NCBI GenBank assembly: GCA_000341795.1
Contig: AODO01000003.1
Location: 1 to 64,000, forward strand
From: Rhodococcus triatomae BKS 15-14
GTDB lineage: Bacteria > Actinomycetota > Actinomycetes > Mycobacteriales > Mycobacteriaceae
DNA length: 64,000 nucleotides
Reading direction: 5' to 3'
Shown: positions 1-64,000 of the stretch, piece by piece
How positions within the stretch are numbered: the first letter of the stretch is position 1
Layout of the letters: the number at the start of each line of letters is the position of its first letter
Made by a program: the position numbers and the translations under genes
Notes under the pieces: model-generated
Seen by the model: only the letters and a program-made list of their open reading frames with translations
The model's database searches: none
Told to the model about the DNA's origin: nothing

Positions 1-1167
1 GGCGGTCAGGGCGCTGAAGCCGGCGGCGCAGAGCGCGAACGCGACCGAACAGATCGCGAAGGCGGTGCCCCCCAGCGTGGTGAGGCCGAGGATCGTGGTG
101 CCTGCGCCTGTGCCGATGTAGAGCACCGAGTTGTTCCACGACACGGCCGCTCCCCGACGCTCCGCCATCACCGTCGTCAGGTACACCTGCGCGGTTGCGA
201 AGAAGCCGGTGCCGGCGAAGAACGACAGCACGAACCCGGCCAGACACCCCTGCCACGTCGTCGCGGTGGTCGCCACGCCGAGCCCGACCGCCATCAGCAG
301 TCCCCAGCCGATTCCGAGCAGGCTGACGTGCCTGCCGGCCGATTGCCAGCGGTCGATGAACGGTCCCGCGACCAACGATCCGAGGAGCGACCCGAGTCCG
401 ACCAGCATGCCGACGAGGCCGAGCACACCGGTGCCGAAGTCGAACCGGGTGGCGAACAGGGCACCTGCGTACGCGTAGGTGCCCAGCCGCGCCGCCTGTA
501 CGAAGAAGTTCCCCGCCATGATGGTCCGAAACACCCCCACCCGCCACAGGCCGAACGACGACCGGAGCGCCGCGAGGGCGGGCGAGCGGCGCGGAGTCGC
601 GGTGTGCGACTCCCGGAGCCGGAGCGCGATCAGCGCACCCGCGACGATCAGCCCACCGGCGACGACCGCGAACGCCACCCGCCAACTGGAGGCCGCCGCT
701 GCGAAGGTCGCGAGAGGAACTCCGACGATCTGACCGCCGGCGTACGCGGCAGTGCCGCCGGCGATCGCGCGACCACGTTCGCGGGGTGCCGCCGTCTCCG
801 CGAGGTAGGCCCACATCGCCGGACCGACGAGCGCACCGCCGATCCCGCCGACGGCCCGCGCCGCCAGCAGCCAGCCGAGTCCGGGCGCGAGCGCGCACAG
901 CGCTTCTCCGACCGCGAACACACCGACGCCGGCGAGAATCACCCGCTTGCGCGGCAGGTGCTCGGTGAGTGCGCCGAGCAACGGGCTCGCCGCGGCGTAG
1001 GTCAGCCCGAACACGGTGACGACCCAGGCCGTCGCCCTGATCGACGTGTCGAAGTCGTCGGCGATCGTCGGAAGCAGCGGCGACGCGAGGAAGAGTTCGG
1101 CGCCCATCAGGAAGAAGACGGCCTGGACCAGTGCATGCTGCGCCCACGGCGTACGAACCTCGCTCAA
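1..1167 (-). CDS. MFS drug-efflux-type transporter (3' end cut by window edge)
   Basis: Inner-membrane major facilitator protein, probably a DHA1-type exporter. The visible 389 codons carry at least eleven hydrophobic segments and a motif-A-like loop (GALTEHLPRKRV) after the second segment. The start is a TTG at 1165-1167, chosen because GGAGG lies 7-8 bases upstream and translation then begins MSEVRTPWAQHALVQ straight into the first membrane helix. The stop codon lies left of base 1. It is divergent from a MarR gene, the usual arrangement for a MarR-controlled efflux pump. Substrate cannot be inferred. Confidence 0.85.
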   Translation of the reverse strand, partial: MSEVRTPWAQHALVQAVFFLMGAELFLASPLLPTIADDFDTSIRATAWVVTVFGLTYAAASPLLGALTEHLPRKRVILAGVGVFAVGEALCALAPGLGWLLAARAVGGIGGALVGPAMWAYLAETAAPRERGRAIAGGTAAYAGGQIVGVPLATFAAAASSWRVAFAVVAGGLIVAGALIALRLRESHTATPRRSPALAALRSSFGLWRVGVFRTIMAGNFFVQAARLGTYAYAGALFATRFDFGTGVLGLVGMLVGLGSLLGSLVAGPFIDRWQSAGRHVSLLGIGWGLLMAVGLGVATTATTWQGCLAGFVLSFFAGTGFFATAQVYLTTVMAERRGAAVSWNNSVLYIGTGAGTTILGLTTLGGTAFAICSVAFALCAAGFSALTA

Positions 1168-1172
1168 CTTCT

Positions 1173-1192
1173 TACCTCCGCAAAGGAAGGTA
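1173..1192. promoter_or_regulatory. Possible MarR operator in the divergent MFS/marR gap
   Basis: The 55-bp gap between the two divergent genes contains an imperfect inverted repeat, TACCT at 1173-1177 and AGGTA at 1188-1192. It overlaps the ribosome-binding site of the MFS gene. A bound MarR dimer there could repress both genes; this is inferred from position and symmetry only. Confidence 0.3.
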
Positions 1193-1222
1193 CCTGGGCC
1201 GCCGCATGGGATGATGGCGGGC

Positions 1223-1753
1223 ATGCCGTCACAACCGCTACCGCTCGACCCCATCGAGGAGGCCCACCGACAGTGGGAGTCTCACGGCTGGGGCGACGTC
1301 GCCGACGGCATGGCGGCAGTGACATCGGTGATGCGAGCGCAGCAGATCATGATCGCCCGCGTCGAGGAGGTCCTCAAACCGACCGGGCTGACCTTCTCCC
1401 GCTACGAACTGCTGGCCCTGCTCACCTTCACCCGGACCGGCGCACTGCCGATGGCGAAGGCCAGTGCCCGACTGCAGGTTCACCCGACCTCGGTGACGAA
1501 TGCGGTCGACCGTCTGGAGAAGGCCGGCCTGGTCCGACGTGTCCCCCACCCGAGCGACCGCCGCGCCACTCTCGTCGAAATCACCCAGGCGGGAAGGGAT
1601 CTGGCCGTCGAAGCCACCGAGCGCCTGAACAGCAAGGTTTTCGCCAACCCCGGGCTGCCCGCCGACAAGCTCGACACCCTGGTTCGCATCCTCGCGGAAC
1701 TGCGCCGGGACGCAGGCGACTTCGACACCGGTGACGCCCCCACCAAGTGGTGA
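1223..1753 (+). CDS. MarR-family transcriptional regulator
   Basis: A 176-residue winged-helix regulator. The helix-turn-helix lies around residues 75-105 (KASARLQVHPTSVTNAVDRL) and the wing carries the family signature around HPSDRRATLVEITQAGRDL. It is divergent from the MFS exporter and probably controls it in response to a small ligand. The start is uncertain: in-frame ATGs at 1211, 1214 and 1223 are all possible and none has a good ribosome-binding site; 1223 gives the most usual N-terminus. Confidence 0.88.
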   Translation: MPSQPLPLDPIEEAHRQWESHGWGDVADGMAAVTSVMRAQQIMIARVEEVLKPTGLTFSRYELLALLTFTRTGALPMAKASARLQVHPTSVTNAVDRLEKAGLVRRVPHPSDRRATLVEITQAGRDLAVEATERLNSKVFANPGLPADKLDTLVRILAELRRDAGDFDTGDAPTKW

Positions 1754-1887
1754 CCCCGCCGTCTCTGCGGACATAGGAGATCCCTAACGATCCGTACGGC
1801 GTCACGTCTTTGCCGACGGCAACGGTCCGGTGTTCGACTGGGGTGCGGGCGCGATGGCGCACCGTTCTCAGCGACGAGGAGCGTGAT

Positions 1888-3441
1888 GTGACCGGCCTGC
1901 ATCTTCCCGAACTAGTGCGCGCCCGCGCGGTCGACGCGCCGACGGCGCCGGCACTGAGCGACGGCGACCGAACCCTGACGAACGCGGACTTCGATGCGAG
2001 CACCAGCCTGCTCGCATCCGCGCTTGCATCCGTCGCCGCGCCGCAGGGCCGAGTCGGAGCGCTCCTCCGGATGGGCGTGGAGGGAGCCGAGACGTTCGTC
2101 GCCGCGACCAAGGCCGGACTGGTGTTCGTTCCACTGAACTGGCGCCTCAACCCCGACGAGGCAGCCGCCATCGCGGTCGACGCGGACCTCGACGTGCTGG
2201 TCACCGGCACCGAGTTCGCCGCCGCGGCGGTCGCGATCGCCGAAGCGCTTCCGACGCTCCGGGTGGTGGTCGTCGGGCCGGATCCCACCGCGGTGCCCGG
2301 AGCGTCGACGTGGGCCGAGTTCGTCGCTTCCGGCGACGGCGTCGATCCCGGGTACGGCTCCGACCTCGATGCCGAAGTACTGCAGCTGTACACCTCGGGG
2401 ACCACGGGTCGCCCGAAAGGCGTTGTGTCGACGCATCGCAACCTGCACAACGACCCGGAAGGGTTGTCGATCTACCACTTCGGCTCGGATTCGGTTGCGT
2501 TGGACGCGATGCCGCTGTTCCACATCGCCGGCGCAGGATTCCTGAGCACCTGCCTGTCGGCGGGAGTGCACACCGTTCTCCTGGGCGAGTTCTCGCCGTC
2601 CGTCGTCGCGACGCTGATCGAGCGACATCGAATCACCCACGCGTTCCTGGTCCCGACGACCATCGCCGCCCTTCTCGATCTTCCCGACCTGGCCGACCAC
2701 GACCTGTCCAGTCTGCAGGTCGTCGCCTACGGGTCGTCCCCCATCACGCCGGCACTGCTGCGGCGCGCCATCGATGTCCTCGAGTGCGGCTTCGTGCAGC
2801 GCTACGGGATGACGGAGACGACGGGGTCCGTGACCGCGCTGTCGGTCGAGGACCACGTCCCGACCGGTGACCGCGCCGTCCTGCTGCGCTCTGCGGGCCG
2901 GCCGATGCCGGGGGTCGAGATCGGGATCCGGGATCTCGTCACGGGTGAGCCCCTGCCTGCCGGGGAGACCGGCGAGATCGTGTGCCGGTCCCGCAACAAC
3001 GTGTCCGGCTACTGGCGACTCGGCGACGACGGACTGTTCACCGACGACGGCTTCCTGCGCACCGGAGATGCCGGACACCTCGACGAGAACGGCTACCTGT
3101 TCGTCACCGACCGAGTGAAGGACATGATCATCACGGGCGGTGAGAACGTGTACCCCGTCGAGGTCGAGTCGGTACTCGCCGAGCATCCCGCGGTCGCCGA
3201 GGTCGCGGTCGTCGGGATGCCCGACGCGCGCTGGGGCGAGTCGGTGACCGCGGTGGTGCGTCTGGTCGACGCCGAGAACGCCCCGACGGAAGCCGAACTC
3301 GTCGCGTTCACGACGGCGCGGCTGGCGTCGTTCAAGAAGCCGCGGCGCATCCACTTCGTCACAGATCTGCCCCGCAACGCGAGCGGAAAGGTGCTCAAGA
3401 AGTCGCTCCGCGAAACCCTCGGGGCCGGGAGCGGTTCGTGA
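1888..3441 (+). CDS. AMP-dependent acyl-CoA synthetase/ligase
   Basis: A 517-residue ANL-superfamily enzyme that activates a carboxylic acid to acyl-CoA via an acyl-adenylate. The phosphate-binding motif YTSGTTGRPKG is at about residues 168-178, the hinge region carries GFLRTGDAG and KDMIITGGENVYP, and the catalytic lysine of NASGKVLKK is near residue 501. The GTG start at 1888 is preferred because GAGGAGC lies just upstream; an in-frame start at 1810 would add an atypical Arg-rich tail. It overlaps the next gene by 4 bp, so the acid activated here probably feeds the MBL hydrolase and enoyl-CoA hydratase. The exact substrate is unknown. Confidence 0.9.
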   Translation: MTGLHLPELVRARAVDAPTAPALSDGDRTLTNADFDASTSLLASALASVAAPQGRVGALLRMGVEGAETFVAATKAGLVFVPLNWRLNPDEAAAIAVDADLDVLVTGTEFAAAAVAIAEALPTLRVVVVGPDPTAVPGASTWAEFVASGDGVDPGYGSDLDAEVLQLYTSGTTGRPKGVVSTHRNLHNDPEGLSIYHFGSDSVALDAMPLFHIAGAGFLSTCLSAGVHTVLLGEFSPSVVATLIERHRITHAFLVPTTIAALLDLPDLADHDLSSLQVVAYGSSPITPALLRRAIDVLECGFVQRYGMTETTGSVTALSVEDHVPTGDRAVLLRSAGRPMPGVEIGIRDLVTGEPLPAGETGEIVCRSRNNVSGYWRLGDDGLFTDDGFLRTGDAGHLDENGYLFVTDRVKDMIITGGENVYPVEVESVLAEHPAVAEVAVVGMPDARWGESVTAVVRLVDAENAPTEAELVAFTTARLASFKKPRRIHFVTDLPRNASGKVLKKSLRETLGAGSGS

Positions 3442-4487
3442 CCGCCGCCGCGGCCGTGGTCGGCACGGCGCAGCGGGAGGCGTGGCTGCGCGGCATCCTC
3501 CCCCCGGTTGAACAGGTGCGCCCCGGACTGTGGTCGATTCCTGTGCCGATGCCGCGAAACCCGTTGCGCTACGTGCTCGTCTACGCACTCGCCCTCGACG
3601 AGGGCTTGGCACTGATCGACGTCGGGTGGGACGCCGAGGAATCGTGGCAGGCTCTCGTCGACGGCATTCGGGCGACCGGGCACGACATCACCGAGGTGCG
3701 GTACGCGGCGATCACGCACCTGCATCCGGATCACTTCGGACTCGCACCGCGACTGCGTGCGGTGAGTGGCGCGACGCTCGCGATGCACGCCGCGGACGCG
3801 ACACTTCTCGGACACCACACGCCGGCCGACCGCGCCGACACCGAGGACCTGTGGGCGCGGCAGCTGACGCGCCTCGGCGCACCGCGTCCGGTGATCGACG
3901 CCGACCCGGTCGACCTGGTGCGGTTCGGTCCGGGCGAGTCGGTGGACGTCGTTCTCCGGGACGGCGACACACTGGACCTGCCGGGATGGAACCTGCGGGC
4001 ACTGTGGACCCCGGGCCACACCGCCGGACACCTGTGCTTCGTCGACGACACCGCGGGAGTGTTGCTCAGCGGCGACCACATGCTGCCGCGGATCAGCCCG
4101 AACATCTCCACGGTGCCCGGCGAGCTGGAGCATCCGCTGCACCGCTACCTGCTGTCACTGGCCGCGACGGCGACCCTGCCGGACCACGAGGTTCTTCCCG
4201 CGCACGAGTACCGGTTCAGCGGTCTCGCGGACCGGGCCCGCGGCCTGCTCGGACACCACGAGGAGCGGTTCGCGGAGATCGTGGCCGACGTGCGCGCGTA
4301 CCCGGAGTCGACCGCGTGGGAGATCACCGCCCGGATCACCTGGTCGAGGCCCTTCGAGGAGATGCGTCCGCGACTGCACCGGCTGGCGGTCCGCGAGACC
4401 GACGCCCACCTGCTCGTCCTCGCCGATCGCGGCGAGGTGCGCTCGACCGGCGGTCATCCCGACCGCTGGGTACCGACCACCGCCTGA
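3438..4487 (+). CDS. MBL-fold metallo-hydrolase
   Basis: A 349-residue metallo-beta-lactamase-fold hydrolase. The dinuclear-metal motif HLHPDH is at residues 94-99, with further ligands in GHTAGHLCFVDD and LLSGDHMLPR. Its long helical C-terminal region resembles the glyoxalase-II/thioesterase-like branch seen in actinobacterial acyl-CoA clusters. It starts with GTG overlapping the synthetase stop (GTGA), so it is translationally coupled. Given the neighbours, a thioester or lactone is a plausible substrate; this is inference. Confidence 0.85.
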   Translation: MTAAAAVVGTAQREAWLRGILPPVEQVRPGLWSIPVPMPRNPLRYVLVYALALDEGLALIDVGWDAEESWQALVDGIRATGHDITEVRYAAITHLHPDHFGLAPRLRAVSGATLAMHAADATLLGHHTPADRADTEDLWARQLTRLGAPRPVIDADPVDLVRFGPGESVDVVLRDGDTLDLPGWNLRALWTPGHTAGHLCFVDDTAGVLLSGDHMLPRISPNISTVPGELEHPLHRYLLSLAATATLPDHEVLPAHEYRFSGLADRARGLLGHHEERFAEIVADVRAYPESTAWEITARITWSRPFEEMRPRLHRLAVRETDAHLLVLADRGEVRSTGGHPDRWVPTTA

Positions 4488-4508
4488 CCCGCACCGGGAG
4501 AACACCAC

Positions 4509-5270
4509 ATGAGCACCCTCCTCACCGAATTCGCCGACGGGGTAGCCGTCTTCACGCTGAACCGTCCGGAAGCCAAGAACGCGATGGACCTGGAGACCGC
4601 GAAGGCCCTCGCCGCCGCGCTCGACGAGTTCGAGGCCCGTCCGGATCTGACGATCGGGATCCTCACCGGCGCGGGCGGCACGTTCTGCGCAGGCATGGAC
4701 CTGAAGGCCTTCAGCCGCGGCGAACGCCCGTCGCTTCCGGGACGTGGCTTCGGCGGACTGACCGAGGCACCGCCGACGAAGCCGCTGATCGCGGCGGTCG
4801 AGGGCTGGGCGTTGGCCGGCGGCTGCGAACTGGCGCTGGCATCCGACCTGATCGTCGCGTCGAGAGAGGCGAAGTTCGGGCTTCCCGAGGTGAAGCGTGG
4901 GCTCGCGGCCGCGGCGGGTGGACTGTTGCGGCTGCCGAAGATCCTGCCCTATCCGCTCGCGATGGAGATCGCCATCACCGGCGACCCGTTCAGCGCCGAG
5001 GTTGCCCACCGCCACGGCCTGGTCAATCGGTTGACCGAACCGGGCGAGGCCCTGGCGGAGGCGCGCGAACTCGCCGCTCGTGTCGCCGCGAACGGCCCGA
5101 TGGCGGTGCGTGCCACCAAACAGGTCGTCTCGATGGCCGTGTCGTACACCAATCCCGAGGCGTTCGCCGCGCAGCGCAGGTTCATCGATCCCGTCTTCGC
5201 GTCCGCGGATGCGCAGGAGGGCGCCAGGGCTTTCGCGGAGAAGAGGGCGCCGGTCTGGCGCGGCGAGTGA
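4509..5270 (+). CDS. Enoyl-CoA hydratase/isomerase (crotonase fold)
   Basis: A 253-residue crotonase-family protein with the oxyanion-hole segment GAGGTFCAGMDLKAF, the CoA-binding region GWALAGGCELALASD and the catalytic-glutamate segment FGLPEVKRGL. It is third in the operon, 21 bp after the MBL gene. It probably hydrates or isomerises an enoyl-CoA made from the acid activated by the upstream synthetase. Length and motifs are normal for the family. Confidence 0.9.
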   Translation: MSTLLTEFADGVAVFTLNRPEAKNAMDLETAKALAAALDEFEARPDLTIGILTGAGGTFCAGMDLKAFSRGERPSLPGRGFGGLTEAPPTKPLIAAVEGWALAGGCELALASDLIVASREAKFGLPEVKRGLAAAAGGLLRLPKILPYPLAMEIAITGDPFSAEVAHRHGLVNRLTEPGEALAEARELAARVAANGPMAVRATKQVVSMAVSYTNPEAFAAQRRFIDPVFASADAQEGARAFAEKRAPVWRGE

Positions 5271-5311
5271 ACCTGGCGGGACGCGGCTCCGTCCGACCGT
5301 AGACTGGAGGG

Positions 5312-6187
5312 GTGGATCTGCACCTCGTGACCTATTTCGTCGCCGTCGTCGATCATGGCGGCATCACGAAGGCCGCTCGGTCCCTCTACATTTCGCAGCC
5401 GTCGCTGTCCCAGGCGATCCGCACCCTCGAGAGGCGGTTGGGCGTGGAGCTGTTCGACCGCTCCGGCCGCCGCCTGGAGCTCACGGAGGACGGCAGGCGT
5501 CTCGACACCGCCGCCCGCCGCATCCTCGCCGACGTGGCGCGGGCGAAGGCGAAGGTCTCAGCGGTCCGCGAGCTGGAGTCGGGGCGCGTCGATCTGGTGA
5601 CGTACTCCGCGTTCTCCCTCGACCCGCTGGTCGATCTGATCCGGCGGTTCCGCCTGCGGCACCCGCGGATTCTGGTGAACGTGGTCGCCGCGGACGGCCC
5701 CGCCGGCGTCCACACCGCCCTCCGGCGCGGCGAGGCCGAGGTGGCGGTGACCGACCTCTCCGTCGAGTATCCGGGAATGGTGACGATCCCTCTCGCCGAA
5801 CAGGATCTTGCCCTCGCGATGCATCGCAGCCTGGCCGAGGACCTCCCGAATCCGCTTCCGCGCGAACGTGTTCGGGAAGTCCCCCTGGTCGTCGACATGA
5901 GCGACAGATCGTCCGCGGTCCGGGTCGGGACACTCGTCGGGGAGGGCGCCGACAATGTCGTCGTCGACTGCGCACATCCGATCGCGGCGTGGGAGCTGAT
6001 GCTGCGAGGCACCGGCGCGACCTTCGCGTCGAGCCGGGTGCCGAACCGCTGGCCCGCCGAGGTGGTGCTCCGCACCTTCGATCCGCCCCTGACCCGCCCG
6101 ATCGGACTGGTTCTGCGCTCCGGTGAGCCGTCGCCCGCGGCGGCGGCGTTCGTCACCTCGTCGACTGCCGCGCCGGTGGAGGTGTAG
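5312..6187 (+). CDS. LysR-family transcriptional regulator (first of a tandem pair)
   Basis: A 291-residue LysR regulator. The N-terminal helix-turn-helix is at about residues 17-37 (GITKAARSLYISQPSLSQAI), followed by the conserved ERRLGVELFDR segment and a periplasmic-binding-protein-like effector domain. The start is GTG. It follows the enoyl-CoA hydratase by 41 bp on the same strand and lies 2 bp before a second LysR gene, so the two are probably co-transcribed. The likely targets are the adjacent acyl-CoA genes. Confidence 0.9.
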   Translation: MDLHLVTYFVAVVDHGGITKAARSLYISQPSLSQAIRTLERRLGVELFDRSGRRLELTEDGRRLDTAARRILADVARAKAKVSAVRELESGRVDLVTYSAFSLDPLVDLIRRFRLRHPRILVNVVAADGPAGVHTALRRGEAEVAVTDLSVEYPGMVTIPLAEQDLALAMHRSLAEDLPNPLPRERVREVPLVVDMSDRSSAVRVGTLVGEGADNVVVDCAHPIAAWELMLRGTGATFASSRVPNRWPAEVVLRTFDPPLTRPIGLVLRSGEPSPAAAAFVTSSTAAPVEV

Positions 6188-6189
6188 AC

Positions 6190-7083
6190 ATGGATTTCCG
6201 CCAGATCGAGTACTTCCTCGCCGTCGTGGAACAGGACGGCATCAACGGCGCCGCGGCGGCCCTCGGAGTTGCGCAGCCAACTGTCTCGCAGTCGCTGCGC
6301 GGCCTCGAGCGCGAGCTCGGTGTGCAGTTGTTCCATCGGATCGGCCGGGGCATGGTCCTCACCGCCGCGGGACGCAGCCTCGTCGGCCCGAGCAGGCAGG
6401 TGCTGCGGGACGTGACCGCGGCCCGGGACATGCTCACCGGCGGGTCCGCCGAGCTGGCGGGCCGACTCGACGTGATGGCGTTCCCCGCCCTCGCCACCGG
6501 CATCGTCGTCGACCTGGTGGCCCGCTTCCGCACCGCGCACCCGCGCGTCACCGTCCAGCTGTCCGAACTGCGCGACGAATCCGCCTCGGCGACGGTGATC
6601 CGGGACGGGCACTGTGAGTTCGTGGTGGCCCACCTCCCCGTCGACGGCCAGGACAGTCTGGAGGTACTCGAGCTCGGGGAGCAGGAGTACTGGCTGGTCT
6701 ATCCCGAGGGAACGGATCTTCCCGATGGACCACTGAAACTCTCGGAGCTACCGGACATTCCGATGGTGTTCGTCCCGCGCGGCGGCTCACTCGGCGACAC
6801 GATCGAAGAGGCGATCCATGACGCCGGTTCCCGCCCGCCGCTGGCGGTGATCATCGAGCACCGCGAAGCCCGGCTCCCCCTGGTGCTGTCGGGTGTCGGC
6901 GGGTCCCTGATGGAACGCTCGGTTGCCGAGTCGGTGCAGGACCGGGCGGTGGTGCGGCGCTGCGACCCCAGCCTCTCTCAGGCGTTCGGGCTCGTCTGCG
7001 ACGCGGAGACCCTCTCTCCCGTCGGCCGGGCGTTCGTCGACTTCGTCCGAACGTCGCTCTCCGACAAGGGCTCCGAGACCTGA
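6190..7083 (+). CDS. LysR-family transcriptional regulator (second of a tandem pair)
   Basis: A 297-residue LysR protein paralogous to the one just upstream, with its helix-turn-helix at residues 18-37 (NGAAAALGVAQPTVSQSLRG) and a typical effector-binding domain. It begins 2 bp after the upstream stop codon. The neighbouring ligase, thiolase and MFS genes on the opposite strand are also candidate targets. Confidence 0.9.
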   Translation: MDFRQIEYFLAVVEQDGINGAAAALGVAQPTVSQSLRGLERELGVQLFHRIGRGMVLTAAGRSLVGPSRQVLRDVTAARDMLTGGSAELAGRLDVMAFPALATGIVVDLVARFRTAHPRVTVQLSELRDESASATVIRDGHCEFVVAHLPVDGQDSLEVLELGEQEYWLVYPEGTDLPDGPLKLSELPDIPMVFVPRGGSLGDTIEEAIHDAGSRPPLAVIIEHREARLPLVLSGVGGSLMERSVAESVQDRAVVRRCDPSLSQAFGLVCDAETLSPVGRAFVDFVRTSLSDKGSET

Positions 7084-7088
7084 CCGGA

Positions 7089-7118
7089 GTCGGTGCGCGG
7101 CACGCGCCGGGCACCGAC
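7089..7118. terminator. Hairpin between convergent lysR and ligase genes
   Basis: GTCGGTGC at 7089-7096 pairs with GCACCGAC at 7111-7118 in the 46-bp gap between convergent genes. There is no T tract, so it may be a weak, bidirectional terminator or mRNA-end stabiliser. Confidence 0.45.
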
Positions 7119-7129
7119 CCTCCCCGGGG

Positions 7130-8794
7130 TCAGCGGCCGGCCGGCTCCTGCAGGCGCGTTCGCAGATCGGTCTTCAGCACCTTGCCCGCCGCCGACACCG
7201 GCAACGCGTCGATCACGACGACCTCACGAATCTTCTTGTAGGGAAGCACCTGCTCGGCCACGAACGCCATCAGTTCGGCCTCGTCCACCGTGGTGCCGGG
7301 CACGGCGACGACGAACGCGATCGGCTCCTCGCCGACCGCGCCTGCATCGCGGCCGACCACAGCCGCTGTCGACACCGCCGGATGGGACACCAAGATGTCC
7401 TCGAGCTCCCTCGGATACACGTTGTAGCCCTTGTAGATCAGCATGTCCTTGGCGCGATCGCAGATGAAGACGTACCCGTCCTCGTCCTTGAAGGCGATGT
7501 CGCCGGTGTCGAGCCAACCGTCCACGAACTGCTGTGCGGTGATCTCGGGATGGCCGAGGTATCCGCCCGTGACCTGCGGTCCCCGGACCCAGAGCTGGCC
7601 GCGCTCACCCGCACCCAGCACGGTCGTCGGATCGTCCTGCGCACGGATCTGCACCTCGGTGTCGAAGATCGGGATGCCGACCGCGCCGAGGCGGTACTCC
7701 GCGCCGACGACCAACGGCGCAGCGGTGACGACGCAGGTGGCCTCGGTCAGGCCGTACCCCTCGGTGACCTTCGCGTTGGGGAAGGCCGCGCCGAGCGCCT
7801 CCAGTGTGGGACGGTCGATGGGAGCGGCGCCGGACGCCACCACCCGGACGGACCCGGTGTCACGGATCGCGGCGTCGGGGTGGGTCGCCAGGGCGTGCCA
7901 CATCGCGGGACTGCCCGTCACGTAGCTGGCGCGGTACCGTTCGATCAGTTCGAGCATCCGGGCCGGATCGAAGCGTCCCGCCATCACCTGGGTGACGCCG
8001 CACAGCAGCAGGAACGACGCGTTGATCAGTGCGTGTGCGTGGAACAGCGGCGACACGACGACGGTGCTGCCGGTGCCGGGCTGCACACCGTAGACGTCCA
8101 GATCGGGGATCGGTTGCAGCCGAACCAGTCCGCCCTCGGTTTCCGCCACCGCGTGCCCCGCGCGCCAGGCGCACATCTGGGTGACGTTGGCGACCACGTT
8201 GCGGTGCAGCACCCGAACGCCCTTCGAGACACCGGTGGTGCCCCCGGTGAAGGCGACGTGCGCGACGTCGTCGCCGCCGACCGCCGCCGGTACGAACTCG
8301 GTCGGACGGCCCCGGAGGAACTGGTCGAAGCCGTACTCCCCGCTGTCGGCCCCCTCACCGTCGCCGCCGATCACGACGACGGTGCGGACGGTCGTACCGG
8401 TCGCGGCACGGCGCAACGTGTCCAACTGGGCCGGCTGGGTGACCGCGACGGCCGACGCGGTCTCGTCGATCTGCCTGCGCAGCCCCGGCTCCGGCTGCAG
8501 CGGGTTGACGAGGGTCACGGTGGCTCCGGCGCGCAGCGATCCGTAGTACGCGACGAAGAAGTCGATGCAGTTGCCCAGGTGCAGCAGCACCACGTCGCCC
8601 GCCGTGACGCCGGCGGCGACGAGCGCACCGGCGAACTGGGCGGAGCGTTCGTCGAGCGCGCGATACGAGAGGGTCTGCTCACCGTCGACGACGGCGGCGC
8701 GGTCGGCGTACGCCGCGGCCATGCTCGGTGCCCACACCGCCATCGAGACCCGCGGGTAGGTCAGGCGGTGTGCGGCGAAGGTGTTCGCGTCCAT
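7130..8794 (-). CDS. Class I adenylate-forming acyl-CoA ligase
   Basis: A 554-residue ANL-superfamily ligase with the ATP-binding motif FTGGTTGVSKG near residue 180, the hinge segment GWLDTGDIAFKDEDGYVFICDR, and the KDMLIYKGYNVYPREL and catalytic SAAGKVLK motifs near the C-terminus. The Tyr-Lys-Gly-Tyr-Asn variant resembles long-chain and aryl-acid ligases. The ATG at 8794 is preferred, with AAGGA about 11 bases upstream; an in-frame GTG at 8818 is possible. It lies downstream of the thiolase on the same strand, suggesting a degradation pathway that ends in thiolysis. Substrate is not identifiable. Confidence 0.9.
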   Translation of the reverse strand: MDANTFAAHRLTYPRVSMAVWAPSMAAAYADRAAVVDGEQTLSYRALDERSAQFAGALVAAGVTAGDVVLLHLGNCIDFFVAYYGSLRAGATVTLVNPLQPEPGLRRQIDETASAVAVTQPAQLDTLRRAATGTTVRTVVVIGGDGEGADSGEYGFDQFLRGRPTEFVPAAVGGDDVAHVAFTGGTTGVSKGVRVLHRNVVANVTQMCAWRAGHAVAETEGGLVRLQPIPDLDVYGVQPGTGSTVVVSPLFHAHALINASFLLLCGVTQVMAGRFDPARMLELIERYRASYVTGSPAMWHALATHPDAAIRDTGSVRVVASGAAPIDRPTLEALGAAFPNAKVTEGYGLTEATCVVTAAPLVVGAEYRLGAVGIPIFDTEVQIRAQDDPTTVLGAGERGQLWVRGPQVTGGYLGHPEITAQQFVDGWLDTGDIAFKDEDGYVFICDRAKDMLIYKGYNVYPRELEDILVSHPAVSTAAVVGRDAGAVGEEPIAFVVAVPGTTVDEAELMAFVAEQVLPYKKIREVVVIDALPVSAAGKVLKTDLRTRLQEPAGR

Positions 8795-8848
8795 GATTGT
8801 CTCGTTCCTTGTGTTCACGAAATCGGTGTCGCCCTTCGGAGGCGGCGG

Positions 8849-9979
8849 TCAGAGCAGTTCGAGGATCGTGGCGTTGGCCAGCCCGCCTGCCTCGCACATC
8901 GTCTGAAGTCCGTAGCGAATCCCGTTGTCCCGCATGTGATGCGCCAACCGCGTCATCAGGATGGCGCCCGAGCCGCCGAGCGGGTGCCCGACGGCGATCG
9001 CACCGCCGAGCGGATTGAGCCGGTCCGCGGTCGCCCCGGTCTCGATCTGCCAGGCCATCGGGACGGGTGCGAATGCCTCGTTCACCTCGAACGCACCGAT
9101 GTCGTCCAGGGCCAGGCCGGATTTCGCCAGCGCCTTCTCCGTCGCGGCGATCGGCCCGGTGAGCATGACGACGGGATCGTCGCCCGCGACGACGGCGGTG
9201 TGGATCCGCGCGATCGGGTTCCAGCCCTGCGCTGCGGCGTGCTCGCCGGTGGTGATGAGCAGCGCACCCGCGCCGTCCGAGATCTGCGACGAATTGCCCG
9301 CGTGGATCACGCCGTCCTCCTTGAAGACGGTCTTGAGCTTCCCGAGGGATTCGAGCGTTCCGCCGCGGCGGATGCCTTCGTCCCGGCAGAGGCCCGCGAT
9401 CGGGGCGAGCTGGCGGTCGAAGGCGCCTGCCTCGGCGGCGGCGTCCGCCCGCGCGTGCGAGCGCAGCGAGTACTCGTCGAGGGCGGTGCGTGTCAGACCC
9501 CACTTCTCCGCCATCATCTCGGCGCCGACGCCCTGACTGAAGCCGTCGACGCCGTACCGGCTCAGCACGGACGCCGGGAAGTGTTCGCCGTTCTTGCTCG
9601 CGGTGCCCATCGGGACGCGGGTCATCATCTCGACGCCGCCCGCCACCACGACGTCGTTCTGGCCCGAGATCACGGTGGCCGCCGCGAAGGACACGGCCTG
9701 CTGGCTCGATCCGCACGCCCGGGTCAGGGTGGTGCCGGGGACCGATTCGGGCCATCCGGCCGCGAGCACCGCGGTGCGCGCGATGTTGCCCGCCTGCTCA
9801 CCGGACTGGCTCACGCATCCCCACACGACGTCGTCGACGATCGCGGGATCGATGCCGGTGCGGTCGGCCAGCGCCGTCAGGATGTGCGCGGACAGGTCCG
9901 CGGGATGCACGTCGGCGAGAGCGCCTCCGCGGCGGCCGATGGGTGTGCGGACTGCATCGACGATCACGGCATCGCGCAT
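8849..9979 (-). CDS. Thiolase family protein (acetyl-CoA C-acyltransferase)
   Basis: A 376-residue thiolase for beta-ketoacyl-CoA cleavage. The nucleophilic Cys in TRACGSSQQA is near residue 89, the NEAFA and GGAIAVGHPLGGSGA motifs carry Asn and His, and the second Cys is in the C-terminal MCEAGGLANATI segment. The ATG at 9979 is chosen for its strong GGAGG about 7 bases upstream. It is likely co-transcribed with the ligase, 54 bp downstream. Chain-length specificity is unknown. Confidence 0.92.
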   Translation of the reverse strand: MRDAVIVDAVRTPIGRRGGALADVHPADLSAHILTALADRTGIDPAIVDDVVWGCVSQSGEQAGNIARTAVLAAGWPESVPGTTLTRACGSSQQAVSFAAATVISGQNDVVVAGGVEMMTRVPMGTASKNGEHFPASVLSRYGVDGFSQGVGAEMMAEKWGLTRTALDEYSLRSHARADAAAEAGAFDRQLAPIAGLCRDEGIRRGGTLESLGKLKTVFKEDGVIHAGNSSQISDGAGALLITTGEHAAAQGWNPIARIHTAVVAGDDPVVMLTGPIAATEKALAKSGLALDDIGAFEVNEAFAPVPMAWQIETGATADRLNPLGGAIAVGHPLGGSGAILMTRLAHHMRDNGIRYGLQTMCEAGGLANATILELL

Positions 9980-10141
9980 GGGAATCCTCCAGGACGAAAG
10001 AGGGGTGGTGACCGGTCCGGCCGGCCACGTGGGTTCGACGTCGAGTCGATCACGCAACCGGCCGGACGGACAAGGACTTTCGACGGATGCGACCGATAGC
10101 CGGAGGTTATGTCCGGTGCGTGGCGCTCCGCCGCAGCTCCG

Positions 10142-11494
10142 TCAGGCGGAGACGCGGATGCGGGCCCGGTCGCGGTCCGGGTTGGCGAAGATGAGCACCA
10201 GGACCGCGGCGATCGCCCCGAGGATCCCGATCGACTGGAACGCGGTCGCGTAGCCCTCGGCCTTCGTCGCCGCGTGATCGACGATGACGCCGGTCGTGTA
10301 CGGGGCGACGAGCCCGCCGATCGACATCAGCGCAAGGAAGACGCCCATGGTTCCGGCGGTCTGCTGCGGCGGGCACAGCTCCGAGATGGCGGCGTTGACG
10401 AGCGGGAAGACGATTGCACCGAAGCCGTAGCCGACGGACAGTGTCAGAACCGCGACGATCGGCATGTCGATCAACGGGAGCATCGTGAGGACACCGCCGC
10501 AGATCAGCACTCCGACGCAGGGGACGATGATGCGGACGGCGCGGGACTTGGCGCCGCGCTGGATCATTCGGTCGGTGACGCCGCCGGAGACGATCATCAA
10601 CACCAACCCGATGATGGAGGGCAGCGCGAACATGGAGCCGGCCTGCAGTGCCGAGTAGCCGAGGCCGACCTCGAAGTACGACGGCAGCCAGGTGAGCACG
10701 ACGGTGGTCAGGGCGTAGCAGACCATGATCAGGAACGCGCAGCTGACGAAGGTCCTGCTGAGGAAGATCGACCGCCACGGAACGCTGGGCTCGGTGTCGA
10801 GCGCGCCACTTCCGGCCGCTGCAGCGGCCTCGCCCGCTGCACCGTCCTTGTTCGCCTTCGCGGTGTAGGGCCCCTCGGCCCAGCCCGTCAGCCAGACCAC
10901 GACCCACGCGGCGCCGAGCAGGGACAGCGACACGATGGCGGCGCGCCATCCCCACTGCACCGTGACGTACGCCAGAACGGGTGCGAGCGCGATCTTGGCG
11001 ACCGATGCGGAGCCCGTGAGGAAGGCCCCGGGGAGGCCGCGCTTCGCGGCCGGGTGCCACGAGTAGGCGGCGGTGTGCATGAGCGCGGAGCTCGGGCCCT
11101 CTGCCAGGCCGAGCAGCATCCGGCAGACGATCAGCATCACCAGGCTCGCGGAGACCACGAGCGGCAACATCACCAGCGACCACGTCACTCCGAGCGCGAG
11201 CAGCGCCCAGCGCAACGTCATGTACTTGTTCATCGGTCCCGCGAGGAAGCCGCCGATGGTGAAGGTGAGGAAGAACAGGGAGCCGACGAGGCCGATCTGC
11301 GAGGACGTCAGCCCGAGTTCGCGGGCGAGCGGCTGCGCGATGATGCCGAGCACGGCCTTGTCGGCGTAGTTGACGACGTACAGAAAGATGACGAGGCCGG
11401 TCATCCCCCAGGCACGCTTGGCGCTGACGAGTGGGGCGGAGCTCGTACCGGCGGCGGACGCCGGTCGACCAGGTGCCAGGTTTCCTGTGGTCAC
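10142..11494 (-). CDS. MFS transporter, ACS-type organic-anion carrier (paralogue 1)
   Basis: A 450-residue, twelve-helix MFS carrier related to the anion:cation symporter (aromatic or aliphatic carboxylate uptake) branch. The N-terminal VNYADKAVLGIIAQPLAREL and central VLTWLPSYFEVGLGYSALQA segments are almost identical to the protein at 12995-14344. The GTG start at 11494 has GAAGGA about 6 bases upstream. It is divergent from an acyl-CoA dehydrogenase. It probably imports the acid degraded by the surrounding CoA-dependent enzymes. Confidence 0.87.
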   Translation of the reverse strand: MTTGNLAPGRPASAAGTSSAPLVSAKRAWGMTGLVIFLYVVNYADKAVLGIIAQPLARELGLTSSQIGLVGSLFFLTFTIGGFLAGPMNKYMTLRWALLALGVTWSLVMLPLVVSASLVMLIVCRMLLGLAEGPSSALMHTAAYSWHPAAKRGLPGAFLTGSASVAKIALAPVLAYVTVQWGWRAAIVSLSLLGAAWVVVWLTGWAEGPYTAKANKDGAAGEAAAAAGSGALDTEPSVPWRSIFLSRTFVSCAFLIMVCYALTTVVLTWLPSYFEVGLGYSALQAGSMFALPSIIGLVLMIVSGGVTDRMIQRGAKSRAVRIIVPCVGVLICGGVLTMLPLIDMPIVAVLTLSVGYGFGAIVFPLVNAAISELCPPQQTAGTMGVFLALMSIGGLVAPYTTGVIVDHAATKAEGYATAFQSIGILGAIAAVLVLIFANPDRDRARIRVSA

Positions 11495-11581
11495 GGGGTT
11501 CCTTCGAAGTCGAGGACGCTGACGGGCGTACCGAGGCGGAGGGGGCGAGCGATGTCGCGCTCGCCGACTCCTCCATTCAAG

Positions 11582-11595
11582 GTGACGCATGTCAC
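11582..11595. promoter_or_regulatory. CRP/GlxR-like operator, copy 1
   Basis: The inverted repeat GTGAC-N4-GTCAC fits the GTGA-N6-TCAC core of CRP/GlxR sites. It lies in the divergent gap between the MFS gene and the acyl-CoA dehydrogenase. The flanking ~60 bp are conserved in the gap upstream of the second MFS paralogue, which supports a functional site. Confidence 0.55.
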
Positions 11596-11763
11596 TCGAA
11601 CAATCCGCACTTGCTGAACCATTACTTAGCCGAAACCTATATCGGGGCGGTGGGCGCCCATTGGCTGCCGCGATGGGTCTCATAGCCGATCGGTCCTGGT
11701 GTGCACGCCACCCCGACTGCATGCTGAACACACGTCCATCCGCACCAGACACAGGAGATCTCC

Positions 11764-12921
11764 GTGCAACGAACCATCTTCGGCGAGGATCACGAAGCAT
11801 TCCGCAAGACCCTTCGTGAGTTCATCGCCAAGGAGGTCGTCCCCGTCCACCACGACTGGGAGGTCGACGGGCACCCGCCGCGCGACTTCTACCGGCGTCT
11901 CGGAGATCTCGGCATCCTGGGCATCCAGACCCCCGAGGAGTACGGCGGCGGCGGCGAGTCGAGCATCAAGTTCAACGTCGTCGTCGCAGAGGAGGTCGCC
12001 GCCGCCGGCGCCTCGTTCGGCAGCTACTCGGTGCACAGCAACCTGATCCTGCCGTACCTGCTGGAGCACGCGACCGACGAGCAGAAACAGCGCTGGCTCC
12101 CCGGATTCGCTTCCGGTGACCTGATGTTCGCGATCGCCATGACGGAGCCGGGCACCGGTTCCGATCTCGCGAACATCGCAACGGCCGCGAAGCTGTCCGA
12201 CGACGGCAGCCACTACGTCCTCAACGGCGCCAAGACCTTCATCACCGGAGGCGCACTGGCCGATCGGATCCTGGTGGTGTGCCGCACCGCGGCCAGCACC
12301 CCGGAGAACCGGCGCGCCGGCCTGACCATCCTGGTCGTCGACACCGCCTCCGAAGGTTTCGCAGTCGGCCGGAAGATCCAGAAGATCGGTCTCAAGACCT
12401 CCGACACCGCCGAGCTGTCCTTCACGGACGTCAAGGTCCCCGTCACCGACCGCCTCGGCGAGGAGGGCGCCGGCTTCTCGTACCTGACGCACAACCTCGC
12501 CCAGGAACGGTTGACGATCGCGTTCGGCGCCGCGGCCACCGCATCCGCCGCGATGGCGCACGCGATCGCCTACGTCAAGGAACGCACCGTGTTCGGCAAG
12601 CCCGTCGCCGCCTTCCAGAACACCAAGTTCGTCCTCGCCGAATGCGCGACGGAGGTGCAGGCCATCCAGTTGATGGTCGACCGGGCCATCGAACTGCACG
12701 ATGCGGGCGAGCTCACCGTCCCCGACGCCGCCAAGGCGAAGCTGTTCTGCACGGAGGCCGCCGGACGCGTCATCGACAAGTGCCTGCAGTTGCACGGTGG
12801 CTACGGCTATGTCACCGAATACCCCATCGCCCGTCTCTACGCCGACACCCGCGTCAGCCGTATCTACGGCGGCACCAGCGAGGTCATGAAGACGATCATC
12901 GCGAAGGACCTCGGCCTGTAG
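11764..12921 (+). CDS. Acyl-CoA dehydrogenase
   Basis: A 385-residue FAD-dependent acyl-CoA dehydrogenase. FAD-binding signature MTEPGTGSDLANI is around residues 126-138 and the C-terminal signature RIYGGTSEVMKTII near residue 370. The position that holds the catalytic Glu in medium-chain enzymes (IYEGT) is Gly here, the pattern of the isovaleryl/long-chain branch where the base sits on another helix. The GTG start follows ACAGGAGATCTCC. It stands alone between two MFS carriers and ends in a strong terminator. Confidence 0.9.
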   Translation: MQRTIFGEDHEAFRKTLREFIAKEVVPVHHDWEVDGHPPRDFYRRLGDLGILGIQTPEEYGGGGESSIKFNVVVAEEVAAAGASFGSYSVHSNLILPYLLEHATDEQKQRWLPGFASGDLMFAIAMTEPGTGSDLANIATAAKLSDDGSHYVLNGAKTFITGGALADRILVVCRTAASTPENRRAGLTILVVDTASEGFAVGRKIQKIGLKTSDTAELSFTDVKVPVTDRLGEEGAGFSYLTHNLAQERLTIAFGAAATASAAMAHAIAYVKERTVFGKPVAAFQNTKFVLAECATEVQAIQLMVDRAIELHDAGELTVPDAAKAKLFCTEAAGRVIDKCLQLHGGYGYVTEYPIARLYADTRVSRIYGGTSEVMKTIIAKDLGL

Positions 12922-12944
12922 ACCGAGGGAGTCCGCACGCGGAA

Positions 12945-12974
12945 CGGCCCCCGAGGCGAATGCCTCGGGGGCCG
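12945..12974. terminator. Bidirectional hairpin terminator
   Basis: A perfect 13-bp stem (12945-12957 with 12962-12974) closes a GAAT loop in the 73-bp gap between the convergent dehydrogenase and second MFS gene. It is positioned to end transcription from both sides. Confidence 0.75.
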
Positions 12975-12994
12975 AGCGTGTTTCGTTCGGGCTG

Positions 12995-14344
12995 CTACGC
13001 GGCAGCCCGGATGCGGGCGCGGTCGCGGTCCGGGTTCGCGAGCAGCAGGACGGCCACCGCGGCGATCGCGCTGATGATTCCGATCGACTGGAACGCGAGG
13101 GCGTACCCGTCCGCCTTCGTCGCGGCGTTGTCGACGATGACACCGGTGGCGTACGGGGCGATCAGACCGCCCACGGCGACCAGCGCGAGGAACACACCCA
13201 TCGTGTGCGCGGTCTGCTGCGGCGGGCACAGCTCCGAGATGGCGGCGTTGACCAACGGGAACACGATGGCGGCGAACCCGTATCCGAGCGAGAGCAGGCC
13301 GACGACCAGGGCCGGGGTGCCGATGACGGGCAGCGACGCGAGCACGCCACCGCAGAAGATCACACCGGCGCAGGGCACGATGATCCGCACGACCCGCGAC
13401 GTCGCACCGCGCTGGATCATGCGGTCGGTGACGGCACCCGAGACGATCATCAGCGCGAGGCCGACGACCGACGGAACCGCGAACAGCGAGCCGGCCTGCA
13501 GCGCCGAGTAGCCGAGTCCGACCTCGAAGTACGACGGCAGCCAGGTCAGGACCACCGTGGTCAGGGCGTACACGGACATCAGCAGGAACGTGCAGGACAG
13601 GAAGGTTCGGGACAGGAAGATCCGGCGCAGCGGCACATTCGGCTCGGCGTGCTTCGGTACCTGCCCCTCGACGGCCTCGTCGGCCGGAGCGGCCTTGGCC
13701 GCCTTGGCGGTGAACGGGCCCTCCACCCATCCGAGGAGCCAGCACATCAGCCACAGCGCACCGAGACCGGACAGCGACAGAATCGCGGCGCGCCAGCCGA
13801 ATTCGACGGTGACGAACGCGAGGACCGGGGCGAGGGCGATCTTCGCGACGGATGCGGAGCCGGCGAGCAGAGCACCCGGGAGACCGCGCTTGGCCGGTGG
13901 GTGCCACGAGTAGACGGCGGTGTGCATGAGCGCCGAACTCGGGCCTTCGAAGAAGCCGAGGAGCATCCGGCTGACGAGGAGCATCGTCAGGCTCGCGGCG
14001 ATCACCAGCGGCAGCATCACCAGCGACCAGGCCACCGCGAGCACGACCAGCGCCCAGCGCAGCGACATGTACTTCGCCATCGGCCCGGCCAGGAAGCCCC
14101 CGACGACGAAGGTCAGGAAGAAGAGCGAGCCGACCATGCCGATCTGCGCCGAGGTCAGGCCCAGTTCCCGCGCCAGGGGCTGCGCGATGATGCCGAGGAC
14201 CGCCTTGTCGGCGTAGTTGACGACGTACAGAAAGACGACGAGGCCGGTCATCCCCCACGCGCGCTTGGCGTTCACGAGGGGGGCGGCCTGCGCCGATGCG
14301 GCGGCGACGTGGGGGCGGTCGGGCGCCAGATTGCCTGAGGTCAT
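12995..14344 (-). CDS. MFS transporter, ACS-type organic-anion carrier (paralogue 2)
   Basis: A 449-residue MFS carrier, a close full-length paralogue of the protein at 10142-11494; the two align without large gaps and share the N-terminal SGNLAP/TGNLAP start and the C-terminal ANPDRDRARIR end. The ATG at 14344 has GAAGGA 6 bases upstream. It differs mainly in the cytoplasmic linker after helix 6. Two carriers of one type around a single dehydrogenase suggest a local duplication followed by substrate or affinity divergence. Confidence 0.87.
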   Translation of the reverse strand: MTSGNLAPDRPHVAAASAQAAPLVNAKRAWGMTGLVVFLYVVNYADKAVLGIIAQPLARELGLTSAQIGMVGSLFFLTFVVGGFLAGPMAKYMSLRWALVVLAVAWSLVMLPLVIAASLTMLLVSRMLLGFFEGPSSALMHTAVYSWHPPAKRGLPGALLAGSASVAKIALAPVLAFVTVEFGWRAAILSLSGLGALWLMCWLLGWVEGPFTAKAAKAAPADEAVEGQVPKHAEPNVPLRRIFLSRTFLSCTFLLMSVYALTTVVLTWLPSYFEVGLGYSALQAGSLFAVPSVVGLALMIVSGAVTDRMIQRGATSRVVRIIVPCAGVIFCGGVLASLPVIGTPALVVGLLSLGYGFAAIVFPLVNAAISELCPPQQTAHTMGVFLALVAVGGLIAPYATGVIVDNAATKADGYALAFQSIGIISAIAAVAVLLLANPDRDRARIRAAA

Positions 14345-14397
14345 GAGGATCCTTCGACGGTCGAGAAACGTGAGCGATGCCGGCCTCACCATTGAAG

Positions 14398-14411
14398 GTG
14401 ACCCACGTCAC
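14398..14411. promoter_or_regulatory. CRP/GlxR-like operator, copy 2
   Basis: GTGAC-N4-GTCAC sits 54 bp upstream of the second MFS start, in the same sequence context as copy 1 at 11582-11595 (both followed by ACAATCCG and CGAAACCTAT at matching distances). The shared block shows that the promoter was duplicated with the gene. Confidence 0.55.
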
Positions 14412-14530
14412 GTGGACAATCCGGACATTGTGAACCGACAGTTAGGCGAAACCTATGATCTCGCTCCCCCACGACGACCGGCCCGCGAAGCAGTCGCTCC
14501 GCGGGCCGTGGCCGAAAACCGCTGTGCGGA

Positions 14531-15319
14531 TCAGCCGTTCACGAACTTCGGCGCGCGCTTCTCGACGAACGCCGCCATTCCTTCTTTCTGGTCGGCGGTG
14601 GCGAACGTCGAGTGGAACACGCGGCGTTCGAACTTCACGCCCTCCGCGAGGGTGGTCTCGAAGGACCGGTTGACGGCCTCCTTCGCCATCCGTGCGATCG
14701 GCAGCGACATCGACGCGATCGTGGTCGCCGCCTCCAGCGCGACGTCCAGCAGCTCGGCGGCAGGCACGATGCGGGCGACGAGACCCGCGCGCTCGGCCTC
14801 CTCCGCGTCCATGTTCCGGCCGGTGAGGCACAGGTCCATGGCCTTGGCCTTGCCGACGGCGCGGGTCAGACGCTGCGAGCCACCGATGCCGGGGATCACG
14901 CCGAGCTTGATCTCGGGCTGACCGAACTTCGCGGTGTCGGAAGCGATGATGAAGTCGCACAGCATCGCCAGTTCACAGCCACCGCCGAGTGCGTAGCCCG
15001 AGACGGCGGCGACGATCGGGGTACGCACCGACGAGAGCCGATCCCACTGGGAGAACAGGTCTTCCGCGTAGACCTCGGCGAAGGTCTTCGGCTGCATCTC
15101 CTTGATGTCGGCGCCGGCGGCGAAGGCCCGCTCCGACCCGGTCAGCAGGATCGCGCCGATCTCGCCGTCCGCGTCGAACGCCTCCACCGCGGCGACGACC
15201 TCACGCATGAGCTGGCTGTTGAGCGCGTTCAGCGCCTTCGGCCGGTTCAGGGTGACGACACCCACGCGCCCCTTGCGCTCGGTCAGGATGGTTTCGTACT
15301 CGCTCGCTCGACTGCTCAC
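14531..15319 (-). CDS. Enoyl-CoA hydratase (valine operon)
   Basis: A 262-residue crotonase-family hydratase with the oxyanion-hole segment [15 protein letters not shown] and catalytic-Glu region [13 protein letters not shown]...[15 protein letters not shown]. Both catalytic glutamates of true hydratases (CELAM-type and PEIKLG-type) are in place. The GTG at 15319 lies 7 bp after the mmsB stop. As last gene of the valine operon it most likely hydrates methacrylyl-CoA to 3-hydroxyisobutyryl-CoA. Confidence 0.9.
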
Positions 15320-15326
15320 TGGATGC

Positions 15327-16229
15327 TCACTCGGTTTCCTGGGATCGGGTGCGGATGTCGTTGACGATGGCGGAGAAGTCCAGTCCACCGTTGCCCTCGG
15401 TGCTGAAACGGTGGTAGATCTCGGCGGCACGAAGACCCAGACCGTCCTCGACTCCATTGGCGCGCAGCGCGTTCGACGCCAGACCGAGGTCCTTGTCCAT
15501 CAGCGCCGCCGCGAAACCGGGCTGGTAGTCGTTGTTGGCGGGGCTGGTCGGCAGCGGCCCCGGCACGGGGCAGTAGCTGGTCAGGGACCAGCACTGGCCG
15601 GACGCGTTGGACGCGACGTCGAAGAGCGCCTGGTTCGTCAGACCCAGCTTCTCGCCGAGCACGAACGCCTCGCTGACGGCGATCATCGAGATGCCGAGGA
15701 TCATGTTGTTGCAGATCTTCGCGGCCTGCCCGACGCCGGACCCGCCGCAGTGCACGACCTTCGCGCCCATCACGTCGAGCAGCGGCTTCACCGAGTCGAA
15801 GTCGGCCTCGCTGCCGCCAACCATGAACGCCAGGGTGCCCGCCGCCGCACCCGCGACACCACCCGACACCGGCGCGTCGACCGCCCGGTGCCCGGCAGCG
15901 TGCGCCTTGTCGGCGGCAGCCTTGGCGTCGGCGACGTCGATCGTCGAACTGTCCACGAACAGCGTGTTCGCCTTCGCGGCGGACAGGATCTCGTCGTACA
16001 GGTCGAGCACCAGCCTGCCGTTGGGCAGCATGGTGATCACCACATCGGCGTCGGCCACCGCCGCCACGGCGGTGTCGGCGACGGTGAGGCCGTCCTTGAA
16101 CGCCTGCTCCTGTGCAGCGGGCATCGGGTCGAAACCGGTGACCTCGTACCCGGCCTTGACCAGGTTCGCGGCCATCGGCCCGCCCATGTGCCCGAGGCCG
16201 AGGAACGCGATGGAGGGAAGGGTGCTCAT
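15327..16229 (-). CDS. mmsB: 3-hydroxyisobutyrate dehydrogenase
   Basis: A 300-residue NAD-dependent dehydrogenase oxidising 3-hydroxyisobutyrate to methylmalonate semialdehyde. The Rossmann motif [17 protein letters not shown] is at the N-terminus, the substrate loop [17 protein letters not shown] follows, and the catalytic Lys is in GQAAKICNN. Its ATG overlaps the stop of the upstream 3-hydroxyisobutyryl-CoA hydrolase (ATGA), the enzyme that makes its substrate. Length and motifs are standard for the family. Confidence 0.94.
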
Positions 16230-17299
16230 TGTCGAACCTCCTCGAGGTCGGGTGCGGCGAGGCCCAGTTCGAGCTCGCCGAGAGGCTGGAAGTAGCGGTC
16301 CACGTCGGCGGTGGTGACGTCGGCGAGCGTCGCCGGCGACCACTGCGGGTTGCGGTCCTTGTCGATCACCTGGGCGCGGATGCCCTCCACCAGGTCGTGC
16401 GAGGACAACGACGCCACCGACACCCGGAACTCCTCGTTGAGGACCTCTTCGAGGGAGTCGAGCGTGCGGGCGTGGCGCAGCGACCGCAGCGTGACCTTCA
16501 GTGCGACCGGCGACTTGCCGAGGATCTGCTCGGCGGCCTTCGTCGTCTCCGGTGTGCCCGCCGCCTGCAGGCGCGAGACGATGTCCTCGACCGTGTCGGC
16601 GGAGTACGCGGCGTCGATCCAGTCCTGCTGCGCGAGCAGTGGGGACTCCGGAGCCGTCTGCGCGAACGTCGAGAGCGCCTCGTCGACCGATCCGGTCTCG
16701 ATGGCGGCGACGAAGTCCGCGAGCGACTCCGACGGCACGAAGTGATCGGCGAACCCGAGGGCGATCGCGTCCCCTGCGTTGAGCCGGCCGGTCGTCAGCG
16801 CGACATGGGTGCCGATCTCGCCGGGCGTGCGCGAGAGCAGGTGCGTGCCGCCGACGTCGGGCACGAACCCGATTCCGGTCTCCGGCATCGCGATGGTGGA
16901 CCGCTCGGTGACGACGCGGACACTGCCGTGCGCGGAGATCCCGACGCCGCCGCCCATGACGATGCCGTCCATGATCGCGACATACGGCTTGGGGTAGCGA
17001 CCGATCGCGGCGTTGAGGACGTACTCGTCCCGCCAGAACTCGCGTGACCCCGTGCCACCGAACTTGGCGTCGTCGTGGATGGCGACGATGTCGCCGCCCG
17101 CACACAGGCCGCGTTCGCCGGCGCCGTCGACGACCACCGCGGTCACCTCGGGGTCGGCTTCCCACTCGAGCAGCGCGGCGGCCATCGTCCGCACCATCGC
17201 GTGGTTGAGGGCGTTGATCGCCTTCGGCCGGTTCAGGGTCAGTCGCCCGACCCCACCCGACCGTCTGACGACAACCTCCTGCTCGTCGGCCTGGCTCAT
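16226..17299 (-). CDS. 3-hydroxyisobutyryl-CoA hydrolase
   Basis: A 357-residue crotonase-fold thioesterase of the HIBCH type. It is about 100 residues longer than a plain enoyl-CoA hydratase and carries the HIBCH signature AGGDIVAIHDDAKFG, and MPETGIGFVPDVGGTHLL with the catalytic Glu and Asp. It releases 3-hydroxyisobutyrate from its CoA ester in valine catabolism. Both ends overlap neighbours by 4 bp (ATGA), so translation is coupled to the dehydrogenase before it and mmsB after it. Confidence 0.92.
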   Translation of the reverse strand: MSQADEQEVVVRRSGGVGRLTLNRPKAINALNHAMVRTMAAALLEWEADPEVTAVVVDGAGERGLCAGGDIVAIHDDAKFGGTGSREFWRDEYVLNAAIGRYPKPYVAIMDGIVMGGGVGISAHGSVRVVTERSTIAMPETGIGFVPDVGGTHLLSRTPGEIGTHVALTTGRLNAGDAIALGFADHFVPSESLADFVAAIETGSVDEALSTFAQTAPESPLLAQQDWIDAAYSADTVEDIVSRLQAAGTPETTKAAEQILGKSPVALKVTLRSLRHARTLDSLEEVLNEEFRVSVASLSSHDLVEGIRAQVIDKDRNPQWSPATLADVTTADVDRYFQPLGELELGLAAPDLEEVRQ

Positions 17300-18447
17300 A
17301 CGGTTCCCACCTTTCCCGCGATGACGCTGCGGGCGACGACCACCCGCATGATCTCGTTGGTTCCCTCGAGGATCTGGTGCACACGCAGATCCCGGACGAT
17401 CTTCTCCAGACCGTACTCCGACAGGTAGCCGTAGCCACCGTGCATCTGCAGCGCCCGGTTCGCGACCTCGAAGCCCGTGTCGGTGGCGAACCGCTTCGCC
17501 ATCGCACACAGGTCGACCTTGTCCGGGGCGTCGTCGTCGAGTGCCGATGCGGCCCGCCAGAGCAGCGTCCGGGCCGCCTCGAGTTCGGTGCGCATGTCCG
17601 CGAGCTGGAACTGCAGTGCCTGCGAATCCACCAGGGGCGCACCGAACGCCCGACGTTCGGAGAGGTAGCCGAGCGCCTTGACGAGCGCGGCCTGTCCACC
17701 GCCGACCGAACAGGCGGCGATGTTGAGGCGCCCGCCGTTGAGTCCGTTCATCGCGATGCGGAAACCGTTGCCCTCGCCGCCGAGCAGGTTCGCCGCGGGC
17801 ACCCGGACACCGTCCATGATCACCTGGCGTGTCGGCTGCGCGTTCCAGCCCATCTTCTTCTCGTTCGCGCCGAACGACAGGCCCGCGGAGTCCTTCGGCA
17901 CGACGAACGCCGAGATGCCGCGCGCACCGGCGTCGCCGGTCCGCGCCATCACCAGGTACACATCGGAGGCGCCCGCACCCGAGATGAACTGCTTGACTCC
18001 GGTCAGCACGTACTCGTCGCCGTCGCGGACCGCCTTGGTCGCCAGAGCCGCGGCGTCCGAGCCGGCACCCGGCTCGGTCAGGCAGTAGCTGCCGAGGCGT
18101 TCCATCGAGCACAGGTCGGGCAGCCACTGCCTACGCTGCTCGTCGGTGCCGTAGGTGTCGATCATCCACGCCACCATGTTGTGAATGGAGATGTACGCGG
18201 CGATCGACGGGTCGCCGGTCGCGAGCTGCTCGAAGATCCGCACCGAGTCCAGTCGGCGCAGACCCGAGCCGCCCACGTCCTCACGGACGTAGATGCCGCC
18301 CATGCCGAGCGCGGCCGCCTTGCGCAGCACGTCCACCGGGAAGTGCTTGGTCTGGTCCCACTCGACGGCATTGGGCGCCAGGAACTCGTCGGCGAAGTCG
18401 CGGGCGGTCTCGCTGATCGCCCGCTCGTCGTCGGTCAGGGTGAACAT
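17296..18447 (-). CDS. Acyl-CoA dehydrogenase, probably isobutyryl-CoA dehydrogenase
   Basis: A 383-residue acyl-CoA dehydrogenase with FAD motif LTEPGAGSDAAAL near residue 125 and the catalytic-Glu segment IHQILEGTNEIMRV near the C-terminus. Unlike the dehydrogenase at 11764-12921 it keeps the Glu of the medium-chain/isobutyryl type. The ATG at 18447 is preferred because AGGTGG lies 5 bases upstream; a GTG at 18456, directly after the mmsA stop, is the alternative. Position in the mmsA operon supports isobutyryl-CoA as substrate. Confidence 0.9.
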   Translation of the reverse strand: MFTLTDDERAISETARDFADEFLAPNAVEWDQTKHFPVDVLRKAAALGMGGIYVREDVGGSGLRRLDSVRIFEQLATGDPSIAAYISIHNMVAWMIDTYGTDEQRRQWLPDLCSMERLGSYCLTEPGAGSDAAALATKAVRDGDEYVLTGVKQFISGAGASDVYLVMARTGDAGARGISAFVVPKDSAGLSFGANEKKMGWNAQPTRQVIMDGVRVPAANLLGGEGNGFRIAMNGLNGGRLNIAACSVGGGQAALVKALGYLSERRAFGAPLVDSQALQFQLADMRTELEAARTLLWRAASALDDDAPDKVDLCAMAKRFATDTGFEVANRALQMHGGYGYLSEYGLEKIVRDLRVHQILEGTNEIMRVVVARSVIAGKVGTV

Positions 18448-18456
18448 TCCGTCCAC

Positions 18457-19959
18457 CTAGTTCATCGTCGGGATGACGAAGTGGTTGGTCTCTTCCTTCT
18501 TGCCGGAAGGCCAGCGCTGCGTGACCGTCTTCGTCTTGGTGTAGAAGCGGAACGAGTCCGGGCCGTGCTGGTTGAGGTCACCGAAACCGGACCGCTTCCA
18601 GCCACCGAACGTGTGGTACGCGATCGGCACCGGGATCGGCACGTTGACGCCGACCATGCCCACGTTGACGCGGGAGACGAAATCGCGGGCGGTGTCGCCG
18701 TCGCGGGTGAAGATCGCGACACCGTTGCCGTACTCGTGCTCGGTCGGCAGGCGCAGCGCCTCCTCGTAGTCCGCGGCACGGGCGACGAGCAGCACCGGAC
18801 CGAAGATCTCCTCCTTGTACACGCGCATGTCGGAGGTGACCTTGTCGAACAGCGTCGCGCCGGCGAAGAAGCCGTCCTCGTGACCCTCGAGCACGAAACC
18901 GCGACCGTCGACGACCGCCTCGGCACCCTCGTCGATACCGATCTGGATGTACTGGTTCACCCGGTCGAGGGCGTCCTTGGACACCAGCGGACCGAAATCC
19001 GCCGCTTCGTCGTCGGAACGGCCGATCTTGAGTCCGGCGACCCGTTCGGTGAGCTTGGCGACCAGCGCGTCGGCGGTCTCCTCACCGACCGGCACTGCCA
19101 CCGAGATGGCCATGCACCGTTCACCGGCGGAGCCGTAGCCTGCGCCGATGAGGGCGTCGGCGACATCGTCGAGGTCGGCGTCCGGCATCACGATGGCGTG
19201 GTTCTTCGCACCACCGAAGCACTGCGCGCGCTTGCCGTGCGCGGCGGCGGTCTCGTAGATGTACTGCGCGATCGGGGTGGAGCCGACGAACCCGACGGCC
19301 TTGATCCGGTCGTCGGTGAGCAGGACGTCGACGACCTCCTTGTCCCCGTTGACGACGTTGAACACGCCCGGCGGCAGACCGGCCTCGAGGAACAGCTCCG
19401 CCAGGCGCAACGGCACCGACGGGTCGCGCTCGGACGGCTTGAGGACGAACGCGTTACCCGCGGCGAGGGCCGGGCCGGCCTTCCACAGCGGGATCATCGC
19501 CGGGAAGTTGAACGGGGTGATGCCGGCGACGACACCGAGGGGCTGGCGCATCGAGTAGACGTCGATGCCGGTGCCGGCGGACTCGGTGTACTCGCCCTTG
19601 AGCAGGTGCGGTGCGCCGAGCGCGAACTCGATGACCTCGAGACCACGCTGGATGTCGCCCTTGGCGTCGGGGATGGTCTTGCCGTGCTCGGCCGACAGCA
19701 GCCGCGCGAGGGAATCCATCTCCTCCTGCACGAGCTGCAGGAACTTCATCAGCACGCGGGCGCGCTTCTGCGGGTTGAACGCAGCCCACTCGCGCTGCGC
19801 CGCTTCCGCGTTGGCGATGATCGCCTCGGTCTCGGCCTTGTCGGCGAGCGGGACACGCGCCTGAACCTGGCCGGTGTTGGGGTCGTAGACGTCGCCGAAC
19901 TTGCCGGAAGTTCCGGGGACGCGCTTGCCGTCGACGAAGTGGGTGAGTTCCTGAACCAT
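18457..19959 (-). CDS. mmsA: CoA-acylating methylmalonate-semialdehyde dehydrogenase
   Basis: A 500-residue aldehyde dehydrogenase that converts methylmalonate semialdehyde to propionyl-CoA. The family signature FNFPAMIPLWKAGPALAAGN is at about residues 145-164, the catalytic Cys is in GSAGERCMAISVAV, and the C-terminal FGGWKRSGFGDLNQHG is typical of MmsA. The ATG at 19959 follows ACAGGAAAA. An in-frame ATG at 20046 would add 29 residues but probably lies upstream of or at the transcription start. It is the first gene of the valine operon. Confidence 0.94.
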   Translation of the reverse strand: MVQELTHFVDGKRVPGTSGKFGDVYDPNTGQVQARVPLADKAETEAIIANAEAAQREWAAFNPQKRARVLMKFLQLVQEEMDSLARLLSAEHGKTIPDAKGDIQRGLEVIEFALGAPHLLKGEYTESAGTGIDVYSMRQPLGVVAGITPFNFPAMIPLWKAGPALAAGNAFVLKPSERDPSVPLRLAELFLEAGLPPGVFNVVNGDKEVVDVLLTDDRIKAVGFVGSTPIAQYIYETAAAHGKRAQCFGGAKNHAIVMPDADLDDVADALIGAGYGSAGERCMAISVAVPVGEETADALVAKLTERVAGLKIGRSDDEAADFGPLVSKDALDRVNQYIQIGIDEGAEAVVDGRGFVLEGHEDGFFAGATLFDKVTSDMRVYKEEIFGPVLLVARAADYEEALRLPTEHEYGNGVAIFTRDGDTARDFVSRVNVGMVGVNVPIPVPIAYHTFGGWKRSGFGDLNQHGPDSFRFYTKTKTVTQRWPSGKKEETNHFVIPTMN

Positions 19960-20046
19960 TTTTCCTGTCCTGACCGATCGAAGACCAACTGCGGATTCCG
20001 CACCCGGGTCGCGGGCACGACTGAACGTCTCGAATATGTCGCCCAT

Positions 20047-20074
20047 CCTATAGTTGGATGTCCATGTATGTCTA
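20047..20074 (-). promoter_or_regulatory. Probable promoter of the mmsA operon
   Basis: On the minus strand a -35 like TAGACA (20069-20074) and a -10 like TATAGG (20047-20052) are separated by 16 bp. The spacer holds GACAT direct repeats nine bases apart, a possible operator. A start near 20040 would give an ~80-nt leader to the mmsA ATG. Confidence 0.55.
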
Positions 20075-20104
20075 GAGGCGCGGCAGACGGCGACACCATC
20101 GTCG

Positions 20105-20614
20105 TCACAGGCGCCATCGCGTCTGCGAGAACGCGTCTCCCTTGACGAAGGCGAACACGGTGTCGACGGTAATCCCGAACACCAGCGCCTCCCCGCCGGC
20201 AGCGGTGTGAACGAATCGGCCGTCCCGAACGTCGAAGCTCCACTCCTGGCCGTACTTGTCCCGGTACGCGTCGGCCACTCGCTCGAGCAGTGCCCGGTGA
20301 CTCACCACGTCCGCGGTCCCCTCCACCACCACGTCGGTGCCGCGCTCGATCGAGTTCGTCCCGGTGGTCAGGACGCACGCACCGTTGGACTCCAGGTTGA
20401 CGGCCTTGCGCTCCTCCGGGCCGGTCGAGAAGTACAGGCGGTCGTCGAGACGCACCGCGATCAGCGGTGTGACGTGTGGACGTCCGTCGGGACGCACCGT
20501 GGTCACCCAGTAGACCTGCGACGCGTCGAGGATCGCCATCACCTCCGCCCACGGCGTCGGTGTTGCCGAGTCGTCGCTGTAGCGTCGGTCGAGGGTTCCT
20601 GTCGAGATCGTCAC
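20105..20614 (-). CDS. Pyridoxamine 5'-phosphate oxidase-fold protein
   Basis: A 169-residue split-barrel flavin/F420-binding protein. The segment VYWVTTVRPDGRPHVTPLIAVRLDDRLYFSTGPEERKAVNL is the classic start of actinobacterial PPOX-class proteins that bind FMN or F420, and the C-terminal F-V-KGDAFSQTRWRL is the usual FMN/F420 edge. The GTG at 20614 follows GAAGGAGA. No partner gene indicates its substrate. It may be transcribed with nothing else: the flanking mmsA operon has its own promoter. Confidence 0.85.
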   Translation of the reverse strand: MTISTGTLDRRYSDDSATPTPWAEVMAILDASQVYWVTTVRPDGRPHVTPLIAVRLDDRLYFSTGPEERKAVNLESNGACVLTTGTNSIERGTDVVVEGTADVVSHRALLERVADAYRDKYGQEWSFDVRDGRFVHTAAGGEALVFGITVDTVFAFVKGDAFSQTRWRL

Positions 20615-20756
20615 GGGGTTCTCCTTCGAATCGGCTCCTGTTACGAGTACCGACTCTCGGCGGCCCCCGAACTCACCGCACGGCGGCCGGTTCGACGTGC
20701 GGCCGTCCGGCCTCCCCGCACAATTCGAGCCGTGCACCGGAAACACCCTCGACCGT

Positions 20757-21467
20757 CTACTCGCCCGTCAGCGCCCGATAGAGCTCGTCGAGATCCCGGG
20801 CAGCGGCGCGGGCGGCACCCTCGTCGGGTGTGATCGCGCGCAGCGCGGCCCGCAGGTGCACCGGGTTCAGGTCCTGCGGCGCCGGCACGAACGCCGGCCT
20901 CGGGAGAGCTGGCAATTCGGCGCGATCGCCGAACCAGTCGTCCACGTCGCCGGAGGAGCCGGCCTGCTCGTCCACCCCGCCGATCAGCATGTCCAGGTCG
21001 ATCCCACGCAAGGTGAGGAGCAGGGTCGGATCGTCCTCGAGCCGGTCCGCGAGCACCGTGACCAGCGCAGCCGCGTGTCGGCACGGCCACCCCTGGTCGG
21101 GGCAGGTGCAGCCGAAGTCGATCTCCGACGCGGTCGACGGCAGCAACAGCTCGCCGAGTTCGAGTGGCATCGTGCCGCCCGCGACCGCGGCCAGCACCCC
21201 GGGCGCTCCCCGGACCCGACCGACCACCTCGTCGATCGCGTCGCGCTCCAGAACGCGAACCGTGACGGTCGCGGTGAACGGTTCGTTCTGACTGCCCTGC
21301 ACCTCGCCGATCACCAACCCCGGCGCGATGCGGATCGCCAGCACCTGCCCGGCCCGCACGTGACTGCGCCCGCGAGCCAACCGTGCACCGCCTGCGGCCT
21401 TCTCCACCGACGCCGTCAGCAGGCGGCCCCAGCCCTCGCCCGCGCCCCGCCGCGCCACCCGCCTCAT
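20757..21467 (-). CDS. SWIM zinc-finger protein, partner of the SNF2 helicase
   Basis: A 236-residue protein with one SWIM-type zinc finger: CTCPDQGWPCRHAAAL at about residues 119-134 gives the Cys-x-Cys...Cys-x-His pattern. The rest is alpha-helical and of no recognised family. Its ATG overlaps the stop of the SNF2 helicase gene (ATGA), a pairing common in actinobacteria. The two proteins probably form a DNA-remodelling complex; the cellular role is not established. Confidence 0.87.
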   Translation of the reverse strand: MRRVARRGAGEGWGRLLTASVEKAAGGARLARGRSHVRAGQVLAIRIAPGLVIGEVQGSQNEPFTATVTVRVLERDAIDEVVGRVRGAPGVLAAVAGGTMPLELGELLLPSTASEIDFGCTCPDQGWPCRHAAALVTVLADRLEDDPTLLLTLRGIDLDMLIGGVDEQAGSSGDVDDWFGDRAELPALPRPAFVPAPQDLNPVHLRAALRAITPDEGAARAAARDLDELYRALTGE

Positions 21468-24352
21468 TCGCCCACCGCATCGTCGCCGAGCATCATCAGC
21501 GCGGCCAACTCGTCGTCGCTCATCTCGGTGATCCACTTCTCCCCGACCCCGACCGCGAGGTCCGCCAGCTCGGCCTTGCCGGTGAGCATCGCGTCGATGC
21601 GCTCCTCCAGCGTGCCGACGCACAGCAGCTTGCGCACCTGGACGTCGCGTCGCTGCCCGATTCGGAATGCCCGATCGGTGGCCTGGTTCTCGACCGCCGG
21701 GTTCCACCAGCGGTCCAGGTGCACAACGTGATTGGCCGCCGTGAGGTTCAGCCCCGTGCCACCCGCCTTGAGTGAGAGCATCATGATCGGGGAACCGGGC
21801 CCGGCGTCCTGGAAGTTCCGCACCATCGCGTCGCGTGCAGTACGCGCCACGCCGCCGTGGAGGAACGGCACATCCACGCCGAACCGCTCGGCCAGGTACG
21901 GCGCCACGATCGACCCGAACTCGCGGAACTGCGTGAACAACAGGACCCGCTCGCCGTCGGCGAGCACCGACTCCACGATGTCCTCGACGAGCGCGAGCTT
22001 GCCGGAGCGGTGCCGCCCACGCCGGACGGCGGGCGAGCCGTCCGCCAGGAAGTGCGCGGGATGATTGCACACCTGCTTGAGCCTGGTCAGGGCCGCGAGC
22101 ACGACCCCCTTGCGGGCCCGCGGATTGTCGGCGTCGCGCAGGCGCCGCGTCATGTCGTCGAGCACGCCCCGGTACAGCCCCGCCTGCTCGGCGGTGAGAT
22201 TCGCCCGCACCGTCATCTCGAACTTCTCCGGGAGGTCCGCGATCACCGCCGGATCCGTCTTCACGCGACGCAGCACGAACGGGGACGTGACCGTGTGGAG
22301 GCGTGCCAGTGCACCCTCGTCCTGCAGCCGCTCGATCGGCACCGCGAACCGGGCGCGGAACTGCTGCGGCGACCCGAGCAGCCCGGGATTGACGAAGTCG
22401 AGGATCGAGCGCAGTTCCTCCAGTCGGTTCTCGACAGGAGTACCGGTGAGGGCCAGCCGGTGCCGCGCCGGAATCGAGCGGACCGCACGCGACTGCGCCG
22501 TCGCCGCGTTCTTGACGTGCTGAGCCTCGTCGAGGACGACTCTCCCCCAGCGTGTTTCATGCAGCAGTGCCACGTCGCGGGTCGCCACCGCGTAGGTCGT
22601 GATCACCAGATCGCTGTCGGCCACGACCGCGGCGAAGCCGGAACCGCGCAGCCGGCCCGGTCCGTGGTGGACGTGCACGCGCAGTTCCGGGGCGAATCGC
22701 GCAGCCTCGCGTTGCCAGTTCCCCACCACCGACATCGGACACACCAGCAACGTCGGCGAGAACGCGGCGGCGGCTCGCTCCCGCTCGTGGACGAGCAACG
22801 CCAGCAACTGCACCGTCTTCCCGAGGCCCATGTCGTCGGCGAGGATCCCGCCCAGGCCGAGGCCGCTCATGAACACGAGCCAGTCGAGCCCGCGCTGCTG
22901 GTACGGCCGCAGCGTGGCGTGCAGTCCTGACGGCGGCGGCACCGGATCAGGACGGCCGCCGCCGCCGAGCAGCGACGACACCCACCCGGTCGACGTGATC
23001 GCCTCGACCGGAAGCGGCGGCGGATCCGCCGCCGTCAGCTGTGCCAGCAGCCCACCGAGCGTGGACGAGTCGTCGGAACCGTGAGCGCCGACGTATTTCG
23101 CGGCCTTCGACAGCGCCGCCGCGTCCGCCTGTACCCACTGCCCTCGCAACTGCACGAGATCCGCTGCCGACCGAGCCAGCCGCTCGACCTCGGCGGCCGT
23201 CAGCACCAGGTCACCTATCGCGAGTTCCCAGTTGTAGGAGAGCAATTGGTTCAACCCGACGTCGCGTTCGTCGGTGTCGAGCAGCACCGGCGGGCTGGCG
23301 ACCGCCAGCCGCAGCGACGGTGCCGCAACCACCCACGCCCGCGGCAGCAGCAATGTCACGCCGGCCTCTGCGAGCGCCCGTGCCCCGTGCGCCACCAGGT
23401 CGGTGACCACCGCGAGCGGCAGCAACAGGTCCAGCCCGTCCGGATCGGAGGGCACCCCCCGCAGTCGCGGGTACGCCTCCATCGCCGTGCCGAGCAGTCG
23501 CAGCGCGACCCGCAGCCCCTCGGGGTCCGTGTGGCGAACCGGCGCCGGCGCCTCACCGGACGGTCGCAGGCACACCTCGAGTCGCCACAGCAGCACGTCG
23601 GCGCCGTGCTCGTCCAGGTCTCCCGACTCGTCGGGCTCGACCAACCGCAGGACGAGATCGGGTTCCTCGACCGCGAGCGAGTCGCGCCATCGGCGCAGGC
23701 GGGACTCCGCCTCCGCGGCAGCTCGGGGCGGTCGGTCCACCGTCGTCGACCGTGTCTCCTCGGACGGCACCACCGTCAACGGCGTGTCGGTCAGCAGGGA
23801 GTGGAGCAGCGGGTGGTCGCTGTCCAGGCCTCCGAGCCGGTCCCGGACGATCGGATCGGTCAGCGCATGCACGAAGTCGTCGAGTGCCCGCCTGCCGCCT
23901 GCCGCCCACAGCGACCCCGGCATCGCTGCGCCGAGTTCGGCGAGCCAGGCCCGCTGACGGTCTCCGCCGAGCAGTCGCCAGCGCGCCCACCACCGCCCGT
24001 CCTCGCGCCGCAGTTCGGGGACCACCCGACCGGCCTCGGCCCAACGCCGGATCCCCCGCGCGACGTGGACCAGATAGCGCAGGTCACCGGGCAGACGTGG
24101 GTCGGCGGCGGGAAGGTCCAGCAGCAGCGACGCGGCATCGGCGGGTGCCAGGGCGAGCGCTGGAACCGCGACCTCCGACAGCTGACCGCGGTCGTCGGGG
24201 ACGGTGACGGTGACCCGATGCCGGAAGCGGCGGCCGAGCAAACCCGGCAGCGGCGACGGCAGTGTGGTGGCGTCGACGCCGTCGTTGTCGTCGACCCAGA
24301 GCATCATCCCCGCGCCGGGCGACCACACCGCATGAACCACCGGACCATCCAA
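21464..24352 (-). CDS. SNF2/RapA-family DEAD/H-box helicase (HepA-like)
   Basis: A 962-residue helicase-like ATPase. About 480 N-terminal residues hold the actinobacterial SNF2-associated region, followed by the core: Walker A DDMGLGKTVQLLALL, motif II LDEAQHVKN, motif III LTGTPVENRLEEL, and C-terminal motifs LFTQFREFGS, SLKAGGTGLNLTAANHV and ATDRAFRIGQRRDV. It likely translocates on double-stranded DNA to displace proteins or RNA polymerase. The TTG at 24352 is the longest start; GTG at 24340 (MVHAVWSPG) is equally plausible. Coupled to the SWIM protein downstream. Confidence 0.92.
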   Translation of the reverse strand: MDGPVVHAVWSPGAGMMLWVDDNDGVDATTLPSPLPGLLGRRFRHRVTVTVPDDRGQLSEVAVPALALAPADAASLLLDLPAADPRLPGDLRYLVHVARGIRRWAEAGRVVPELRREDGRWWARWRLLGGDRQRAWLAELGAAMPGSLWAAGGRRALDDFVHALTDPIVRDRLGGLDSDHPLLHSLLTDTPLTVVPSEETRSTTVDRPPRAAAEAESRLRRWRDSLAVEEPDLVLRLVEPDESGDLDEHGADVLLWRLEVCLRPSGEAPAPVRHTDPEGLRVALRLLGTAMEAYPRLRGVPSDPDGLDLLLPLAVVTDLVAHGARALAEAGVTLLLPRAWVVAAPSLRLAVASPPVLLDTDERDVGLNQLLSYNWELAIGDLVLTAAEVERLARSAADLVQLRGQWVQADAAALSKAAKYVGAHGSDDSSTLGGLLAQLTAADPPPLPVEAITSTGWVSSLLGGGGRPDPVPPPSGLHATLRPYQQRGLDWLVFMSGLGLGGILADDMGLGKTVQLLALLVHERERAAAAFSPTLLVCPMSVVGNWQREAARFAPELRVHVHHGPGRLRGSGFAAVVADSDLVITTYAVATRDVALLHETRWGRVVLDEAQHVKNAATAQSRAVRSIPARHRLALTGTPVENRLEELRSILDFVNPGLLGSPQQFRARFAVPIERLQDEGALARLHTVTSPFVLRRVKTDPAVIADLPEKFEMTVRANLTAEQAGLYRGVLDDMTRRLRDADNPRARKGVVLAALTRLKQVCNHPAHFLADGSPAVRRGRHRSGKLALVEDIVESVLADGERVLLFTQFREFGSIVAPYLAERFGVDVPFLHGGVARTARDAMVRNFQDAGPGSPIMMLSLKAGGTGLNLTAANHVVHLDRWWNPAVENQATDRAFRIGQRRDVQVRKLLCVGTLEERIDAMLTGKAELADLAVGVGEKWITEMSDDELAALMMLGDDAVGE

Positions 24353-24445
24353 CCACCCGGGTCGGACACTCTGGAGTCACGGCCGTGGCCGGCGGAATAA
24401 TGACATCGAGACGGCTGGACCACTCGTCGAACGCCAGGAGGCTCG

Positions 24446-24763
24446 ATGACCATCCTGATTCAAGTGCTCGAACAGGGGTATTCGCACAGCACGCCGTGGG
24501 AACAGCGCAAGTACCAGTACGTCGACGTCGCCCATGTGGTCGGGATGCGGCTCGACGGGAACAAGGGCGTGTGGCTGGACATGACCCGCCCCGGCGAATC
24601 CCACCAGCTCGCTCTCGCGCCGAATGCCGAGGACGCGATCCTGTTCATGCTGAAGGCGTTCGACGCGGTCGCGACCTGCCGCCAGCAGGGCGGCTCGTGG
24701 ATGATCGGCCACGACGGGACCGACTACGCCTCGATGGTCGCGACCCGCTTTCCCCTCCCCTGA
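24446..24763 (+). CDS. Hypothetical protein, 105 residues
   Basis: Not assigned to a family. The product is small, soluble and mixed alpha/beta, with one Cys (residue 78), an Asp/Gly-rich centre and no signal peptide. The ATG has AGGAGG 4-5 bases upstream, and codon use matches neighbours, so it is very likely expressed. It is divergent from the SNF2 helicase (93-bp gap) and convergent with the sulfatase, whose stop is 3 bp away. Confidence 0.7.
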   Translation: MTILIQVLEQGYSHSTPWEQRKYQYVDVAHVVGMRLDGNKGVWLDMTRPGESHQLALAPNAEDAILFMLKAFDAVATCRQQGGSWMIGHDGTDYASMVATRFPLP

Positions 24764-24766
24764 CGA

Positions 24767-27094
24767 TCAGAGGTACTCGACGACGACGGTGTCGATGGTG
24801 CCGTCGAACGCGAACGGTGCCCTGTCGAAGTAGTCGAGCGAGACGGGCGAGCCGAGGCAGGTGCCGATGTCGAGGCAGTCGTTGGCGGTGAACAGGAGCG
24901 GTGCGCTCACCGGAACCGTGGACCGTCCCACCTCGGCCCCGTCGACCGAGAGCACCACGTCGAGAGGTCCGCCAGGACGCACCTCGGCGTACTTCGTCAC
25001 GACCTCGACGGTGTGCCGGCCCGGGGAGAGCGGCTGCGCGGACCTGATCTTCGTCCGCATCAGGATGAACAGGTTGTACTCGAAGCAGAGGTGGCCGCCG
25101 TCGAGGAAGCACGTCAGTCCGCCGCCGTTGCCGCCGAGCGCGTACAGCACACCCGACCCGCCGTCGGGGACGGTGAGGTCGATCGTGACGCGGTTGTCCT
25201 TGTTTCCGAGCGCCGGGGCACAGAACTCGGGCATCCGGATGACGTCTCCGGTGAACCGCCAGCTCGTGTACGGCGTGGAGATGCGCTGCTCGGGATGAAT
25301 CGCGGCCACCCACAGTCCGCCTCCGACGGGCAGGACCTTGTTCTTCGCCGCCTCGATCGCGAACACCTCACGCAGCTGGGCCAGCTTCTTCGGGTGCTGC
25401 TCGGCGAGGTCACGGCTCTGCGTCCAGTCCTCGTCGAGGTGGTACAGCTCCCACGTGTCGTCGTCCGGATTCCAGTCGTGGATGCCGGCGGGCATGCCCG
25501 GCACCCACGGGGCGCGCGGGCCGAACGCGGACGCCATCCAGCCGTCGTGGTAGATCGCGCGGCTGCCCATGACCTCGAAGTACTGGGTGAGCTTGCCCGC
25601 CTTCGCGTCCCGGTCCACGAGGGCCGCAGCGAAACTGGCTCCGTCGAGCGGGTCCTGGGGAATCCCGTGCACCGTCCTCGGCGGCGTGATGCCGACCAGG
25701 TCGTAGAAGGTCGGCACCAGGTCGTTGCAGTGCAGGAACTGCGTTCGCGGCACGGGGTCCGGTTCGACCTTGGCGGGCCACCGGATCACCATCGGGTTCC
25801 GGGTGCCGCCGAGATGCGAGGCGAGCAGCTTCATCCCCTTGTAGGGCGTGCTCCCCGCCCAGGCCCAGCCCGCGTGGTACATGTTGTCGGTCTTCGGGGA
25901 GCCGAGCACGTCCAGACCGCCGAGTTCCTCCAGCGCCGCGATGTGCTGGGCCGTGGTCGTCGGAATCCCGTTCTGCGCGAGCAGTTCGCTGATGGTGCCG
26001 TTCTGGCCTTCACCGGACGAGCCGTTGTCGCCCCAGATGTAGACGACGAGCGTGTTGTCCCGGTACCCGAGGTCGTCGAGCTCGTCCAGCAACCGACCGA
26101 CCTGGACGTCGCAGTGCTCCGCGAAACCCGCCGCCACCTCCATCAGCCGTCGCTGGAACGGCTTCTCGTCCTCGGGGATGTCGTCCCAGGCGGCCATCGT
26201 CGGGTCACGGTCGGTCAGCTCGGCGTCCCGGGGGATCCAGCCCTGCTCCTTCGCCCGCTCGTACACCCGCTCGCGATAGGCGTCCCAGCCGTCGTCGAAC
26301 GCGCCCGCGTACCGGTCGGCCCACTCCTTCATGACGTGGTGCGGTCCGTGCAGGCACCCGCTCGCCCAGTACATGAAGAACGGCCGGTCCGCGTCGAGAG
26401 CCCGGTGCCTGCGCAACCACCCGATCGCGTCGTCGGCGAGGTCCTCGCTGAGGTGATAGCCCTGTTCCGGGGTCTTCGGCGGCAGCACCACGGTGGTGTT
26501 CCGGACCAGGTGCGGTTCGTACTGGGAGGCCTCCCCGGCGAGGAACCCGTAGAAGTAGTCGAAGCCGACGCCGGTCGGCCAGTTGTCGAACGGCCCCGCG
26601 GCCGTGGTCTCCTCCGCCGGCGTGTTGTGCCACTTGCCGAACGCCGCCGTCGAGTAGCCGTACTGGCGCAGCACCTCGGCGCCCGTCGCGCTCGACTTCG
26701 GGATGTGCCCGGAGTAGCCGTCCCAGTCGTTCGCCAGCTCCGCGATCTGACCGTTCCCGACGCGATGGTGGTTGCGTCCGGTGAGCAGCGACGCCCGCGT
26801 CGGCGAGCACATCGCCGTGGTGTGGAAGCGGTTGTAGCCGACCCCTTCCCCCAGCGTCCGGGTGAGCGTCGGGGTCTGCACCTCGCCTCCGAAGGTGCTC
26901 GGCAGGCCGGGGCCGGCGTCGTCCACGAGGACGACGAGGATGTTCGGAGCGTCCTCGTGAAGACGGCGTTCCTTCGGACGTGGGCTGTAGACCGACTCCT
27001 GCATCGTCCGGCCTGCGACGCTCCCGGACGGGGTCGGAGGGAACGGCAGCGAGTCCCCACCCGGAATGGGTACAGCCCGAACGTCAGCACTCAC
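24767..27094 (-). CDS. Arylsulfatase (type I, formylglycine-dependent)
   Basis: A 775-residue sulfatase hydrolysing sulfate esters. The formylglycine motif CSPTR is at residues 96-100 followed by ASLLTGR, and the metal-binding LVDDAGPG is at 56-63. The HH residues (RNHHRVGNG) and a second metal site (YIWGDNGSSGEG) follow. The last ~200 residues form a beta-rich domain typical of the large actinobacterial/Pseudomonas-like sulfatases. No signal peptide is seen, so it is probably cytoplasmic. The GTG at 27094 is the best start. Function fits sulfur scavenging beside the downstream methionine genes. Confidence 0.93.
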   Translation of the reverse strand: MSADVRAVPIPGGDSLPFPPTPSGSVAGRTMQESVYSPRPKERRLHEDAPNILVVLVDDAGPGLPSTFGGEVQTPTLTRTLGEGVGYNRFHTTAMCSPTRASLLTGRNHHRVGNGQIAELANDWDGYSGHIPKSSATGAEVLRQYGYSTAAFGKWHNTPAEETTAAGPFDNWPTGVGFDYFYGFLAGEASQYEPHLVRNTTVVLPPKTPEQGYHLSEDLADDAIGWLRRHRALDADRPFFMYWASGCLHGPHHVMKEWADRYAGAFDDGWDAYRERVYERAKEQGWIPRDAELTDRDPTMAAWDDIPEDEKPFQRRLMEVAAGFAEHCDVQVGRLLDELDDLGYRDNTLVVYIWGDNGSSGEGQNGTISELLAQNGIPTTTAQHIAALEELGGLDVLGSPKTDNMYHAGWAWAGSTPYKGMKLLASHLGGTRNPMVIRWPAKVEPDPVPRTQFLHCNDLVPTFYDLVGITPPRTVHGIPQDPLDGASFAAALVDRDAKAGKLTQYFEVMGSRAIYHDGWMASAFGPRAPWVPGMPAGIHDWNPDDDTWELYHLDEDWTQSRDLAEQHPKKLAQLREVFAIEAAKNKVLPVGGGLWVAAIHPEQRISTPYTSWRFTGDVIRMPEFCAPALGNKDNRVTIDLTVPDGGSGVLYALGGNGGGLTCFLDGGHLCFEYNLFILMRTKIRSAQPLSPGRHTVEVVTKYAEVRPGGPLDVVLSVDGAEVGRSTVPVSAPLLFTANDCLDIGTCLGSPVSLDYFDRAPFAFDGTIDTVVVEYL

Positions 27095-27183
27095 GGTCTT
27101 CGCCCTTCGTCGACGACGCAACGGGGCCAAGTCAACCGCCGGACCGGCGCCGCGACCTCACCCGGCGGGGGTGAGACCCACGC

Positions 27184-28578
27184 TCAGCTCGCCGACGGCT
27201 CGGCCGCCGGGCGCGGCGCGTGCACGCGCGGTTTGACGAAACGCAGGTACGCCGCGGTCAACGCGGCCAGCCACACGGCGCCGACGACGAGCGCGACCCG
27301 GGTGTCGGCGTCGAACGCGAGGACGACGACCACGAACCCGAGGAAGCCGAGGGCCGCGATCTGCCCGGCTGGCCACAGCGGCACCGGGAACTTCAGCGAC
27401 TGCACCTCGGTGGTCGTCATCCGGCGGCGCGACCGCACCTGCGCGAGCAGGATCATCACCCACACGAAGATGGTGGCGAACGTGGCGATCGACGCGATCA
27501 CGATGAACACGGACTCGGGGATGAGGTAGTTGAGCAGCACCGCGAGGAGCAGCGCGCCGGTCATCACGGCGACCGTCATCCACGGCACACCCGAACGCGA
27601 CAACTTCGTCATCGCGGCCGGCGCCTGGCCGCGCTGCGCCATGCCGTACATCATTCGGCCGGCCCCGAAGATGTCGCTGTTGATCGCCGACAGCGCCGCG
27701 GTGATGACGACGACGTTGAGGACGGCTGCGGCAGGCCCCACGCCGATCGCCTCGAAGATCTGCACGAACGGGCTGCTGCCGGTGCCGATGGTGTGCCACG
27801 GGATGATCGCCATGATCACCGCGAGGGTGGCGATGTAGAAGAGCATGATCCGCACCGGGACGGTGTTCACGGCACGGGGGATGGTGTGCGCCGGGTCCTC
27901 GGCCTCACCCGCGGTGATGCCGATTATCTCGGTGCCGCCGAACGCGAACATCACGATCGCGAAGCAGGCCACGAACCCGCCGAACCCGTTGGCGAAGAAT
28001 CCACCCTCGTCCCACAGGTTGCTGGCGCCCTCGGCGGTGTCGTAGATGCCGAAGCCGAAGATCAACGTCGCCACACCTGCGCCGATGAGAGCGAGGATCG
28101 CGGTGACCTTGACGAGCGTGAACCAGAACTCGAGCTCGCCGAACACCTTCACGCTGAGCAGGTTGAGCGCGCCGATGAAGAACACGATCGCCAGCGCCCA
28201 GATCCATCGGGGCACCTCCGGGAACCAGAAACCCATGTACACCCCGAACGCGGTGACATCGGCCAGGCAGACCACGATCATCTCGAAGGTGTACGTCCAG
28301 CCCGTCATGAATCCGGCCAGCGGGCCGAGGTGGGTGCTCGCGTACTCGCCGAACGACCCGGACACGGGGTTCCGAACCGCCATCTCGCCGAGCGAGCGCA
28401 GCACCAGGTAGACGACGGCGCCGCCGATCAGATACGCCAGGAGCACCGACGGGCCGGCCTTCTCGATGGCGCCCGCCGAGCCGTAGAACAGGCCGGTGCC
28501 GATCGCCGAACCGAGCGCGATGAATCGGATGTGACGGGCCGACAGACCCCGGGTAAGCGCCGCGGCGGCGTCCTTCAC
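27184..28578 (-). CDS. Amino-acid permease (APC superfamily)
   Basis: A 464-residue permease with twelve predicted transmembrane helices. The N-terminal [30 protein letters not shown] is the amino-acid transporter (AAT) signature of GabP/CycA/ProY-type proton symporters, with the unwound GSAIGTG substrate site in helix 1. The GTG at 28578 is preferred for the GGGAG 9 bases upstream; a GTG at 28593 is possible. Substrate is unknown; its promoter region is back to back with the SAM-IV controlled operon. Confidence 0.9.
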
Positions 28579-28686
28579 TTCAGGGTCTCCCACGTCGACT
28601 GCAGACTTGCGACCAGCAGTTTAGTGGTGTTGCGCAGGTCACCCGGGGGCGGGGCGCTCGCGCACCTGGCCGCGCCGGAGTCCCCG

Positions 28687-28717
28687 TTGCGGCGTGGGCG
28701 ACCACAACCGTTAAGAT
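28687..28717 (+). promoter_or_regulatory. Probable promoter of the metY leader
   Basis: TTGCGG (28687-28692) and TAAGAT (28712-28717) are separated by 19 bp, and a start about 7 bp later (near 28724) would put the first nucleotides exactly at the 5' side of riboswitch helix P1. The spacing is long, so the -35 is less certain than the -10. Confidence 0.5.
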
Positions 28718-28725
28718 CGCAGCCA

Positions 28726-28838
28726 GGTCATGAGTGTCAGCATCAAGCCCCGGCTCGCTGGCCGGCAACCCTCCATCCGCGGTGGGGTGCCCCGGGTGAT
28801 GACCAGGTCCTTCGAGGACGCCGGAGGACAAGCGCGGG
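28726..28838 (+). ncRNA. SAM-IV riboswitch aptamer
   Basis: The sequence follows the actinomycete SAM-IV consensus as I remember it. P1 is GGTCAT (28726-28731) with ATGACC (28799-28804). Between them are the conserved core blocks AAGCCCCGGC, GCTGGCCGGCAACCCTCC and GGTGGGGTGCCCCGGGTG. The loop CCGCG (28777-28781) can pair with CGCGG (28833-28837) beyond P1, forming the external pseudoknot that distinguishes SAM-IV from SAM-I, with a small GTCC/GGAC hairpin (28807-28819) between. It should bind S-adenosylmethionine and lower expression of the downstream metY-metX operon. Confidence 0.92.
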
Positions 28839-28855
28839 TCCGTTGGGACGGACCC
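28836..28855 (+). promoter_or_regulatory. Hairpin overlapping the riboswitch pseudoknot strand
   Basis: GGGTCCG (28836-28842) pairs perfectly with CGGACCC (28849-28855) around a TTGGGA loop. Its first two bases are also the last bases of the CGCGG pseudoknot strand, so pseudoknot and full hairpin cannot both form completely. There is no T tract, so control is more likely translational than by intrinsic termination. The expression-platform role is inferred. Confidence 0.45.
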
Positions 28856-28889
28856 ACCAACAGGGACACGACCCACCGGAGGTTTAACC

Positions 28890-28910
28890 ATGTGTTGTTG
28901 TCGCAGATAG
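28890..28910 (+). CDS. Poly-cysteine leader peptide (MCCCRR) upstream of metY
   Basis: A seven-codon reading frame (ATG, three TGT, CGC, AGA, TAG) encodes MCCCRR. It has an excellent ribosome-binding site: GGAGG ends 7 bases before the ATG (28878-28882), far better than that of metY itself. Three consecutive Cys codons match the known class of cysteine-responsive attenuator peptides described in mycobacteria, in which slow decoding under low Cys-tRNA alters downstream expression. It lies between the SAM-IV aptamer and the metY start (65 bp later). Function is inferred, not shown. Confidence 0.8.
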   Translation: MCCCRR

Positions 28911-28974
28911 GCCCCATCAGCCCGGGCGCCCACGCGCCGCATCTTCGGACCACATCCTGGAGCAGAGCCGACTC

Positions 28975-30279
28975 ATGAGCGAGAACCCGATCGATCCGAC
29001 CGCGAACTGGACCTTCGAAACGAAGCAGATCCACGCGGGTCAGACATCCGACGCCACCACCAAGGCGCGCGCACTGCCGATCTACCAGACGACCTCGTAC
29101 ACCTTCGACAGCACCGACCATGCTGCCGCACTCTTCGGCCTCGCCGAGCCGGGCAACATCTACACGCGCATCATGAACCCCACCCAGGACGCGGTCGAGC
29201 AGCGCATCACCTCACTCGAGGGCGGCGTCGCGTCGCTGCTGCTCTCGTCCGGGCAGGCGGCGTCGACCTTCGCGATCCTGAACATCGCGGGTGCAGGCGA
29301 CCACGTCGTCTCGAGCCCCAGCCTGTACGGCGGCACCTACAACCTCTTCCACTACAGCCTTCCGAAGCTGGGTGTCGAGGTGACGTTCGTCGACGACCCG
29401 GACGACCTGGACCAGTGGCGGGCCGCGATCCGTCCGAACACGGTCGCGTTCTACGGCGAGTCGATCTCGAACCCGCGGAACGACATCCTCGACATCCCCG
29501 GCATCTCGTCCGTCGGGCACGAGGCCGGTATCCCCCTGATCGTCGACAACACCGTTGCGACCCCGTACCTGCTGCGCCCCCTGGAGCACGGCGCGGACAT
29601 CGTCGTGCACTCCGCGACCAAGTACCTCGGCGGGCACGGCACCGCGATCGCAGGCGTGATCGTCGACGGCGGCAGCTTCGACTGGACGCAGGGCAGGCAT
29701 CCCGGATTCACCACACCCGATCCCAGCTACCACGGCGCGGTGTTCGCGGACCTCGGCGCACCGGCGTACGCGCTGAAGGCCCGGGTGCAGCTGCTCCGCG
29801 ACCTCGGTTCCGCGGTGTCTCCGTTCAACGCGTTCCTGATCAGCCAGGGCATCGAGACGCTGAGCCTGCGGGTCGAGCGGCACGTGCAGAACGCCACCCG
29901 GGTCGCGGAGTTCCTCGAGGGCCACGACGGCGTCATCCGGGTCGCCTACGCCGGTCTCCCCAGTTCCCCGTGGTACGAGCGGGGCCGACAGCTGGCCCCG
30001 AGGGGCGCGGGAGCGATCGTCGCGTTCGAGCTGGCGGGAGGCGTGGACGCGGGCAAGAGGTTCGTCGACGCGCTCACGCTGCACAGTCACGTGGCCAACA
30101 TCGGCGATGTCCGGTCGCTCGTGATCCACCCCGCGTCGACCACGCACTCGCAGCTGACCCCGGAGGAGCAGCTCGCCGCCGGTGTCACGCCGGGCCTGGT
30201 GCGTCTCGCGGTCGGAATCGAGGGTATCGACGACATCCTGGCCGACCTCGAGGCCGGATTCGCGGCGGCGGCGTCTTGA
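28975..30279 (+). CDS. metY: O-acetylhomoserine sulfhydrylase
   Basis: A 434-residue PLP enzyme of the Cys/Met metabolism family that joins O-acetylhomoserine and sulfide to homocysteine. The N-terminal TKQIHAGQ, the [16 protein letters not shown] and SSGQAAS signatures, and the PLP lysine K216 in [11 protein letters not shown] are all present; the C-terminal [13 protein letters not shown] is typical of this branch. First gene of metY-metX-metX2, under the SAM-IV/Cys-leader region. Its own ribosome-binding site is weak (GGAG ~15 bases away), consistent with coupling to the leader peptide. Confidence 0.95.
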
Positions 30280-31460
30280 CAGTCGGTTCCGTTTCCAGCC
30301 CCCGTCCGGCGATGTCCCGAAAGTTCTTCCCGTCGCCGGACGGGCGGCTGTCCACCATCCCGATCGGCTCGCTGACGCTCGAGAACGGGGCGGTCCTGCC
30401 CGACGTCTCGCTGGCGGTTCAGTGCTGGGGCGAGCCGAACGAGGCGCGGGACAACGTGGTGCTCGTCGAGCACGCGCTGACCGGCGACTCGCACGTGACC
30501 GGTCCGGCCGGCGACGGCCATCCGTCCGCCGGCTGGTGGGACGGCATGGTCGGGCCGGGCGCGCCCATCGACACCGACGAGTGGTGCGTGCTGGCCACGA
30601 ACGTGCTCGGCGGATGCCAGGGCAGTACCGGTCCGTCCTCCCCCGCCCCGGACGGGGCGCCGTGGGGATCCAGGTTCCCCGCGATCTCGATCCGCGATCA
30701 GGTGACCGCCGAGGTGGCCCTCGCCGACGTGCTCGGCATCCGGCGGTTCGCCGCGGTGCTGGGCGGGTCGATGGGCGGGATGCGCACCCTCGAGTGGATC
30801 ATCGGGTTTCCCGAAAGGGTAACGGCCGCATTGGTTCTCGCATGCGGAGCCCGTGCGACCGCCGACCAGATCGGCACCCAGACCACCCAGATCGCCGCGA
30901 TCACGATCGACCCCGACTGGCAGGGCGGCGACTACCACGGCACCGGCCGCAGCCCCGACGCCGGACTCGGTGTCGCACGGCGGATCGCGCACCAGAGCTA
31001 CCGCACCGAACGCGAACTCGACGCCCGGTTCCACAACGACGGCCAGGAGGGCGAGGACCCGCGCGCCGGTGGCCGTTACGCGGTGGACAGCTACCTCCAG
31101 CATCAGGCGTCCAAGCTCGTGGCCCGATTCGATGCGGGCACGTACGTGCTGCTGACCGACGCGATGAACCGGCACGACGTCGGCAGCGGCCGCGGCGGCG
31201 TGGAGGCGGCGCTCGCCTCGTGCACGGTGCCGACGATCGTCGGCGGCGTGGACTCGGACCGCCTGTACCCGCTGTGGCAGCAGCGTGAGATCGCGACCCA
31301 CCTGGCAGGGTGCGAGGGACTCCGGGTGGTGAACTCGAAGGACGGTCACGACGGGTTCCTCACCGAGGAGACGTGGGTGACGGGGCTGCTCGGCGAGACG
31401 ATGGCGTTGGCGCGGACCGGGATCCGCGCCTCGAAAACCGGTCGTGAACAGGTTTCGTGA
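30276..31460 (+). CDS. metX: Homoserine O-acetyltransferase (first copy)
   Basis: A 394-residue alpha/beta-hydrolase-fold transferase making O-acetylhomoserine for MetY. The catalytic Ser is in [12 protein letters not shown] (residue 165 counted from TTG), the acid and His lie in [12 protein letters not shown] and [11 protein letters not shown], and the homoserine-binding [15 protein letters not shown] is intact. Start chosen as TTG at 30276, overlapping the metY stop; ATG at 30312 is an alternative, neither with a good ribosome-binding site. Its product feeds the upstream enzyme, and it is translationally coupled to both neighbours. Confidence 0.93.
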
Positions 31461-32674
31461 AACTCCTTTCCAACGCAGGCGCGGACATTAGCATCGGCAC
31501 GATGCAGTCGCTTGTGACCGAGACATTGACCACCGCCTGGACGATTCCGACCGACGGAACACTGACCTACATCGACATCGGTTCGCTCCCCCTCGAGAGC
31601 GGTGCGGTGCTCCCTGCGGTCACTGTCGCCGTCCAATGCTGGGGTGAGCCGACCCCCGCCCTCGACAACATCGTGCTGATCGAACACGCCCTCACCGGGG
31701 ACTCGCACGTGATCGGGCCCGCCGACGAGAACCACCCCACCCCCGGCTGGTGGCAAGGGATGGTCGGTCCGGGTGCCCCGGTCGACACGAACGAATGGTG
31801 CGTGCTCGTCACCAACGTGCTCGGCAGTTGCCGCGGCACGACCGGCCCCGGGTCGCCCGCACCCGACGGCCGCGCCTGGGGCTCACGCTTCCCCGCGATC
31901 TCCATTCGCGACCAGGTCGAGACCGAGCGCGCCCTCGCGGACAAGCTGGGTGTCGACAGGTTCGCGGCGATCGTCGGCGGCTCACTCGGCGGGATGCGTG
32001 CCCTCGAGTGGATCATCGGCCACCCGGACCGGGTCGAGACGGCGCTGCTGCTGGCGGTCAACGCCCGTGCCACCGCCGACCAGATCGGCGGCCACACAGC
32101 GCAGCTCGACGTCATCGCCGCGGACCCGAACTGGCACGGCGGCGACTACTACGACACCGGGACGACGCCGGACAACGGACTGAACATCGCCCGTCGGTTC
32201 GCGCACCTGACCTACCGCGGAGCCGCCGCCCTCGACGATCAGTTCGCGAATTCCGAGCAGCCCGGCGAGGACATCTGGAACGGCGGTCGGTACGCCGTGC
32301 ACAGTTACCTCGACTACTGCGCGAACAAGCTGGTGGCGACCTTCGACGCCGGTTCGTTCGTCGCGCTGACCCACAGCGCCAACAAGCACGACGTCGGCCG
32401 CGGCCGCGGCGGAATTCCCGCCGCCCTGGCCTCGACTCCGGTCCCGGTCGTCGTCGGCGCCATCGACTCCGACCGGATCATGCCGCTGCACCAGATCGTG
32501 GAGATGGCGGATCTGCTCCCCGGATGCGACGGTACCCGGATCGTGCACTCGGCCGCCGGACACGACGGCTTCCTCACCGAGTTCGAGTGGGTGACCGGCC
32601 TGATGGACGAGACGCTGGCGATGGCGCGGGCCGCTCGCGCCGCCCGGCAGGCAGCGCACGCGCCGGTCGGGTAG
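31457..32674 (+). CDS. Second MetX-like homoserine O-acyltransferase
   Basis: A MetX paralogue (405 residues from GTG 31457, or 390 from ATG 31502) directly coupled to metX by a 4-bp overlap. The Ser in [12 protein letters not shown], acid in [12 protein letters not shown] and His in [11 protein letters not shown] are kept. The substrate-site segment is [15 protein letters not shown] instead of [15 protein letters not shown], hinting at a changed acyl donor or amino-acid acceptor. Upstream of ATG 31502 a TAGCAT at 31489-31494 could be a -10 for a leaderless transcript. It could be a redundant acetyltransferase, or use serine or succinyl-CoA. Confidence 0.85.
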
Positions 32675-32680
32675 TCGACT

Positions 32681-32718
32681 TCTTCGGGCCGGCACCGATC
32701 TCGGAGCCGGCCCGAAGA
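32681..32718. terminator. Hairpin terminator after the met operon
   Basis: TCTTCGGGCCGGC (32681-32693) pairs perfectly with GCCGGCCCGAAGA (32706-32718), a 13-bp stem with a 12-nt loop. It is 7 bp past the stop of the second MetX-like gene, between convergent operons, and could serve both. Confidence 0.75.
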
Positions 32719-32729
32719 GTCCAGCCCGC

Positions 32730-33035
32730 TCAGCCGGTCCCCAGCGGATCGATGGACACCGCGAGCCAGACGATCGTTCCACCCACCAGGGTGAGGGCGG
32801 TGACGTCGAAGGCCTGCCCGCGCACGGCGAGCAGGCCCACCTCCTCGGGCCGCAGGCACAGTCTGAAACCCGCGGCGAAGAGCGTCGCGATTCCGAACAC
32901 GAACGCGCCGCGCCGCCACCGGTCCGCGAGCACGAATCCGATGGCGATCAGGACGACCACCGCGACGACGATCAGCGGCAGGTTCCTCCGGGCGAACCGA
33001 AGCCACCGGTTCGCCGGTTCCGCGGTGGCCGTCAC
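32730..33035 (-). CDS. DUF3017 small membrane protein
   Basis: A 101-residue protein with three hydrophobic segments (about residues 20-36, 43-60 and 77-95), matching the DUF3017 family that lies beside folD throughout the Mycobacteriales (the M. tuberculosis order, from memory, is Rv3355c-Rv3356c). The GTG at 33035 is 5 bp after the folD stop, so the two are co-transcribed. Function is unknown. Confidence 0.85.
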   Translation of the reverse strand: MTATAEPANRWLRFARRNLPLIVVAVVVLIAIGFVLADRWRRGAFVFGIATLFAAGFRLCLRPEEVGLLAVRGQAFDVTALTLVGGTIVWLAVSIDPLGTG

Positions 33036-33040
33036 CGCGG

Positions 33041-33901
33041 TCAGACCGACTCGGCCGCGAGCTGCTCGGCGCGCTCGACCACGTTGCTCAGCAGGAACGC
33101 TCGCGTCAGCGGACCGACCCCACCCGGGTTCGGGGAGATGAAGCCCGCGACCTCACGGACGTCGTCGGCGACGTCGCCGCGGAGTCCGTCCGCGGTTCGA
33201 CTGACGCCGACGTCGAGGACGGCGGCACCCGGCTTCACCATGTCCGCCGTGATGAGGCCCGCGACACCCGCGGCCGCAACCACGATGTCGGCGCGGCGCA
33301 CCTCGGCGGCGAGGTCCTTGGTGCCGGTGTGGCACAGGGTGACGGTGGCGTTCTCGCTACGGCGGGTCAGCAGCAGGCCGATCGGCCGGCCGATGGTGAC
33401 CCCGCGACCCACGACCGTCACGCGGGCACCGTCGATCGGGACGTCGTAACGACGCAGCAGGTGCACCACGCCGCGCGGGGTGCAGGGCAGCGTCGCCTCC
33501 TTGCCGAGTACCAGTCGGCCCAGGTTCACCGGATGCAGGCCGTCGGCGTCCTTGTCCGGATCGATCCGCTCGAGGGCGGCGTTCTCGTCGAGGTGCTTGG
33601 GCAGCGGCAACTGCACGATGTACCCCGTGCACTCCGGGTTCGCGTTGAGCTCGTCGATGACGGCTTCGAGTTCGGCCTGGGAGATGTCCGCGGGCAGGTC
33701 GCGGCGCAGTGAGTTGATGCCGACCTTCGCGCAGTCGGCGTGCTTGCCGCGCACGTAGGACGCCGACCCCGGGTCGTCGCCGACCAGGACGGTGCCGAGG
33801 CCGGGGGTGATGCCCTTGGCCCTGAGTGCGTCCACCCGGGCCTTCAGGTCGATGAAGATCTCGTCGCGGGTCGCTTTGCCATCCAGGATCGTCGCAGTCA
33901 C
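33041..33901 (-). CDS. folD: Bifunctional methylenetetrahydrofolate dehydrogenase/cyclohydrolase
   Basis: A 286-residue FolD that interconverts methylene-, methenyl- and formyl-tetrahydrofolate. The substrate/catalytic segment is [18 protein letters not shown] with the conserved Lys; the [11 protein letters not shown] motif and NADP-binding [16 protein letters not shown] follow, ending with [11 protein letters not shown]. The GTG at 33901 aligns best with the mycobacterial N-terminus; ATG at 33910 is the alternative. One-carbon supply fits the neighbouring methionine genes. Confidence 0.96.
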
Positions 33902-33932
33902 GTTGCCCATTGTTTCAGGTGACACTGGATGC

Positions 33933-34454
33933 ATGGCACAGAGTCCGGATCAGAGTCCCGAACTGCGCGGTCCGCGGGTGGTGCTGACCCCGCTACGCGC
34001 CGAACACCGCGCCCCGTTGCGGGCGATCCACCGTGAACCCGAGGTCCGACGGTGGTGGCAGATGCCCGACGACGACTGGCCGGGCAATCCCGGTCCCGAC
34101 ACCACCGAGTACACGGTCCTCGAGGACGGCGAGGTCGTGGGATTCGCGCAGTGGTACTTCGAACCGGACCCGGACTACCGCCACGCGGGTATCGACCTGT
34201 TCCTGTCGGCGTCGGTCCAGGGCCGCGGCCTGGGGACCGAGGTGGTGCGGGTGCTCTGCGCACACCTGATCGACGACCACCACCATCACCGACTCGTCAT
34301 CGACCCGAAGGTGGAGAACACCGCGGCGATCGCGTGTTACCGCAAGGTCGGATTCAAGGACGTCGGGGTGATGCGCGAGTACGAGATGCGGCACGACGGC
34401 ACCTGGGACGACGGACTGCTGATGGACCTGCTGGCCCGCGAGTTCGTGCGCTGA
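33933..34454 (+). CDS. GNAT acetyltransferase, AAC(6')-like
   Basis: A 173-residue GNAT-fold N-acetyltransferase. The acetyl-CoA pyrophosphate loop is [10 protein letters not shown] near residue 93, followed by [23 protein letters not shown], the arrangement of the Acetyltransf_8 / aminoglycoside 6'-N-acetyltransferase branch. A run of four His residues lies just before it. Drug resistance cannot be assumed: many chromosomal members act on other amines. Its ATG is divergent from folD with a 31-bp gap, so promoters must overlap. Confidence 0.85.
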
Positions 34455-34473
34455 GCCCAGCCGGTTCCTCCGG

Positions 34474-34911
34474 TCAGGCGAGCAGGGCGGCGAGTGTCCG
34501 CCACCGCCGGTGGCGGTGCCGGAACAACAGGTGCACGACAGGACGGACGAGCGCGCCGCGCCAGCCGTCGTCGATCTCGATCTCGTCGGTGTATCGGCAG
34601 CTGAGTTCGCCGGTCGGGACGAACGTCAGATGGTGGTTCCACGTCCGGACCAGGCCACCGTGCTCACGGGTGCGGATCTCGGTGTCGGTCAGTTCGAGCA
34701 GCGTGATGTGGTGTGTCCACCCCGGCAGCACACCGAACCACCACAGCCGACCCGAGATCCGGGCGCCCGGGGCGATGCGTTGCGGACGGCGGAGCGATCG
34801 AACTGCGAGGATCGGACCGACCACGAACTCGAACAGCTCCGGCTTCCGGGCGAGCGCACACCCGGTGGTCGCCGCGATCGGCAGATCGGTGCTCAGCGTG
34901 ACCGTTCCCAT
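34474..34911 (-). CDS. SRPBCC-like ligand-binding protein
   Basis: A 145-residue soluble protein resembling the START/SRPBCC superfamily: an N-terminal strand VTLSTDLPIAAT, a central WWFGVLPGWTHHITLLEL, paired strands ending RYTDEIEIDDGWRGALVRPVVHLLFRHRHRRW, and a C-terminal helix. These fold-level features resemble polyketide-cyclase-like proteins that bind hydrophobic ligands. The ATG at 34911 is chosen because longer starts add low-complexity residues. Ligand unknown. Confidence 0.65.
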   Translation of the reverse strand: MGTVTLSTDLPIAATTGCALARKPELFEFVVGPILAVRSLRRPQRIAPGARISGRLWWFGVLPGWTHHITLLELTDTEIRTREHGGLVRTWNHHLTFVPTGELSCRYTDEIEIDDGWRGALVRPVVHLLFRHRHRRWRTLAALLA

Positions 34912-34954
34912 CGCCCCAGCATGCCGGTGCCACCTTCGGTCCGCCACCGGCCGC

Positions 34955-35560
34955 CTACTGCTCGACGACCATCCCGTGCGCCGCCGCCATCGCGACCGCC
35001 TGGGTGAGGTCGATCTTCGCTCCCGTCAGCTTCGCGGTGGTCCACAGCGACGGGTCGACGTGCGCTCCCCGCAGGTCCGCCCCCTCCAGGCGAACCCCGA
35101 AGGTGCGGGCGCCGTGCAGGTCCACGGCACGAAGATCCGCGTTGCGCAGATCCGTCTCCACGAGGTTCGCCTCCCGCAGCCGGCAGTCCGTGAGATCGAC
35201 GCCGCGCAGGTCGGCGCGCCCGAGCGAGGCCAGCGTGAAGTCCACCTCGTCGAACTCGACGGGCCGCAGCCGGCACTGCTCGAAGGTCGACCCCATCATG
35301 GTTGAACTTCGGAACACACTGTGCCACAAAGACGTTCGAGCGAACGTGCAGGACCTGAAGGCTGTCACCGTGTGCTCTCCGTCGGAGAGGTCGGCGCCGG
35401 TGAAGTCGCACTCCGTGAAGACCACGTGCTCGGTGCGCAGCTCGCTCAGGTCGGCGTCCCGGAAGGAGCACCCCGTGTAGTGCCTGCGCACCCAGTGCTG
35501 CCGCGGCAGTCGCGCCTCCGAGAAGTCCTCACCGACGAATTCCACGATCTCCGCATCCAT
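34955..35560 (-). CDS. Pentapeptide-repeat protein (MfpA/Qnr-like)
   Basis: A 201-residue right-handed quadrilateral beta-helix protein. Repeats of the A(D/N)LXX type run from about residue 30 to 185 (for example FTGADLSDG, RADLRGVDLTDCRLREANL, GARTFGVRLEGADLRGAHV). Length is near MfpA (about 183) and Qnr (about 218), which mimic DNA and protect gyrase from quinolones; the divergent N-terminus makes that role uncertain. It ends with a non-repeat helix (QAVAMAAAHGMVVEQ). Confidence 0.87.
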   Translation of the reverse strand: MDAEIVEFVGEDFSEARLPRQHWVRRHYTGCSFRDADLSELRTEHVVFTECDFTGADLSDGEHTVTAFRSCTFARTSLWHSVFRSSTMMGSTFEQCRLRPVEFDEVDFTLASLGRADLRGVDLTDCRLREANLVETDLRNADLRAVDLHGARTFGVRLEGADLRGAHVDPSLWTTAKLTGAKIDLTQAVAMAAAHGMVVEQ

Positions 35561-35681
35561 ACCTCGATCCTGCCCGTCTCCCCCGACACGACACAGCCGT
35601 GCACGTCAGCGGCCGACGACGTCGGTGTCGGCAACCCGCCCCGTGCCCGCCTCGTCATGCGCTGGTGGCAAGCTTGTGGCC

Positions 35682-36146
35682 GTGTTCCGTCTCCTGTTCC
35701 ACGAGCCCCGCATCCCTCCGAACACCGGCAACGCCATCAGGCTGGTGGCGGGCACCGGAAGCGAACTCCATCTCGTGGAGCCGCTCGGTTTCGATCTGTC
35801 CGAACCGAAGCTGCGCCGCGCGGGCCTGGACTACCACGACCTGGCGTCGGTGACGGTGCACGCGAATCTGGAGGCGGCCTGGGCAGCACTGGCGCCGGAG
35901 CGGGTGTTCGCGTTCACTGCGCACGCCGACACGTCCTACGCCGACATCGCCTACCGACCCGGCGACGTGTTGCTGTTCGGGCCGGAACCGACAGGCTTGT
36001 CGGAGGAGGTGCTCGCCGACCCGCACGTCACGGAACGCGTACGGATCCCGATGATCCCGGGCAGGCGATCACTGAACCTGTCGAATGCGGCTGCGGTGGT
36101 GACCTACGAGGCGTGGCGGCAGCACGGTTTCGCAGGCGGGATCTGA
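35682..36146 (+). CDS. trmL: tRNA (cytidine/uridine-34 2'-O)-methyltransferase
   Basis: A 154-residue SPOUT-class methyltransferase acting on the wobble base of tRNA-Leu. The three trefoil-knot motifs are visible: PNTGNAIRLVAGTG, LFGPEPTGLSEEVL and RIPMIPGRRSLNLSNAAAVVTYEAWRQ. The GTG at 35682 gives MFRLLFHEPRIPPNTGN and matches the mycobacterial length of 154; GTG at 35676 would add two residues. Between this and the pentapeptide gene lies a ~120-bp divergent promoter region. Confidence 0.93.
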   Translation: MFRLLFHEPRIPPNTGNAIRLVAGTGSELHLVEPLGFDLSEPKLRRAGLDYHDLASVTVHANLEAAWAALAPERVFAFTAHADTSYADIAYRPGDVLLFGPEPTGLSEEVLADPHVTERVRIPMIPGRRSLNLSNAAAVVTYEAWRQHGFAGGI

Positions 36147-36164
36147 CACGACCCGCCACCACGA

Positions 36165-36800
36165 CTAGGGGTCGAGGTGGGCATCGACGTGCACGGTCCG
36201 CAGGTCGTCGAGCATGTCCGCCCACCTGTCGGCGACCTGCAACCGCCGGCGCGTGTCGTCGTTCAGCATGCCCGCGAGCCCGAGTCCACGAGCGGAGTCG
36301 AGAAAGGCCTGCACCGTGGTTCTGACGGTGCCGTCGTGTCCGTCGAGTTCGAGCAGTTCGACCAGTGCCCAGAATCCGCGTGCGCCGACCTCCGACTCCA
36401 TGGCGGCCACGCGTGGACGGAGCGCGGGATCGTCCGAGGCCGCGACACACAGTTGCAGCGCGGCAGCGAAGCTGGTGCCCTGGTGCAGTTCGACGATCGT
36501 GCGCACGATCACGCGGGTGCGCTCGCCCTCCGGATACTCGCCGTGGTGGAGCGCCTCGATCTGGCTGATCCGCGTGTCCATGATGTGTTGGACGGCGGCG
36601 GTGAACAGTCCGTCCCGGTCCTTGAAGTGGTGCTGCACCGCGCCGCGCGTGACATCGGCGCGCGCGGCGACCTCGGCGACGCTCGCGTGCCGCCAACCTC
36701 GAGTGGCAAGCACCTCGAGCGCCCCCTCGACGATGCGTTGGTGGGTCGCCACGCCGTTCTCGTTCTGCGGGCGGCGCCAGCCGGTCGGCGACGAAGTCAT
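36165..36800 (-). CDS. TetR-family repressor, last gene of the diiron operon
   Basis: A 211-residue TetR regulator with the helix-turn-helix at about residues 40-60 (SVAEVAARADVTRGAVQHHF) and a helical ligand domain. It ends the operon hydrolase - diiron protein - reductase - TetR, separated by only 7 bp from the reductase. It probably represses its own operon from the divergent control region at 39725-39938. The inducer may be the substrate of the operon. Confidence 0.88.
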   Translation of the reverse strand: MTSSPTGWRRPQNENGVATHQRIVEGALEVLATRGWRHASVAEVAARADVTRGAVQHHFKDRDGLFTAAVQHIMDTRISQIEALHHGEYPEGERTRVIVRTIVELHQGTSFAAALQLCVAASDDPALRPRVAAMESEVGARGFWALVELLELDGHDGTVRTTVQAFLDSARGLGLAGMLNDDTRRRLQVADRWADMLDDLRTVHVDAHLDP

Positions 36801-36807
36801 CGGCGAC

Positions 36808-37914
36808 TCACAGGTCGATCGTCAGGCAGCCCTCTGCTCGTGACACACATGGCAGGAAGTATCCCGCGTCCACCTCGTCCCGGCTCAACGCGGTCGAGCG
36901 GTGGTCCGGGACGCCGTCGAGCACGCGAACTGCGCACGAACGGCAGAATCCCTGCTGACACGAGTACGTGGCATCGGCTCGCACACCGAGGATCGCGGAC
37001 AGCGCCGTCTGGTCTGCGGCCACACGCAGAACCTCACCCGAGGAGGCGAAGCGGAGGTCGAACGGGCGGCCGTCGACCACCGGAGCCGCGGAGAACCGCT
37101 CGTAATGGAACTCGACGTCGGACCGGTCGACGAGTGCCCCGCGGAGTGCGTCGATCATCGCCGGAGGACCGCAGGCGTACACGGCAGAGTCGCAGGCGAG
37201 ATCGCCGAGCAGTTCCTCGGCACCGGCCGGCCTGTGGGGACCGTCCTCGCGGATGGTGACGCGGTCGCCGAAACGTCCGAGTTCGTCGAGGAACGCCAGT
37301 GAGTCCCGTGTTCGTCCGCAGTAGATCATCGACCACTGCGTGGAGGTCCGGTCCAGGATGTCGAGCATCGCGAGGACCGGTGTGACGCCGATGCCGCCTG
37401 CAATCAGGCGCACCGCACTCGTGGTCTGGTTGTGGCCGCCGACCGCGAGGGGAAAGGCGTTGCGTGGGCGGCCAACCGAGAACTCCGCTCCCACGACGAG
37501 ATCGTTGTGCACCTCGGCGGACCCGCCGCGACCGTCCGGGATCAGGCGGACCGCGATGCGGTAGCAGGAGAGATCCGCGGGGTCACCGCACAGGGAGTAC
37601 TGGCGAACCCTCCCCGATGGCAGGGTCACGTCGACGTGCGCACCGGCGGACCAGGCGGGCAGCGGCGCTCCGTCGGTGGCGGCGAAGGTGACGGCCGTGA
37701 CGCTCTCGTCGTCGGTGGCCGCGATGCGGTCGGTGACGACGACGTCGATCGACTCGTTCGTCTCCCTCACGGCCCCCGGAGCCGGCAACGAGATGCGCCC
37801 GTCGACCCAGTTGATCGCGTCGTAGCCGAGCAGGACCGCGATCATCAGCGGATCACGACGGAACTTTCGGTGCGCGTGCGCGGGGACCGCCACTGATCGG
37901 TATCTGGCGAACAT
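36808..37914 (-). CDS. Ferredoxin-type [2Fe-2S] oxidoreductase (FNR/PDR family)
   Basis: A 368-residue electron-transfer protein in three parts: flavin domain with RQYSLCGDP (residues ~110), NAD-binding domain with AGGIGVTPVLAML (~170) and YACGPPAM, and a C-terminal plant-type ferredoxin with Cys ligands in CQQGFCRSC and a final Cys in YFLPCVS. An additional N-terminal ~45 residues carry a hydrophobic stretch. It takes electrons from NAD(P)H and most likely passes them to the adjacent diiron protein. It starts 8 bp after the diiron gene stop. Confidence 0.9.
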   Translation of the reverse strand: MFARYRSVAVPAHAHRKFRRDPLMIAVLLGYDAINWVDGRISLPAPGAVRETNESIDVVVTDRIAATDDESVTAVTFAATDGAPLPAWSAGAHVDVTLPSGRVRQYSLCGDPADLSCYRIAVRLIPDGRGGSAEVHNDLVVGAEFSVGRPRNAFPLAVGGHNQTTSAVRLIAGGIGVTPVLAMLDILDRTSTQWSMIYCGRTRDSLAFLDELGRFGDRVTIREDGPHRPAGAEELLGDLACDSAVYACGPPAMIDALRGALVDRSDVEFHYERFSAAPVVDGRPFDLRFASSGEVLRVAADQTALSAILGVRADATYSCQQGFCRSCAVRVLDGVPDHRSTALSRDEVDAGYFLPCVSRAEGCLTIDL

Positions 37915-37922
37915 CGGTGCTC

Positions 37923-38825
37923 CTATGCGGCGGTCTGACGAGATTCGACGGTGGCGAGGTAGGACAGGGCCTGCGCCATCGATCCGGTGTCGTCGGGACG
38001 GAAGCCGGGCTTGAGGTAGTCGAAGGCCGAGCCGAACACCGTTCGCGCGGTGGGCAGCAGCCCCAACCTGCCGTCGCGAACCACGTCGTAGAGGACGCGC
38101 AGCCGGGAGGAGGGTGCGTTCGGATCGCTCTTGACCAGATACCAGACGAATCGGCTCGATATCCAGATCACGAGCGGGAACACGACGAGCATGGTGGACA
38201 CCCGCCGCAGGTAGCGTGGGTCGAAGTACATCGCGACGTCGTGGGCGACGTTGCGGTGCTCCATCTCCTCTGCCCCGTGCCAGCGGAAGATCGCGGTCAT
38301 GTCCGGGTCCGCATGGTAGCGGTCCCAGTTGCAGTTGAGCACGAAGTGACCGAGGAATGCGGTGAAGTTCTCGAACGCGGCCGTGATCGCGAGTCGATTG
38401 ATCAGGTGTCGCCGGTTCCGCGTCGCGGTGGCGAAGGTCCGGGGCCCCAGCACCTTTCCCAGGACGAACCGCGACTGCTCCAGTAACGGCTCCGGGTCGA
38501 TGCCGTTCCGCTGGAAGTAGTCGTCCAACGAGTCGTCGTGCGCATTGGCGTGCATCGTCTCCTGACCGATGAACCCGAGCACGTCCTCCCGCAATCGCTG
38601 ATCCTCGATGTCCGGCAGGGCTTCCTCGAACGCGGCGATGAAGAACCGCTCGACCTCCGGGAAGAGCAGGTGGTAGGCGCTGACCGTGTGCGAGGCAACC
38701 GGGTGGCCCGGAATCCAGTGCAGCGGGGTGCGACTCAGGTCGAACGAGACGTTGCGGGCCTTCAACTGGAGCGGCCCGATGTCGACCGTGTCCATCGGAA
38801 AGCGGGACTTCTTCCGGATTTTCAT
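37923..38825 (-). CDS. Diiron ferritin-like protein annotated as metal-dependent hydrolase (PF10118)
   Basis: A 300-residue helical-bundle protein of the PF10118 type. Two E-x-x-H motifs (E89-H92 and E187-H190) plus Glu residues on the other helices (E57/E59 and E152) form the ligand set of a non-heme diiron centre. A hydrophobic segment at about 208-225 may anchor it to membranes. Although the family is named a hydrolase, the adjacent [2Fe-2S] reductase suggests an oxygenase role; this is inference. The ATG overlaps the alpha/beta hydrolase stop (ATGA). Confidence 0.8.
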   Translation of the reverse strand: MKIRKKSRFPMDTVDIGPLQLKARNVSFDLSRTPLHWIPGHPVASHTVSAYHLLFPEVERFFIAAFEEALPDIEDQRLREDVLGFIGQETMHANAHDDSLDDYFQRNGIDPEPLLEQSRFVLGKVLGPRTFATATRNRRHLINRLAITAAFENFTAFLGHFVLNCNWDRYHADPDMTAIFRWHGAEEMEHRNVAHDVAMYFDPRYLRRVSTMLVVFPLVIWISSRFVWYLVKSDPNAPSSRLRVLYDVVRDGRLGLLPTARTVFGSAFDYLKPGFRPDDTGSMAQALSYLATVESRQTAA

Positions 38826-39724
38826 GCAGTCACTCCTTCGGACAGGTATTCGACGATGTGATCCACGACGATGTCGGGCCGCTCGAGGTGCGCGAAGTGG
38901 CCCGCGCCGTCGATCACGATTCGCCGGCTTCTCGGCGGCAGGTGCTCGAGAGCGTGCGCGCCGGTGCGTTCGAGTCCACAGGTGTCGTCGGCGCCCTGTA
39001 GGAACAGGACCGGGTTCCGGGGCGGACGGAAGGCTCGCTGCTGCTCGGGGCGATGCTCCCGGCTGCGTCGGTAGACGGGATTCCAGACGGCGCGGTAGTA
39101 GCTGAAGGCGGCCCGCCGTCGAGGTCGGTCGTTCAGTGACTCGAGCGCGCGGCGCCGGTACTCGGCGACCTCGGAGCACGGCGCCCACAGTCGCCACAGC
39201 AGCCGGATCAGGCGGTCGCCGAGCATCTCCGACAGAATCGGGACCGACAGGACCGCCATGTACCAGCTCCGCGGCATCTGCCTCGCCAGAGTCGGCCACA
39301 GCCCGGGGCGAGCCAGGGCCTTGATCGCCGGCAACGGCGGAATCGCGATCAGCACTACCCGGCTGAACAATTCGGGGTGGCTGCTCGACACCGCACTGGC
39401 GACGGCACCACCCCAGTCGTGACCGACGGCGACAGCACGAGGGTCGGCACCCACGGCCCGATGGATGCCGATCACATCGCCGACCAGGGACCCGATCGAG
39501 TAGTCGTCGTCACGGGCCAGGGAACTCGGCGCGTACCCGCGAGCGAACGGTGCGATCACGCGCCACCCCTGTGCCGCGAGCGCCGGTCCGACCTTCGCCC
39601 ACGTCCACGCGCTGTCGGGGAAGCCGTGCAGCAGCAACGCGACGGGGTCGGCGGTATCGCCCCAGGCGAGAGCCTCTACGTCGGCGGTGTCGAGCGCGAT
39701 TCGCAGCGTTTCCGGCGGAGACAA
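38822..39724 (-). CDS. Alpha/beta hydrolase, epoxide-hydrolase/dehalogenase type
   Basis: A 300-residue alpha/beta hydrolase. The oxyanion HGFPDSAWTW is followed by the nucleophile elbow VGHDWGGAVAS, where Asp rather than Ser is the nucleophile, as in epoxide hydrolases and haloalkane dehalogenases. An acid is in GADDTCGL and the His in GAGHFAHLERPD. The TTG at 39724 is supported by AGGAGG about 9 bases upstream. First gene of the operon, so its substrate may be the product of the diiron enzyme. Confidence 0.87.
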   Translation of the reverse strand: MSPPETLRIALDTADVEALAWGDTADPVALLLHGFPDSAWTWAKVGPALAAQGWRVIAPFARGYAPSSLARDDDYSIGSLVGDVIGIHRAVGADPRAVAVGHDWGGAVASAVSSSHPELFSRVVLIAIPPLPAIKALARPGLWPTLARQMPRSWYMAVLSVPILSEMLGDRLIRLLWRLWAPCSEVAEYRRRALESLNDRPRRRAAFSYYRAVWNPVYRRSREHRPEQQRAFRPPRNPVLFLQGADDTCGLERTGAHALEHLPPRSRRIVIDGAGHFAHLERPDIVVDHIVEYLSEGVTA

Positions 39725-39780
39725 GATCGTGGTCCTCCTGTGTGTGACCGAGCGGTCGGACTTCCGGTCGCCTCTTGCGC

Positions 39781-39805
39781 AACCAGCATGCAGTCATGCA
39801 TGGTT
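39781..39805. promoter_or_regulatory. Candidate TetR operator in the divergent hydrolase/amidohydrolase gap
   Basis: A nearly perfect inverted repeat reads AACCA-G-CATG, CAGT, CATG-CA-TGGTT: arms of AACCA and CATG separated by one base on the left and two on the right. A second, weaker dyad (ACGT..TTA / TAACGT) follows at about 39807-39830. The TetR encoded at 36165-36800 or 41865-42488 is a plausible binder. Confidence 0.4.
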
Positions 39806-39938
39806 TTACGTGTTACCGCCATTAACGTCAAGTGTTGCCACGCAAAAGACCAGGTGAACGCGGCAACAACCAGAAACACGCTACGAAGCGCCGGTCCACG
39901 GCCAGTGCACGTCGGGCTCAACGGAGAGGAATCCAGAG

Positions 39939-41738
39939 ATGAGTCGATACGACTTGATCGTGCGAGGCGGGATCTGGTTCGACGGCTCGGGCGGCTCGCC
40001 GCGCGTCGCCGACCTCGCGATCGCCGACGGCGAGGTCGTCGAGATCAGTTCCAGCCCGCTGGACGACACCGACGCCGACGAGGTGATCGACGGGACCGGC
40101 CGATGGGTCATGCCCGGATTCGTCGACGTACACACCCACTACGACGTCGAGATGCTGGTCGCACCCGCGCTGACGGAGTCCATCCGGCACGGGGTCACCA
40201 CCGCAATCGTCGGCAACTGCTCGCTCACCACGATCATGGCGTCGAACACGGAATGCGCCGACATCTTCAGCCGCGTCGAAGCCGTCCCGCGGGACATCGT
40301 CATCGGAGCGCTGGACGAGCATCGAACCTGGTCGACGCCCGGCGAGTACGTCAAGGCGGTCGACGGCCTGAACCTCGGGCTCAACATCGCGGCGTTTCTC
40401 GGCCAGTCGGACATGCGCATCAACGTCATGGGCATGGACCGCGCGGTGGACGCCAGGGCCGTGCCGACCTCCGACGAGATCGGCCGCATGACCGAGATCC
40501 TCGGCGATGCGCTCGACGCGGGCTTCCTCGGCATGTCGGCCACGACCAACTGGATCGACAAGCTCGACGGCGACCTGTACCGGTCTCGTTCGCTGCCGAC
40601 AACTTTCGTCAGGGGTCGCGAGTTTCGCGCACTGAACAAGGTGCTCCGCGAGCGCGGCCGAATCCTGCAGAGCACACCCCAGGTGTCGCTGACCCCGAAC
40701 GTGCCGAAGTTCTTCCTCGCGGCCAGCAGCCGATTCCGTCGCAACCGGCTCAAGGTGTCGCTGCTCGCAGCAGCCGACTCGAAGGCCTACCCGCCTCTGA
40801 TCTACTTCATGATGTACGGGGCACCGATTCTCAACCGTCTGCTCAAGGGCGACTTCCAGTGGCAACACCTCCCGGTGCCGTTCACGGTCTACGCCGACGG
40901 CATCGACCTGGTCGTGTTCGAGGAATTCGGTTCCGGCGCAGCCGCACTCGACATCAAGGACCAGTTGGAGCGCAACGAGTTGCTCGCGTCCGAGGAGTAC
41001 CGCCGCTGGTTCCGCCGCGACTACGAGAACAAGCTCTCCCCGAAGATCTGGCATCGCAACCTCTACGACGCCACCGTCGTCGCCTGCCCGGACACCACCC
41101 TCGTCGGCAAGAGCTTCGGCCGGATCGGCGACGAACGCGGGCTCCATCCGGTCGACGCGTTCCTCGATCTGGTACTCGAGCACGGCCGCGAGATCCGCTG
41201 GCGCACCACCATCGCCAACCACCGCCCGAAGTACCTCGACAAGCTGGCCGCCAACAAGAGCGTCCACATGGGATTCGGCGACGCCGGCGCACACCTGCGG
41301 AACATGGCCTTCTACAACTACCACCTACGGTTGCTCGAGCGCGTGAAATCCGCTCAAAGCCAACGCAAACCGTTCCTCACGGTCGAACGCGCCGTGCACC
41401 GACTCACCGCCGAGGTGGCCGACTGGTACAACCTCGACGCCGGGCACCTGCGGGTGGGCGATCGCGCCGACATCGTGATCGTCGATCCGACGCGGCTCGA
41501 CCAATCCGTCCACGGCCTGTCCGAACGGGAGATCCCCGAGTACGGCGGCCTGCGCCGCATGGTGAATCGCGGCGACGCCGTCACTGCGACCATCGTCAGC
41601 GGTCGCGTCGTCTACCGGGACGGCCGGTTCGCGGACGGACTCGGCGCCGACTGGGGTCCCGGCCGATTCCTCCCTGCAGGACGGAAGGTCCGCGGGACCA
41701 ACGACGCGGCGGCCGATGCACCGGTCCAGCCGGCCTGA
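39939..41738 (+). CDS. N-acyl-D-amino-acid deacylase-like amidohydrolase
   Basis: A 599-residue metallo-amidohydrolase of the D-aminoacylase/dihydroorotase superfamily. The N-terminal metal motif is MPGFVDVHTHYD near residue 63, with GHGD-type ligands later (FGDAGAHLR near 448) and a characteristic C-terminal beta segment LRVGDRADIVIVDPTRLDQ. It is divergent from the hydrolase/diiron operon and separated by a regulatory gap. Exact substrate unclear: many actinobacterial members are catabolic amidases of unknown substrate. No signal peptide is seen. Confidence 0.87.
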   Translation: MSRYDLIVRGGIWFDGSGGSPRVADLAIADGEVVEISSSPLDDTDADEVIDGTGRWVMPGFVDVHTHYDVEMLVAPALTESIRHGVTTAIVGNCSLTTIMASNTECADIFSRVEAVPRDIVIGALDEHRTWSTPGEYVKAVDGLNLGLNIAAFLGQSDMRINVMGMDRAVDARAVPTSDEIGRMTEILGDALDAGFLGMSATTNWIDKLDGDLYRSRSLPTTFVRGREFRALNKVLRERGRILQSTPQVSLTPNVPKFFLAASSRFRRNRLKVSLLAAADSKAYPPLIYFMMYGAPILNRLLKGDFQWQHLPVPFTVYADGIDLVVFEEFGSGAAALDIKDQLERNELLASEEYRRWFRRDYENKLSPKIWHRNLYDATVVACPDTTLVGKSFGRIGDERGLHPVDAFLDLVLEHGREIRWRTTIANHRPKYLDKLAANKSVHMGFGDAGAHLRNMAFYNYHLRLLERVKSAQSQRKPFLTVERAVHRLTAEVADWYNLDAGHLRVGDRADIVIVDPTRLDQSVHGLSEREIPEYGGLRRMVNRGDAVTATIVSGRVVYRDGRFADGLGADWGPGRFLPAGRKVRGTNDAAADAPVQPA

Positions 41739-41864
41739 CCAGCTTTCCCGAGGCGCGACCCGTGCGCGAGTCCCAGCATGCGACGCCGGGTCGCTAGACT
41801 CTCGCAGTGGTCAGAGTCCGGTACGCACCGCAGACGGCACACCCTGGTGCAGGCGCGAGGGCTC

Positions 41865-42488
41865 GTGGCTGAGAGAGCGACCCGGCGGACGGCACCGGAC
41901 GAGATGCGTCGGCGCCTGGTCGGAGCGACGGTCGACTGTCTGGTCGAGTACGGGTTCGCGGGCACGACCACCCAGCGGGTTCAGACGCGGGCGGGCGTCT
42001 CACGCGGAGCGTTGCTGCACCATTTTCCCAGCAAGAACGACATGTTCGTGGCCGCGATTCGGCACGTGGCCGAACAGCGGGCGGAGCGGATGCGCAGTCT
42101 GGCCGCCGAACAGGGGCCGACCTCGGACCGGATCGCCTTCGCGGTGACGGTACTGCGGCAGGCCATGTCGGGACCGCTCTTCCTCGCGGGACACGAGTTG
42201 TGGATGGCGGCACGAACGGATTCGGCGTTGTTCACGGTGCTGGCGCCGTACGAACGCGACGCCGGGCGAGTTCTGCGTGAGGTGGGTGGGGAGCTGTTCG
42301 GGCCACCGTATTCGGGCATGCCGGGATTCGCGGTCGCGTTCGATTCGCTGGTCGAGTTGCTCCGCGGGCTGGCAATGACGAGTCTGCTGCGGAACGGCTC
42401 CGACATGGAAGAGCGGGTGCTGACCGCCTGGCGGTCGGTGTTCCCCGAGATGTGTCGTGCGGCCCCACCGCCGGAGTCGCGGCGGTAG
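41865..42488 (+). CDS. TetR-family transcriptional regulator
   Basis: A 207-residue TetR protein with helix-turn-helix around residues 35-55 (TTTQRVQTRAGVSRGALLHHF). The start is uncertain: GTG 41865 has GAGGG four bases upstream and gives MAERATRRTAPDEMRRR; GTG 41847 and ATG 41778 are longer in-frame alternatives. It follows the amidohydrolase by ~125 bp on the same strand. A TAGACT at about 41794 could be its own -10. Confidence 0.85.
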   Translation: MAERATRRTAPDEMRRRLVGATVDCLVEYGFAGTTTQRVQTRAGVSRGALLHHFPSKNDMFVAAIRHVAEQRAERMRSLAAEQGPTSDRIAFAVTVLRQAMSGPLFLAGHELWMAARTDSALFTVLAPYERDAGRVLREVGGELFGPPYSGMPGFAVAFDSLVELLRGLAMTSLLRNGSDMEERVLTAWRSVFPEMCRAAPPPESRR

Positions 42489-42569
42489 CGGCGCGCGGCC
42501 GAGCGATCGCTCGTCGGTGCGGGGACGGTCCTGCCGTGACACGGTCGACCCGAAGGGGACGGCACGAGG

Positions 42570-43373
42570 TCAGCGAGCAGGACCGCCCTGGGCGGGATCG
42601 AGGTCGGTGAAGTTGCCGTGCCTGCCCGCACCTGCGGCGAAGCGGGCTGCGCCGGCGAGGGTGTCGGCCATGAGCGACGCCATGCCCCGACCGAATTCGT
42701 TGGCCAGGGCGTCGGTTTCGGTGAGCCCGTCCTGTTCCAGGAGCGAGAGCCGGTCCTGGCGCATGCAGGTCTGCGGGAACCGGGTGAGTTCGAGCGCGAG
42801 GGCGCGGGCCGCGGGCAGTGCCCGGCCGTCGGGAACGACACGGTTGACCAGGCCGATCCGGTGGGCCTCGTCGGCGGAAACCGGTCGGCCGGTGAGGATC
42901 AGGTCCATCGCGTGTCCGGCACCGATCAGTCTCGGCAGCCGGACGGTGCCACCGTCGATAAGGGGCACGCCCCATCGCCGGCAGAAGACCCCGAAGACGG
43001 CGTCCTCCGAGGCGACGCGCAGGTCCGCCCAGATCGCCAGTTCCAGGCCCCCGGCGACGGCGTGACCCTCGATCGCGGCAATGACCGGCTTGGACAGCCG
43101 CATGCGGGTGGGGCCCATCGGACCGTCGCCGTCGCGGCCGACCGAGTTGCCGCGGTCCGTGCCGAGTGCTTTGAGATCCGCTCCTGCGCAGAATGTTCCG
43201 CCGACCCCGGTCAGGATCGCCACATCGGCGTCGGGGTCCGCGTCGAAGTCTCGGAACGCCGCGGCGAGGGCGTCGGCAGTCGGCCGATCCACCGCGTTGC
43301 GAGCGTGAGGGCGGTTGATGCTCACGGTGGTCACTCGGCTGTCGCGTTCGATCAGCACGGCGCCTTCGGACAT
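42570..43373 (-). CDS. Enoyl-CoA hydratase/isomerase
   Basis: A 267-residue crotonase-fold protein: GVGGTFCAGADLKAL forms the oxyanion hole, GHAVAGGLELAIWADLRVAS the CoA-binding centre, and GVFCRRWGVPLIDGG replaces the usual PE-KLG hydratase segment, so the second catalytic Glu is missing. It may be an isomerase or other crotonase. The ATG at 43373 follows AAAGGAGT. Divergent from the TetR at 43575 with a perfect palindrome between. Confidence 0.87.
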   Translation of the reverse strand: MSEGAVLIERDSRVTTVSINRPHARNAVDRPTADALAAAFRDFDADPDADVAILTGVGGTFCAGADLKALGTDRGNSVGRDGDGPMGPTRMRLSKPVIAAIEGHAVAGGLELAIWADLRVASEDAVFGVFCRRWGVPLIDGGTVRLPRLIGAGHAMDLILTGRPVSADEAHRIGLVNRVVPDGRALPAARALALELTRFPQTCMRQDRLSLLEQDGLTETDALANEFGRGMASLMADTLAGAARFAAGAGRHGNFTDLDPAQGGPAR

Positions 43374-43463
43374 GGGCCGACTCCTTTACGGTCCGGAGCT
43401 GGAGAGCTCTGGCGGTGACTTCCTTCATGATCTCGCGTGTGTGTGTCGTCCGCGCCGACACGG

Positions 43464-43487
43464 TAACAGTCCGTCCAAACGGACTGT
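43464..43487. promoter_or_regulatory. Perfect inverted-repeat operator in the divergent ECH/tetR gap
   Basis: AACAGTCCGT (43464-43473) and ACGGACTGTT (43478-43487) form a perfect 10-bp inverted repeat with a CCAA centre. It lies midway in the 201-bp gap between the enoyl-CoA hydratase and the TetR gene, the typical place for an autoregulatory TetR operator controlling both directions. Confidence 0.7.
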
Positions 43488-43574
43488 TGCATTACGCGCC
43501 ACGGCGGAGCGCCGCCCGGCCCTGCCTCGCGCCACCCTTGACGGAAGAACGGAATCAATGTTCACTCCTTGGGC

Positions 43575-44186
43575 ATGGCGTACAGACGGACCCCGGCCGT
43601 CCAGGAACGGCTCGACTCCATGCGGGCGAAACTGATCGAATCCGCGACCGGACTCGTCGCCCGGAACGGCTACGGCGGCTGCTCGATCTCTGCCGTCGCG
43701 GCGGAGGCGGGCGTGGGCACAGGCACGGTCTACCGGCACTTCTCGAACAAGGGCGAGCTGTTCGCGGAGGTCTTCCGGATCGTGTGCAGTCGCGAAGTGG
43801 CGGCAGCCGTGAACGCGGGCAACGCCGCTCGCGCCGACAGCGGCCCCTGCGTCACGGCCGTCTCCGCGTCGGTCCAGACCTTCGCCGAACGGGCGCTGCG
43901 CGCGCCCACTCTCGCCTACGCCCTGCTCGTCGAGCCCGTCGACCCGCAGGTGGACACCGAACGCCTGCTGTTTCGCGAGTCCTTCCGCGATGCGCTCGCC
44001 GTCGCCATCGCCGAGGCCGCCGACGCCGGCGAGATACCCGCCCAGGACGCCACCGTCACCGCCGCCTGCATCGTCGGCGCGATCGGCGAAGCACTGATCC
44101 TGCCCCTCTCCCGGGGGCACGCCGACGACACCGTCGTTCCCACCATCCTGACCTTCACCCTTCGATCACTGGGGAGCCCGACATGA
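43575..44186 (+). CDS. TetR-family transcriptional regulator
   Basis: A 203-residue TetR regulator; the HTH is at about residues 32-52 (SISAVAAEAGVGTGTVYRHF). It heads the operon TetR - AidB-like dehydrogenase - enoyl-CoA hydratase, with 4-bp overlaps throughout. No ribosome-binding site precedes the ATG; TTGACG (43538-43543) and TTCACT (43561-43566) 17 bp apart would put a start near the ATG, so the mRNA may be leaderless. A TTG at 43569 is an alternative start. It probably binds the palindrome at 43464-43487. Confidence 0.88.
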   Translation: MAYRRTPAVQERLDSMRAKLIESATGLVARNGYGGCSISAVAAEAGVGTGTVYRHFSNKGELFAEVFRIVCSREVAAAVNAGNAARADSGPCVTAVSASVQTFAERALRAPTLAYALLVEPVDPQVDTERLLFRESFRDALAVAIAEAADAGEIPAQDATVTAACIVGAIGEALILPLSRGHADDTVVPTILTFTLRSLGSPT

Positions 44187-45820
44187 GTGCCACACACGAG
44201 GTCGTCAACCAGGTACCTCCGCTCGTCGACCACGACGCCTCCGATTACCCGCCCATCCTCGAGGCGCTGGAACGCGAGGGCGCCCACGCCGGGCTCGACG
44301 AGCTGCATCGCGTCGGACAGCTCGTGGGCAGCGAAGAGGCCCAACGCTGGGGCGACCTCGCCGAGGCCCACCCGCCGGTTCTGCGCACCCACGACCGCTA
44401 CGGCAACCGCATCGACGAGGTCGAATACGACCCGGCCTACCACCGGCTGATGGCGACAGCGGTGGAGATGGGCTTGCACGGCGCACCGTGGGCGGACCCG
44501 AGCCCGCACGCCCATCTGATCCGGGCCGCGAAGATGACGGTGTGGGGGCAGGTCGACGCGGGCCACGGGTGCCCGATCTCGATGACCTACGCGGTCGTAC
44601 CCGCACTGCGGCACAACTCGGCGCTCGCCGCACGATACGAACCGCTGCTCACCGCGCGCGCCTACGACCCGGAACTCGCCCCGCCGCTGACCAAGACCGG
44701 CCTCATCGCAGGCATGTCCATGACCGAGAAGCAGGGCGGGTCCGACGTCCGCGCCGGGACGACGCGGGCGGTGCCGCAGTCGGACGGGAGCCACCTGCTG
44801 ACCGGACACAAGTGGTTCACCTCGGCACCGATGTCGGACGTGTTCCTGGTTCTGGCACAGGCCCCGGGTGGGCTGTCGTGCTTCTTCCTGCCGCGAATCC
44901 TCCCCGACGGCACCCGCAACCGGATGCACCTGCAACGGCTCAAGGACAAACTGGGAAACCACTCGAATGCCAGCAGCGAGGTCGAGTACGACGAGGCCGT
45001 CGCCTGGCTGGTCGGCGAGGAGGGCCGTGGGGTCCCGACCATCATCGAGATGGTGAACATGACCCGGCTGGACTGCACCATCGGCACGGCGACGGGAATG
45101 CGTGTCGGGACGGCGCAGGCCGCGCACCACGCCGCCCATCGCAGCGCGTTCGGCGCACACCTGGTCGATCAGCCGCTGATGCGCAACGTCCTCGCCGATC
45201 TCGCCGTCGAATCAGAGGCCTCGACCACGGTCGCGCTGTGGCTGGCCGCGCTCACCGACCGGGCGACGGCAGGCGACGACCGGTCCGTCGCGCTGCGCCG
45301 CATCGCACTCGCGGTCAGCAAGTACTTCGTCTGCAAACGCGGGCCCATCCACGCCGCCGAAGCCCTGGAATGCCTGGGCGGCAACGGATACGTGGAGGAA
45401 TCGCGGATGCCGCGCCTGTATCGCGAGGCGCCGTTGCTCTCGGTGTGGGAGGGCTCCGGCAACGTGGCCGCCCTCGACACGCTGCGCGCGATGGCCAAAC
45501 AACCCGAATCGCTGCAGGTCTTCTTCGACGAACTCGACACCGCGGCGGGGGCGGACGCCCGTCTCGACCGCGCCGTCGCCGACCTGAAGACGAGCTTCGG
45601 CGACATCGAGACGCTTCAGCACCGGGCCCGGCGGGTGGTGGGCGACATGGCGCTCGCGTTGCAGGGGTCGCTGCTCGTGAGGTACGGCCACCCCGCGGTC
45701 GCCGACGCCTTCTGCGTCAGCAGGCTCTCGGGCGACTGGGGCAGCGTGTTCGGGACTCTTCCACCCGGCGTGGACACCGCGTCGATCATCGCTCGCGCCA
45801 CCCCGAAGGTCGGCTCGTGA
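44183..45820 (+). CDS. AidB-like acyl-CoA dehydrogenase
   Basis: A 545-residue flavoprotein of the AidB subgroup, about 150 residues longer than ordinary acyl-CoA dehydrogenases. The FAD segments MTEKQGGSDVRAGTT and GHKWFTSAPMSDVFLVLAQA, and the tail LGGNGYVEESRMPRLYREAPLLSVWEGSGN, are characteristic of AidB. E. coli AidB is linked to alkylation damage; actinobacterial homologues are common in lipid-catabolic clusters, and this one sits between a TetR and an enoyl-CoA hydratase, so a metabolic role is likelier. Confidence 0.9.
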   Translation: MSATHEVVNQVPPLVDHDASDYPPILEALEREGAHAGLDELHRVGQLVGSEEAQRWGDLAEAHPPVLRTHDRYGNRIDEVEYDPAYHRLMATAVEMGLHGAPWADPSPHAHLIRAAKMTVWGQVDAGHGCPISMTYAVVPALRHNSALAARYEPLLTARAYDPELAPPLTKTGLIAGMSMTEKQGGSDVRAGTTRAVPQSDGSHLLTGHKWFTSAPMSDVFLVLAQAPGGLSCFFLPRILPDGTRNRMHLQRLKDKLGNHSNASSEVEYDEAVAWLVGEEGRGVPTIIEMVNMTRLDCTIGTATGMRVGTAQAAHHAAHRSAFGAHLVDQPLMRNVLADLAVESEASTTVALWLAALTDRATAGDDRSVALRRIALAVSKYFVCKRGPIHAAEALECLGGNGYVEESRMPRLYREAPLLSVWEGSGNVAALDTLRAMAKQPESLQVFFDELDTAAGADARLDRAVADLKTSFGDIETLQHRARRVVGDMALALQGSLLVRYGHPAVADAFCVSRLSGDWGSVFGTLPPGVDTASIIARATPKVGS

Positions 45821-46833
45821 GCGACCACGCGGGCGCCCGACCGTCCGCCTGGCGCGAGGGCTGGAACGAGGGCGACGACTCGCTGTTCGCCGGGCGGGAG
45901 ACGGACGACTCGGCGGAACGCGACGAGTACCGGACCCTGACCTACAAGGTGACCGGGCGCATCGCACGAATCACGTTCGACCGACCCGACCACGGCAACG
46001 CGATCATCGCCGACACCCCGGTCGAGCTCGCGGACGCCGTCGAACGTGCCGACCTCGACCCGCGGGTGCACGTGATGCTGGTCTCCGGCCGGGGCAAGGG
46101 CTTCTGCGGCGGCTACGACCTCGGTGCCTTCGCCGAGCGGGGCGGCAGTCCGGACTCGGGACCGAACCGGACCGTCGGCACCGTACTCGACCCGGTCGTG
46201 CAGGCGCGCAATCACAATCCCTTCGCCACCTGGGACCCGATGGCCGACTACGCGATGATGAGCCGGTTCAACCGCGGCTTCGCGAGCCTGCTGCACGCGA
46301 ACAAGCCGACAGTGGCGAAGATCCACGGCTTCTGTGTCGCCGGCGGGACCGACATCGCGCTCTACTGCGATCAGATCATCGCGGCCGACGACACCAGGAT
46401 CGGCTATCCGCCGACCCGGGTCTGGGGTGTCCCGGCCGCCGGGATGTGGGCACATCGCCTGGGTGACCAGCGGGCCAAGCGCCTCCTGCTGACCGGAGAC
46501 TGCATTAGCGGCAGGCAGGCCGCAGAGTGGGGACTCGCTGTCGAATCGGCGCCGGCCGACGAACTGGACGAACGAGCCGAGGAACTCGTGGGCCGGATCG
46601 CCGCGATGCCGATCAATCAGCTGATGATGGTCAAGCTCGCCCTCAACAGCACACTGCTCGCGCAGGGGGTGGCGAACTCGACGATGGTGAGCACCGTCTT
46701 CGACGGCGTCTCCCGGCACACCCGTGAGGGATACGCGTTTCAGATGCGAGCCGCCACCGCCGGGTTCCGGGAAGCTGTGCGCGAGCGCGACGAGCCCTTC
46801 GGGGATCACAAACGGCAGCGTTCGGCCGAGTAG
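45817..46833 (+). CDS. Enoyl-CoA hydratase family protein, long form
   Basis: A 338-residue crotonase-fold protein with a ~40-residue N-terminal extension and an insertion after the oxyanion-hole region (SGRGKGFCGGYDLGAFAERGG). The CoA-binding segment is GFCVAGGTDIALYCDQIIAADDTRIGYPPTRVWGVPAAGMW. The Glu of standard hydratases is Asp in GGTDIAL. The GTG overlaps the AidB-like stop by 4 bp. It belongs to the crotonases paired with AidB-like dehydrogenases, and its reaction is not certain. Confidence 0.87.
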   Translation: MSDHAGARPSAWREGWNEGDDSLFAGRETDDSAERDEYRTLTYKVTGRIARITFDRPDHGNAIIADTPVELADAVERADLDPRVHVMLVSGRGKGFCGGYDLGAFAERGGSPDSGPNRTVGTVLDPVVQARNHNPFATWDPMADYAMMSRFNRGFASLLHANKPTVAKIHGFCVAGGTDIALYCDQIIAADDTRIGYPPTRVWGVPAAGMWAHRLGDQRAKRLLLTGDCISGRQAAEWGLAVESAPADELDERAEELVGRIAAMPINQLMMVKLALNSTLLAQGVANSTMVSTVFDGVSRHTREGYAFQMRAATAGFREAVRERDEPFGDHKRQRSAE

Positions 46834-46848
46834 GCACGCCCGACACCG

Positions 46849-47640
46849 TCAGTTCTCGACCGCGGACGCCGAACGGCGCAGGTCGACACGCATCTGGGCG
46901 AAGCGGAAGAGACCCGGGCGTCCGGCCCGGGCCTCGTACGCCGCGACGACCTCGGCCATGAACCGCGCAGCGCGATCGGGAGCGAGGCGGCGGGTCCAGT
47001 CGGTCGATCCGACGGTGCACCACCGCAGGAAGTCCCAGCGGGAACCGAAGTCCCACTCCACTTCCCACGTCCTCCGGCCTGCGACCACCAGACCGGCAGC
47101 CGCGGCGAGCGCCTCGTACCGTTCGGGGACGGGGTGCACGAACGGAGCCGCGAATCCGTCGAAGGCGGGCGCCCACTCGGGCCGCGCCGCGACCTCCATC
47201 TCGACGTCCTCGACACTGGGACGCTCACTGGCACAGACCATCTGGAGGACGGCTCGACCGCCCGGCCGCAGTGTCCGGGCGAGCGACTCGAGCGCACGTC
47301 GCTGCTCGGGCACCCAGTGCAGCGCATTGAACGACACCACCAGGTCGAATTCGTCGGCGAACGGAAGGTCGCGCGCATCGGCGACGAGGAACCGGGCCGA
47401 CGCTCCCGCCGGGACCGGACGGTCCACGGCCGTCTCGATCATCCGCGGCGACGCGTCCACCCCGACGACCGAGCCGCGCGGTAGCCGCGCCGCCAGTTCG
47501 AGGGTGACCAGCCCGTCGCCACAGCCGATGTCGAGGACCCGCTCGTCACCGGAGAGGGTGAGGCCGGCCAGCGCCTGCCCGGCGAGCGTGCGTTGCAGCG
47601 CACTCACCTCGGCGTACTCGTGTCCGTCCCACAGCGGCAC
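46849..47640 (-). CDS. Class I SAM-dependent methyltransferase
   Basis: A 263-residue methyltransferase. Motif I VLDIGCGDGLVTLELA begins near residue 33, followed by VVGVDASPRMI, FLVADARDLPFADEFDLVVSFNALHWVP and LRPGGRAVLQM. Small-molecule O/C-methyltransferase or trans-aconitate type; substrate unknown. GTG 47640 sits six bases after a TATGCT -10, so the transcript is probably leaderless. Convergent with the enoyl-CoA hydratase, 15 bp apart. Confidence 0.88.
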   Translation of the reverse strand: MPLWDGHEYAEVSALQRTLAGQALAGLTLSGDERVLDIGCGDGLVTLELAARLPRGSVVGVDASPRMIETAVDRPVPAGASARFLVADARDLPFADEFDLVVSFNALHWVPEQRRALESLARTLRPGGRAVLQMVCASERPSVEDVEMEVAARPEWAPAFDGFAAPFVHPVPERYEALAAAAGLVVAGRRTWEVEWDFGSRWDFLRWCTVGSTDWTRRLAPDRAARFMAEVVAAYEARAGRPGLFRFAQMRVDLRRSASAVEN

Positions 47641-47652
47641 GGACCCAGCATA
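47641..47652 (-). promoter_or_regulatory. -10 element of a probable leaderless methyltransferase promoter
   Basis: TATGCT (47652-47647 on the minus strand) is followed by exactly six bases and then the GTG start. Transcription beginning at +1 would start on the initiation codon, and no Shine-Dalgarno sequence exists. Leaderless mRNAs are frequent in actinobacteria. Confidence 0.55.
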
Positions 47653-47693
47653 CGGAGAATCTCCGTCGACCGACGGTCGAGTCGGTGCTCGGA

Positions 47694-47909
47694 TCACCCG
47701 TGTTCGCCGCCGGCCTCGGCTCGTCCGAGCAGGTCGAGGACTCGTCCGACCAGCTCGTCGAGGCCGCCACCGGTGGTGTCGAATGCCAGATCCGGATTCT
47801 CGGGAGCCTCGTACGGAGCATCGATCCCGGTGAGTCCCCGCGCTCGCCGACACGCCTGCCCGCAACCACCGAACGACATCGACAGGTCTGCCGCGTGTTC
47901 CGGGTGCAC
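47694..47909 (-). pseudogene. C-terminal relic of an adenylylsulfate kinase (CysC-like)
   Basis: The 71-residue frame contains ACRRARGLTGIDAPYEAPE followed by NPDLAFDT, the hallmark C-terminal segment of APS kinases (consensus ...KARAGEI-FTGIDSPYEAPENP). The P-loop and the first ~120 residues are missing, and the frame is closed upstream by a TGA about 33 bp before the GTG. It is therefore probably a decayed fragment, not a functional kinase. The rest of the 337-bp gap (47641-47977) holds the leaderless promoter above and nothing else I recognise. Confidence 0.7.
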
Positions 47910-47977
47910 ACGGATCCGGCAGTCAAGGAAGGGCGTTCGTCACCGGGTCGGCGCGGCCGAGGTCGGGCGCGGCGACG

Positions 47978-48871
47978 CTAACGCGCACCCGTCGCGAGGT
48001 CGAGGAATTCGCGGGCCGGTCCACGCAGACCTCGGTCGTGGTCCCACACCGCGAGCAGTTTGCGTGGCAATGCCAGCCCTTGCAGTTCGACCCGAACCAG
48101 TCGCCCGTCCGTGAGGTCCGCCGCGACCGCGAGCGAGGACACCACGGCCGGCGCATTTCCCGCGACCACTGCGGCCTTGACCGCCGTGCAGGAGGTGAGT
48201 TCGAGCAGCGGCGCCACACAACCCGGCAGTGCCCTCTCGAGGGTGTTGCGGGTGCCCGACCCGAACTCACGCTGGATCAGCGGTGTCCGAGCGAGTTCGG
48301 CCGGCGAGATCGGCCCGGAGCGGGCCCAGGGATGCGCGGGCGGGACCACGACCACGAGTTCGTCGCGGGCCACTTCCCTGCAGTCCAGACCGGGGGGCAC
48401 CTCCGGCCCCTCGACGAAGCCGAGTTCCGCATGTCCCGCGAGCACCTGGGTGACGACATCGGTGGAGTTGAGCAGCCGCACCGAGGTGACCACCGTGGGG
48501 TGCTTGCGGCGCATCGTGACGGTCCAGCCGGGGACCAGGTACTCCGCGATCGTCATGCTCGCGGCGACGGTCAGGTTGGCCTCCCGCTCGCCGCGGAGCG
48601 CGGAGATTCCGGAGGCGAGTTGCTCTGCGGCAGTGAGAGTTCCGGCGGCCCACTCCAGGACGAGGCCACCCTCGTAGGTGGGCGTGACGCCCGTGGTGGC
48701 CCGGTCGAACACCTTGATGCCGAGCTGCCGTTCGGCGGATCGGACGCGGGCGCTGATCGCCTGCTGACTGAGACCGTGCTCGCGGCCCGCCGCGCCCATG
48801 CTGCCCAGCCGCGCAACGGACAGGAGCACGTCGAGTGCAGCCAGTTCGGGGACTCGAGGCGAGAGGGGCAT
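47978..48871 (-). CDS. LysR-family transcriptional regulator
   Basis: A 297-residue LysR protein. Helix-turn-helix is around residues 25-45 (GSMGAAGREHGLSQQAISAR), then RSAERQLGIKVFDRATTG; the effector domain includes TVAASMTIAEYLVPGW and a SGTRNTLE ligand segment. CysB-like and other LysR subfamilies share these features, so the effector cannot be named. It is adjacent to the APS-kinase relic, which raises but does not prove a link to sulfur control. Confidence 0.88.
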   Translation of the reverse strand: MPLSPRVPELAALDVLLSVARLGSMGAAGREHGLSQQAISARVRSAERQLGIKVFDRATTGVTPTYEGGLVLEWAAGTLTAAEQLASGISALRGEREANLTVAASMTIAEYLVPGWTVTMRRKHPTVVTSVRLLNSTDVVTQVLAGHAELGFVEGPEVPPGLDCREVARDELVVVVPPAHPWARSGPISPAELARTPLIQREFGSGTRNTLERALPGCVAPLLELTSCTAVKAAVVAGNAPAVVSSLAVAADLTDGRLVRVELQGLALPRKLLAVWDHDRGLRGPAREFLDLATGAR

Positions 48872-48935
48872 GCGGACACACTACCTGCGCCACAAAGTCA
48901 CATTGTGGGGACACAAGGCAGGTGTGACGCCCGCC

Positions 48936-50105
48936 TCACAGCAGCAGGAACACCACCAATGCCGCCACCAGCGCGAGCAGGATGACGGCCACCAGCACCT
49001 TCACCACCACACGGCCCCCCGCCCCCTCGACGTCCTCGGGCTTCTCGGCCTTCTCCGCCTCCCCGGCGGCATCCCCGTCCAACGCGCCGACGTCACCGTG
49101 ATCGACGACATCGGGCGCCTCGGCGACCTCCACCACCCCGGCCACGGCAGCGAGAGCGGCCTCACGGTCGGCCATCATGTCGGGCGGGAGCAGTGGGCCA
49201 CGAATCGCCGTCAACACCTCGGTGACGTCGTAGGACGGCGGCAGCCCGATCGGCTTGTTCGGTCGTGTCGAACTGCGGAACCCGGCCGCGACGATCGCTG
49301 CGCCGAGGGCAGCGGCCTGCTCCGGCCCGGGCCCGACGACGACGTGCACCCCGAATTTCGCGGCGAGCGCGTCGGCGACGCCCCGCAACGCGTCGTCGTC
49401 CCGTGCCACCAATCCGTCCGCGGTCACCACCACGGCATCGAGGTTGGACGGCAGCCAGCCGAATGCGCCGAGCGCCGTGGACAACTGGGAGGTCGGCGAG
49501 GAGCCGCGCCCCGCGGCGAAGCGGAACGACTTTCCGCTGGAGACCCCCGACCGCACCAGCGTGACGGTCGCTCCGGCATCGTCGACGTGATAGGCACCGA
49601 TCAGCTGGCCGGGCTTCGAGGCGACCTCGGACTCGAACCAGGCGCACACCGCTTCGGCGTCGGAGACCAGGGCGACCTCTCCCAATCCCGAATAGTTCAG
49701 TGCATTGCGCAGATCCGCGATGTGGTCCGCCTCCCACATCGACGGATAGGACGCGACCACCGCGGGGGTGCCACCGTCGCGGCCACCGAAGGTGGGCAGC
49801 GGCTCGCACTCACGGACGAGGGAGCGCATCGCCGACGCGACGACGTCCTCGGCCCGGTACCTGGTGCCGTCGCTGGCGGCGACGCCCTCCGGGTCCCCGA
49901 CCCGGGCGACGAAGCCCGTCACGCTGCTGACGAATTCGCTTCCCTCCGGCGGGTCACCGCCACCGAGGAGCACCTCGCCGTCGGAACCGACGTAGAGGAC
50001 CGTGTCACGAACGATGACGATCGGGTCGGGTGTGCCCGGCTCGTTGGAAGCCACGACGAGGGTCGAGACGAGACTGCCGACCCGGAGCCCAATTCCCACA
50101 GACAT
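48936..50105 (-). CDS. Hsp70/actin-fold membrane-anchored protein of unknown function
   Basis: A 389-residue protein whose first ~300 residues look like an ASKHA (Hsp70/actin) ATPase core: a phosphate-1-like MSVGIGLRVGSLVSTLVV, a central GAYHVDDAGATVTLVRSG and an adenosine-like VVVGPGPEQAAALGAAIVA. A Glu/Asp/Ala-rich linker (about 310-365) leads to a single C-terminal membrane helix VLVAVILLALVAALVVFLLL, so it is tail-anchored with the ATPase-like domain inside. It recalls mycobacterial actin-like membrane proteins of unknown function. The ATG has GGAG five bases upstream. Confidence 0.72.
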   Translation of the reverse strand: MSVGIGLRVGSLVSTLVVASNEPGTPDPIVIVRDTVLYVGSDGEVLLGGGDPPEGSEFVSSVTGFVARVGDPEGVAASDGTRYRAEDVVASAMRSLVRECEPLPTFGGRDGGTPAVVASYPSMWEADHIADLRNALNYSGLGEVALVSDAEAVCAWFESEVASKPGQLIGAYHVDDAGATVTLVRSGVSSGKSFRFAAGRGSSPTSQLSTALGAFGWLPSNLDAVVVTADGLVARDDDALRGVADALAAKFGVHVVVGPGPEQAAALGAAIVAAGFRSSTRPNKPIGLPPSYDVTEVLTAIRGPLLPPDMMADREAALAAVAGVVEVAEAPDVVDHGDVGALDGDAAGEAEKAEKPEDVEGAGGRVVVKVLVAVILLALVAALVVFLLL

Positions 50106-50317
50106 GCGTACTCCATTCGAGCGCGACGAACATCAGAGCAATCTACGCGCTCGGAGCGGCCATTCCCGAACTCGACGGCCGGGACACACACTGTCGCGCC
50201 GCGGATCTCACCGCCCGAACGGCGCGGGTCCGGAGCCCGCGGCGGAGCCGGACGCGCAGCAAACCGGCAGCTTCCTTCGCGGCCGCAACGACCTCGGGAG
50301 GCGCGCCGCGGCACGCG

Positions 50318-51761
<1,444 letters not shown>

Positions 51762-51778
51762 AAGTCGGTGCGCCGCGA

Positions 51779-53944
51779 TCAGTGCGAGAAGCTGATCGCG
51801 GGCAGCGCCCGGCGGAGCCACCTCGGCGACCACCATGCGGCCGCTCCGGTGAGCCGGAGCAGGGCGGGTAGCAGGACCAACCGCACGAGCACCGCGTCGA
51901 GCAGGACCGCGACACCGAGGATGATGCCCATCTCCTTCGGTGGCAGCGGCTGCGCGAGCGCGAAGCTGAAGAACACACCGACCATCACGGCGGCCGCGGC
52001 GAAGATCACCCGCCCCGAGTGCGCCATGCCCTCGACCTGCGCGGCCACGGCGTCGCCGGTGCGCTCGTAGTGCTCCTTGACGGTCGAGAGCAGGAACACG
52101 GTGTAGTCCATCGCAATCGCGAAGATCATCGCGAAGAAGAACACCGGCCCCCAGCCGTCGAGGAATCCCTGGGGCTCGAAGCCGAGCAGGCCCGCGCCGT
52201 GACCGTCCTGGAAGATCAGCTTCGCGACCCCGAACGCGGCACCGGTGGACAGCAGGCTGACGACCGTGCCCATCAGCGCCACCAGCGGTGCGCGCAGCGC
52301 GATCAGCAGCAGCAGGAAGCCGAGCACCAGGATCACCGCCATCACGATCGGCAGGTAGTCGTTCAGCGCCTGCTGCAGATCGAGGTTCTCGGCGGGGGCG
52401 CCGCCGACGATCGCGGACGCGGGCAGCTCGGCGCGCAGTCGGTCCAGGGTGCCGGCCAGCGCCGGGTCCGACGGGTCGACGGCCGGCACCGCCTGCAGCA
52501 ACACCAGGCCGGAGTCGTCCGGCGTACCGACACCCGAGGTCGCGGGCATCGGCGGACTCACCGTCGCCACCCCCTCGGTGGCGGCGGCGACCCGGGCGAC
52601 CTCGTCGGCGTCCTCCGCGGCCGCGACGATCTGCAGCGTGCCGGGCACGCCGGCACCCATCTGCTCCTGCACGATCTCGTAGCCCTGCCGCACCGCGGCG
52701 TCCTCGGGCACGACCTGGATCGACGGCATGGCCACCTTCAAGCCGAACACCGGGATCGACAGCAGCACCAGGACACCGAGCGCGCCGACGGCGAGCGGCC
52801 ACGGCCGGCGGTGCACCAGCGCACCCCAGCGACCGAACAGCGGCGACCGGTGTTCCTGACGCTTGGCGTACGGCAGCGACCCCGCGTTGACCTTGCCGCC
52901 GAGCTTGCCCAGCACCGCGGGCAGCAGGGTCAGCGTCGCGGCCAGCACGAACAGCACCGCCAGCATGATGCCGACCGCCATCGTCCGCACCGCGGGGGCG
53001 GGCACCAGCAGGACCGCGGACAGGCTGACGAGCACGGTCAGCCCGGACAGCAGCACCGCCTTGCCCGCGGTGCTCATCGTCTCGGCGACGGCCAGTCGCG
53101 CGCTCGCCCCGCTGCGCAGGGCGTCCCGGAAGCGGACGACGAGGAACAGCGCGTAGTCGATGCCGAGCGCGAGGGCGAACATCATCGCGAAGTTCATCGC
53201 CCACACCGAAATCGGGGTGAACTCGTTCAGCAGCACCAGTGCCCCGGCCGACGCGACCAGCCCTGCCATCGTCAGCAGCAGCGGCAGTCCCGCGGCGACG
53301 AGCGAACCGAACGCGAGCACCATGATCGCGAGCGTGACCGGCCAGGAGAACATCTCGGCCTTGATCATGGCGTCGTGATTGGCGGCGTTGAAGTCGCTCC
53401 ACAGCGCGGACGCACCGGTGGGATGGATCTCGATACCGTCGGTGGCGACCGCGGCCAGCGGGTCGGCGAGATCCCCGGCTGCAGTGACCATCTCGTTGGG
53501 GTCGGCGCCTGCGCCGCCGAGCACGATCGCGGTGTGCCCGTCGGGGCTGATCGTCATGCCCGGCTGCGGCTGCACCACCTGGGAGATGCGGGAGTCGGCG
53601 TCGAGGATGCCGGTGACGCCGGCGATCGCGGCCGCCATCTCGGGGGCGTCCACGGTGTGCGTCTCGGAGTGCACGACAACCTGCAGCGCGTCGGATCCGG
53701 TGCCACCGAAGTGCTCCTGCGCGAGCTCACGGACCTGGACGGATTCGGAGCCGTCCGCCTGCCAGCCGGCGCCCGCGAGCGAGCTGAACACGCTGGGTGC
53801 GGCGGCGCCCAGCGCGACGACGACGGCGATCCAGGCAACGACGACGAGGGCGAAGCGGTCGGCCATCGCGGCACCGAGTCGCGCCATCGTTCCGTGCACC
53901 TGCTCCCGCGGCGGGGCGTGCTTGTCGGTGTCGGTGGTGGTCAT
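51779..53944 (-). CDS. MMPL-family RND transporter
   Basis: A 721-residue RND-superfamily membrane protein with two MMPL repeats, each a periplasmic/extracellular loop domain and about six membrane helices; the first helix is FALVVVAWIAVVVALGAAAP. The central proton-relay signature GIDYALFLVVRFRDAL in helix 4 and AMDYTVFLLSTVKEHYERTG in helix 10 is intact. ATG 53944 is preferred because ATG 53956 touches the AAGAAGG ribosome-binding site. A CstR-like site 20-40 bp upstream suggests sulfur-stress control; the cargo could be a lipid or a thiol conjugate. Confidence 0.9.
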   Translation of the reverse strand: MTTTDTDKHAPPREQVHGTMARLGAAMADRFALVVVAWIAVVVALGAAAPSVFSSLAGAGWQADGSESVQVRELAQEHFGGTGSDALQVVVHSETHTVDAPEMAAAIAGVTGILDADSRISQVVQPQPGMTISPDGHTAIVLGGAGADPNEMVTAAGDLADPLAAVATDGIEIHPTGASALWSDFNAANHDAMIKAEMFSWPVTLAIMVLAFGSLVAAGLPLLLTMAGLVASAGALVLLNEFTPISVWAMNFAMMFALALGIDYALFLVVRFRDALRSGASARLAVAETMSTAGKAVLLSGLTVLVSLSAVLLVPAPAVRTMAVGIMLAVLFVLAATLTLLPAVLGKLGGKVNAGSLPYAKRQEHRSPLFGRWGALVHRRPWPLAVGALGVLVLLSIPVFGLKVAMPSIQVVPEDAAVRQGYEIVQEQMGAGVPGTLQIVAAAEDADEVARVAAATEGVATVSPPMPATSGVGTPDDSGLVLLQAVPAVDPSDPALAGTLDRLRAELPASAIVGGAPAENLDLQQALNDYLPIVMAVILVLGFLLLLIALRAPLVALMGTVVSLLSTGAAFGVAKLIFQDGHGAGLLGFEPQGFLDGWGPVFFFAMIFAIAMDYTVFLLSTVKEHYERTGDAVAAQVEGMAHSGRVIFAAAAVMVGVFFSFALAQPLPPKEMGIILGVAVLLDAVLVRLVLLPALLRLTGAAAWWSPRWLRRALPAISFSH

Positions 53945-53962
53945 GGCATCGAACATCCTTCT

Positions 53963-53982
53963 TAATACGGGTGGGGGTATAT
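53963..53982. promoter_or_regulatory. CsoR/CstR-type operator, degenerate copy 2 (MMPL promoter)
   Basis: On the minus strand TATACCCCC, then ACCCGTAT: the left half is perfect and the right half keeps only GTAT. It lies 20-38 bp before the MMPL start and so would overlap its promoter or ribosome-binding site. Confidence 0.5.
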
Positions 53983-54022
53983 GAGGGGCCGAGAAAACCC
54001 CCGGCGAGCCGGGGGTACTCGG

Positions 54023-55660
54023 TCAGACGAGTGTGTCGGTGCGGACCGCGCCGGCGACCCAGGTGCGGTAGCCGCCGTCCAGGTTGCGGACGTCGCACCC
54101 GAGCTGGCGCAGGATGCGGGCCGCGGTGTGCCCGCGCTGGCCGACCTGGCAGGTCACCACGAGCTCACCGGCGGGCAGTTCGTCCGCCCGCCCCCGCAGT
54201 GCGTCCAGCTCGATGTTGACAGCGCCCGGAATCGACCCTGCCGCGAATTCCGCGGGCGTACGGACGTCGACCAGCGTGGCCCCTGCATCGAGCGCCGCAG
54301 GCAGTTCGTGCCACTGGATCGTGGCCGCGGTTCCGGCACGCAGGTTGTCCGCAACGTAGCCGAGCATGTTCACGGGATCCTTTGCCGAGCCGAACTGCGG
54401 CGCGTATGCCAGCTCCAGATCGGCGAGTTCGGACGCGGTGACGCCGCCGACCATCGCCGTGGCGATCACGTCGATGCGCTTGTCGACCCCTTCCCCGCCG
54501 ACACCCTGAGCGCCGAGGATCGCGTCGGTGTCCGGATCGACGAGCAGCTTGAGGGACATGCCCTGCGCGCCCGGGTAGTACCCGGCGTGCGACTGCGGGT
54601 GGGTGTGGATGGCGCGGTACGGCCGGTCGGCGGCGCGCAGTCGCTTCTCGTTCCAGCCGACGGCCGCCGCCATCAGGGTGAACGCCCCGACGATCGCGGT
54701 GCCGACGACGGGACGCGGGCGCACCGGCAGCCCCGAGATCACGTCCGCGACGAGGCGGCCCTGCCGGTTGGCCGGATTGGCGAGCGGGACGAGACCGGAC
54801 TGCCCGGAGACGGCGTCGATCTTCTCGACGGCGTCTCCGACCGCGTAGACGTGGTCGGCGGAGGTGCGCATCGTCTCGTCGACGGCGATGCCGCCGCGCG
54901 GTCCGGTCGCGATGCCTGCAGCGACCGCCAACGCCGACTCGGGACGCACACCGATCGCCATGACCACGACGTCGGCGGGCACTGTTCCGCCGTCACCCAG
55001 GGTGACGGCGTCGGCGCCGATCGCGGTCACCTGGTTGCCGAGTTCGAGACGAACCCCGTTGGCGCGCAACTCGTCCGCAACGGGGGCGGCCATCTCGGGG
55101 TCGAGTGGGCCGAGCACCTGGTCGGCGAGTTCGACGACGGTGACGTCGAGGCCGCGGCGGCGCAGGTTCTCCGCCAGCTCGATACCGATGAATCCGGCAC
55201 CGACGATGACGGCCGTGCGTGCCGAGCCGTCGACGGCACCGACCAGGCGGTCCACGTCCTCCACGTCGCGCAACACCAGTGCCCGTTCGACACCGGGCAG
55301 GTCGGGGACGATCGGACTCGCCCCGGGGCTGAGGACCAGTTCGTCGTAGGTCTCGACGGACTCGACGCCGGTCGTCAGGTCTCGGACGGTGACGGCACGG
55401 GCCTCGGGGTCGATCGAGGTCACCTCGGTGCGCACCCGCACGTCGAGCTCGAACCGGGCGGCGAGCGACTCCGGCGTCTGCAACAGCAGCGCATCCCGGT
55501 CGTCGATCACTCCACCCGCGTAGTACGGCAGACCACAGTTGGCGAACGAGACGTGCGCACCCCGTTCGAACACCACGATCCGCGCATCCTCGTTCAGCCG
55601 GCGCAGCCTGGTCGCGGCGGACATCCCGCCCGCGACCCCACCCACGATGACGACCTTCAT
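54023..55660 (-). CDS. CoA-disulfide reductase/rhodanese fusion (FAD-dependent pyridine nucleotide-disulfide oxidoreductase)
   Basis: A 545-residue two-domain enzyme. Residues 1-~435 are a FAD/NAD(P)H disulfide reductase with VIVGGVAGGMSAATRLRRL (FAD) and one active-site Cys in SFANCGLPYY, as in CoA-disulfide/persulfide reductases. NAD motif VIVGAGFIGIELAENL follows. The last ~100 residues are a rhodanese with active loop CQVGQR. Such fusions reduce CoA-persulfides and polysulfides. The ATG at 55660 has GGGAG 6-7 bases upstream. Operator 55747-55762 and a long inverted repeat (55684-55738) lie in its leader. Confidence 0.92.
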   Translation of the reverse strand: MKVVIVGGVAGGMSAATRLRRLNEDARIVVFERGAHVSFANCGLPYYAGGVIDDRDALLLQTPESLAARFELDVRVRTEVTSIDPEARAVTVRDLTTGVESVETYDELVLSPGASPIVPDLPGVERALVLRDVEDVDRLVGAVDGSARTAVIVGAGFIGIELAENLRRRGLDVTVVELADQVLGPLDPEMAAPVADELRANGVRLELGNQVTAIGADAVTLGDGGTVPADVVVMAIGVRPESALAVAAGIATGPRGGIAVDETMRTSADHVYAVGDAVEKIDAVSGQSGLVPLANPANRQGRLVADVISGLPVRPRPVVGTAIVGAFTLMAAAVGWNEKRLRAADRPYRAIHTHPQSHAGYYPGAQGMSLKLLVDPDTDAILGAQGVGGEGVDKRIDVIATAMVGGVTASELADLELAYAPQFGSAKDPVNMLGYVADNLRAGTAATIQWHELPAALDAGATLVDVRTPAEFAAGSIPGAVNIELDALRGRADELPAGELVVTCQVGQRGHTAARILRQLGCDVRNLDGGYRTWVAGAVRTDTLV

Positions 55661-55683
55661 CGCCCACTCCCTTCGTCCTTGTC

Positions 55684-55738
55684 GGCATGAACGGTTCCGT
55701 TCAGTCGATCTGATCGAGCGAACGGAACCGTTCATGCC
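55684..55738. repeat. 19-bp inverted repeat with nested palindromes in the reductase leader
   Basis: GGCATGAACGGTTCCGTTC (55684-55702) is the perfect reverse complement of 55720-55738. The 17-nt spacer holds its own palindrome CGATC-T-GATCG. Each arm contains GAACGG-N2-CCGTTC (centres TT at 55695-55696 and AA at 55726-55727), so the element is also two tandem operator-like dyads. It lies between the CstR-like site and the start codon of the reductase. Confidence 0.85.
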
Positions 55739-55746
55739 AGTTCAAT

Positions 55747-55762
55747 ATACCCCCTGGGGTAT
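55747..55762. promoter_or_regulatory. CsoR/CstR-type operator, copy 3 (reductase promoter)
   Basis: ATACCCC-CT-GGGGTAT is a perfect 7-bp inverted repeat with a 2-bp centre, the best of the three sites. It lies 87 bp upstream of the reductase ATG and 44 bp before the end of convergently placed dnaE2 (stop at 55806), beside the long inverted repeat in the leader. Confidence 0.78.
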
Positions 55763-55805
55763 GGCAACGGCGAAGGTGCCCGAACCCTTCCCTCGGTGGC
55801 GCAGG

Positions 55806-58800
55806 TCACCGGAAGTCGCGCGACTTTCCCGCCATCCGCAGATCCATGCGCTGCAACCGGTCCGCGACGACCGTCACCGCCCCCTCGGCGTTCTGCACCC
55901 GCCCGCGCACCAGCAGCGCGGGCGCGGTCTGCGCCAGGGTGCGGTACCGGGCCCACAACCCCACCGAGCAGACCACGTTGACCATCCCGGTCTCGTCCTC
56001 GAGGTTGATGAACGTGACCCCCGCCGCCGTCGCGGGACGCTGGCGATGGGTGACGGCGCCGCCGACCAGCACCCGGTCTCCGTCCGGTGTCGACAGCAGC
56101 CGCGCGGCCGGGACCACACCGAGCGCGTCCAGCCGGGATCGCAGGAACTCGGTCGGGTACGAGTCCGGGGAGACGCCGGTGGCCCACACGTCCGCCGCCG
56201 CCAGTTCGACGTCGCTCATCCCCGGCAGGGTGGGCGCGGCCACCGACGCACCGGTGCCGGGAAGCCGGTCGGGCCGCTCCCCCGCCGCCGCACCCGCCGC
56301 CCACAGCGCCTGCCTGCGAGTGCCGGCGAACGCGGACAGTGCCCCCGCGGTGGCCAGCGACTCGGCCTGCGCAGTGGACAGTTCCACGCGTCCGGTGAGA
56401 TCGAGCAGCGAGGTGAACGGTCCCCCCTCCTCCCGCGCCGCGACGATCTTCTCCGCAAGCGCGGACCCGATGTGCCGCACCTCGCCGAGTCCGAGCCGCA
56501 CCTCCGCGCCTGCGTTCTCCAGTCCCGCGTACGCGAGGCTCGCGTTCACGTCGGGGCCGTGCACGACGACACCGTGCCTGCGGGCGTCGGCGACCAGCGA
56601 CTGCGGCGAGTAGAAACCCATCGGCTGGGCTCGCAGCAGGCCGGCGCAGAACGCGGCCGGGTGGTGCAGTTTGAACCACGAGGAGTAGAACACCAGCGAG
56701 GCGAACGACTGCGAATGACTCTCGGGGAAACCGAAGTTCGCGAACGCGTACAGCTTCTCGTAGATCCGGTCGGCCACCGCGCCGGTGATGCCGTGCAGCT
56801 CCCGCATTCCGTCGTAGAGCCTGCCGCGCAGCCGCTCCATCCGTTCCGGTGACCGCTTCGACCCCATCGCGCGGCGCAACTGGTCGGCCTCGGCGGCGGT
56901 GAAGCCGGCGACGTCGACCGCCATCTGCATCAGCTGTTCCTGGAACAGCGGCACACCGAGTGTGCGTTCGAGCGAGTTCCGCAGACTCGGGTGGTCGTAG
57001 GTGACCGCCTCCAGCTTGTTTCGCCGCCGGATGTACGGGTGCACGGATCCGCCCTGGATCGGGCCGGGGCGGATGAGCGCCACCTCCACCACCAGGTCGT
57101 AGAAGGTACGGGGCTTCAGCCGCGGCAGTGTCGCCATCTGCGCACGCGACTCCACCTGGAACACACCGACGGAGTCCGCACGGCACAGCATCTCGTACAC
57201 CTCCGGCTCGGACAGGTCCAGCTTCGCGAGATCCACCTCGAGATTCTCGTGTTCGGCGACGAGATCGATCATGTAGTGCAGCGCGGACAGCATGCCGAGG
57301 CCGAGCAGGTCGAACTTGACCAGTCCGACGGCGGCGCAGTCGTCCTTGTCCCACTGCAGGACGCTGCGGTTCTCCATCCGCGCCCACTCGACGGGGCACA
57401 CGTCCGCGATCGGCCGGTCGCAGATCACCATGCCGCCGGAGTGGATACCGAGATGCCGCGGGAAGCCCTCGATCTGACCGGCCAGGTCGAGCACGGCCGG
57501 TGGGATGTCGGTCCCGGTCTCGTCCTTCACCCCGGACCAGCGGCTGACCTGTTTGCTCCACGCGTCCTGCTGGCCCTGCGAGTAGCCGAGGGCCCGGGCC
57601 ATGTCCCGGACCGCCATCTTGCCGCGGTAGGTGATGACGTTGGCGACCTGCGCGGCGTACTCGCGGCCGTACCGGTTGTAGACGTACTGGATGGCCTCCT
57701 CGCGACGGTCCGACTCGATGTCGACGTCGATGTCCGGCGGTCCGTCCCGTTCCGGGGACAGGAATCGTTCGAAGAGCAGCTTGTTGCCGACCGGGTCGAC
57801 GTTGGTGATGCCGATCGCGTAGCAGATCGCGGAGTTCGCCGCCGATCCCCTGCCCTGGCACAGGATGTCGCTGCGTTTGCAGAACCACACGATGTCGTGG
57901 ACCACCAGGAAGTAGCCGGGGAATCCCAGTTGCGCGACGATCGCGAGCTCGTGCTCGATCTGCCGGTAGGCGTCGGGTCGCTCACCGGGGGTGCCGTACC
58001 GGCGGAGCGCACCCTCCAGGGTCAGCTCCCGCAGCCAGCTGTCCTCGGTGTGCCCGGCAGGGACGTCGAAGGGCGGCAGCTGCGGCGCGATGAGAGCGAG
58101 GTCGAAGGCGCAGTCTCGGCCGAGGTCGACGGCGGCGGGCACCGCGGACGGGTGCGCGGCGAACAGCCGGGCCATCTCCGCCCCGGAGCGCAGGTGCGCG
58201 CCGCCGGTCGGTGCGAGCCATCCGGCCGCCTCGTCCAGCGACTGCCTCGCCCGGACGGCGGCCATCGCCATCGCCAGGCGGCGCCGGTCGGGGCCGGCGA
58301 AGTGCGCGGCGGTGGTGGCAACCACCGGTACCCCGCAGCGGAAGGCGATGTCGGCGAGCGCAGCGTTGCGTTCCGCATCCTCGGCGACGCCGTGCGCGGT
58401 GAGTTCGACAGCGATCCGGTCGTCGCCGAATCTCTCGATCAGCCCGCGCAGTTCGGCCTCGGCGGCGGAGGCACCGCGCGAGTCGAGTGCCGCACGAACA
58501 TGGCCCTTGCGGCAGCCGGTGAGGATCTGCCAGTGCCCACCCGCGGCCTCGGTGAGCACGTCGATGTCGTAGGTCGGCTTCCCCTTCTCCCCGCCCGCCA
58601 GGTGTGCGGCGGCGATCTGCCGGGACAGTCGCCGGTAACCCTCCTGCCCACGGGCCAGCACCAGCAGGTGCGTCCCACCCGGATCGGGTGTTCCGGTACG
58701 CGGCGGGGCAACCTCGGCGCCCGTCGCCGGAAGCGACAGTTCGGCACCGAAGACGGTGCGCATGCGCAGCTCCTTGGCCGCCTCCGCGAAGCGCACCACC

Positions 58801-59114
58801 CCGTACAGCCCGTCGTGGTCGGTGAGAGCGATCGCCTCGAGGCCGAGCCGCACGGCCTCCTCGACCAGTTCCTCCGGCCCGCTGGCGCCGTCGAGGAAAC
58901 TGAACGACGAGTGGGTGTGCAGCTCCGCGTACGGCACCGTCGGCGCCTCGCCCGACCGCCGTTCCCCGGCCCGGTAGGGGCTGCGCTTGCGGGACCAGGC
59001 CGGACTGTCACTCCCGTCGCCCGGGTACATCGCCTCCGGCGGATTGCGCCCCGACCTGCCCGAGAGCACCCGCTCCATCTCCGACCACGTCGGCGGACCG
59101 TTGTTCCACCCCAT
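55806..59114 (-). CDS. dnaE2: Error-prone DNA polymerase III alpha subunit, SOS mutagenesis type
   Basis: A 1102-residue C-family polymerase. The PHP domain starts with PYAELHTHSSFSFLDG near residue 60; the polymerase active site has the acidic motif PDIDVDIESDRREEAI, and QGRGSAANSAICYAIGI precedes it; the OB-fold TGMVNVVC lies near the C-terminus. The ATG at 59114 is chosen for its GGGAGGAG site; an upstream start at 59192 would run through the LexA box. Mutagenic translesion synthesis partner of ImuA'/ImuB, which are not in this window. Length fits DnaE2. Confidence 0.95.
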   Translation of the reverse strand: MGWNNGPPTWSEMERVLSGRSGRNPPEAMYPGDGSDSPAWSRKRSPYRAGERRSGEAPTVPYAELHTHSSFSFLDGASGPEELVEEAVRLGLEAIALTDHDGLYGVVRFAEAAKELRMRTVFGAELSLPATGAEVAPPRTGTPDPGGTHLLVLARGQEGYRRLSRQIAAAHLAGGEKGKPTYDIDVLTEAAGGHWQILTGCRKGHVRAALDSRGASAAEAELRGLIERFGDDRIAVELTAHGVAEDAERNAALADIAFRCGVPVVATTAAHFAGPDRRRLAMAMAAVRARQSLDEAAGWLAPTGGAHLRSGAEMARLFAAHPSAVPAAVDLGRDCAFDLALIAPQLPPFDVPAGHTEDSWLRELTLEGALRRYGTPGERPDAYRQIEHELAIVAQLGFPGYFLVVHDIVWFCKRSDILCQGRGSAANSAICYAIGITNVDPVGNKLLFERFLSPERDGPPDIDVDIESDRREEAIQYVYNRYGREYAAQVANVITYRGKMAVRDMARALGYSQGQQDAWSKQVSRWSGVKDETGTDIPPAVLDLAGQIEGFPRHLGIHSGGMVICDRPIADVCPVEWARMENRSVLQWDKDDCAAVGLVKFDLLGLGMLSALHYMIDLVAEHENLEVDLAKLDLSEPEVYEMLCRADSVGVFQVESRAQMATLPRLKPRTFYDLVVEVALIRPGPIQGGSVHPYIRRRNKLEAVTYDHPSLRNSLERTLGVPLFQEQLMQMAVDVAGFTAAEADQLRRAMGSKRSPERMERLRGRLYDGMRELHGITGAVADRIYEKLYAFANFGFPESHSQSFASLVFYSSWFKLHHPAAFCAGLLRAQPMGFYSPQSLVADARRHGVVVHGPDVNASLAYAGLENAGAEVRLGLGEVRHIGSALAEKIVAAREEGGPFTSLLDLTGRVELSTAQAESLATAGALSAFAGTRRQALWAAGAAAGERPDRLPGTGASVAAPTLPGMSDVELAAADVWATGVSPDSYPTEFLRSRLDALGVVPAARLLSTPDGDRVLVGGAVTHRQRPATAAGVTFINLEDETGMVNVVCSVGLWARYRTLAQTAPALLVRGRVQNAEGAVTVVADRLQRMDLRMAGKSRDFR

Positions 59115-59174
59115 GCGCAGGCTCCTCCCGTCGCTCGCCGGAACCTCCGGACCAGGCGAAGCGGGGAAGACGCT

Positions 59175-59190
59175 TCGAACATATGTTCCC
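59175..59190 (-). promoter_or_regulatory. LexA/SOS box upstream of dnaE2
   Basis: The palindrome GAACATATGTTC (59177-59188), extended by TC on the left to TCGAAC-N4-GTTC, fits the mycobacterial/actinobacterial SOS box TCGAAC-N4-GTTCGA with two mismatches at the right edge. It is 61 bp upstream of the dnaE2 start, so damage induction is likely. Confidence 0.85.
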
Positions 59191-59247
59191 ATACTGGACC
59201 GCGAACGGAGCCTGCGTCAACCCGCCCGTGAGCGGCGACCCGGTCCG

Positions 59248-60237
59248 TCAGGACTGCAGTTCCAGGAACCGCAGCGGGGCGGTCTCCTCGAACCGGCCGG
59301 AGACGTTGCCCACCAGCCCGCCCTCGAGCGCGACATCGCCCATCAGGTCGAGCTTGCCCGCGGGCGCACCCTCGCCGAAGTCCAGCTCGTCGAGATCCAC
59401 CCACACGATGTTGGGGCGGGTTGTCGAGTCGAAGACGTATCGCTTGTTGGTGAGGTCGGCGACCGTCTGCCAGATCGTCTGCGACGCGTTCGGCTTGTCC
59501 GGATCGGGTGTGCGAAACGGCTGCGCCACATTGCGAATGACGCTGAACATCCCGGCGACGGCCTCGACCCCGCTCTTCGGCTCGGGCAACCGGCCGACGT
59601 AATACGCCGCGCGAGCGAAGCGGTCGACCGCCCGAGTGGACCCCGGAAGTGGCGTGGTGCCGCCGAATCCCTCTATCCCCTGGAGCAATTCGAGTTGCTT
59701 GTCGTAGGTCGGGGAGTTCGTCATCACGCGATGATCACGACTGTGCCAGACCGTGGCCTCGCCACCGATGTACTCGATGATCGCAGAGTCGCCACCGGCG
59801 TCGTCCAGCGCGAGATGCACCGCGGGCGCCTCGCCGGTCACCGGATCACGGAGAGGCACTACCTGCACCTTCGTCTCCGTGATCCAGGCGACCGCCTCCG
59901 CCACGGTGGCGTGGTTGTCCAGGAAGTACTGCAGCCAGACCGCCATGCTCAACGCCGGCAGGGACTCGTCTCGTGTGCCGTAGTCGGATTCCGAGAGCCA
60001 CAGGATGTGGCCTGCCAGCCCCGCCTCGTTGACGCCGTCGACGGTCATCATGTCGAACGCACCGGCCACGACACTGCCGTATTCGGCGGTCCAGGCGAGC
60101 GCCCCTCCGACCCCGTCGGTTCGCGCGATCCCCCGAGGAAGCAGCCACAGATTGGTCCCCGTGTCACGGTGGTAGTCCATGTTGCGTCCGACCAGCACCG
60201 CCCCCGCCGCATCCGGCCAGATCACCCGCGTGCACAT
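59248..60237 (-). CDS. Linear amide C-N hydrolase (choloylglycine hydrolase/penicillin V acylase family)
   Basis: A 329-residue Ntn hydrolase. Cys2 directly after the initiator Met becomes the N-terminal nucleophile (MCTRVIWPD), and the conserved GRNMDYHRD and WTAEYGSVV segments, NEAGLAGHILWL and NSPTYDKQL fit the PVA/bile-salt hydrolase family. Unlike many gram-positive members it has no signal peptide, so the mature enzyme is probably cytoplasmic unless processed otherwise. The ATG is divergent from the PadR operon (230-bp gap). Confidence 0.88.
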   Translation of the reverse strand: MCTRVIWPDAAGAVLVGRNMDYHRDTGTNLWLLPRGIARTDGVGGALAWTAEYGSVVAGAFDMMTVDGVNEAGLAGHILWLSESDYGTRDESLPALSMAVWLQYFLDNHATVAEAVAWITETKVQVVPLRDPVTGEAPAVHLALDDAGGDSAIIEYIGGEATVWHSRDHRVMTNSPTYDKQLELLQGIEGFGGTTPLPGSTRAVDRFARAAYYVGRLPEPKSGVEAVAGMFSVIRNVAQPFRTPDPDKPNASQTIWQTVADLTNKRYVFDSTTRPNIVWVDLDELDFGEGAPAGKLDLMGDVALEGGLVGNVSGRFEETAPLRFLELQS

Positions 60238-60404
60238 CGATTTCCGCCTCCGTTACTCGAGGGAGAATTGGGTCGCGTCGCGACGGGTTTCTCCGAATCG
60301 GACAGACGAGCGCCGCCATCAAGCTCTCACACTCGACGTGCATCGGCGACCCGACACCGACCGCGGGAGTACCTCGACATTGCCCACTACCAACTGTTGC
60401 TAGG

Positions 60405-60440
60405 TACCGGTACTCAGTGATACTTTATACCGGTACTCAG
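60405..60440. promoter_or_regulatory. Directly repeated PadR operator-like sequence
   Basis: TACCGGTACTCAG occurs twice (60405-60417 and 60428-60440), a 23-bp period, just upstream of the padR start at 60468. The core TACCGGTA is itself palindromic. Between them TTTATAC could be a -10. Two binding sites on one promoter fit autorepression by PadR. Confidence 0.65.
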
Positions 60441-60467
60441 CATCACCAAGTAGTGGGAGAAGGTGCG

Positions 60468-60797
60468 ATGGGCAAGCAGGCGACCGAGATGCTCAAGGGA
60501 GTTCTCGAGGGCATCGTGCTGGCGATCCTGTCGGTGCGACCCGCCTACGGATACGAGATCACCGCGCGACTGCGCGACCAGGGCTTCGCGGACATCGCGG
60601 AGGGCACCATCTACGCCCTGCTCGTCCGAGTCGAGCAACGTGACCTCGTCGACGTGGAGAAGGTCCCATCCGAGAAGGGACCGCCGCGCAAGGTGTACAC
60701 CCTCAACGCGCGGGGACGAGACCAACTGGACGAGTTCTGGAGGAACTGGAGCTTCCTCGCGGAACGTATCGAACAGCTCCACGAAGGAGACAAGTGA
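60468..60797 (+). CDS. PadR-family transcriptional regulator
   Basis: A 109-residue PadR winged-helix repressor. The recognition part is VRPAYGYEITARLRDQGFADIAEGTIYALLVRVEQRDLV and the KGPPRKVYTLNARGRD wing is characteristic. ATG 60468 follows GAGAAGG. It heads the operon PadR - DUF1048 - ABC ATPase - permease. PadR proteins often sense the compound that the linked exporter removes. Two repeated operators precede it. Confidence 0.92.
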   Translation: MGKQATEMLKGVLEGIVLAILSVRPAYGYEITARLRDQGFADIAEGTIYALLVRVEQRDLVDVEKVPSEKGPPRKVYTLNARGRDQLDEFWRNWSFLAERIEQLHEGDK

Positions 60798-60799
60798 CC

Positions 60800-61168
60800 A
60801 TGGCTGCCAAGTGGATCGAGACGATCACCGGCTCGCTGGAGCAGAAGAAGCAGTTCAAGCAGTACACGGCCCGCGTCGAAGCCCTCCCCGAGCCGTACCG
60901 GGCGGCCGCGAAGGCGTTCCAGCGGTACTTCAACTACTACGGCGGCATCACCGACGGCGACACCCTGCTGACGATGTTCGTCGACTTCGCCGACCTCTGG
61001 GAACGCGCTGCGGCGGACGGCACCCCGGTCCGCGGAATCGTCGGCGACGACCCGGTCGAGTTCGCGGAGACCTTCGTCCAGTCGTACAGCGGCAAGAAGT
61101 GGATCGACAAGGAACGCGCTCGACTCACACAGGCGATCGAGGATGCAGAACGGGAGGAGCGGCAATGA
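60800..61168 (+). CDS. DUF1048-family protein
   Basis: A 122-residue protein with the DUF1048 layout: N-terminal helices KWIETITGSLEQKKQFKQYTARVEALPEPYR, then FQRYFNYYGGITDGDTLLTMFVDFADLWERAA. Small helical members of the family often sit between PadR and ABC-transporter genes in Firmicutes and actinobacteria; the function is unknown. ATG 60800 has the ribosome-binding site GAAGGAG 10 bases upstream; GTG 60794, overlapping padR, is the alternative. Confidence 0.85.
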   Translation: MAAKWIETITGSLEQKKQFKQYTARVEALPEPYRAAAKAFQRYFNYYGGITDGDTLLTMFVDFADLWERAAADGTPVRGIVGDDPVEFAETFVQSYSGKKWIDKERARLTQAIEDAEREERQ

Positions 61169-61938
61169 GCACGGCAGCCATTCGCGTCCAGGGTGTCGAG
61201 AAGTCGTACGAGCAGCTGCACGTGCTGCGCGGCGTCGACCTGGAGATCGAGCGGGGCAGCATCTTCGCCCTCCTCGGATCCAACGGAGCAGGCAAGACCA
61301 CGCTGGTCAAGATTCTGGCCACGCTGCTCCGAGCCGATGCCGGCACAGCCACGGTCGACGGCCTCGACGTCGCCACCCGGGCGGCGGAGGTTCGTGAATC
61401 CATCAGTCTGACAGGACAGTTCGCGGCCGTCGACGAAATACTCAGTGGCCGTGAGAATCTCACGCTCATCGCCAGGTTGCGGCATCTCACCGACCCGAGA
61501 GCGGTCGCGGACGGGCTGCTCGCGCGGTTCTCCCTCACCGACGCCGGCGACCGGAAGGTGTCGACGTATTCGGGAGGTATGCGTCGACGGCTCGACATCG
61601 CGATGAGTCTCATCGGCGACCCACCTGTCGTCTTCCTCGACGAACCGACGACGGGACTCGACCCGCAAGCCCGCAACGAGGTGTGGCAGGCCGTGCGGGA
61701 ACTCGCCGCGAGCGGCACCACGGTACTGCTGACCACGCAGTACCTGGAGGAGGCCGAACAGCTCGCCGACCGGATCGCGATCCTCCACGAGGGCCGGATC
61801 ATCGTCGACGGCACCCTCGCCGAACTCAAGCGACTGCTGCCGCCTGCGACGGTGGAGTACGTCGAGAAGCAACCGTCCCTCGAAGAGGTCTTCCTCAGCA
61901 TCGTCGGCGCGACCGCCGCCGGAAAGGGCCAGTCATGA
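61165..61938 (+). CDS. ABC transporter ATP-binding protein
   Basis: A 257-residue ABC ATPase with Walker A GSNGAGKTT near residue 39, Q-loop SLTGQFAAVDE, signature YSGGMRRRLDIAMSL near residue 137 and Walker B VVFLDEPTTGLDPQ. It belongs to the drug/antibiotic resistance (DrrA) branch but ends 60-70 residues earlier than DrrA, lacking most of the C-terminal extension. The ATG overlaps DUF1048 by 4 bp; the permease ATG follows by overlap. It probably energises efflux. Confidence 0.93.
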   Translation: MSTAAIRVQGVEKSYEQLHVLRGVDLEIERGSIFALLGSNGAGKTTLVKILATLLRADAGTATVDGLDVATRAAEVRESISLTGQFAAVDEILSGRENLTLIARLRHLTDPRAVADGLLARFSLTDAGDRKVSTYSGGMRRRLDIAMSLIGDPPVVFLDEPTTGLDPQARNEVWQAVRELAASGTTVLLTTQYLEEAEQLADRIAILHEGRIIVDGTLAELKRLLPPATVEYVEKQPSLEEVFLSIVGATAAGKGQS

Positions 61939-62714
61939 CCACCCACGTTCTCGCCGACACCACGGCACTCACCGGTCGCTCCCTGCGCCACATAACCCGA
62001 AGTCCAGACACGATCATCACGACGGCCGTCACACCGGTCGCGATCATGCTGTTGTTCGTGTTCGTGTTCGCCGGGGCCATCGACACCGGGACCGGCACCG
62101 GCACGACCACCGGCGCGTACGCGACCTACCTGCTGCCCGGCATCCTGCTCATCACGATCGCATCGGGTGTCGCGTACACCTCGGTGCGCCTGTTCAACGA
62201 TCTGCAGGGCGGCATCGTCGAGCGGTTCCAGTCGATGCCGATCGCCCGGCCGTCGGTGCTGTGGTCACACGTGCTGACCTCGTTGGTCGCCAACGTCAGC
62301 GCACTCGTGATCGTCGTCGGAGTCGCGCTGCTCATGGGATTCCGTTCGGGCGCGAACGCCCTCGAATGGCTCGCGGTCGCAGGCATCCTGATCCTGTTCA
62401 CGCTGGCGTTGACCTGGTTGGCCGTGATCGCCGGTCTCTCGGCGAGCTCGGTGGACGGTGCGGGAGCGTTCGCGTACCCGCTCATCTTCCTGCCCTTCGT
62501 CAGCTCCGCGTTCGTTCCCACCGAGTCGATGCCCGGACCGGTACGGGCCTTCGCCGACAACCAGCCCGTCACCTCGATCGTCAACGCCATCCGCGCCCTC
62601 CTGGCCGGCAGTCCCGCGGGCTCCGACACCTGGATCGCGCTCGCCTGGTGTGCCGGCATCCTCGTCGTCTCGTACCTGGCGGCGACGGCCATCCACCGAC
62701 GCAAGTTCGCCTGA
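61935..62714 (+). CDS. ABC transporter permease (ABC-2 type)
   Basis: A 259-residue ABC-2-type membrane protein with six membrane helices (VTPVAIMLLFVFVFAGAI, YLLPGILLITIASGVAYTSV and four later) and the cytoplasmic segment GGIVERFQSMPIARPSVLWSH that contacts the ATPase. DrrB-like. Coupled to the ATPase by a 4-bp overlap. The operon ends in a 19-bp terminator stem 8 bp after the stop. Confidence 0.92.
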   Translation: MTTHVLADTTALTGRSLRHITRSPDTIITTAVTPVAIMLLFVFVFAGAIDTGTGTGTTTGAYATYLLPGILLITIASGVAYTSVRLFNDLQGGIVERFQSMPIARPSVLWSHVLTSLVANVSALVIVVGVALLMGFRSGANALEWLAVAGILILFTLALTWLAVIAGLSASSVDGAGAFAYPLIFLPFVSSAFVPTESMPGPVRAFADNQPVTSIVNAIRALLAGSPAGSDTWIALAWCAGILVVSYLAATAIHRRKFA

Positions 62715-62721
62715 ACCAGAG

Positions 62722-62765
62722 CGGTTCGTCCGTACCCGACCTCCTCGTCGGGTACGGACGAACCG
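62722..62765 (+). terminator. Strong hairpin terminator of the PadR/ABC operon
   Basis: CGGTTCGTCCGTACCCGAC (62722-62740) is perfectly complementary to 62747-62765, a 19-bp stem with a CTCCTC loop, followed by TTCGG. It begins 8 bp after the permease stop. No long T tract is present, as usual in high-GC actinobacteria. Confidence 0.8.
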
Positions 62766-62797
62766 TTCGGTCGGCCGTGCGGCGTGGCCTGCCGAGA

Positions 62798-62831
62798 GCG
62801 AGTTCACCCTGAAGGCGAGTTCACCCTGAAG
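62798..62831. repeat. Perfect 17-bp tandem duplication
   Basis: GCGAGTTCACCCTGAAG is repeated exactly twice in tandem (62798-62814, 62815-62831), between the terminator and the DUF1254-type gene. Two copies only, so a recent slippage event or a pair of regulator half-sites is possible. No other structure is visible in the 204-bp gap. Confidence 0.8.
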
Positions 62832-62918
62832 GAGTGATGCCCTGCATGCCGCGAGCCGGGGACGATCGGTCGAGCGGGAGGCGTTCCGCGCGCCCTCGCC
62901 GACGAAGGGATCCGAAGC

Positions 62919-64000
62919 ATGGCAGCGAACACCTGGAAACCGAGCGAGGACGACGTCCGCCAGGCCTACGTCTACCTGCTCGGCCGGTTTCTGGTCATCC
63001 GGCAGGAGACCATCGACCGGGCCGCGGACGGATTCGCATACAACAGGATCACGTACAACCCCCTCGGCAGCGCCGACTTCGTGAATCCGAATTTCGACGT
63101 GGCGTATCTGGAAGCGTGGTTCGCCGTCGACGACGCCACCGCCGTCCTGCTGGACGTCCCCGAGATCACCGGCCGCTACTACACCGCCCAGGTCCTCGAC
63201 GAGTGGGGCGAGGTCGTCTTCAACATCAACGACCGCACCACCCCGTCCAAGCCGTACGGCACCTTCGCACTGGTCAAGCCGGGCACGGCGCCGCCGATCC
63301 CGGACGGCGCGACCCGCGTGGAACTGCACTCGGCGAAAGCGAAGATGCTGGCACGCATCGAACTCCGCGGCGATCCCGACGGCGCGATCGCCCTCCAACA
63401 TGGATTCACCGCCACCCCGCTGGGCGAGCCGGAGGTGGCGGAGCCGCCTGCCATACCGCACTTCGACAACGCGACCCTCCTCGGCGCCGACATCTTCGAC
63501 AACCTCGACGCAGTCCTCGCCAGTGCCGCCGACGTGTCCCCGGCCGCCTACCGGATGCAGGTGCTCGCACGTTCGATCGCCGATCACCTCGCCGAGAACC
63601 CCGACGAACGTGCACGATTCGACACCTACCTGCGGTCGACGTTCGTACCCGAGTTCAGGGAGTTCTCGCTGACGAAGAGCGCCCCCTACGTGAACCGGTG
63701 GGTCGGCGGAAAGCCCACGGGCAACTACGGCGCGGACTACACGACCCGCACCGTCGTCGACCTGCACGGCATCTGGGCCAACACATCCGAGGAGGTCGTG
63801 TACTTCGTGGCCAGTCGCGGCGCGGACGGCGCACTGCTCGACGGCGGGAAGAACCACGTCCTGCACTTCCCCGCCGACGACCTCCCCGACTCGGTGGTGA
63901 ACTCCTACTGGTCGATCATCCTCGTGTCGATTCCCGACTTCCGCGTCATACCGAATCCCGAGCACCGCTACAACTTCAACAACCATTCGCCCCTGACCTA
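62919..64000 (+). CDS. DUF1254/DUF1214 domain protein (3' end cut by window edge)
   Basis: The first 360 residues of a DUF1254/DUF1214-type protein. The N-terminal part, DDVRQAYVYLLGRFLVIRQETIDRA...NPNFDVAYLEAWFAVDD, matches DUF1254; the later part, with LDEWGEVVFN and ALVKPGT, is typical, and the C-terminal HVLHFPADDLPDSVVNSYWSIILVSIPDFRVIPNPEHRYNF starts DUF1214. Members are mostly of unknown function, several linked to steroid or lipid metabolism in actinobacteria. The ATG has GAAGGGA about 10 bases upstream. Gene continues past base 64000. Confidence 0.85.
   Translation, partial: MAANTWKPSEDDVRQAYVYLLGRFLVIRQETIDRAADGFAYNRITYNPLGSADFVNPNFDVAYLEAWFAVDDATAVLLDVPEITGRYYTAQVLDEWGEVVFNINDRTTPSKPYGTFALVKPGTAPPIPDGATRVELHSAKAKMLARIELRGDPDGAIALQHGFTATPLGEPEVAEPPAIPHFDNATLLGADIFDNLDAVLASAADVSPAAYRMQVLARSIADHLAENPDERARFDTYLRSTFVPEFREFSLTKSAPYVNRWVGGKPTGNYGADYTTRTVVDLHGIWANTSEEVVYFVASRGADGALLDGGKNHVLHFPADDLPDSVVNSYWSIILVSIPDFRVIPNPEHRYNFNNHSPLT

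Follow-up and report, generated by a model that had tools for sequence, protein, structure and literature searches.

The metY leader of Rhodococcus triatomae contains, in series, a SAM-IV riboswitch aptamer and a short upstream open reading frame (uORF) with tandem cysteine codons. The presence of an aptamer and a poly-Cys uORF in one metY leader is an observation, confirmed here, and since the pair recurs in many relatives, the metY operon probably responds to two sulfur signals together. Our tentative reading, which may hold although we give it somewhat less than even confidence, is that of a natural two-input RNA device: a metabolite riboswitch would decide the translation of a tRNA-sensing leader ORF, combining the end product SAM and, for the sulfur donor, charged tRNA-Cys in series on one metY-metX transcript, with UGU codon choice tuning the sensor. 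Nocardiaceae and some mycobacteria would have conserved the device, related versions of which would occur in further actinobacterial families; its evolutionary dismantling would be seen in mycobacteria, metY ending on the former ribosome site of the uORF.

The explanation that we consider best, with doubt and belief in balance, is a leader with two sensors. RNA polymerase would start at the aptamer. The SAM-IV aptamer would then set the access of ribosomes to the strong Shine-Dalgarno (SD) sequence of the uORF, which would not be started when SAM is bound. The six-codon uORF would in turn act as a sensor of Cys-tRNA, being passed quickly when Cys-tRNA is plentiful and stalling the ribosome on the UGU codons right after AUG when it is scarce. 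Finally metY, whose own ribosome site is weak, would depend on the ribosome of the uORF; a stalled ribosome would hold the metY start region open, and high metY expression would require SAM and cysteine to be scarce at the same time (NOR logic).

Anatomy of the metY leader

Within the window, that is, the whole stretch of 64,000 nucleotides that was analysed, the Rfam SAM-IV model (RF00634) matched positions 28726–28840 of the forward strand over its full length (model positions 1–116 of 116) with 114.6 bits and an E-value of 1.9e-20, against a gathering score of 38. It is the sole Rfam match at gathering score within the window and was also recovered by the genome search, so the covariance model bears out the SAM-IV aptamer that the original prediction had placed in the metY leader. 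The P1 helix and the external pseudoknot are likewise found where they had been predicted: the strands GGTCAT (28726–28731) and ATGACC (28799–28804), as well as CCGCG (28777–28781) and CGCGG (28833–28837), read back as complementary. In the expression platform, a hairpin, H1 (GGGUCCGU/ACGGACCC, 28836–28855), is predicted by folding; it has two G in common with the pseudoknot, and both of its arms were found in 22 of 22 aligned leaders.

The uORF (28890–28910; ATG TGT TGT TGT CGC AGA TAG) encodes MCCCRR and is preceded by the SD sequence GGAGGT (28878–28883), located 6 nt upstream of its ATG; the near-ideal ribosome-binding site ascribed to this mini-ORF is indeed present. Immediately after the stop codon lies the C-rich sequence GCCCCA (28911–28916), by eye a candidate partner, with one C-A mismatch, of the metY SD region (28958–28963). 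The spacer also folds into a GC hairpin, GGCGC CCAC GCGCC (28925–28938), that is devoid of a U run. The metY ribosome site itself is poor, as had been claimed: its GGAG (28959–28962) is 12 nt from the ATG at 28975, and among comparable metY starts SD motifs of at least 5 nt are found at 12 of 67. The distance from the uORF stop to the metY start is 64 nt. The fold energy of the window leader as a whole is ordinary (z 0.35).

A −10 box, TAAGAT (28712–28717), ends 9 nt before the first base of the aptamer and 172 nt before the uORF. All 88 leaders in which the aptamer start could be located have a TANNNT motif no more than 24 nt upstream of it, at a nearly constant position among the 40 leaders printed. 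A consensus scan for E. coli-type promoters between positions 28600 and 29100 found none; of the promoter predicted upstream of the aptamer, it is thus the −10 box that stands. Transcription probably starts just before the aptamer, at a position that we infer.

The gene downstream of the leader, metY (28975–30279, forward strand as all features described here), is in the ORF list and encodes an O-acetylhomoserine/O-acetylserine sulfhydrylase, the protein scoring 857 bits against NF005872 (bifunctional O-acetylhomoserine/O-acetylserine sulfhydrylase; cut-off 703). The names of the family models (NF005872, TIGR01326) give cysteine as well as homocysteine as possible products. Two tandem metX paralogues follow, both above the cut-off of NF047917. 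The first, a homoserine O-acetyltransferase gene (30312–31460; its start, MSRKFF, is our choice), is probably in one operon with metY and overlaps by 4 nt with the second (31457–32674, from the ORF list). The other flank of the leader is formed by a divergent amino-acid-permease-like gene.

A SAM-IV riboswitch upstream of the M. avium O-acetylhomoserine sulfhydrylase gene has already been published, according to the available text of PMC3774663. Like the known SAM-IV riboswitches, the window aptamer is full-length, scores above the gathering threshold and lies 5' of a SAM-pathway gene; in addition, a uORF is found between aptamer and gene, a feature that the publications consulted do not mention for SAM-IV leaders. 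The same genome carries a second SAM-IV riboswitch (L002; G000:C1:178452-178568, minus strand), which precedes a cysteine-desulfurase-like gene (name read from MTAVLESTT...YANFDYAASAPAL) whose start site is flanked by CCCU and AGGG. No Cys uORF was found at the L002 SAM-IV leader.

Conservation of the Cys uORF in SAM-IV/metY leaders

In order to compare leaders across species, loci from named genomes, from the genus and the family and from extra sources were combined into a set of 99 distinct SAM-IV/metY leaders, in each of which the pseudoknot strand could be placed. A core motif served to locate their aptamers, and 86 of the 99 leaders are from loci derived from or checked with the covariance model; a second core motif in L085, devoid of the pseudoknot strand, was excluded. 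The metY loci sampled from named genomes are the best 80 of 434 relatives, and 49 of these 80 contain SAM-IV above gathering score. Further leaders were drawn from the best matches listed, comprising loci given by the search tool and 40 stretches of our own choice.

In 66 of the 99 leaders there is an SD-led uORF that is no longer than 40 codons and has at least two Cys in codons 2–12, against 0.28 expected from dinucleotide-shuffled spacers; the same was seen in 0 of 15 SAM-IV leaders of other genes. Since 13 of the 99 leaders came from searching for the uORF pattern itself, these were removed, leaving 54 of 86 with such a uORF; this tally, which corresponds to 67 uORFs overall, takes GGGGG as an SD and thereby adds one leader to the former count. 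The other 32 unselected leaders comprise 20 uORF-less ones with a short spacer (<75 nt), four with an SD-led uORF containing one Cys (MSRCR/MRSCR), three with at least two Cys but a weak or absent SD, two with the Cys-less relic MRSYR, and three long leaders in which nothing recognisable was found. The last three count against the two-sensor model.

The ribosome sites of uORF and gene differ markedly: an SD motif of at least 5 nt precedes 65 of the 67 uORFs versus 12 of the 67 metY starts behind them, and it is present at 15 of 20 metY starts in the short, uORF-less leaders. The median distance between uORF stop and metY start is 67 nt; five leaders of the fascians type have a uORF that overlaps metY by 4 nt (ATGA), and in L085 the overlap is 20 nt. 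Searched as a pattern (GGAGG-N3-10-ATG-TGY-TGY-TGY), the uORF start was found in 79 of 301 genomes of the GTDB family, versus 11 for the backwards pattern (counted from the table). Thirty of these sites were fetched: 19 lie directly 3' of a SAM-IV core, 16 of them with a metY motif at most 700 nt away, and 11 lie in unrelated sequence. The comparison across species that had been suggested for this leader thus finds that Nocardiaceae and some mycobacteria have retained both the Cys codons and the ribosome-binding site.

Several observations concern related loci. SAM-IV at gathering score is absent from 31 of the 80 metY loci taken from the best 80 of 434 relatives (including L018, L022, L026, L033, L058 and L061). 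Ten such loci were inspected, and several of them, by eye, are directly 3' of a gene ending ...CPVLDLT..; these several loci may be additional copies of metY that are regulated differently. L032, from a Rhodococcus MAG, has a uORF MRCCRR ∼120 nt before metY and no SAM-IV at gathering score. As a genome-wide motif, SD-led MCCC was rejected, as it gave one match in the genome of the window and, beyond the GTDB family, was present in 7 of 268 genomes versus 14 of 268 for the backwards control (counted from the table). Other poly-Cys leaders were sought in the window genome among TGY x4 matches; 0 of 30 fetched sites (of 58 matches) were a short start-led frame. The window also has an overlapping frame with a GTG/TTG start (MLLSQIG...) that extends as far as the start of metY; its end is not conserved, and it is therefore taken as chance.

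Peptide sequence and codon choice

The 67 uORFs encode 43 distinct peptides with little in common except Cys, examples being MCCCRR, MMCCCCRR, MRCCCQ, MCSCHE, MCRTCR, MSCCRR, MCHCR, MFSHRLCCSRR and, in Nocardia, MCCCRSQFAFR. Cys follows directly after the start or a doubled Met in 38 of the 43. Length and stop position are variable, and in the fascians type the frame continues toward or into metY. Arg is the last residue in 15 of the 43 distinct peptides. The sequence GATA around the uORF stop recurs in several clades, even across different reading frames, which hints at an RNA-level element.

In codons 2–7 of 55 distinct uORFs, TGT was used 124 times and TGC 18 times (124 of 142 TGT), versus 20 T and 16 C for other two-fold NNY codons of the same region (Fisher p 6e-5, a value that treats related, non-independent lineages as independent); in six ORFs of the window, 22 of 24 Cys codons are TGC and two TGT. 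The UGU bias suggests that selection has acted on the codons themselves, as would be the case if the uORF sensed Cys-tRNA by decoding, albeit it could also be an RNA-level constraint on UGUUGUUGU, and the single Cys codon of some leaders is thin for a tRNA sensor.

Two other readings of the uORF are affected by these data. In one, the nascent Cys peptide would sense a metal or redox signal instead of Cys-tRNA. A peptide of 5–7 residues, though, is too short to leave the exit tunnel of the ribosome, the spacing of Cys is not fixed (MCSCR, MCRTCR, MSCCRR, MSRCR), and it is the codon that is biased, not only the residue. Even with the adjacency of tandem Cys to Arg, and with CruR perceiving copper via a CXXC in its nascent chain (as described in the available text of PMC9426467), we regard such sensing as highly improbable. 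In the other reading, the SAM-IV-gated uORF SD would be a standby site feeding metY ∼85 nt downstream, and the Cys codons would matter little. The SD is better conserved than peptide length, and in the Sinorhizobium meliloti metA leader translation from a start codon depends on an SD that is 74 nt upstream of it, within a SAM-II riboswitch; the aptamer class and the phylum are other than those of the window, and the available text of that paper mentions no amino-acid-rich uORF (PMC9373788). A standby site is nevertheless very unlikely in our view, given that the Cys codons are kept while the remaining peptide varies and that other NNY codons show a weaker preference for T than the Cys codons do.

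Cys uORFs beyond the GTDB family

A class-level survey covered 28 loci and 40 further stretches. The SAM-IV core motif was found in 51 of the 68, and the other 17 were dropped. Fifteen of the 51 cores are metY leaders outside the GTDB family. With a looser criterion (at least one Cys and a 4-nt SD-like motif), seven of these 15 have an SD-like motif followed by a uORF that contains one or two Cys: MSCQRMPRR, MRCCPLTRSH, MTCRMPF, MTCRMRR, MRSCRMHTR, MCRCRMTGVAGA and MLCCRNTHR. One has a Cys-less uORF (MNHHRMRR, by eye) and seven have no uORF. Because an ORF with Cys also satisfies the looser criterion in 4 of 34 SAM-IV leaders of other genes (L300, L302, L309, L321), the single-Cys cases beyond the family deserve caution. 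As the uORFs outside the family carry one or two Cys, the poly-Cys form may be an elaboration of an older Cys-Arg uORF. Six uORFs outside the family (L230, L234, L226, L293, L295, L292) have in common CGAATG (Arg-Met) after the Cys position, MNHHRMRR with His in place of Cys being among them; these uORFs might read Cys and Met together.

Site of action of the riboswitch

In the short, uORF-less leaders, the metY SD is the predicted partner of a platform strand (CGGACC/CGGGCC; n = 16, mean z −2.05, with 12 of 16 below −1), the leaders without this pairing being L158, L159, L168 and L189. In mycobacterial leaders with a uORF or its relic, the platform strand pairs instead with the uORF SD in 6 of 12 (L062, L082, L083, L093, L141, L191; z −1.4 to −2.05), whereas pairing is absent or weak in L072, L075, L081, L088, L096 and L111 (z ∼−0.5 to +1.3). 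The two kinds of leader are closely related. At 38–43 of 47–48 positions, the platforms of L082, L093 and L191, which have a relic or a one-Cys uORF, agree with the platforms of five short leaders, and on a metY tree (80 rows, quick method, midpoint root, several weak forks) the short leaders of mycobacteria branch within groups of mycobacteria that carry the uORF. In mycobacteria, uORF and metY thus swap at one SD. The simplest history compatible with these sequences would be that loss of the uORF and spacer placed metY at the former uORF SD. Since the uORF-less metY occupies a retained, riboswitch-paired SD, the riboswitch probably gated the uORF in mycobacteria, though the pairing is predicted in 6 of 12 uORF leaders.

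The situation is different in the window's clade, where the pairing of platform and uORF SD is not better than in shuffled sequences (window z +1.20), a result that counts against riboswitch gating of the uORF there. Across 55 uORF leaders the mean z is +0.28. In Nocardia leaders the ∼17–20 nt from pseudoknot to uORF start leave no room for the platform hairpin. The original proposal that the riboswitch controls translation of the leader peptide is therefore sustained by half of the mycobacterial uORF leaders but not by the clade from which it was made, for which we infer gating by carrying over the mycobacterial case.

Possible coupling between the uORF and metY

The known leaders closest in appearance to the window uORF are mycobacterial. 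Canestrari 2020 (Mol Microbiol) reportedly found mycobacterial poly-Cys uORFs to be leaderless, with the M. smegmatis genes raised on cysteine limitation, and is said to have proposed attenuation at the level of translation. These poly-Cys leaders are cited in the available texts of PMC9031893, PMC13236596 and PMC9094748. Like them, the window uORF is short and conserved, has tandem Cys and lies 5' of a sulfur-metabolism gene; unlike them, it begins ∼165 nt into the presumed transcript, behind a strong SD and a riboswitch, and has its Cys codons directly after AUG. We did not file it as an attenuator of the mycobacterial type because it is not leaderless, having GGAGGT in front and an aptamer upstream. 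The likeness to such attenuators accordingly extends to the conserved tandem Cys before a sulfur gene but not to the leaderless start.

The sign of the coupling can be argued as follows. If the riboswitch gates the uORF only, SAM can regulate metY only if metY needs the uORF; therefore, a positive dependence of metY on uORF translation is argued. Given the rest of the model, the NOR direction appears somewhat more likely than not, being the most economical one because of the direction reported for poly-Cys leaders and of the cysteine-synthase name of the MetY family. In the mycobacterial type, a stall would disrupt a structure that hides the ribosome-binding site; for the leaders studied here, no mean change was predicted over 72 leaders, and a plausible helix exists in the fascians-type clade. 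The candidate mechanism by which a stalled ribosome frees the metY SD was rejected as a general one, as two start points and several ribosome positions gave no consistent effect in the 72 leaders. Mean predicted accessibility of the metY SD was 0.267 without a ribosome, 0.270 with one stalled at the first Cys and 0.343 with one at the stop, the last value being pushed up by those leaders in which the uORF extends into metY. When the calculation began at the uORF SD, the values were 0.254 (none), 0.268 (first Cys), 0.262 (last Cys) and 0.262 (stop, 65 leaders). A ribosome at the last Cys raised accessibility by more than 0.1 in 9 of 72 leaders and lowered it by more than 0.1 in 9 of 72; in the window, the values were 0.11 without a ribosome and 0.42, 0.10 and 0.05 at the first Cys, last Cys and stop. 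That accessibility is on average flat with a ribosome on the Cys codons counts against a stall opening metY.

In some clades, base pairing of the metY SD is nonetheless suggestive. In fascians-type leaders the SD pairs with the sequence that directly follows the Cys codons (eight leaders, z of the spacer fold −1.1 to −3.5), forming a helix, GAUAC..CCGU / ACGG..GUAUC, that is convincing in the fold. By eye, it is kept in most further members and broken in L220 and L222, and no clear compensatory change was seen among these members. Erythropolis/opacus-type leaders have a candidate pairing of ACCCCAG with CUGGAGU, and the window one of GCCCCA with UGGAGC, with G-C for A-U at the matching place (by eye). 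As general features, three candidates were rejected: base pairing between the post-Cys segment and the metY site (mean z −0.34, n = 72), base pairing between the metY SD and a wider upstream stretch (mean z +0.06, n = 72) and a generally structured spacer (mean fold z −0.69, 73 leaders, strongest in the fascians and erythropolis types). A post-Cys hairpin as well as the helix, which is predicted to close over the metY ribosome site, is found in the fascians-type leaders L030, L037, L042, L043, L046, L049-L051, L054, L055, L063, L085 and L205-L222. By eye, the hairpin stem differs between species and stays paired (GCUCGA/UCGAGC, CGGCUUUC/GAGAGCCG, CGGCCCUC/GAGGGCCG).

The main rival to NOR is a coupling of opposite sign, in which ribosomes that finish the uORF would re-start or be handed on at metY, so that cysteine shortage would lower metY. 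The gene would then be expressed only at low SAM in the presence of cysteine, an arrangement that would reserve sulfide for making cysteine. The strong uORF SD next to a weak metY SD, the ATGA overlap in the five fascians-type leaders and the location of the Cys codons at the start of the uORF, where a stall blocks further initiation, are all in its favour. Against it stand the GGAG that metY has of its own, the median distance of 67 nt, which is long for re-initiation, and the direction reported for M. smegmatis poly-Cys leaders, which are said to raise their genes on cysteine limitation. A precedent comes from the same bacterial family: in M. tuberculosis, B12 riboswitches lie in series with translated uORFs at metE and ppe2, and PPE2 depends on translation of its riboswitch-controlled uORF, mainly by termination-reinitiation (available text of PMC11260477). 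There, the ppe2 stop and start overlap, whereas the window metY is 64 nt from the uORF stop, and these uORFs are not described in that text as amino-acid sensors, unlike our reading of the window uORF. Overall, we regard the opposite sign as unlikely, and retain the NOR direction as the preferred one.

Control at the level of transcription was also considered. A classical trp-type attenuator was rejected, as a consensus scan of positions 28600–29100 of the window found no intrinsic terminator-like site after the leader ORF. In a Rho-dependent scheme, bound SAM or fast passage of the uORF would free a C-rich spacer for Rho, with termination before metY, and the uORF ribosome would shield it. 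The lack of a terminator in the window and the C-rich, G-poor spacer (44% C, 21% G; 63 leaders) are consistent with this. Published precedents are CruR, a uORF acting through Rho (available text of PMC9426467), and actinobacterial cys-operon leader peptides, which, in the available text of Seliverstov 2005 (PMC1262725), have Cys-codon runs and no obvious terminator, weak Rho sites being proposed for mycobacterial Cys leaders. The window shares with those leaders the Cys-codon run and the lack of a detected terminator; in them, the Cys runs are near the stop codon, before cys operons or cbs, and no riboswitch is mentioned in that text. The case for Rho is weak because the spacer composition is little different from that of SAM-IV-less metY loci (38% C, 23% G, n = 29); moreover, a ribosome on the uORF would be located 5' of the spacer and leave it uncovered. 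We therefore consider Rho-dependent control improbable.

Implications of the proposed two-sensor leader

Both riboswitches in tandem and attenuators based on leader peptides are familiar as separate devices. A leader peptide with Cys and Met (...CMCRRMCAF) precedes metNIQ in Streptomyces (metL), with no riboswitch mentioned in the available text (PMC8079986), and no report of a SAM-IV riboswitch combined with a Cys uORF was found in the open-access literature searched, including the available texts of PMC8632094, PMC9232105, PMC9971707 and PMC3890552. If the two-sensor reading is true, the output of the riboswitch would be the translation of an amino-acid-sensing uORF, a different wiring that joins two sensing principles, and annotating such leaders as plain SAM-IV would miss half of the control. 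Related leaders devoid of the uORF are natural controls with the same aptamer, and the actinobacterial balance of cysteine versus methionine/SAM would become directly testable on one operon.
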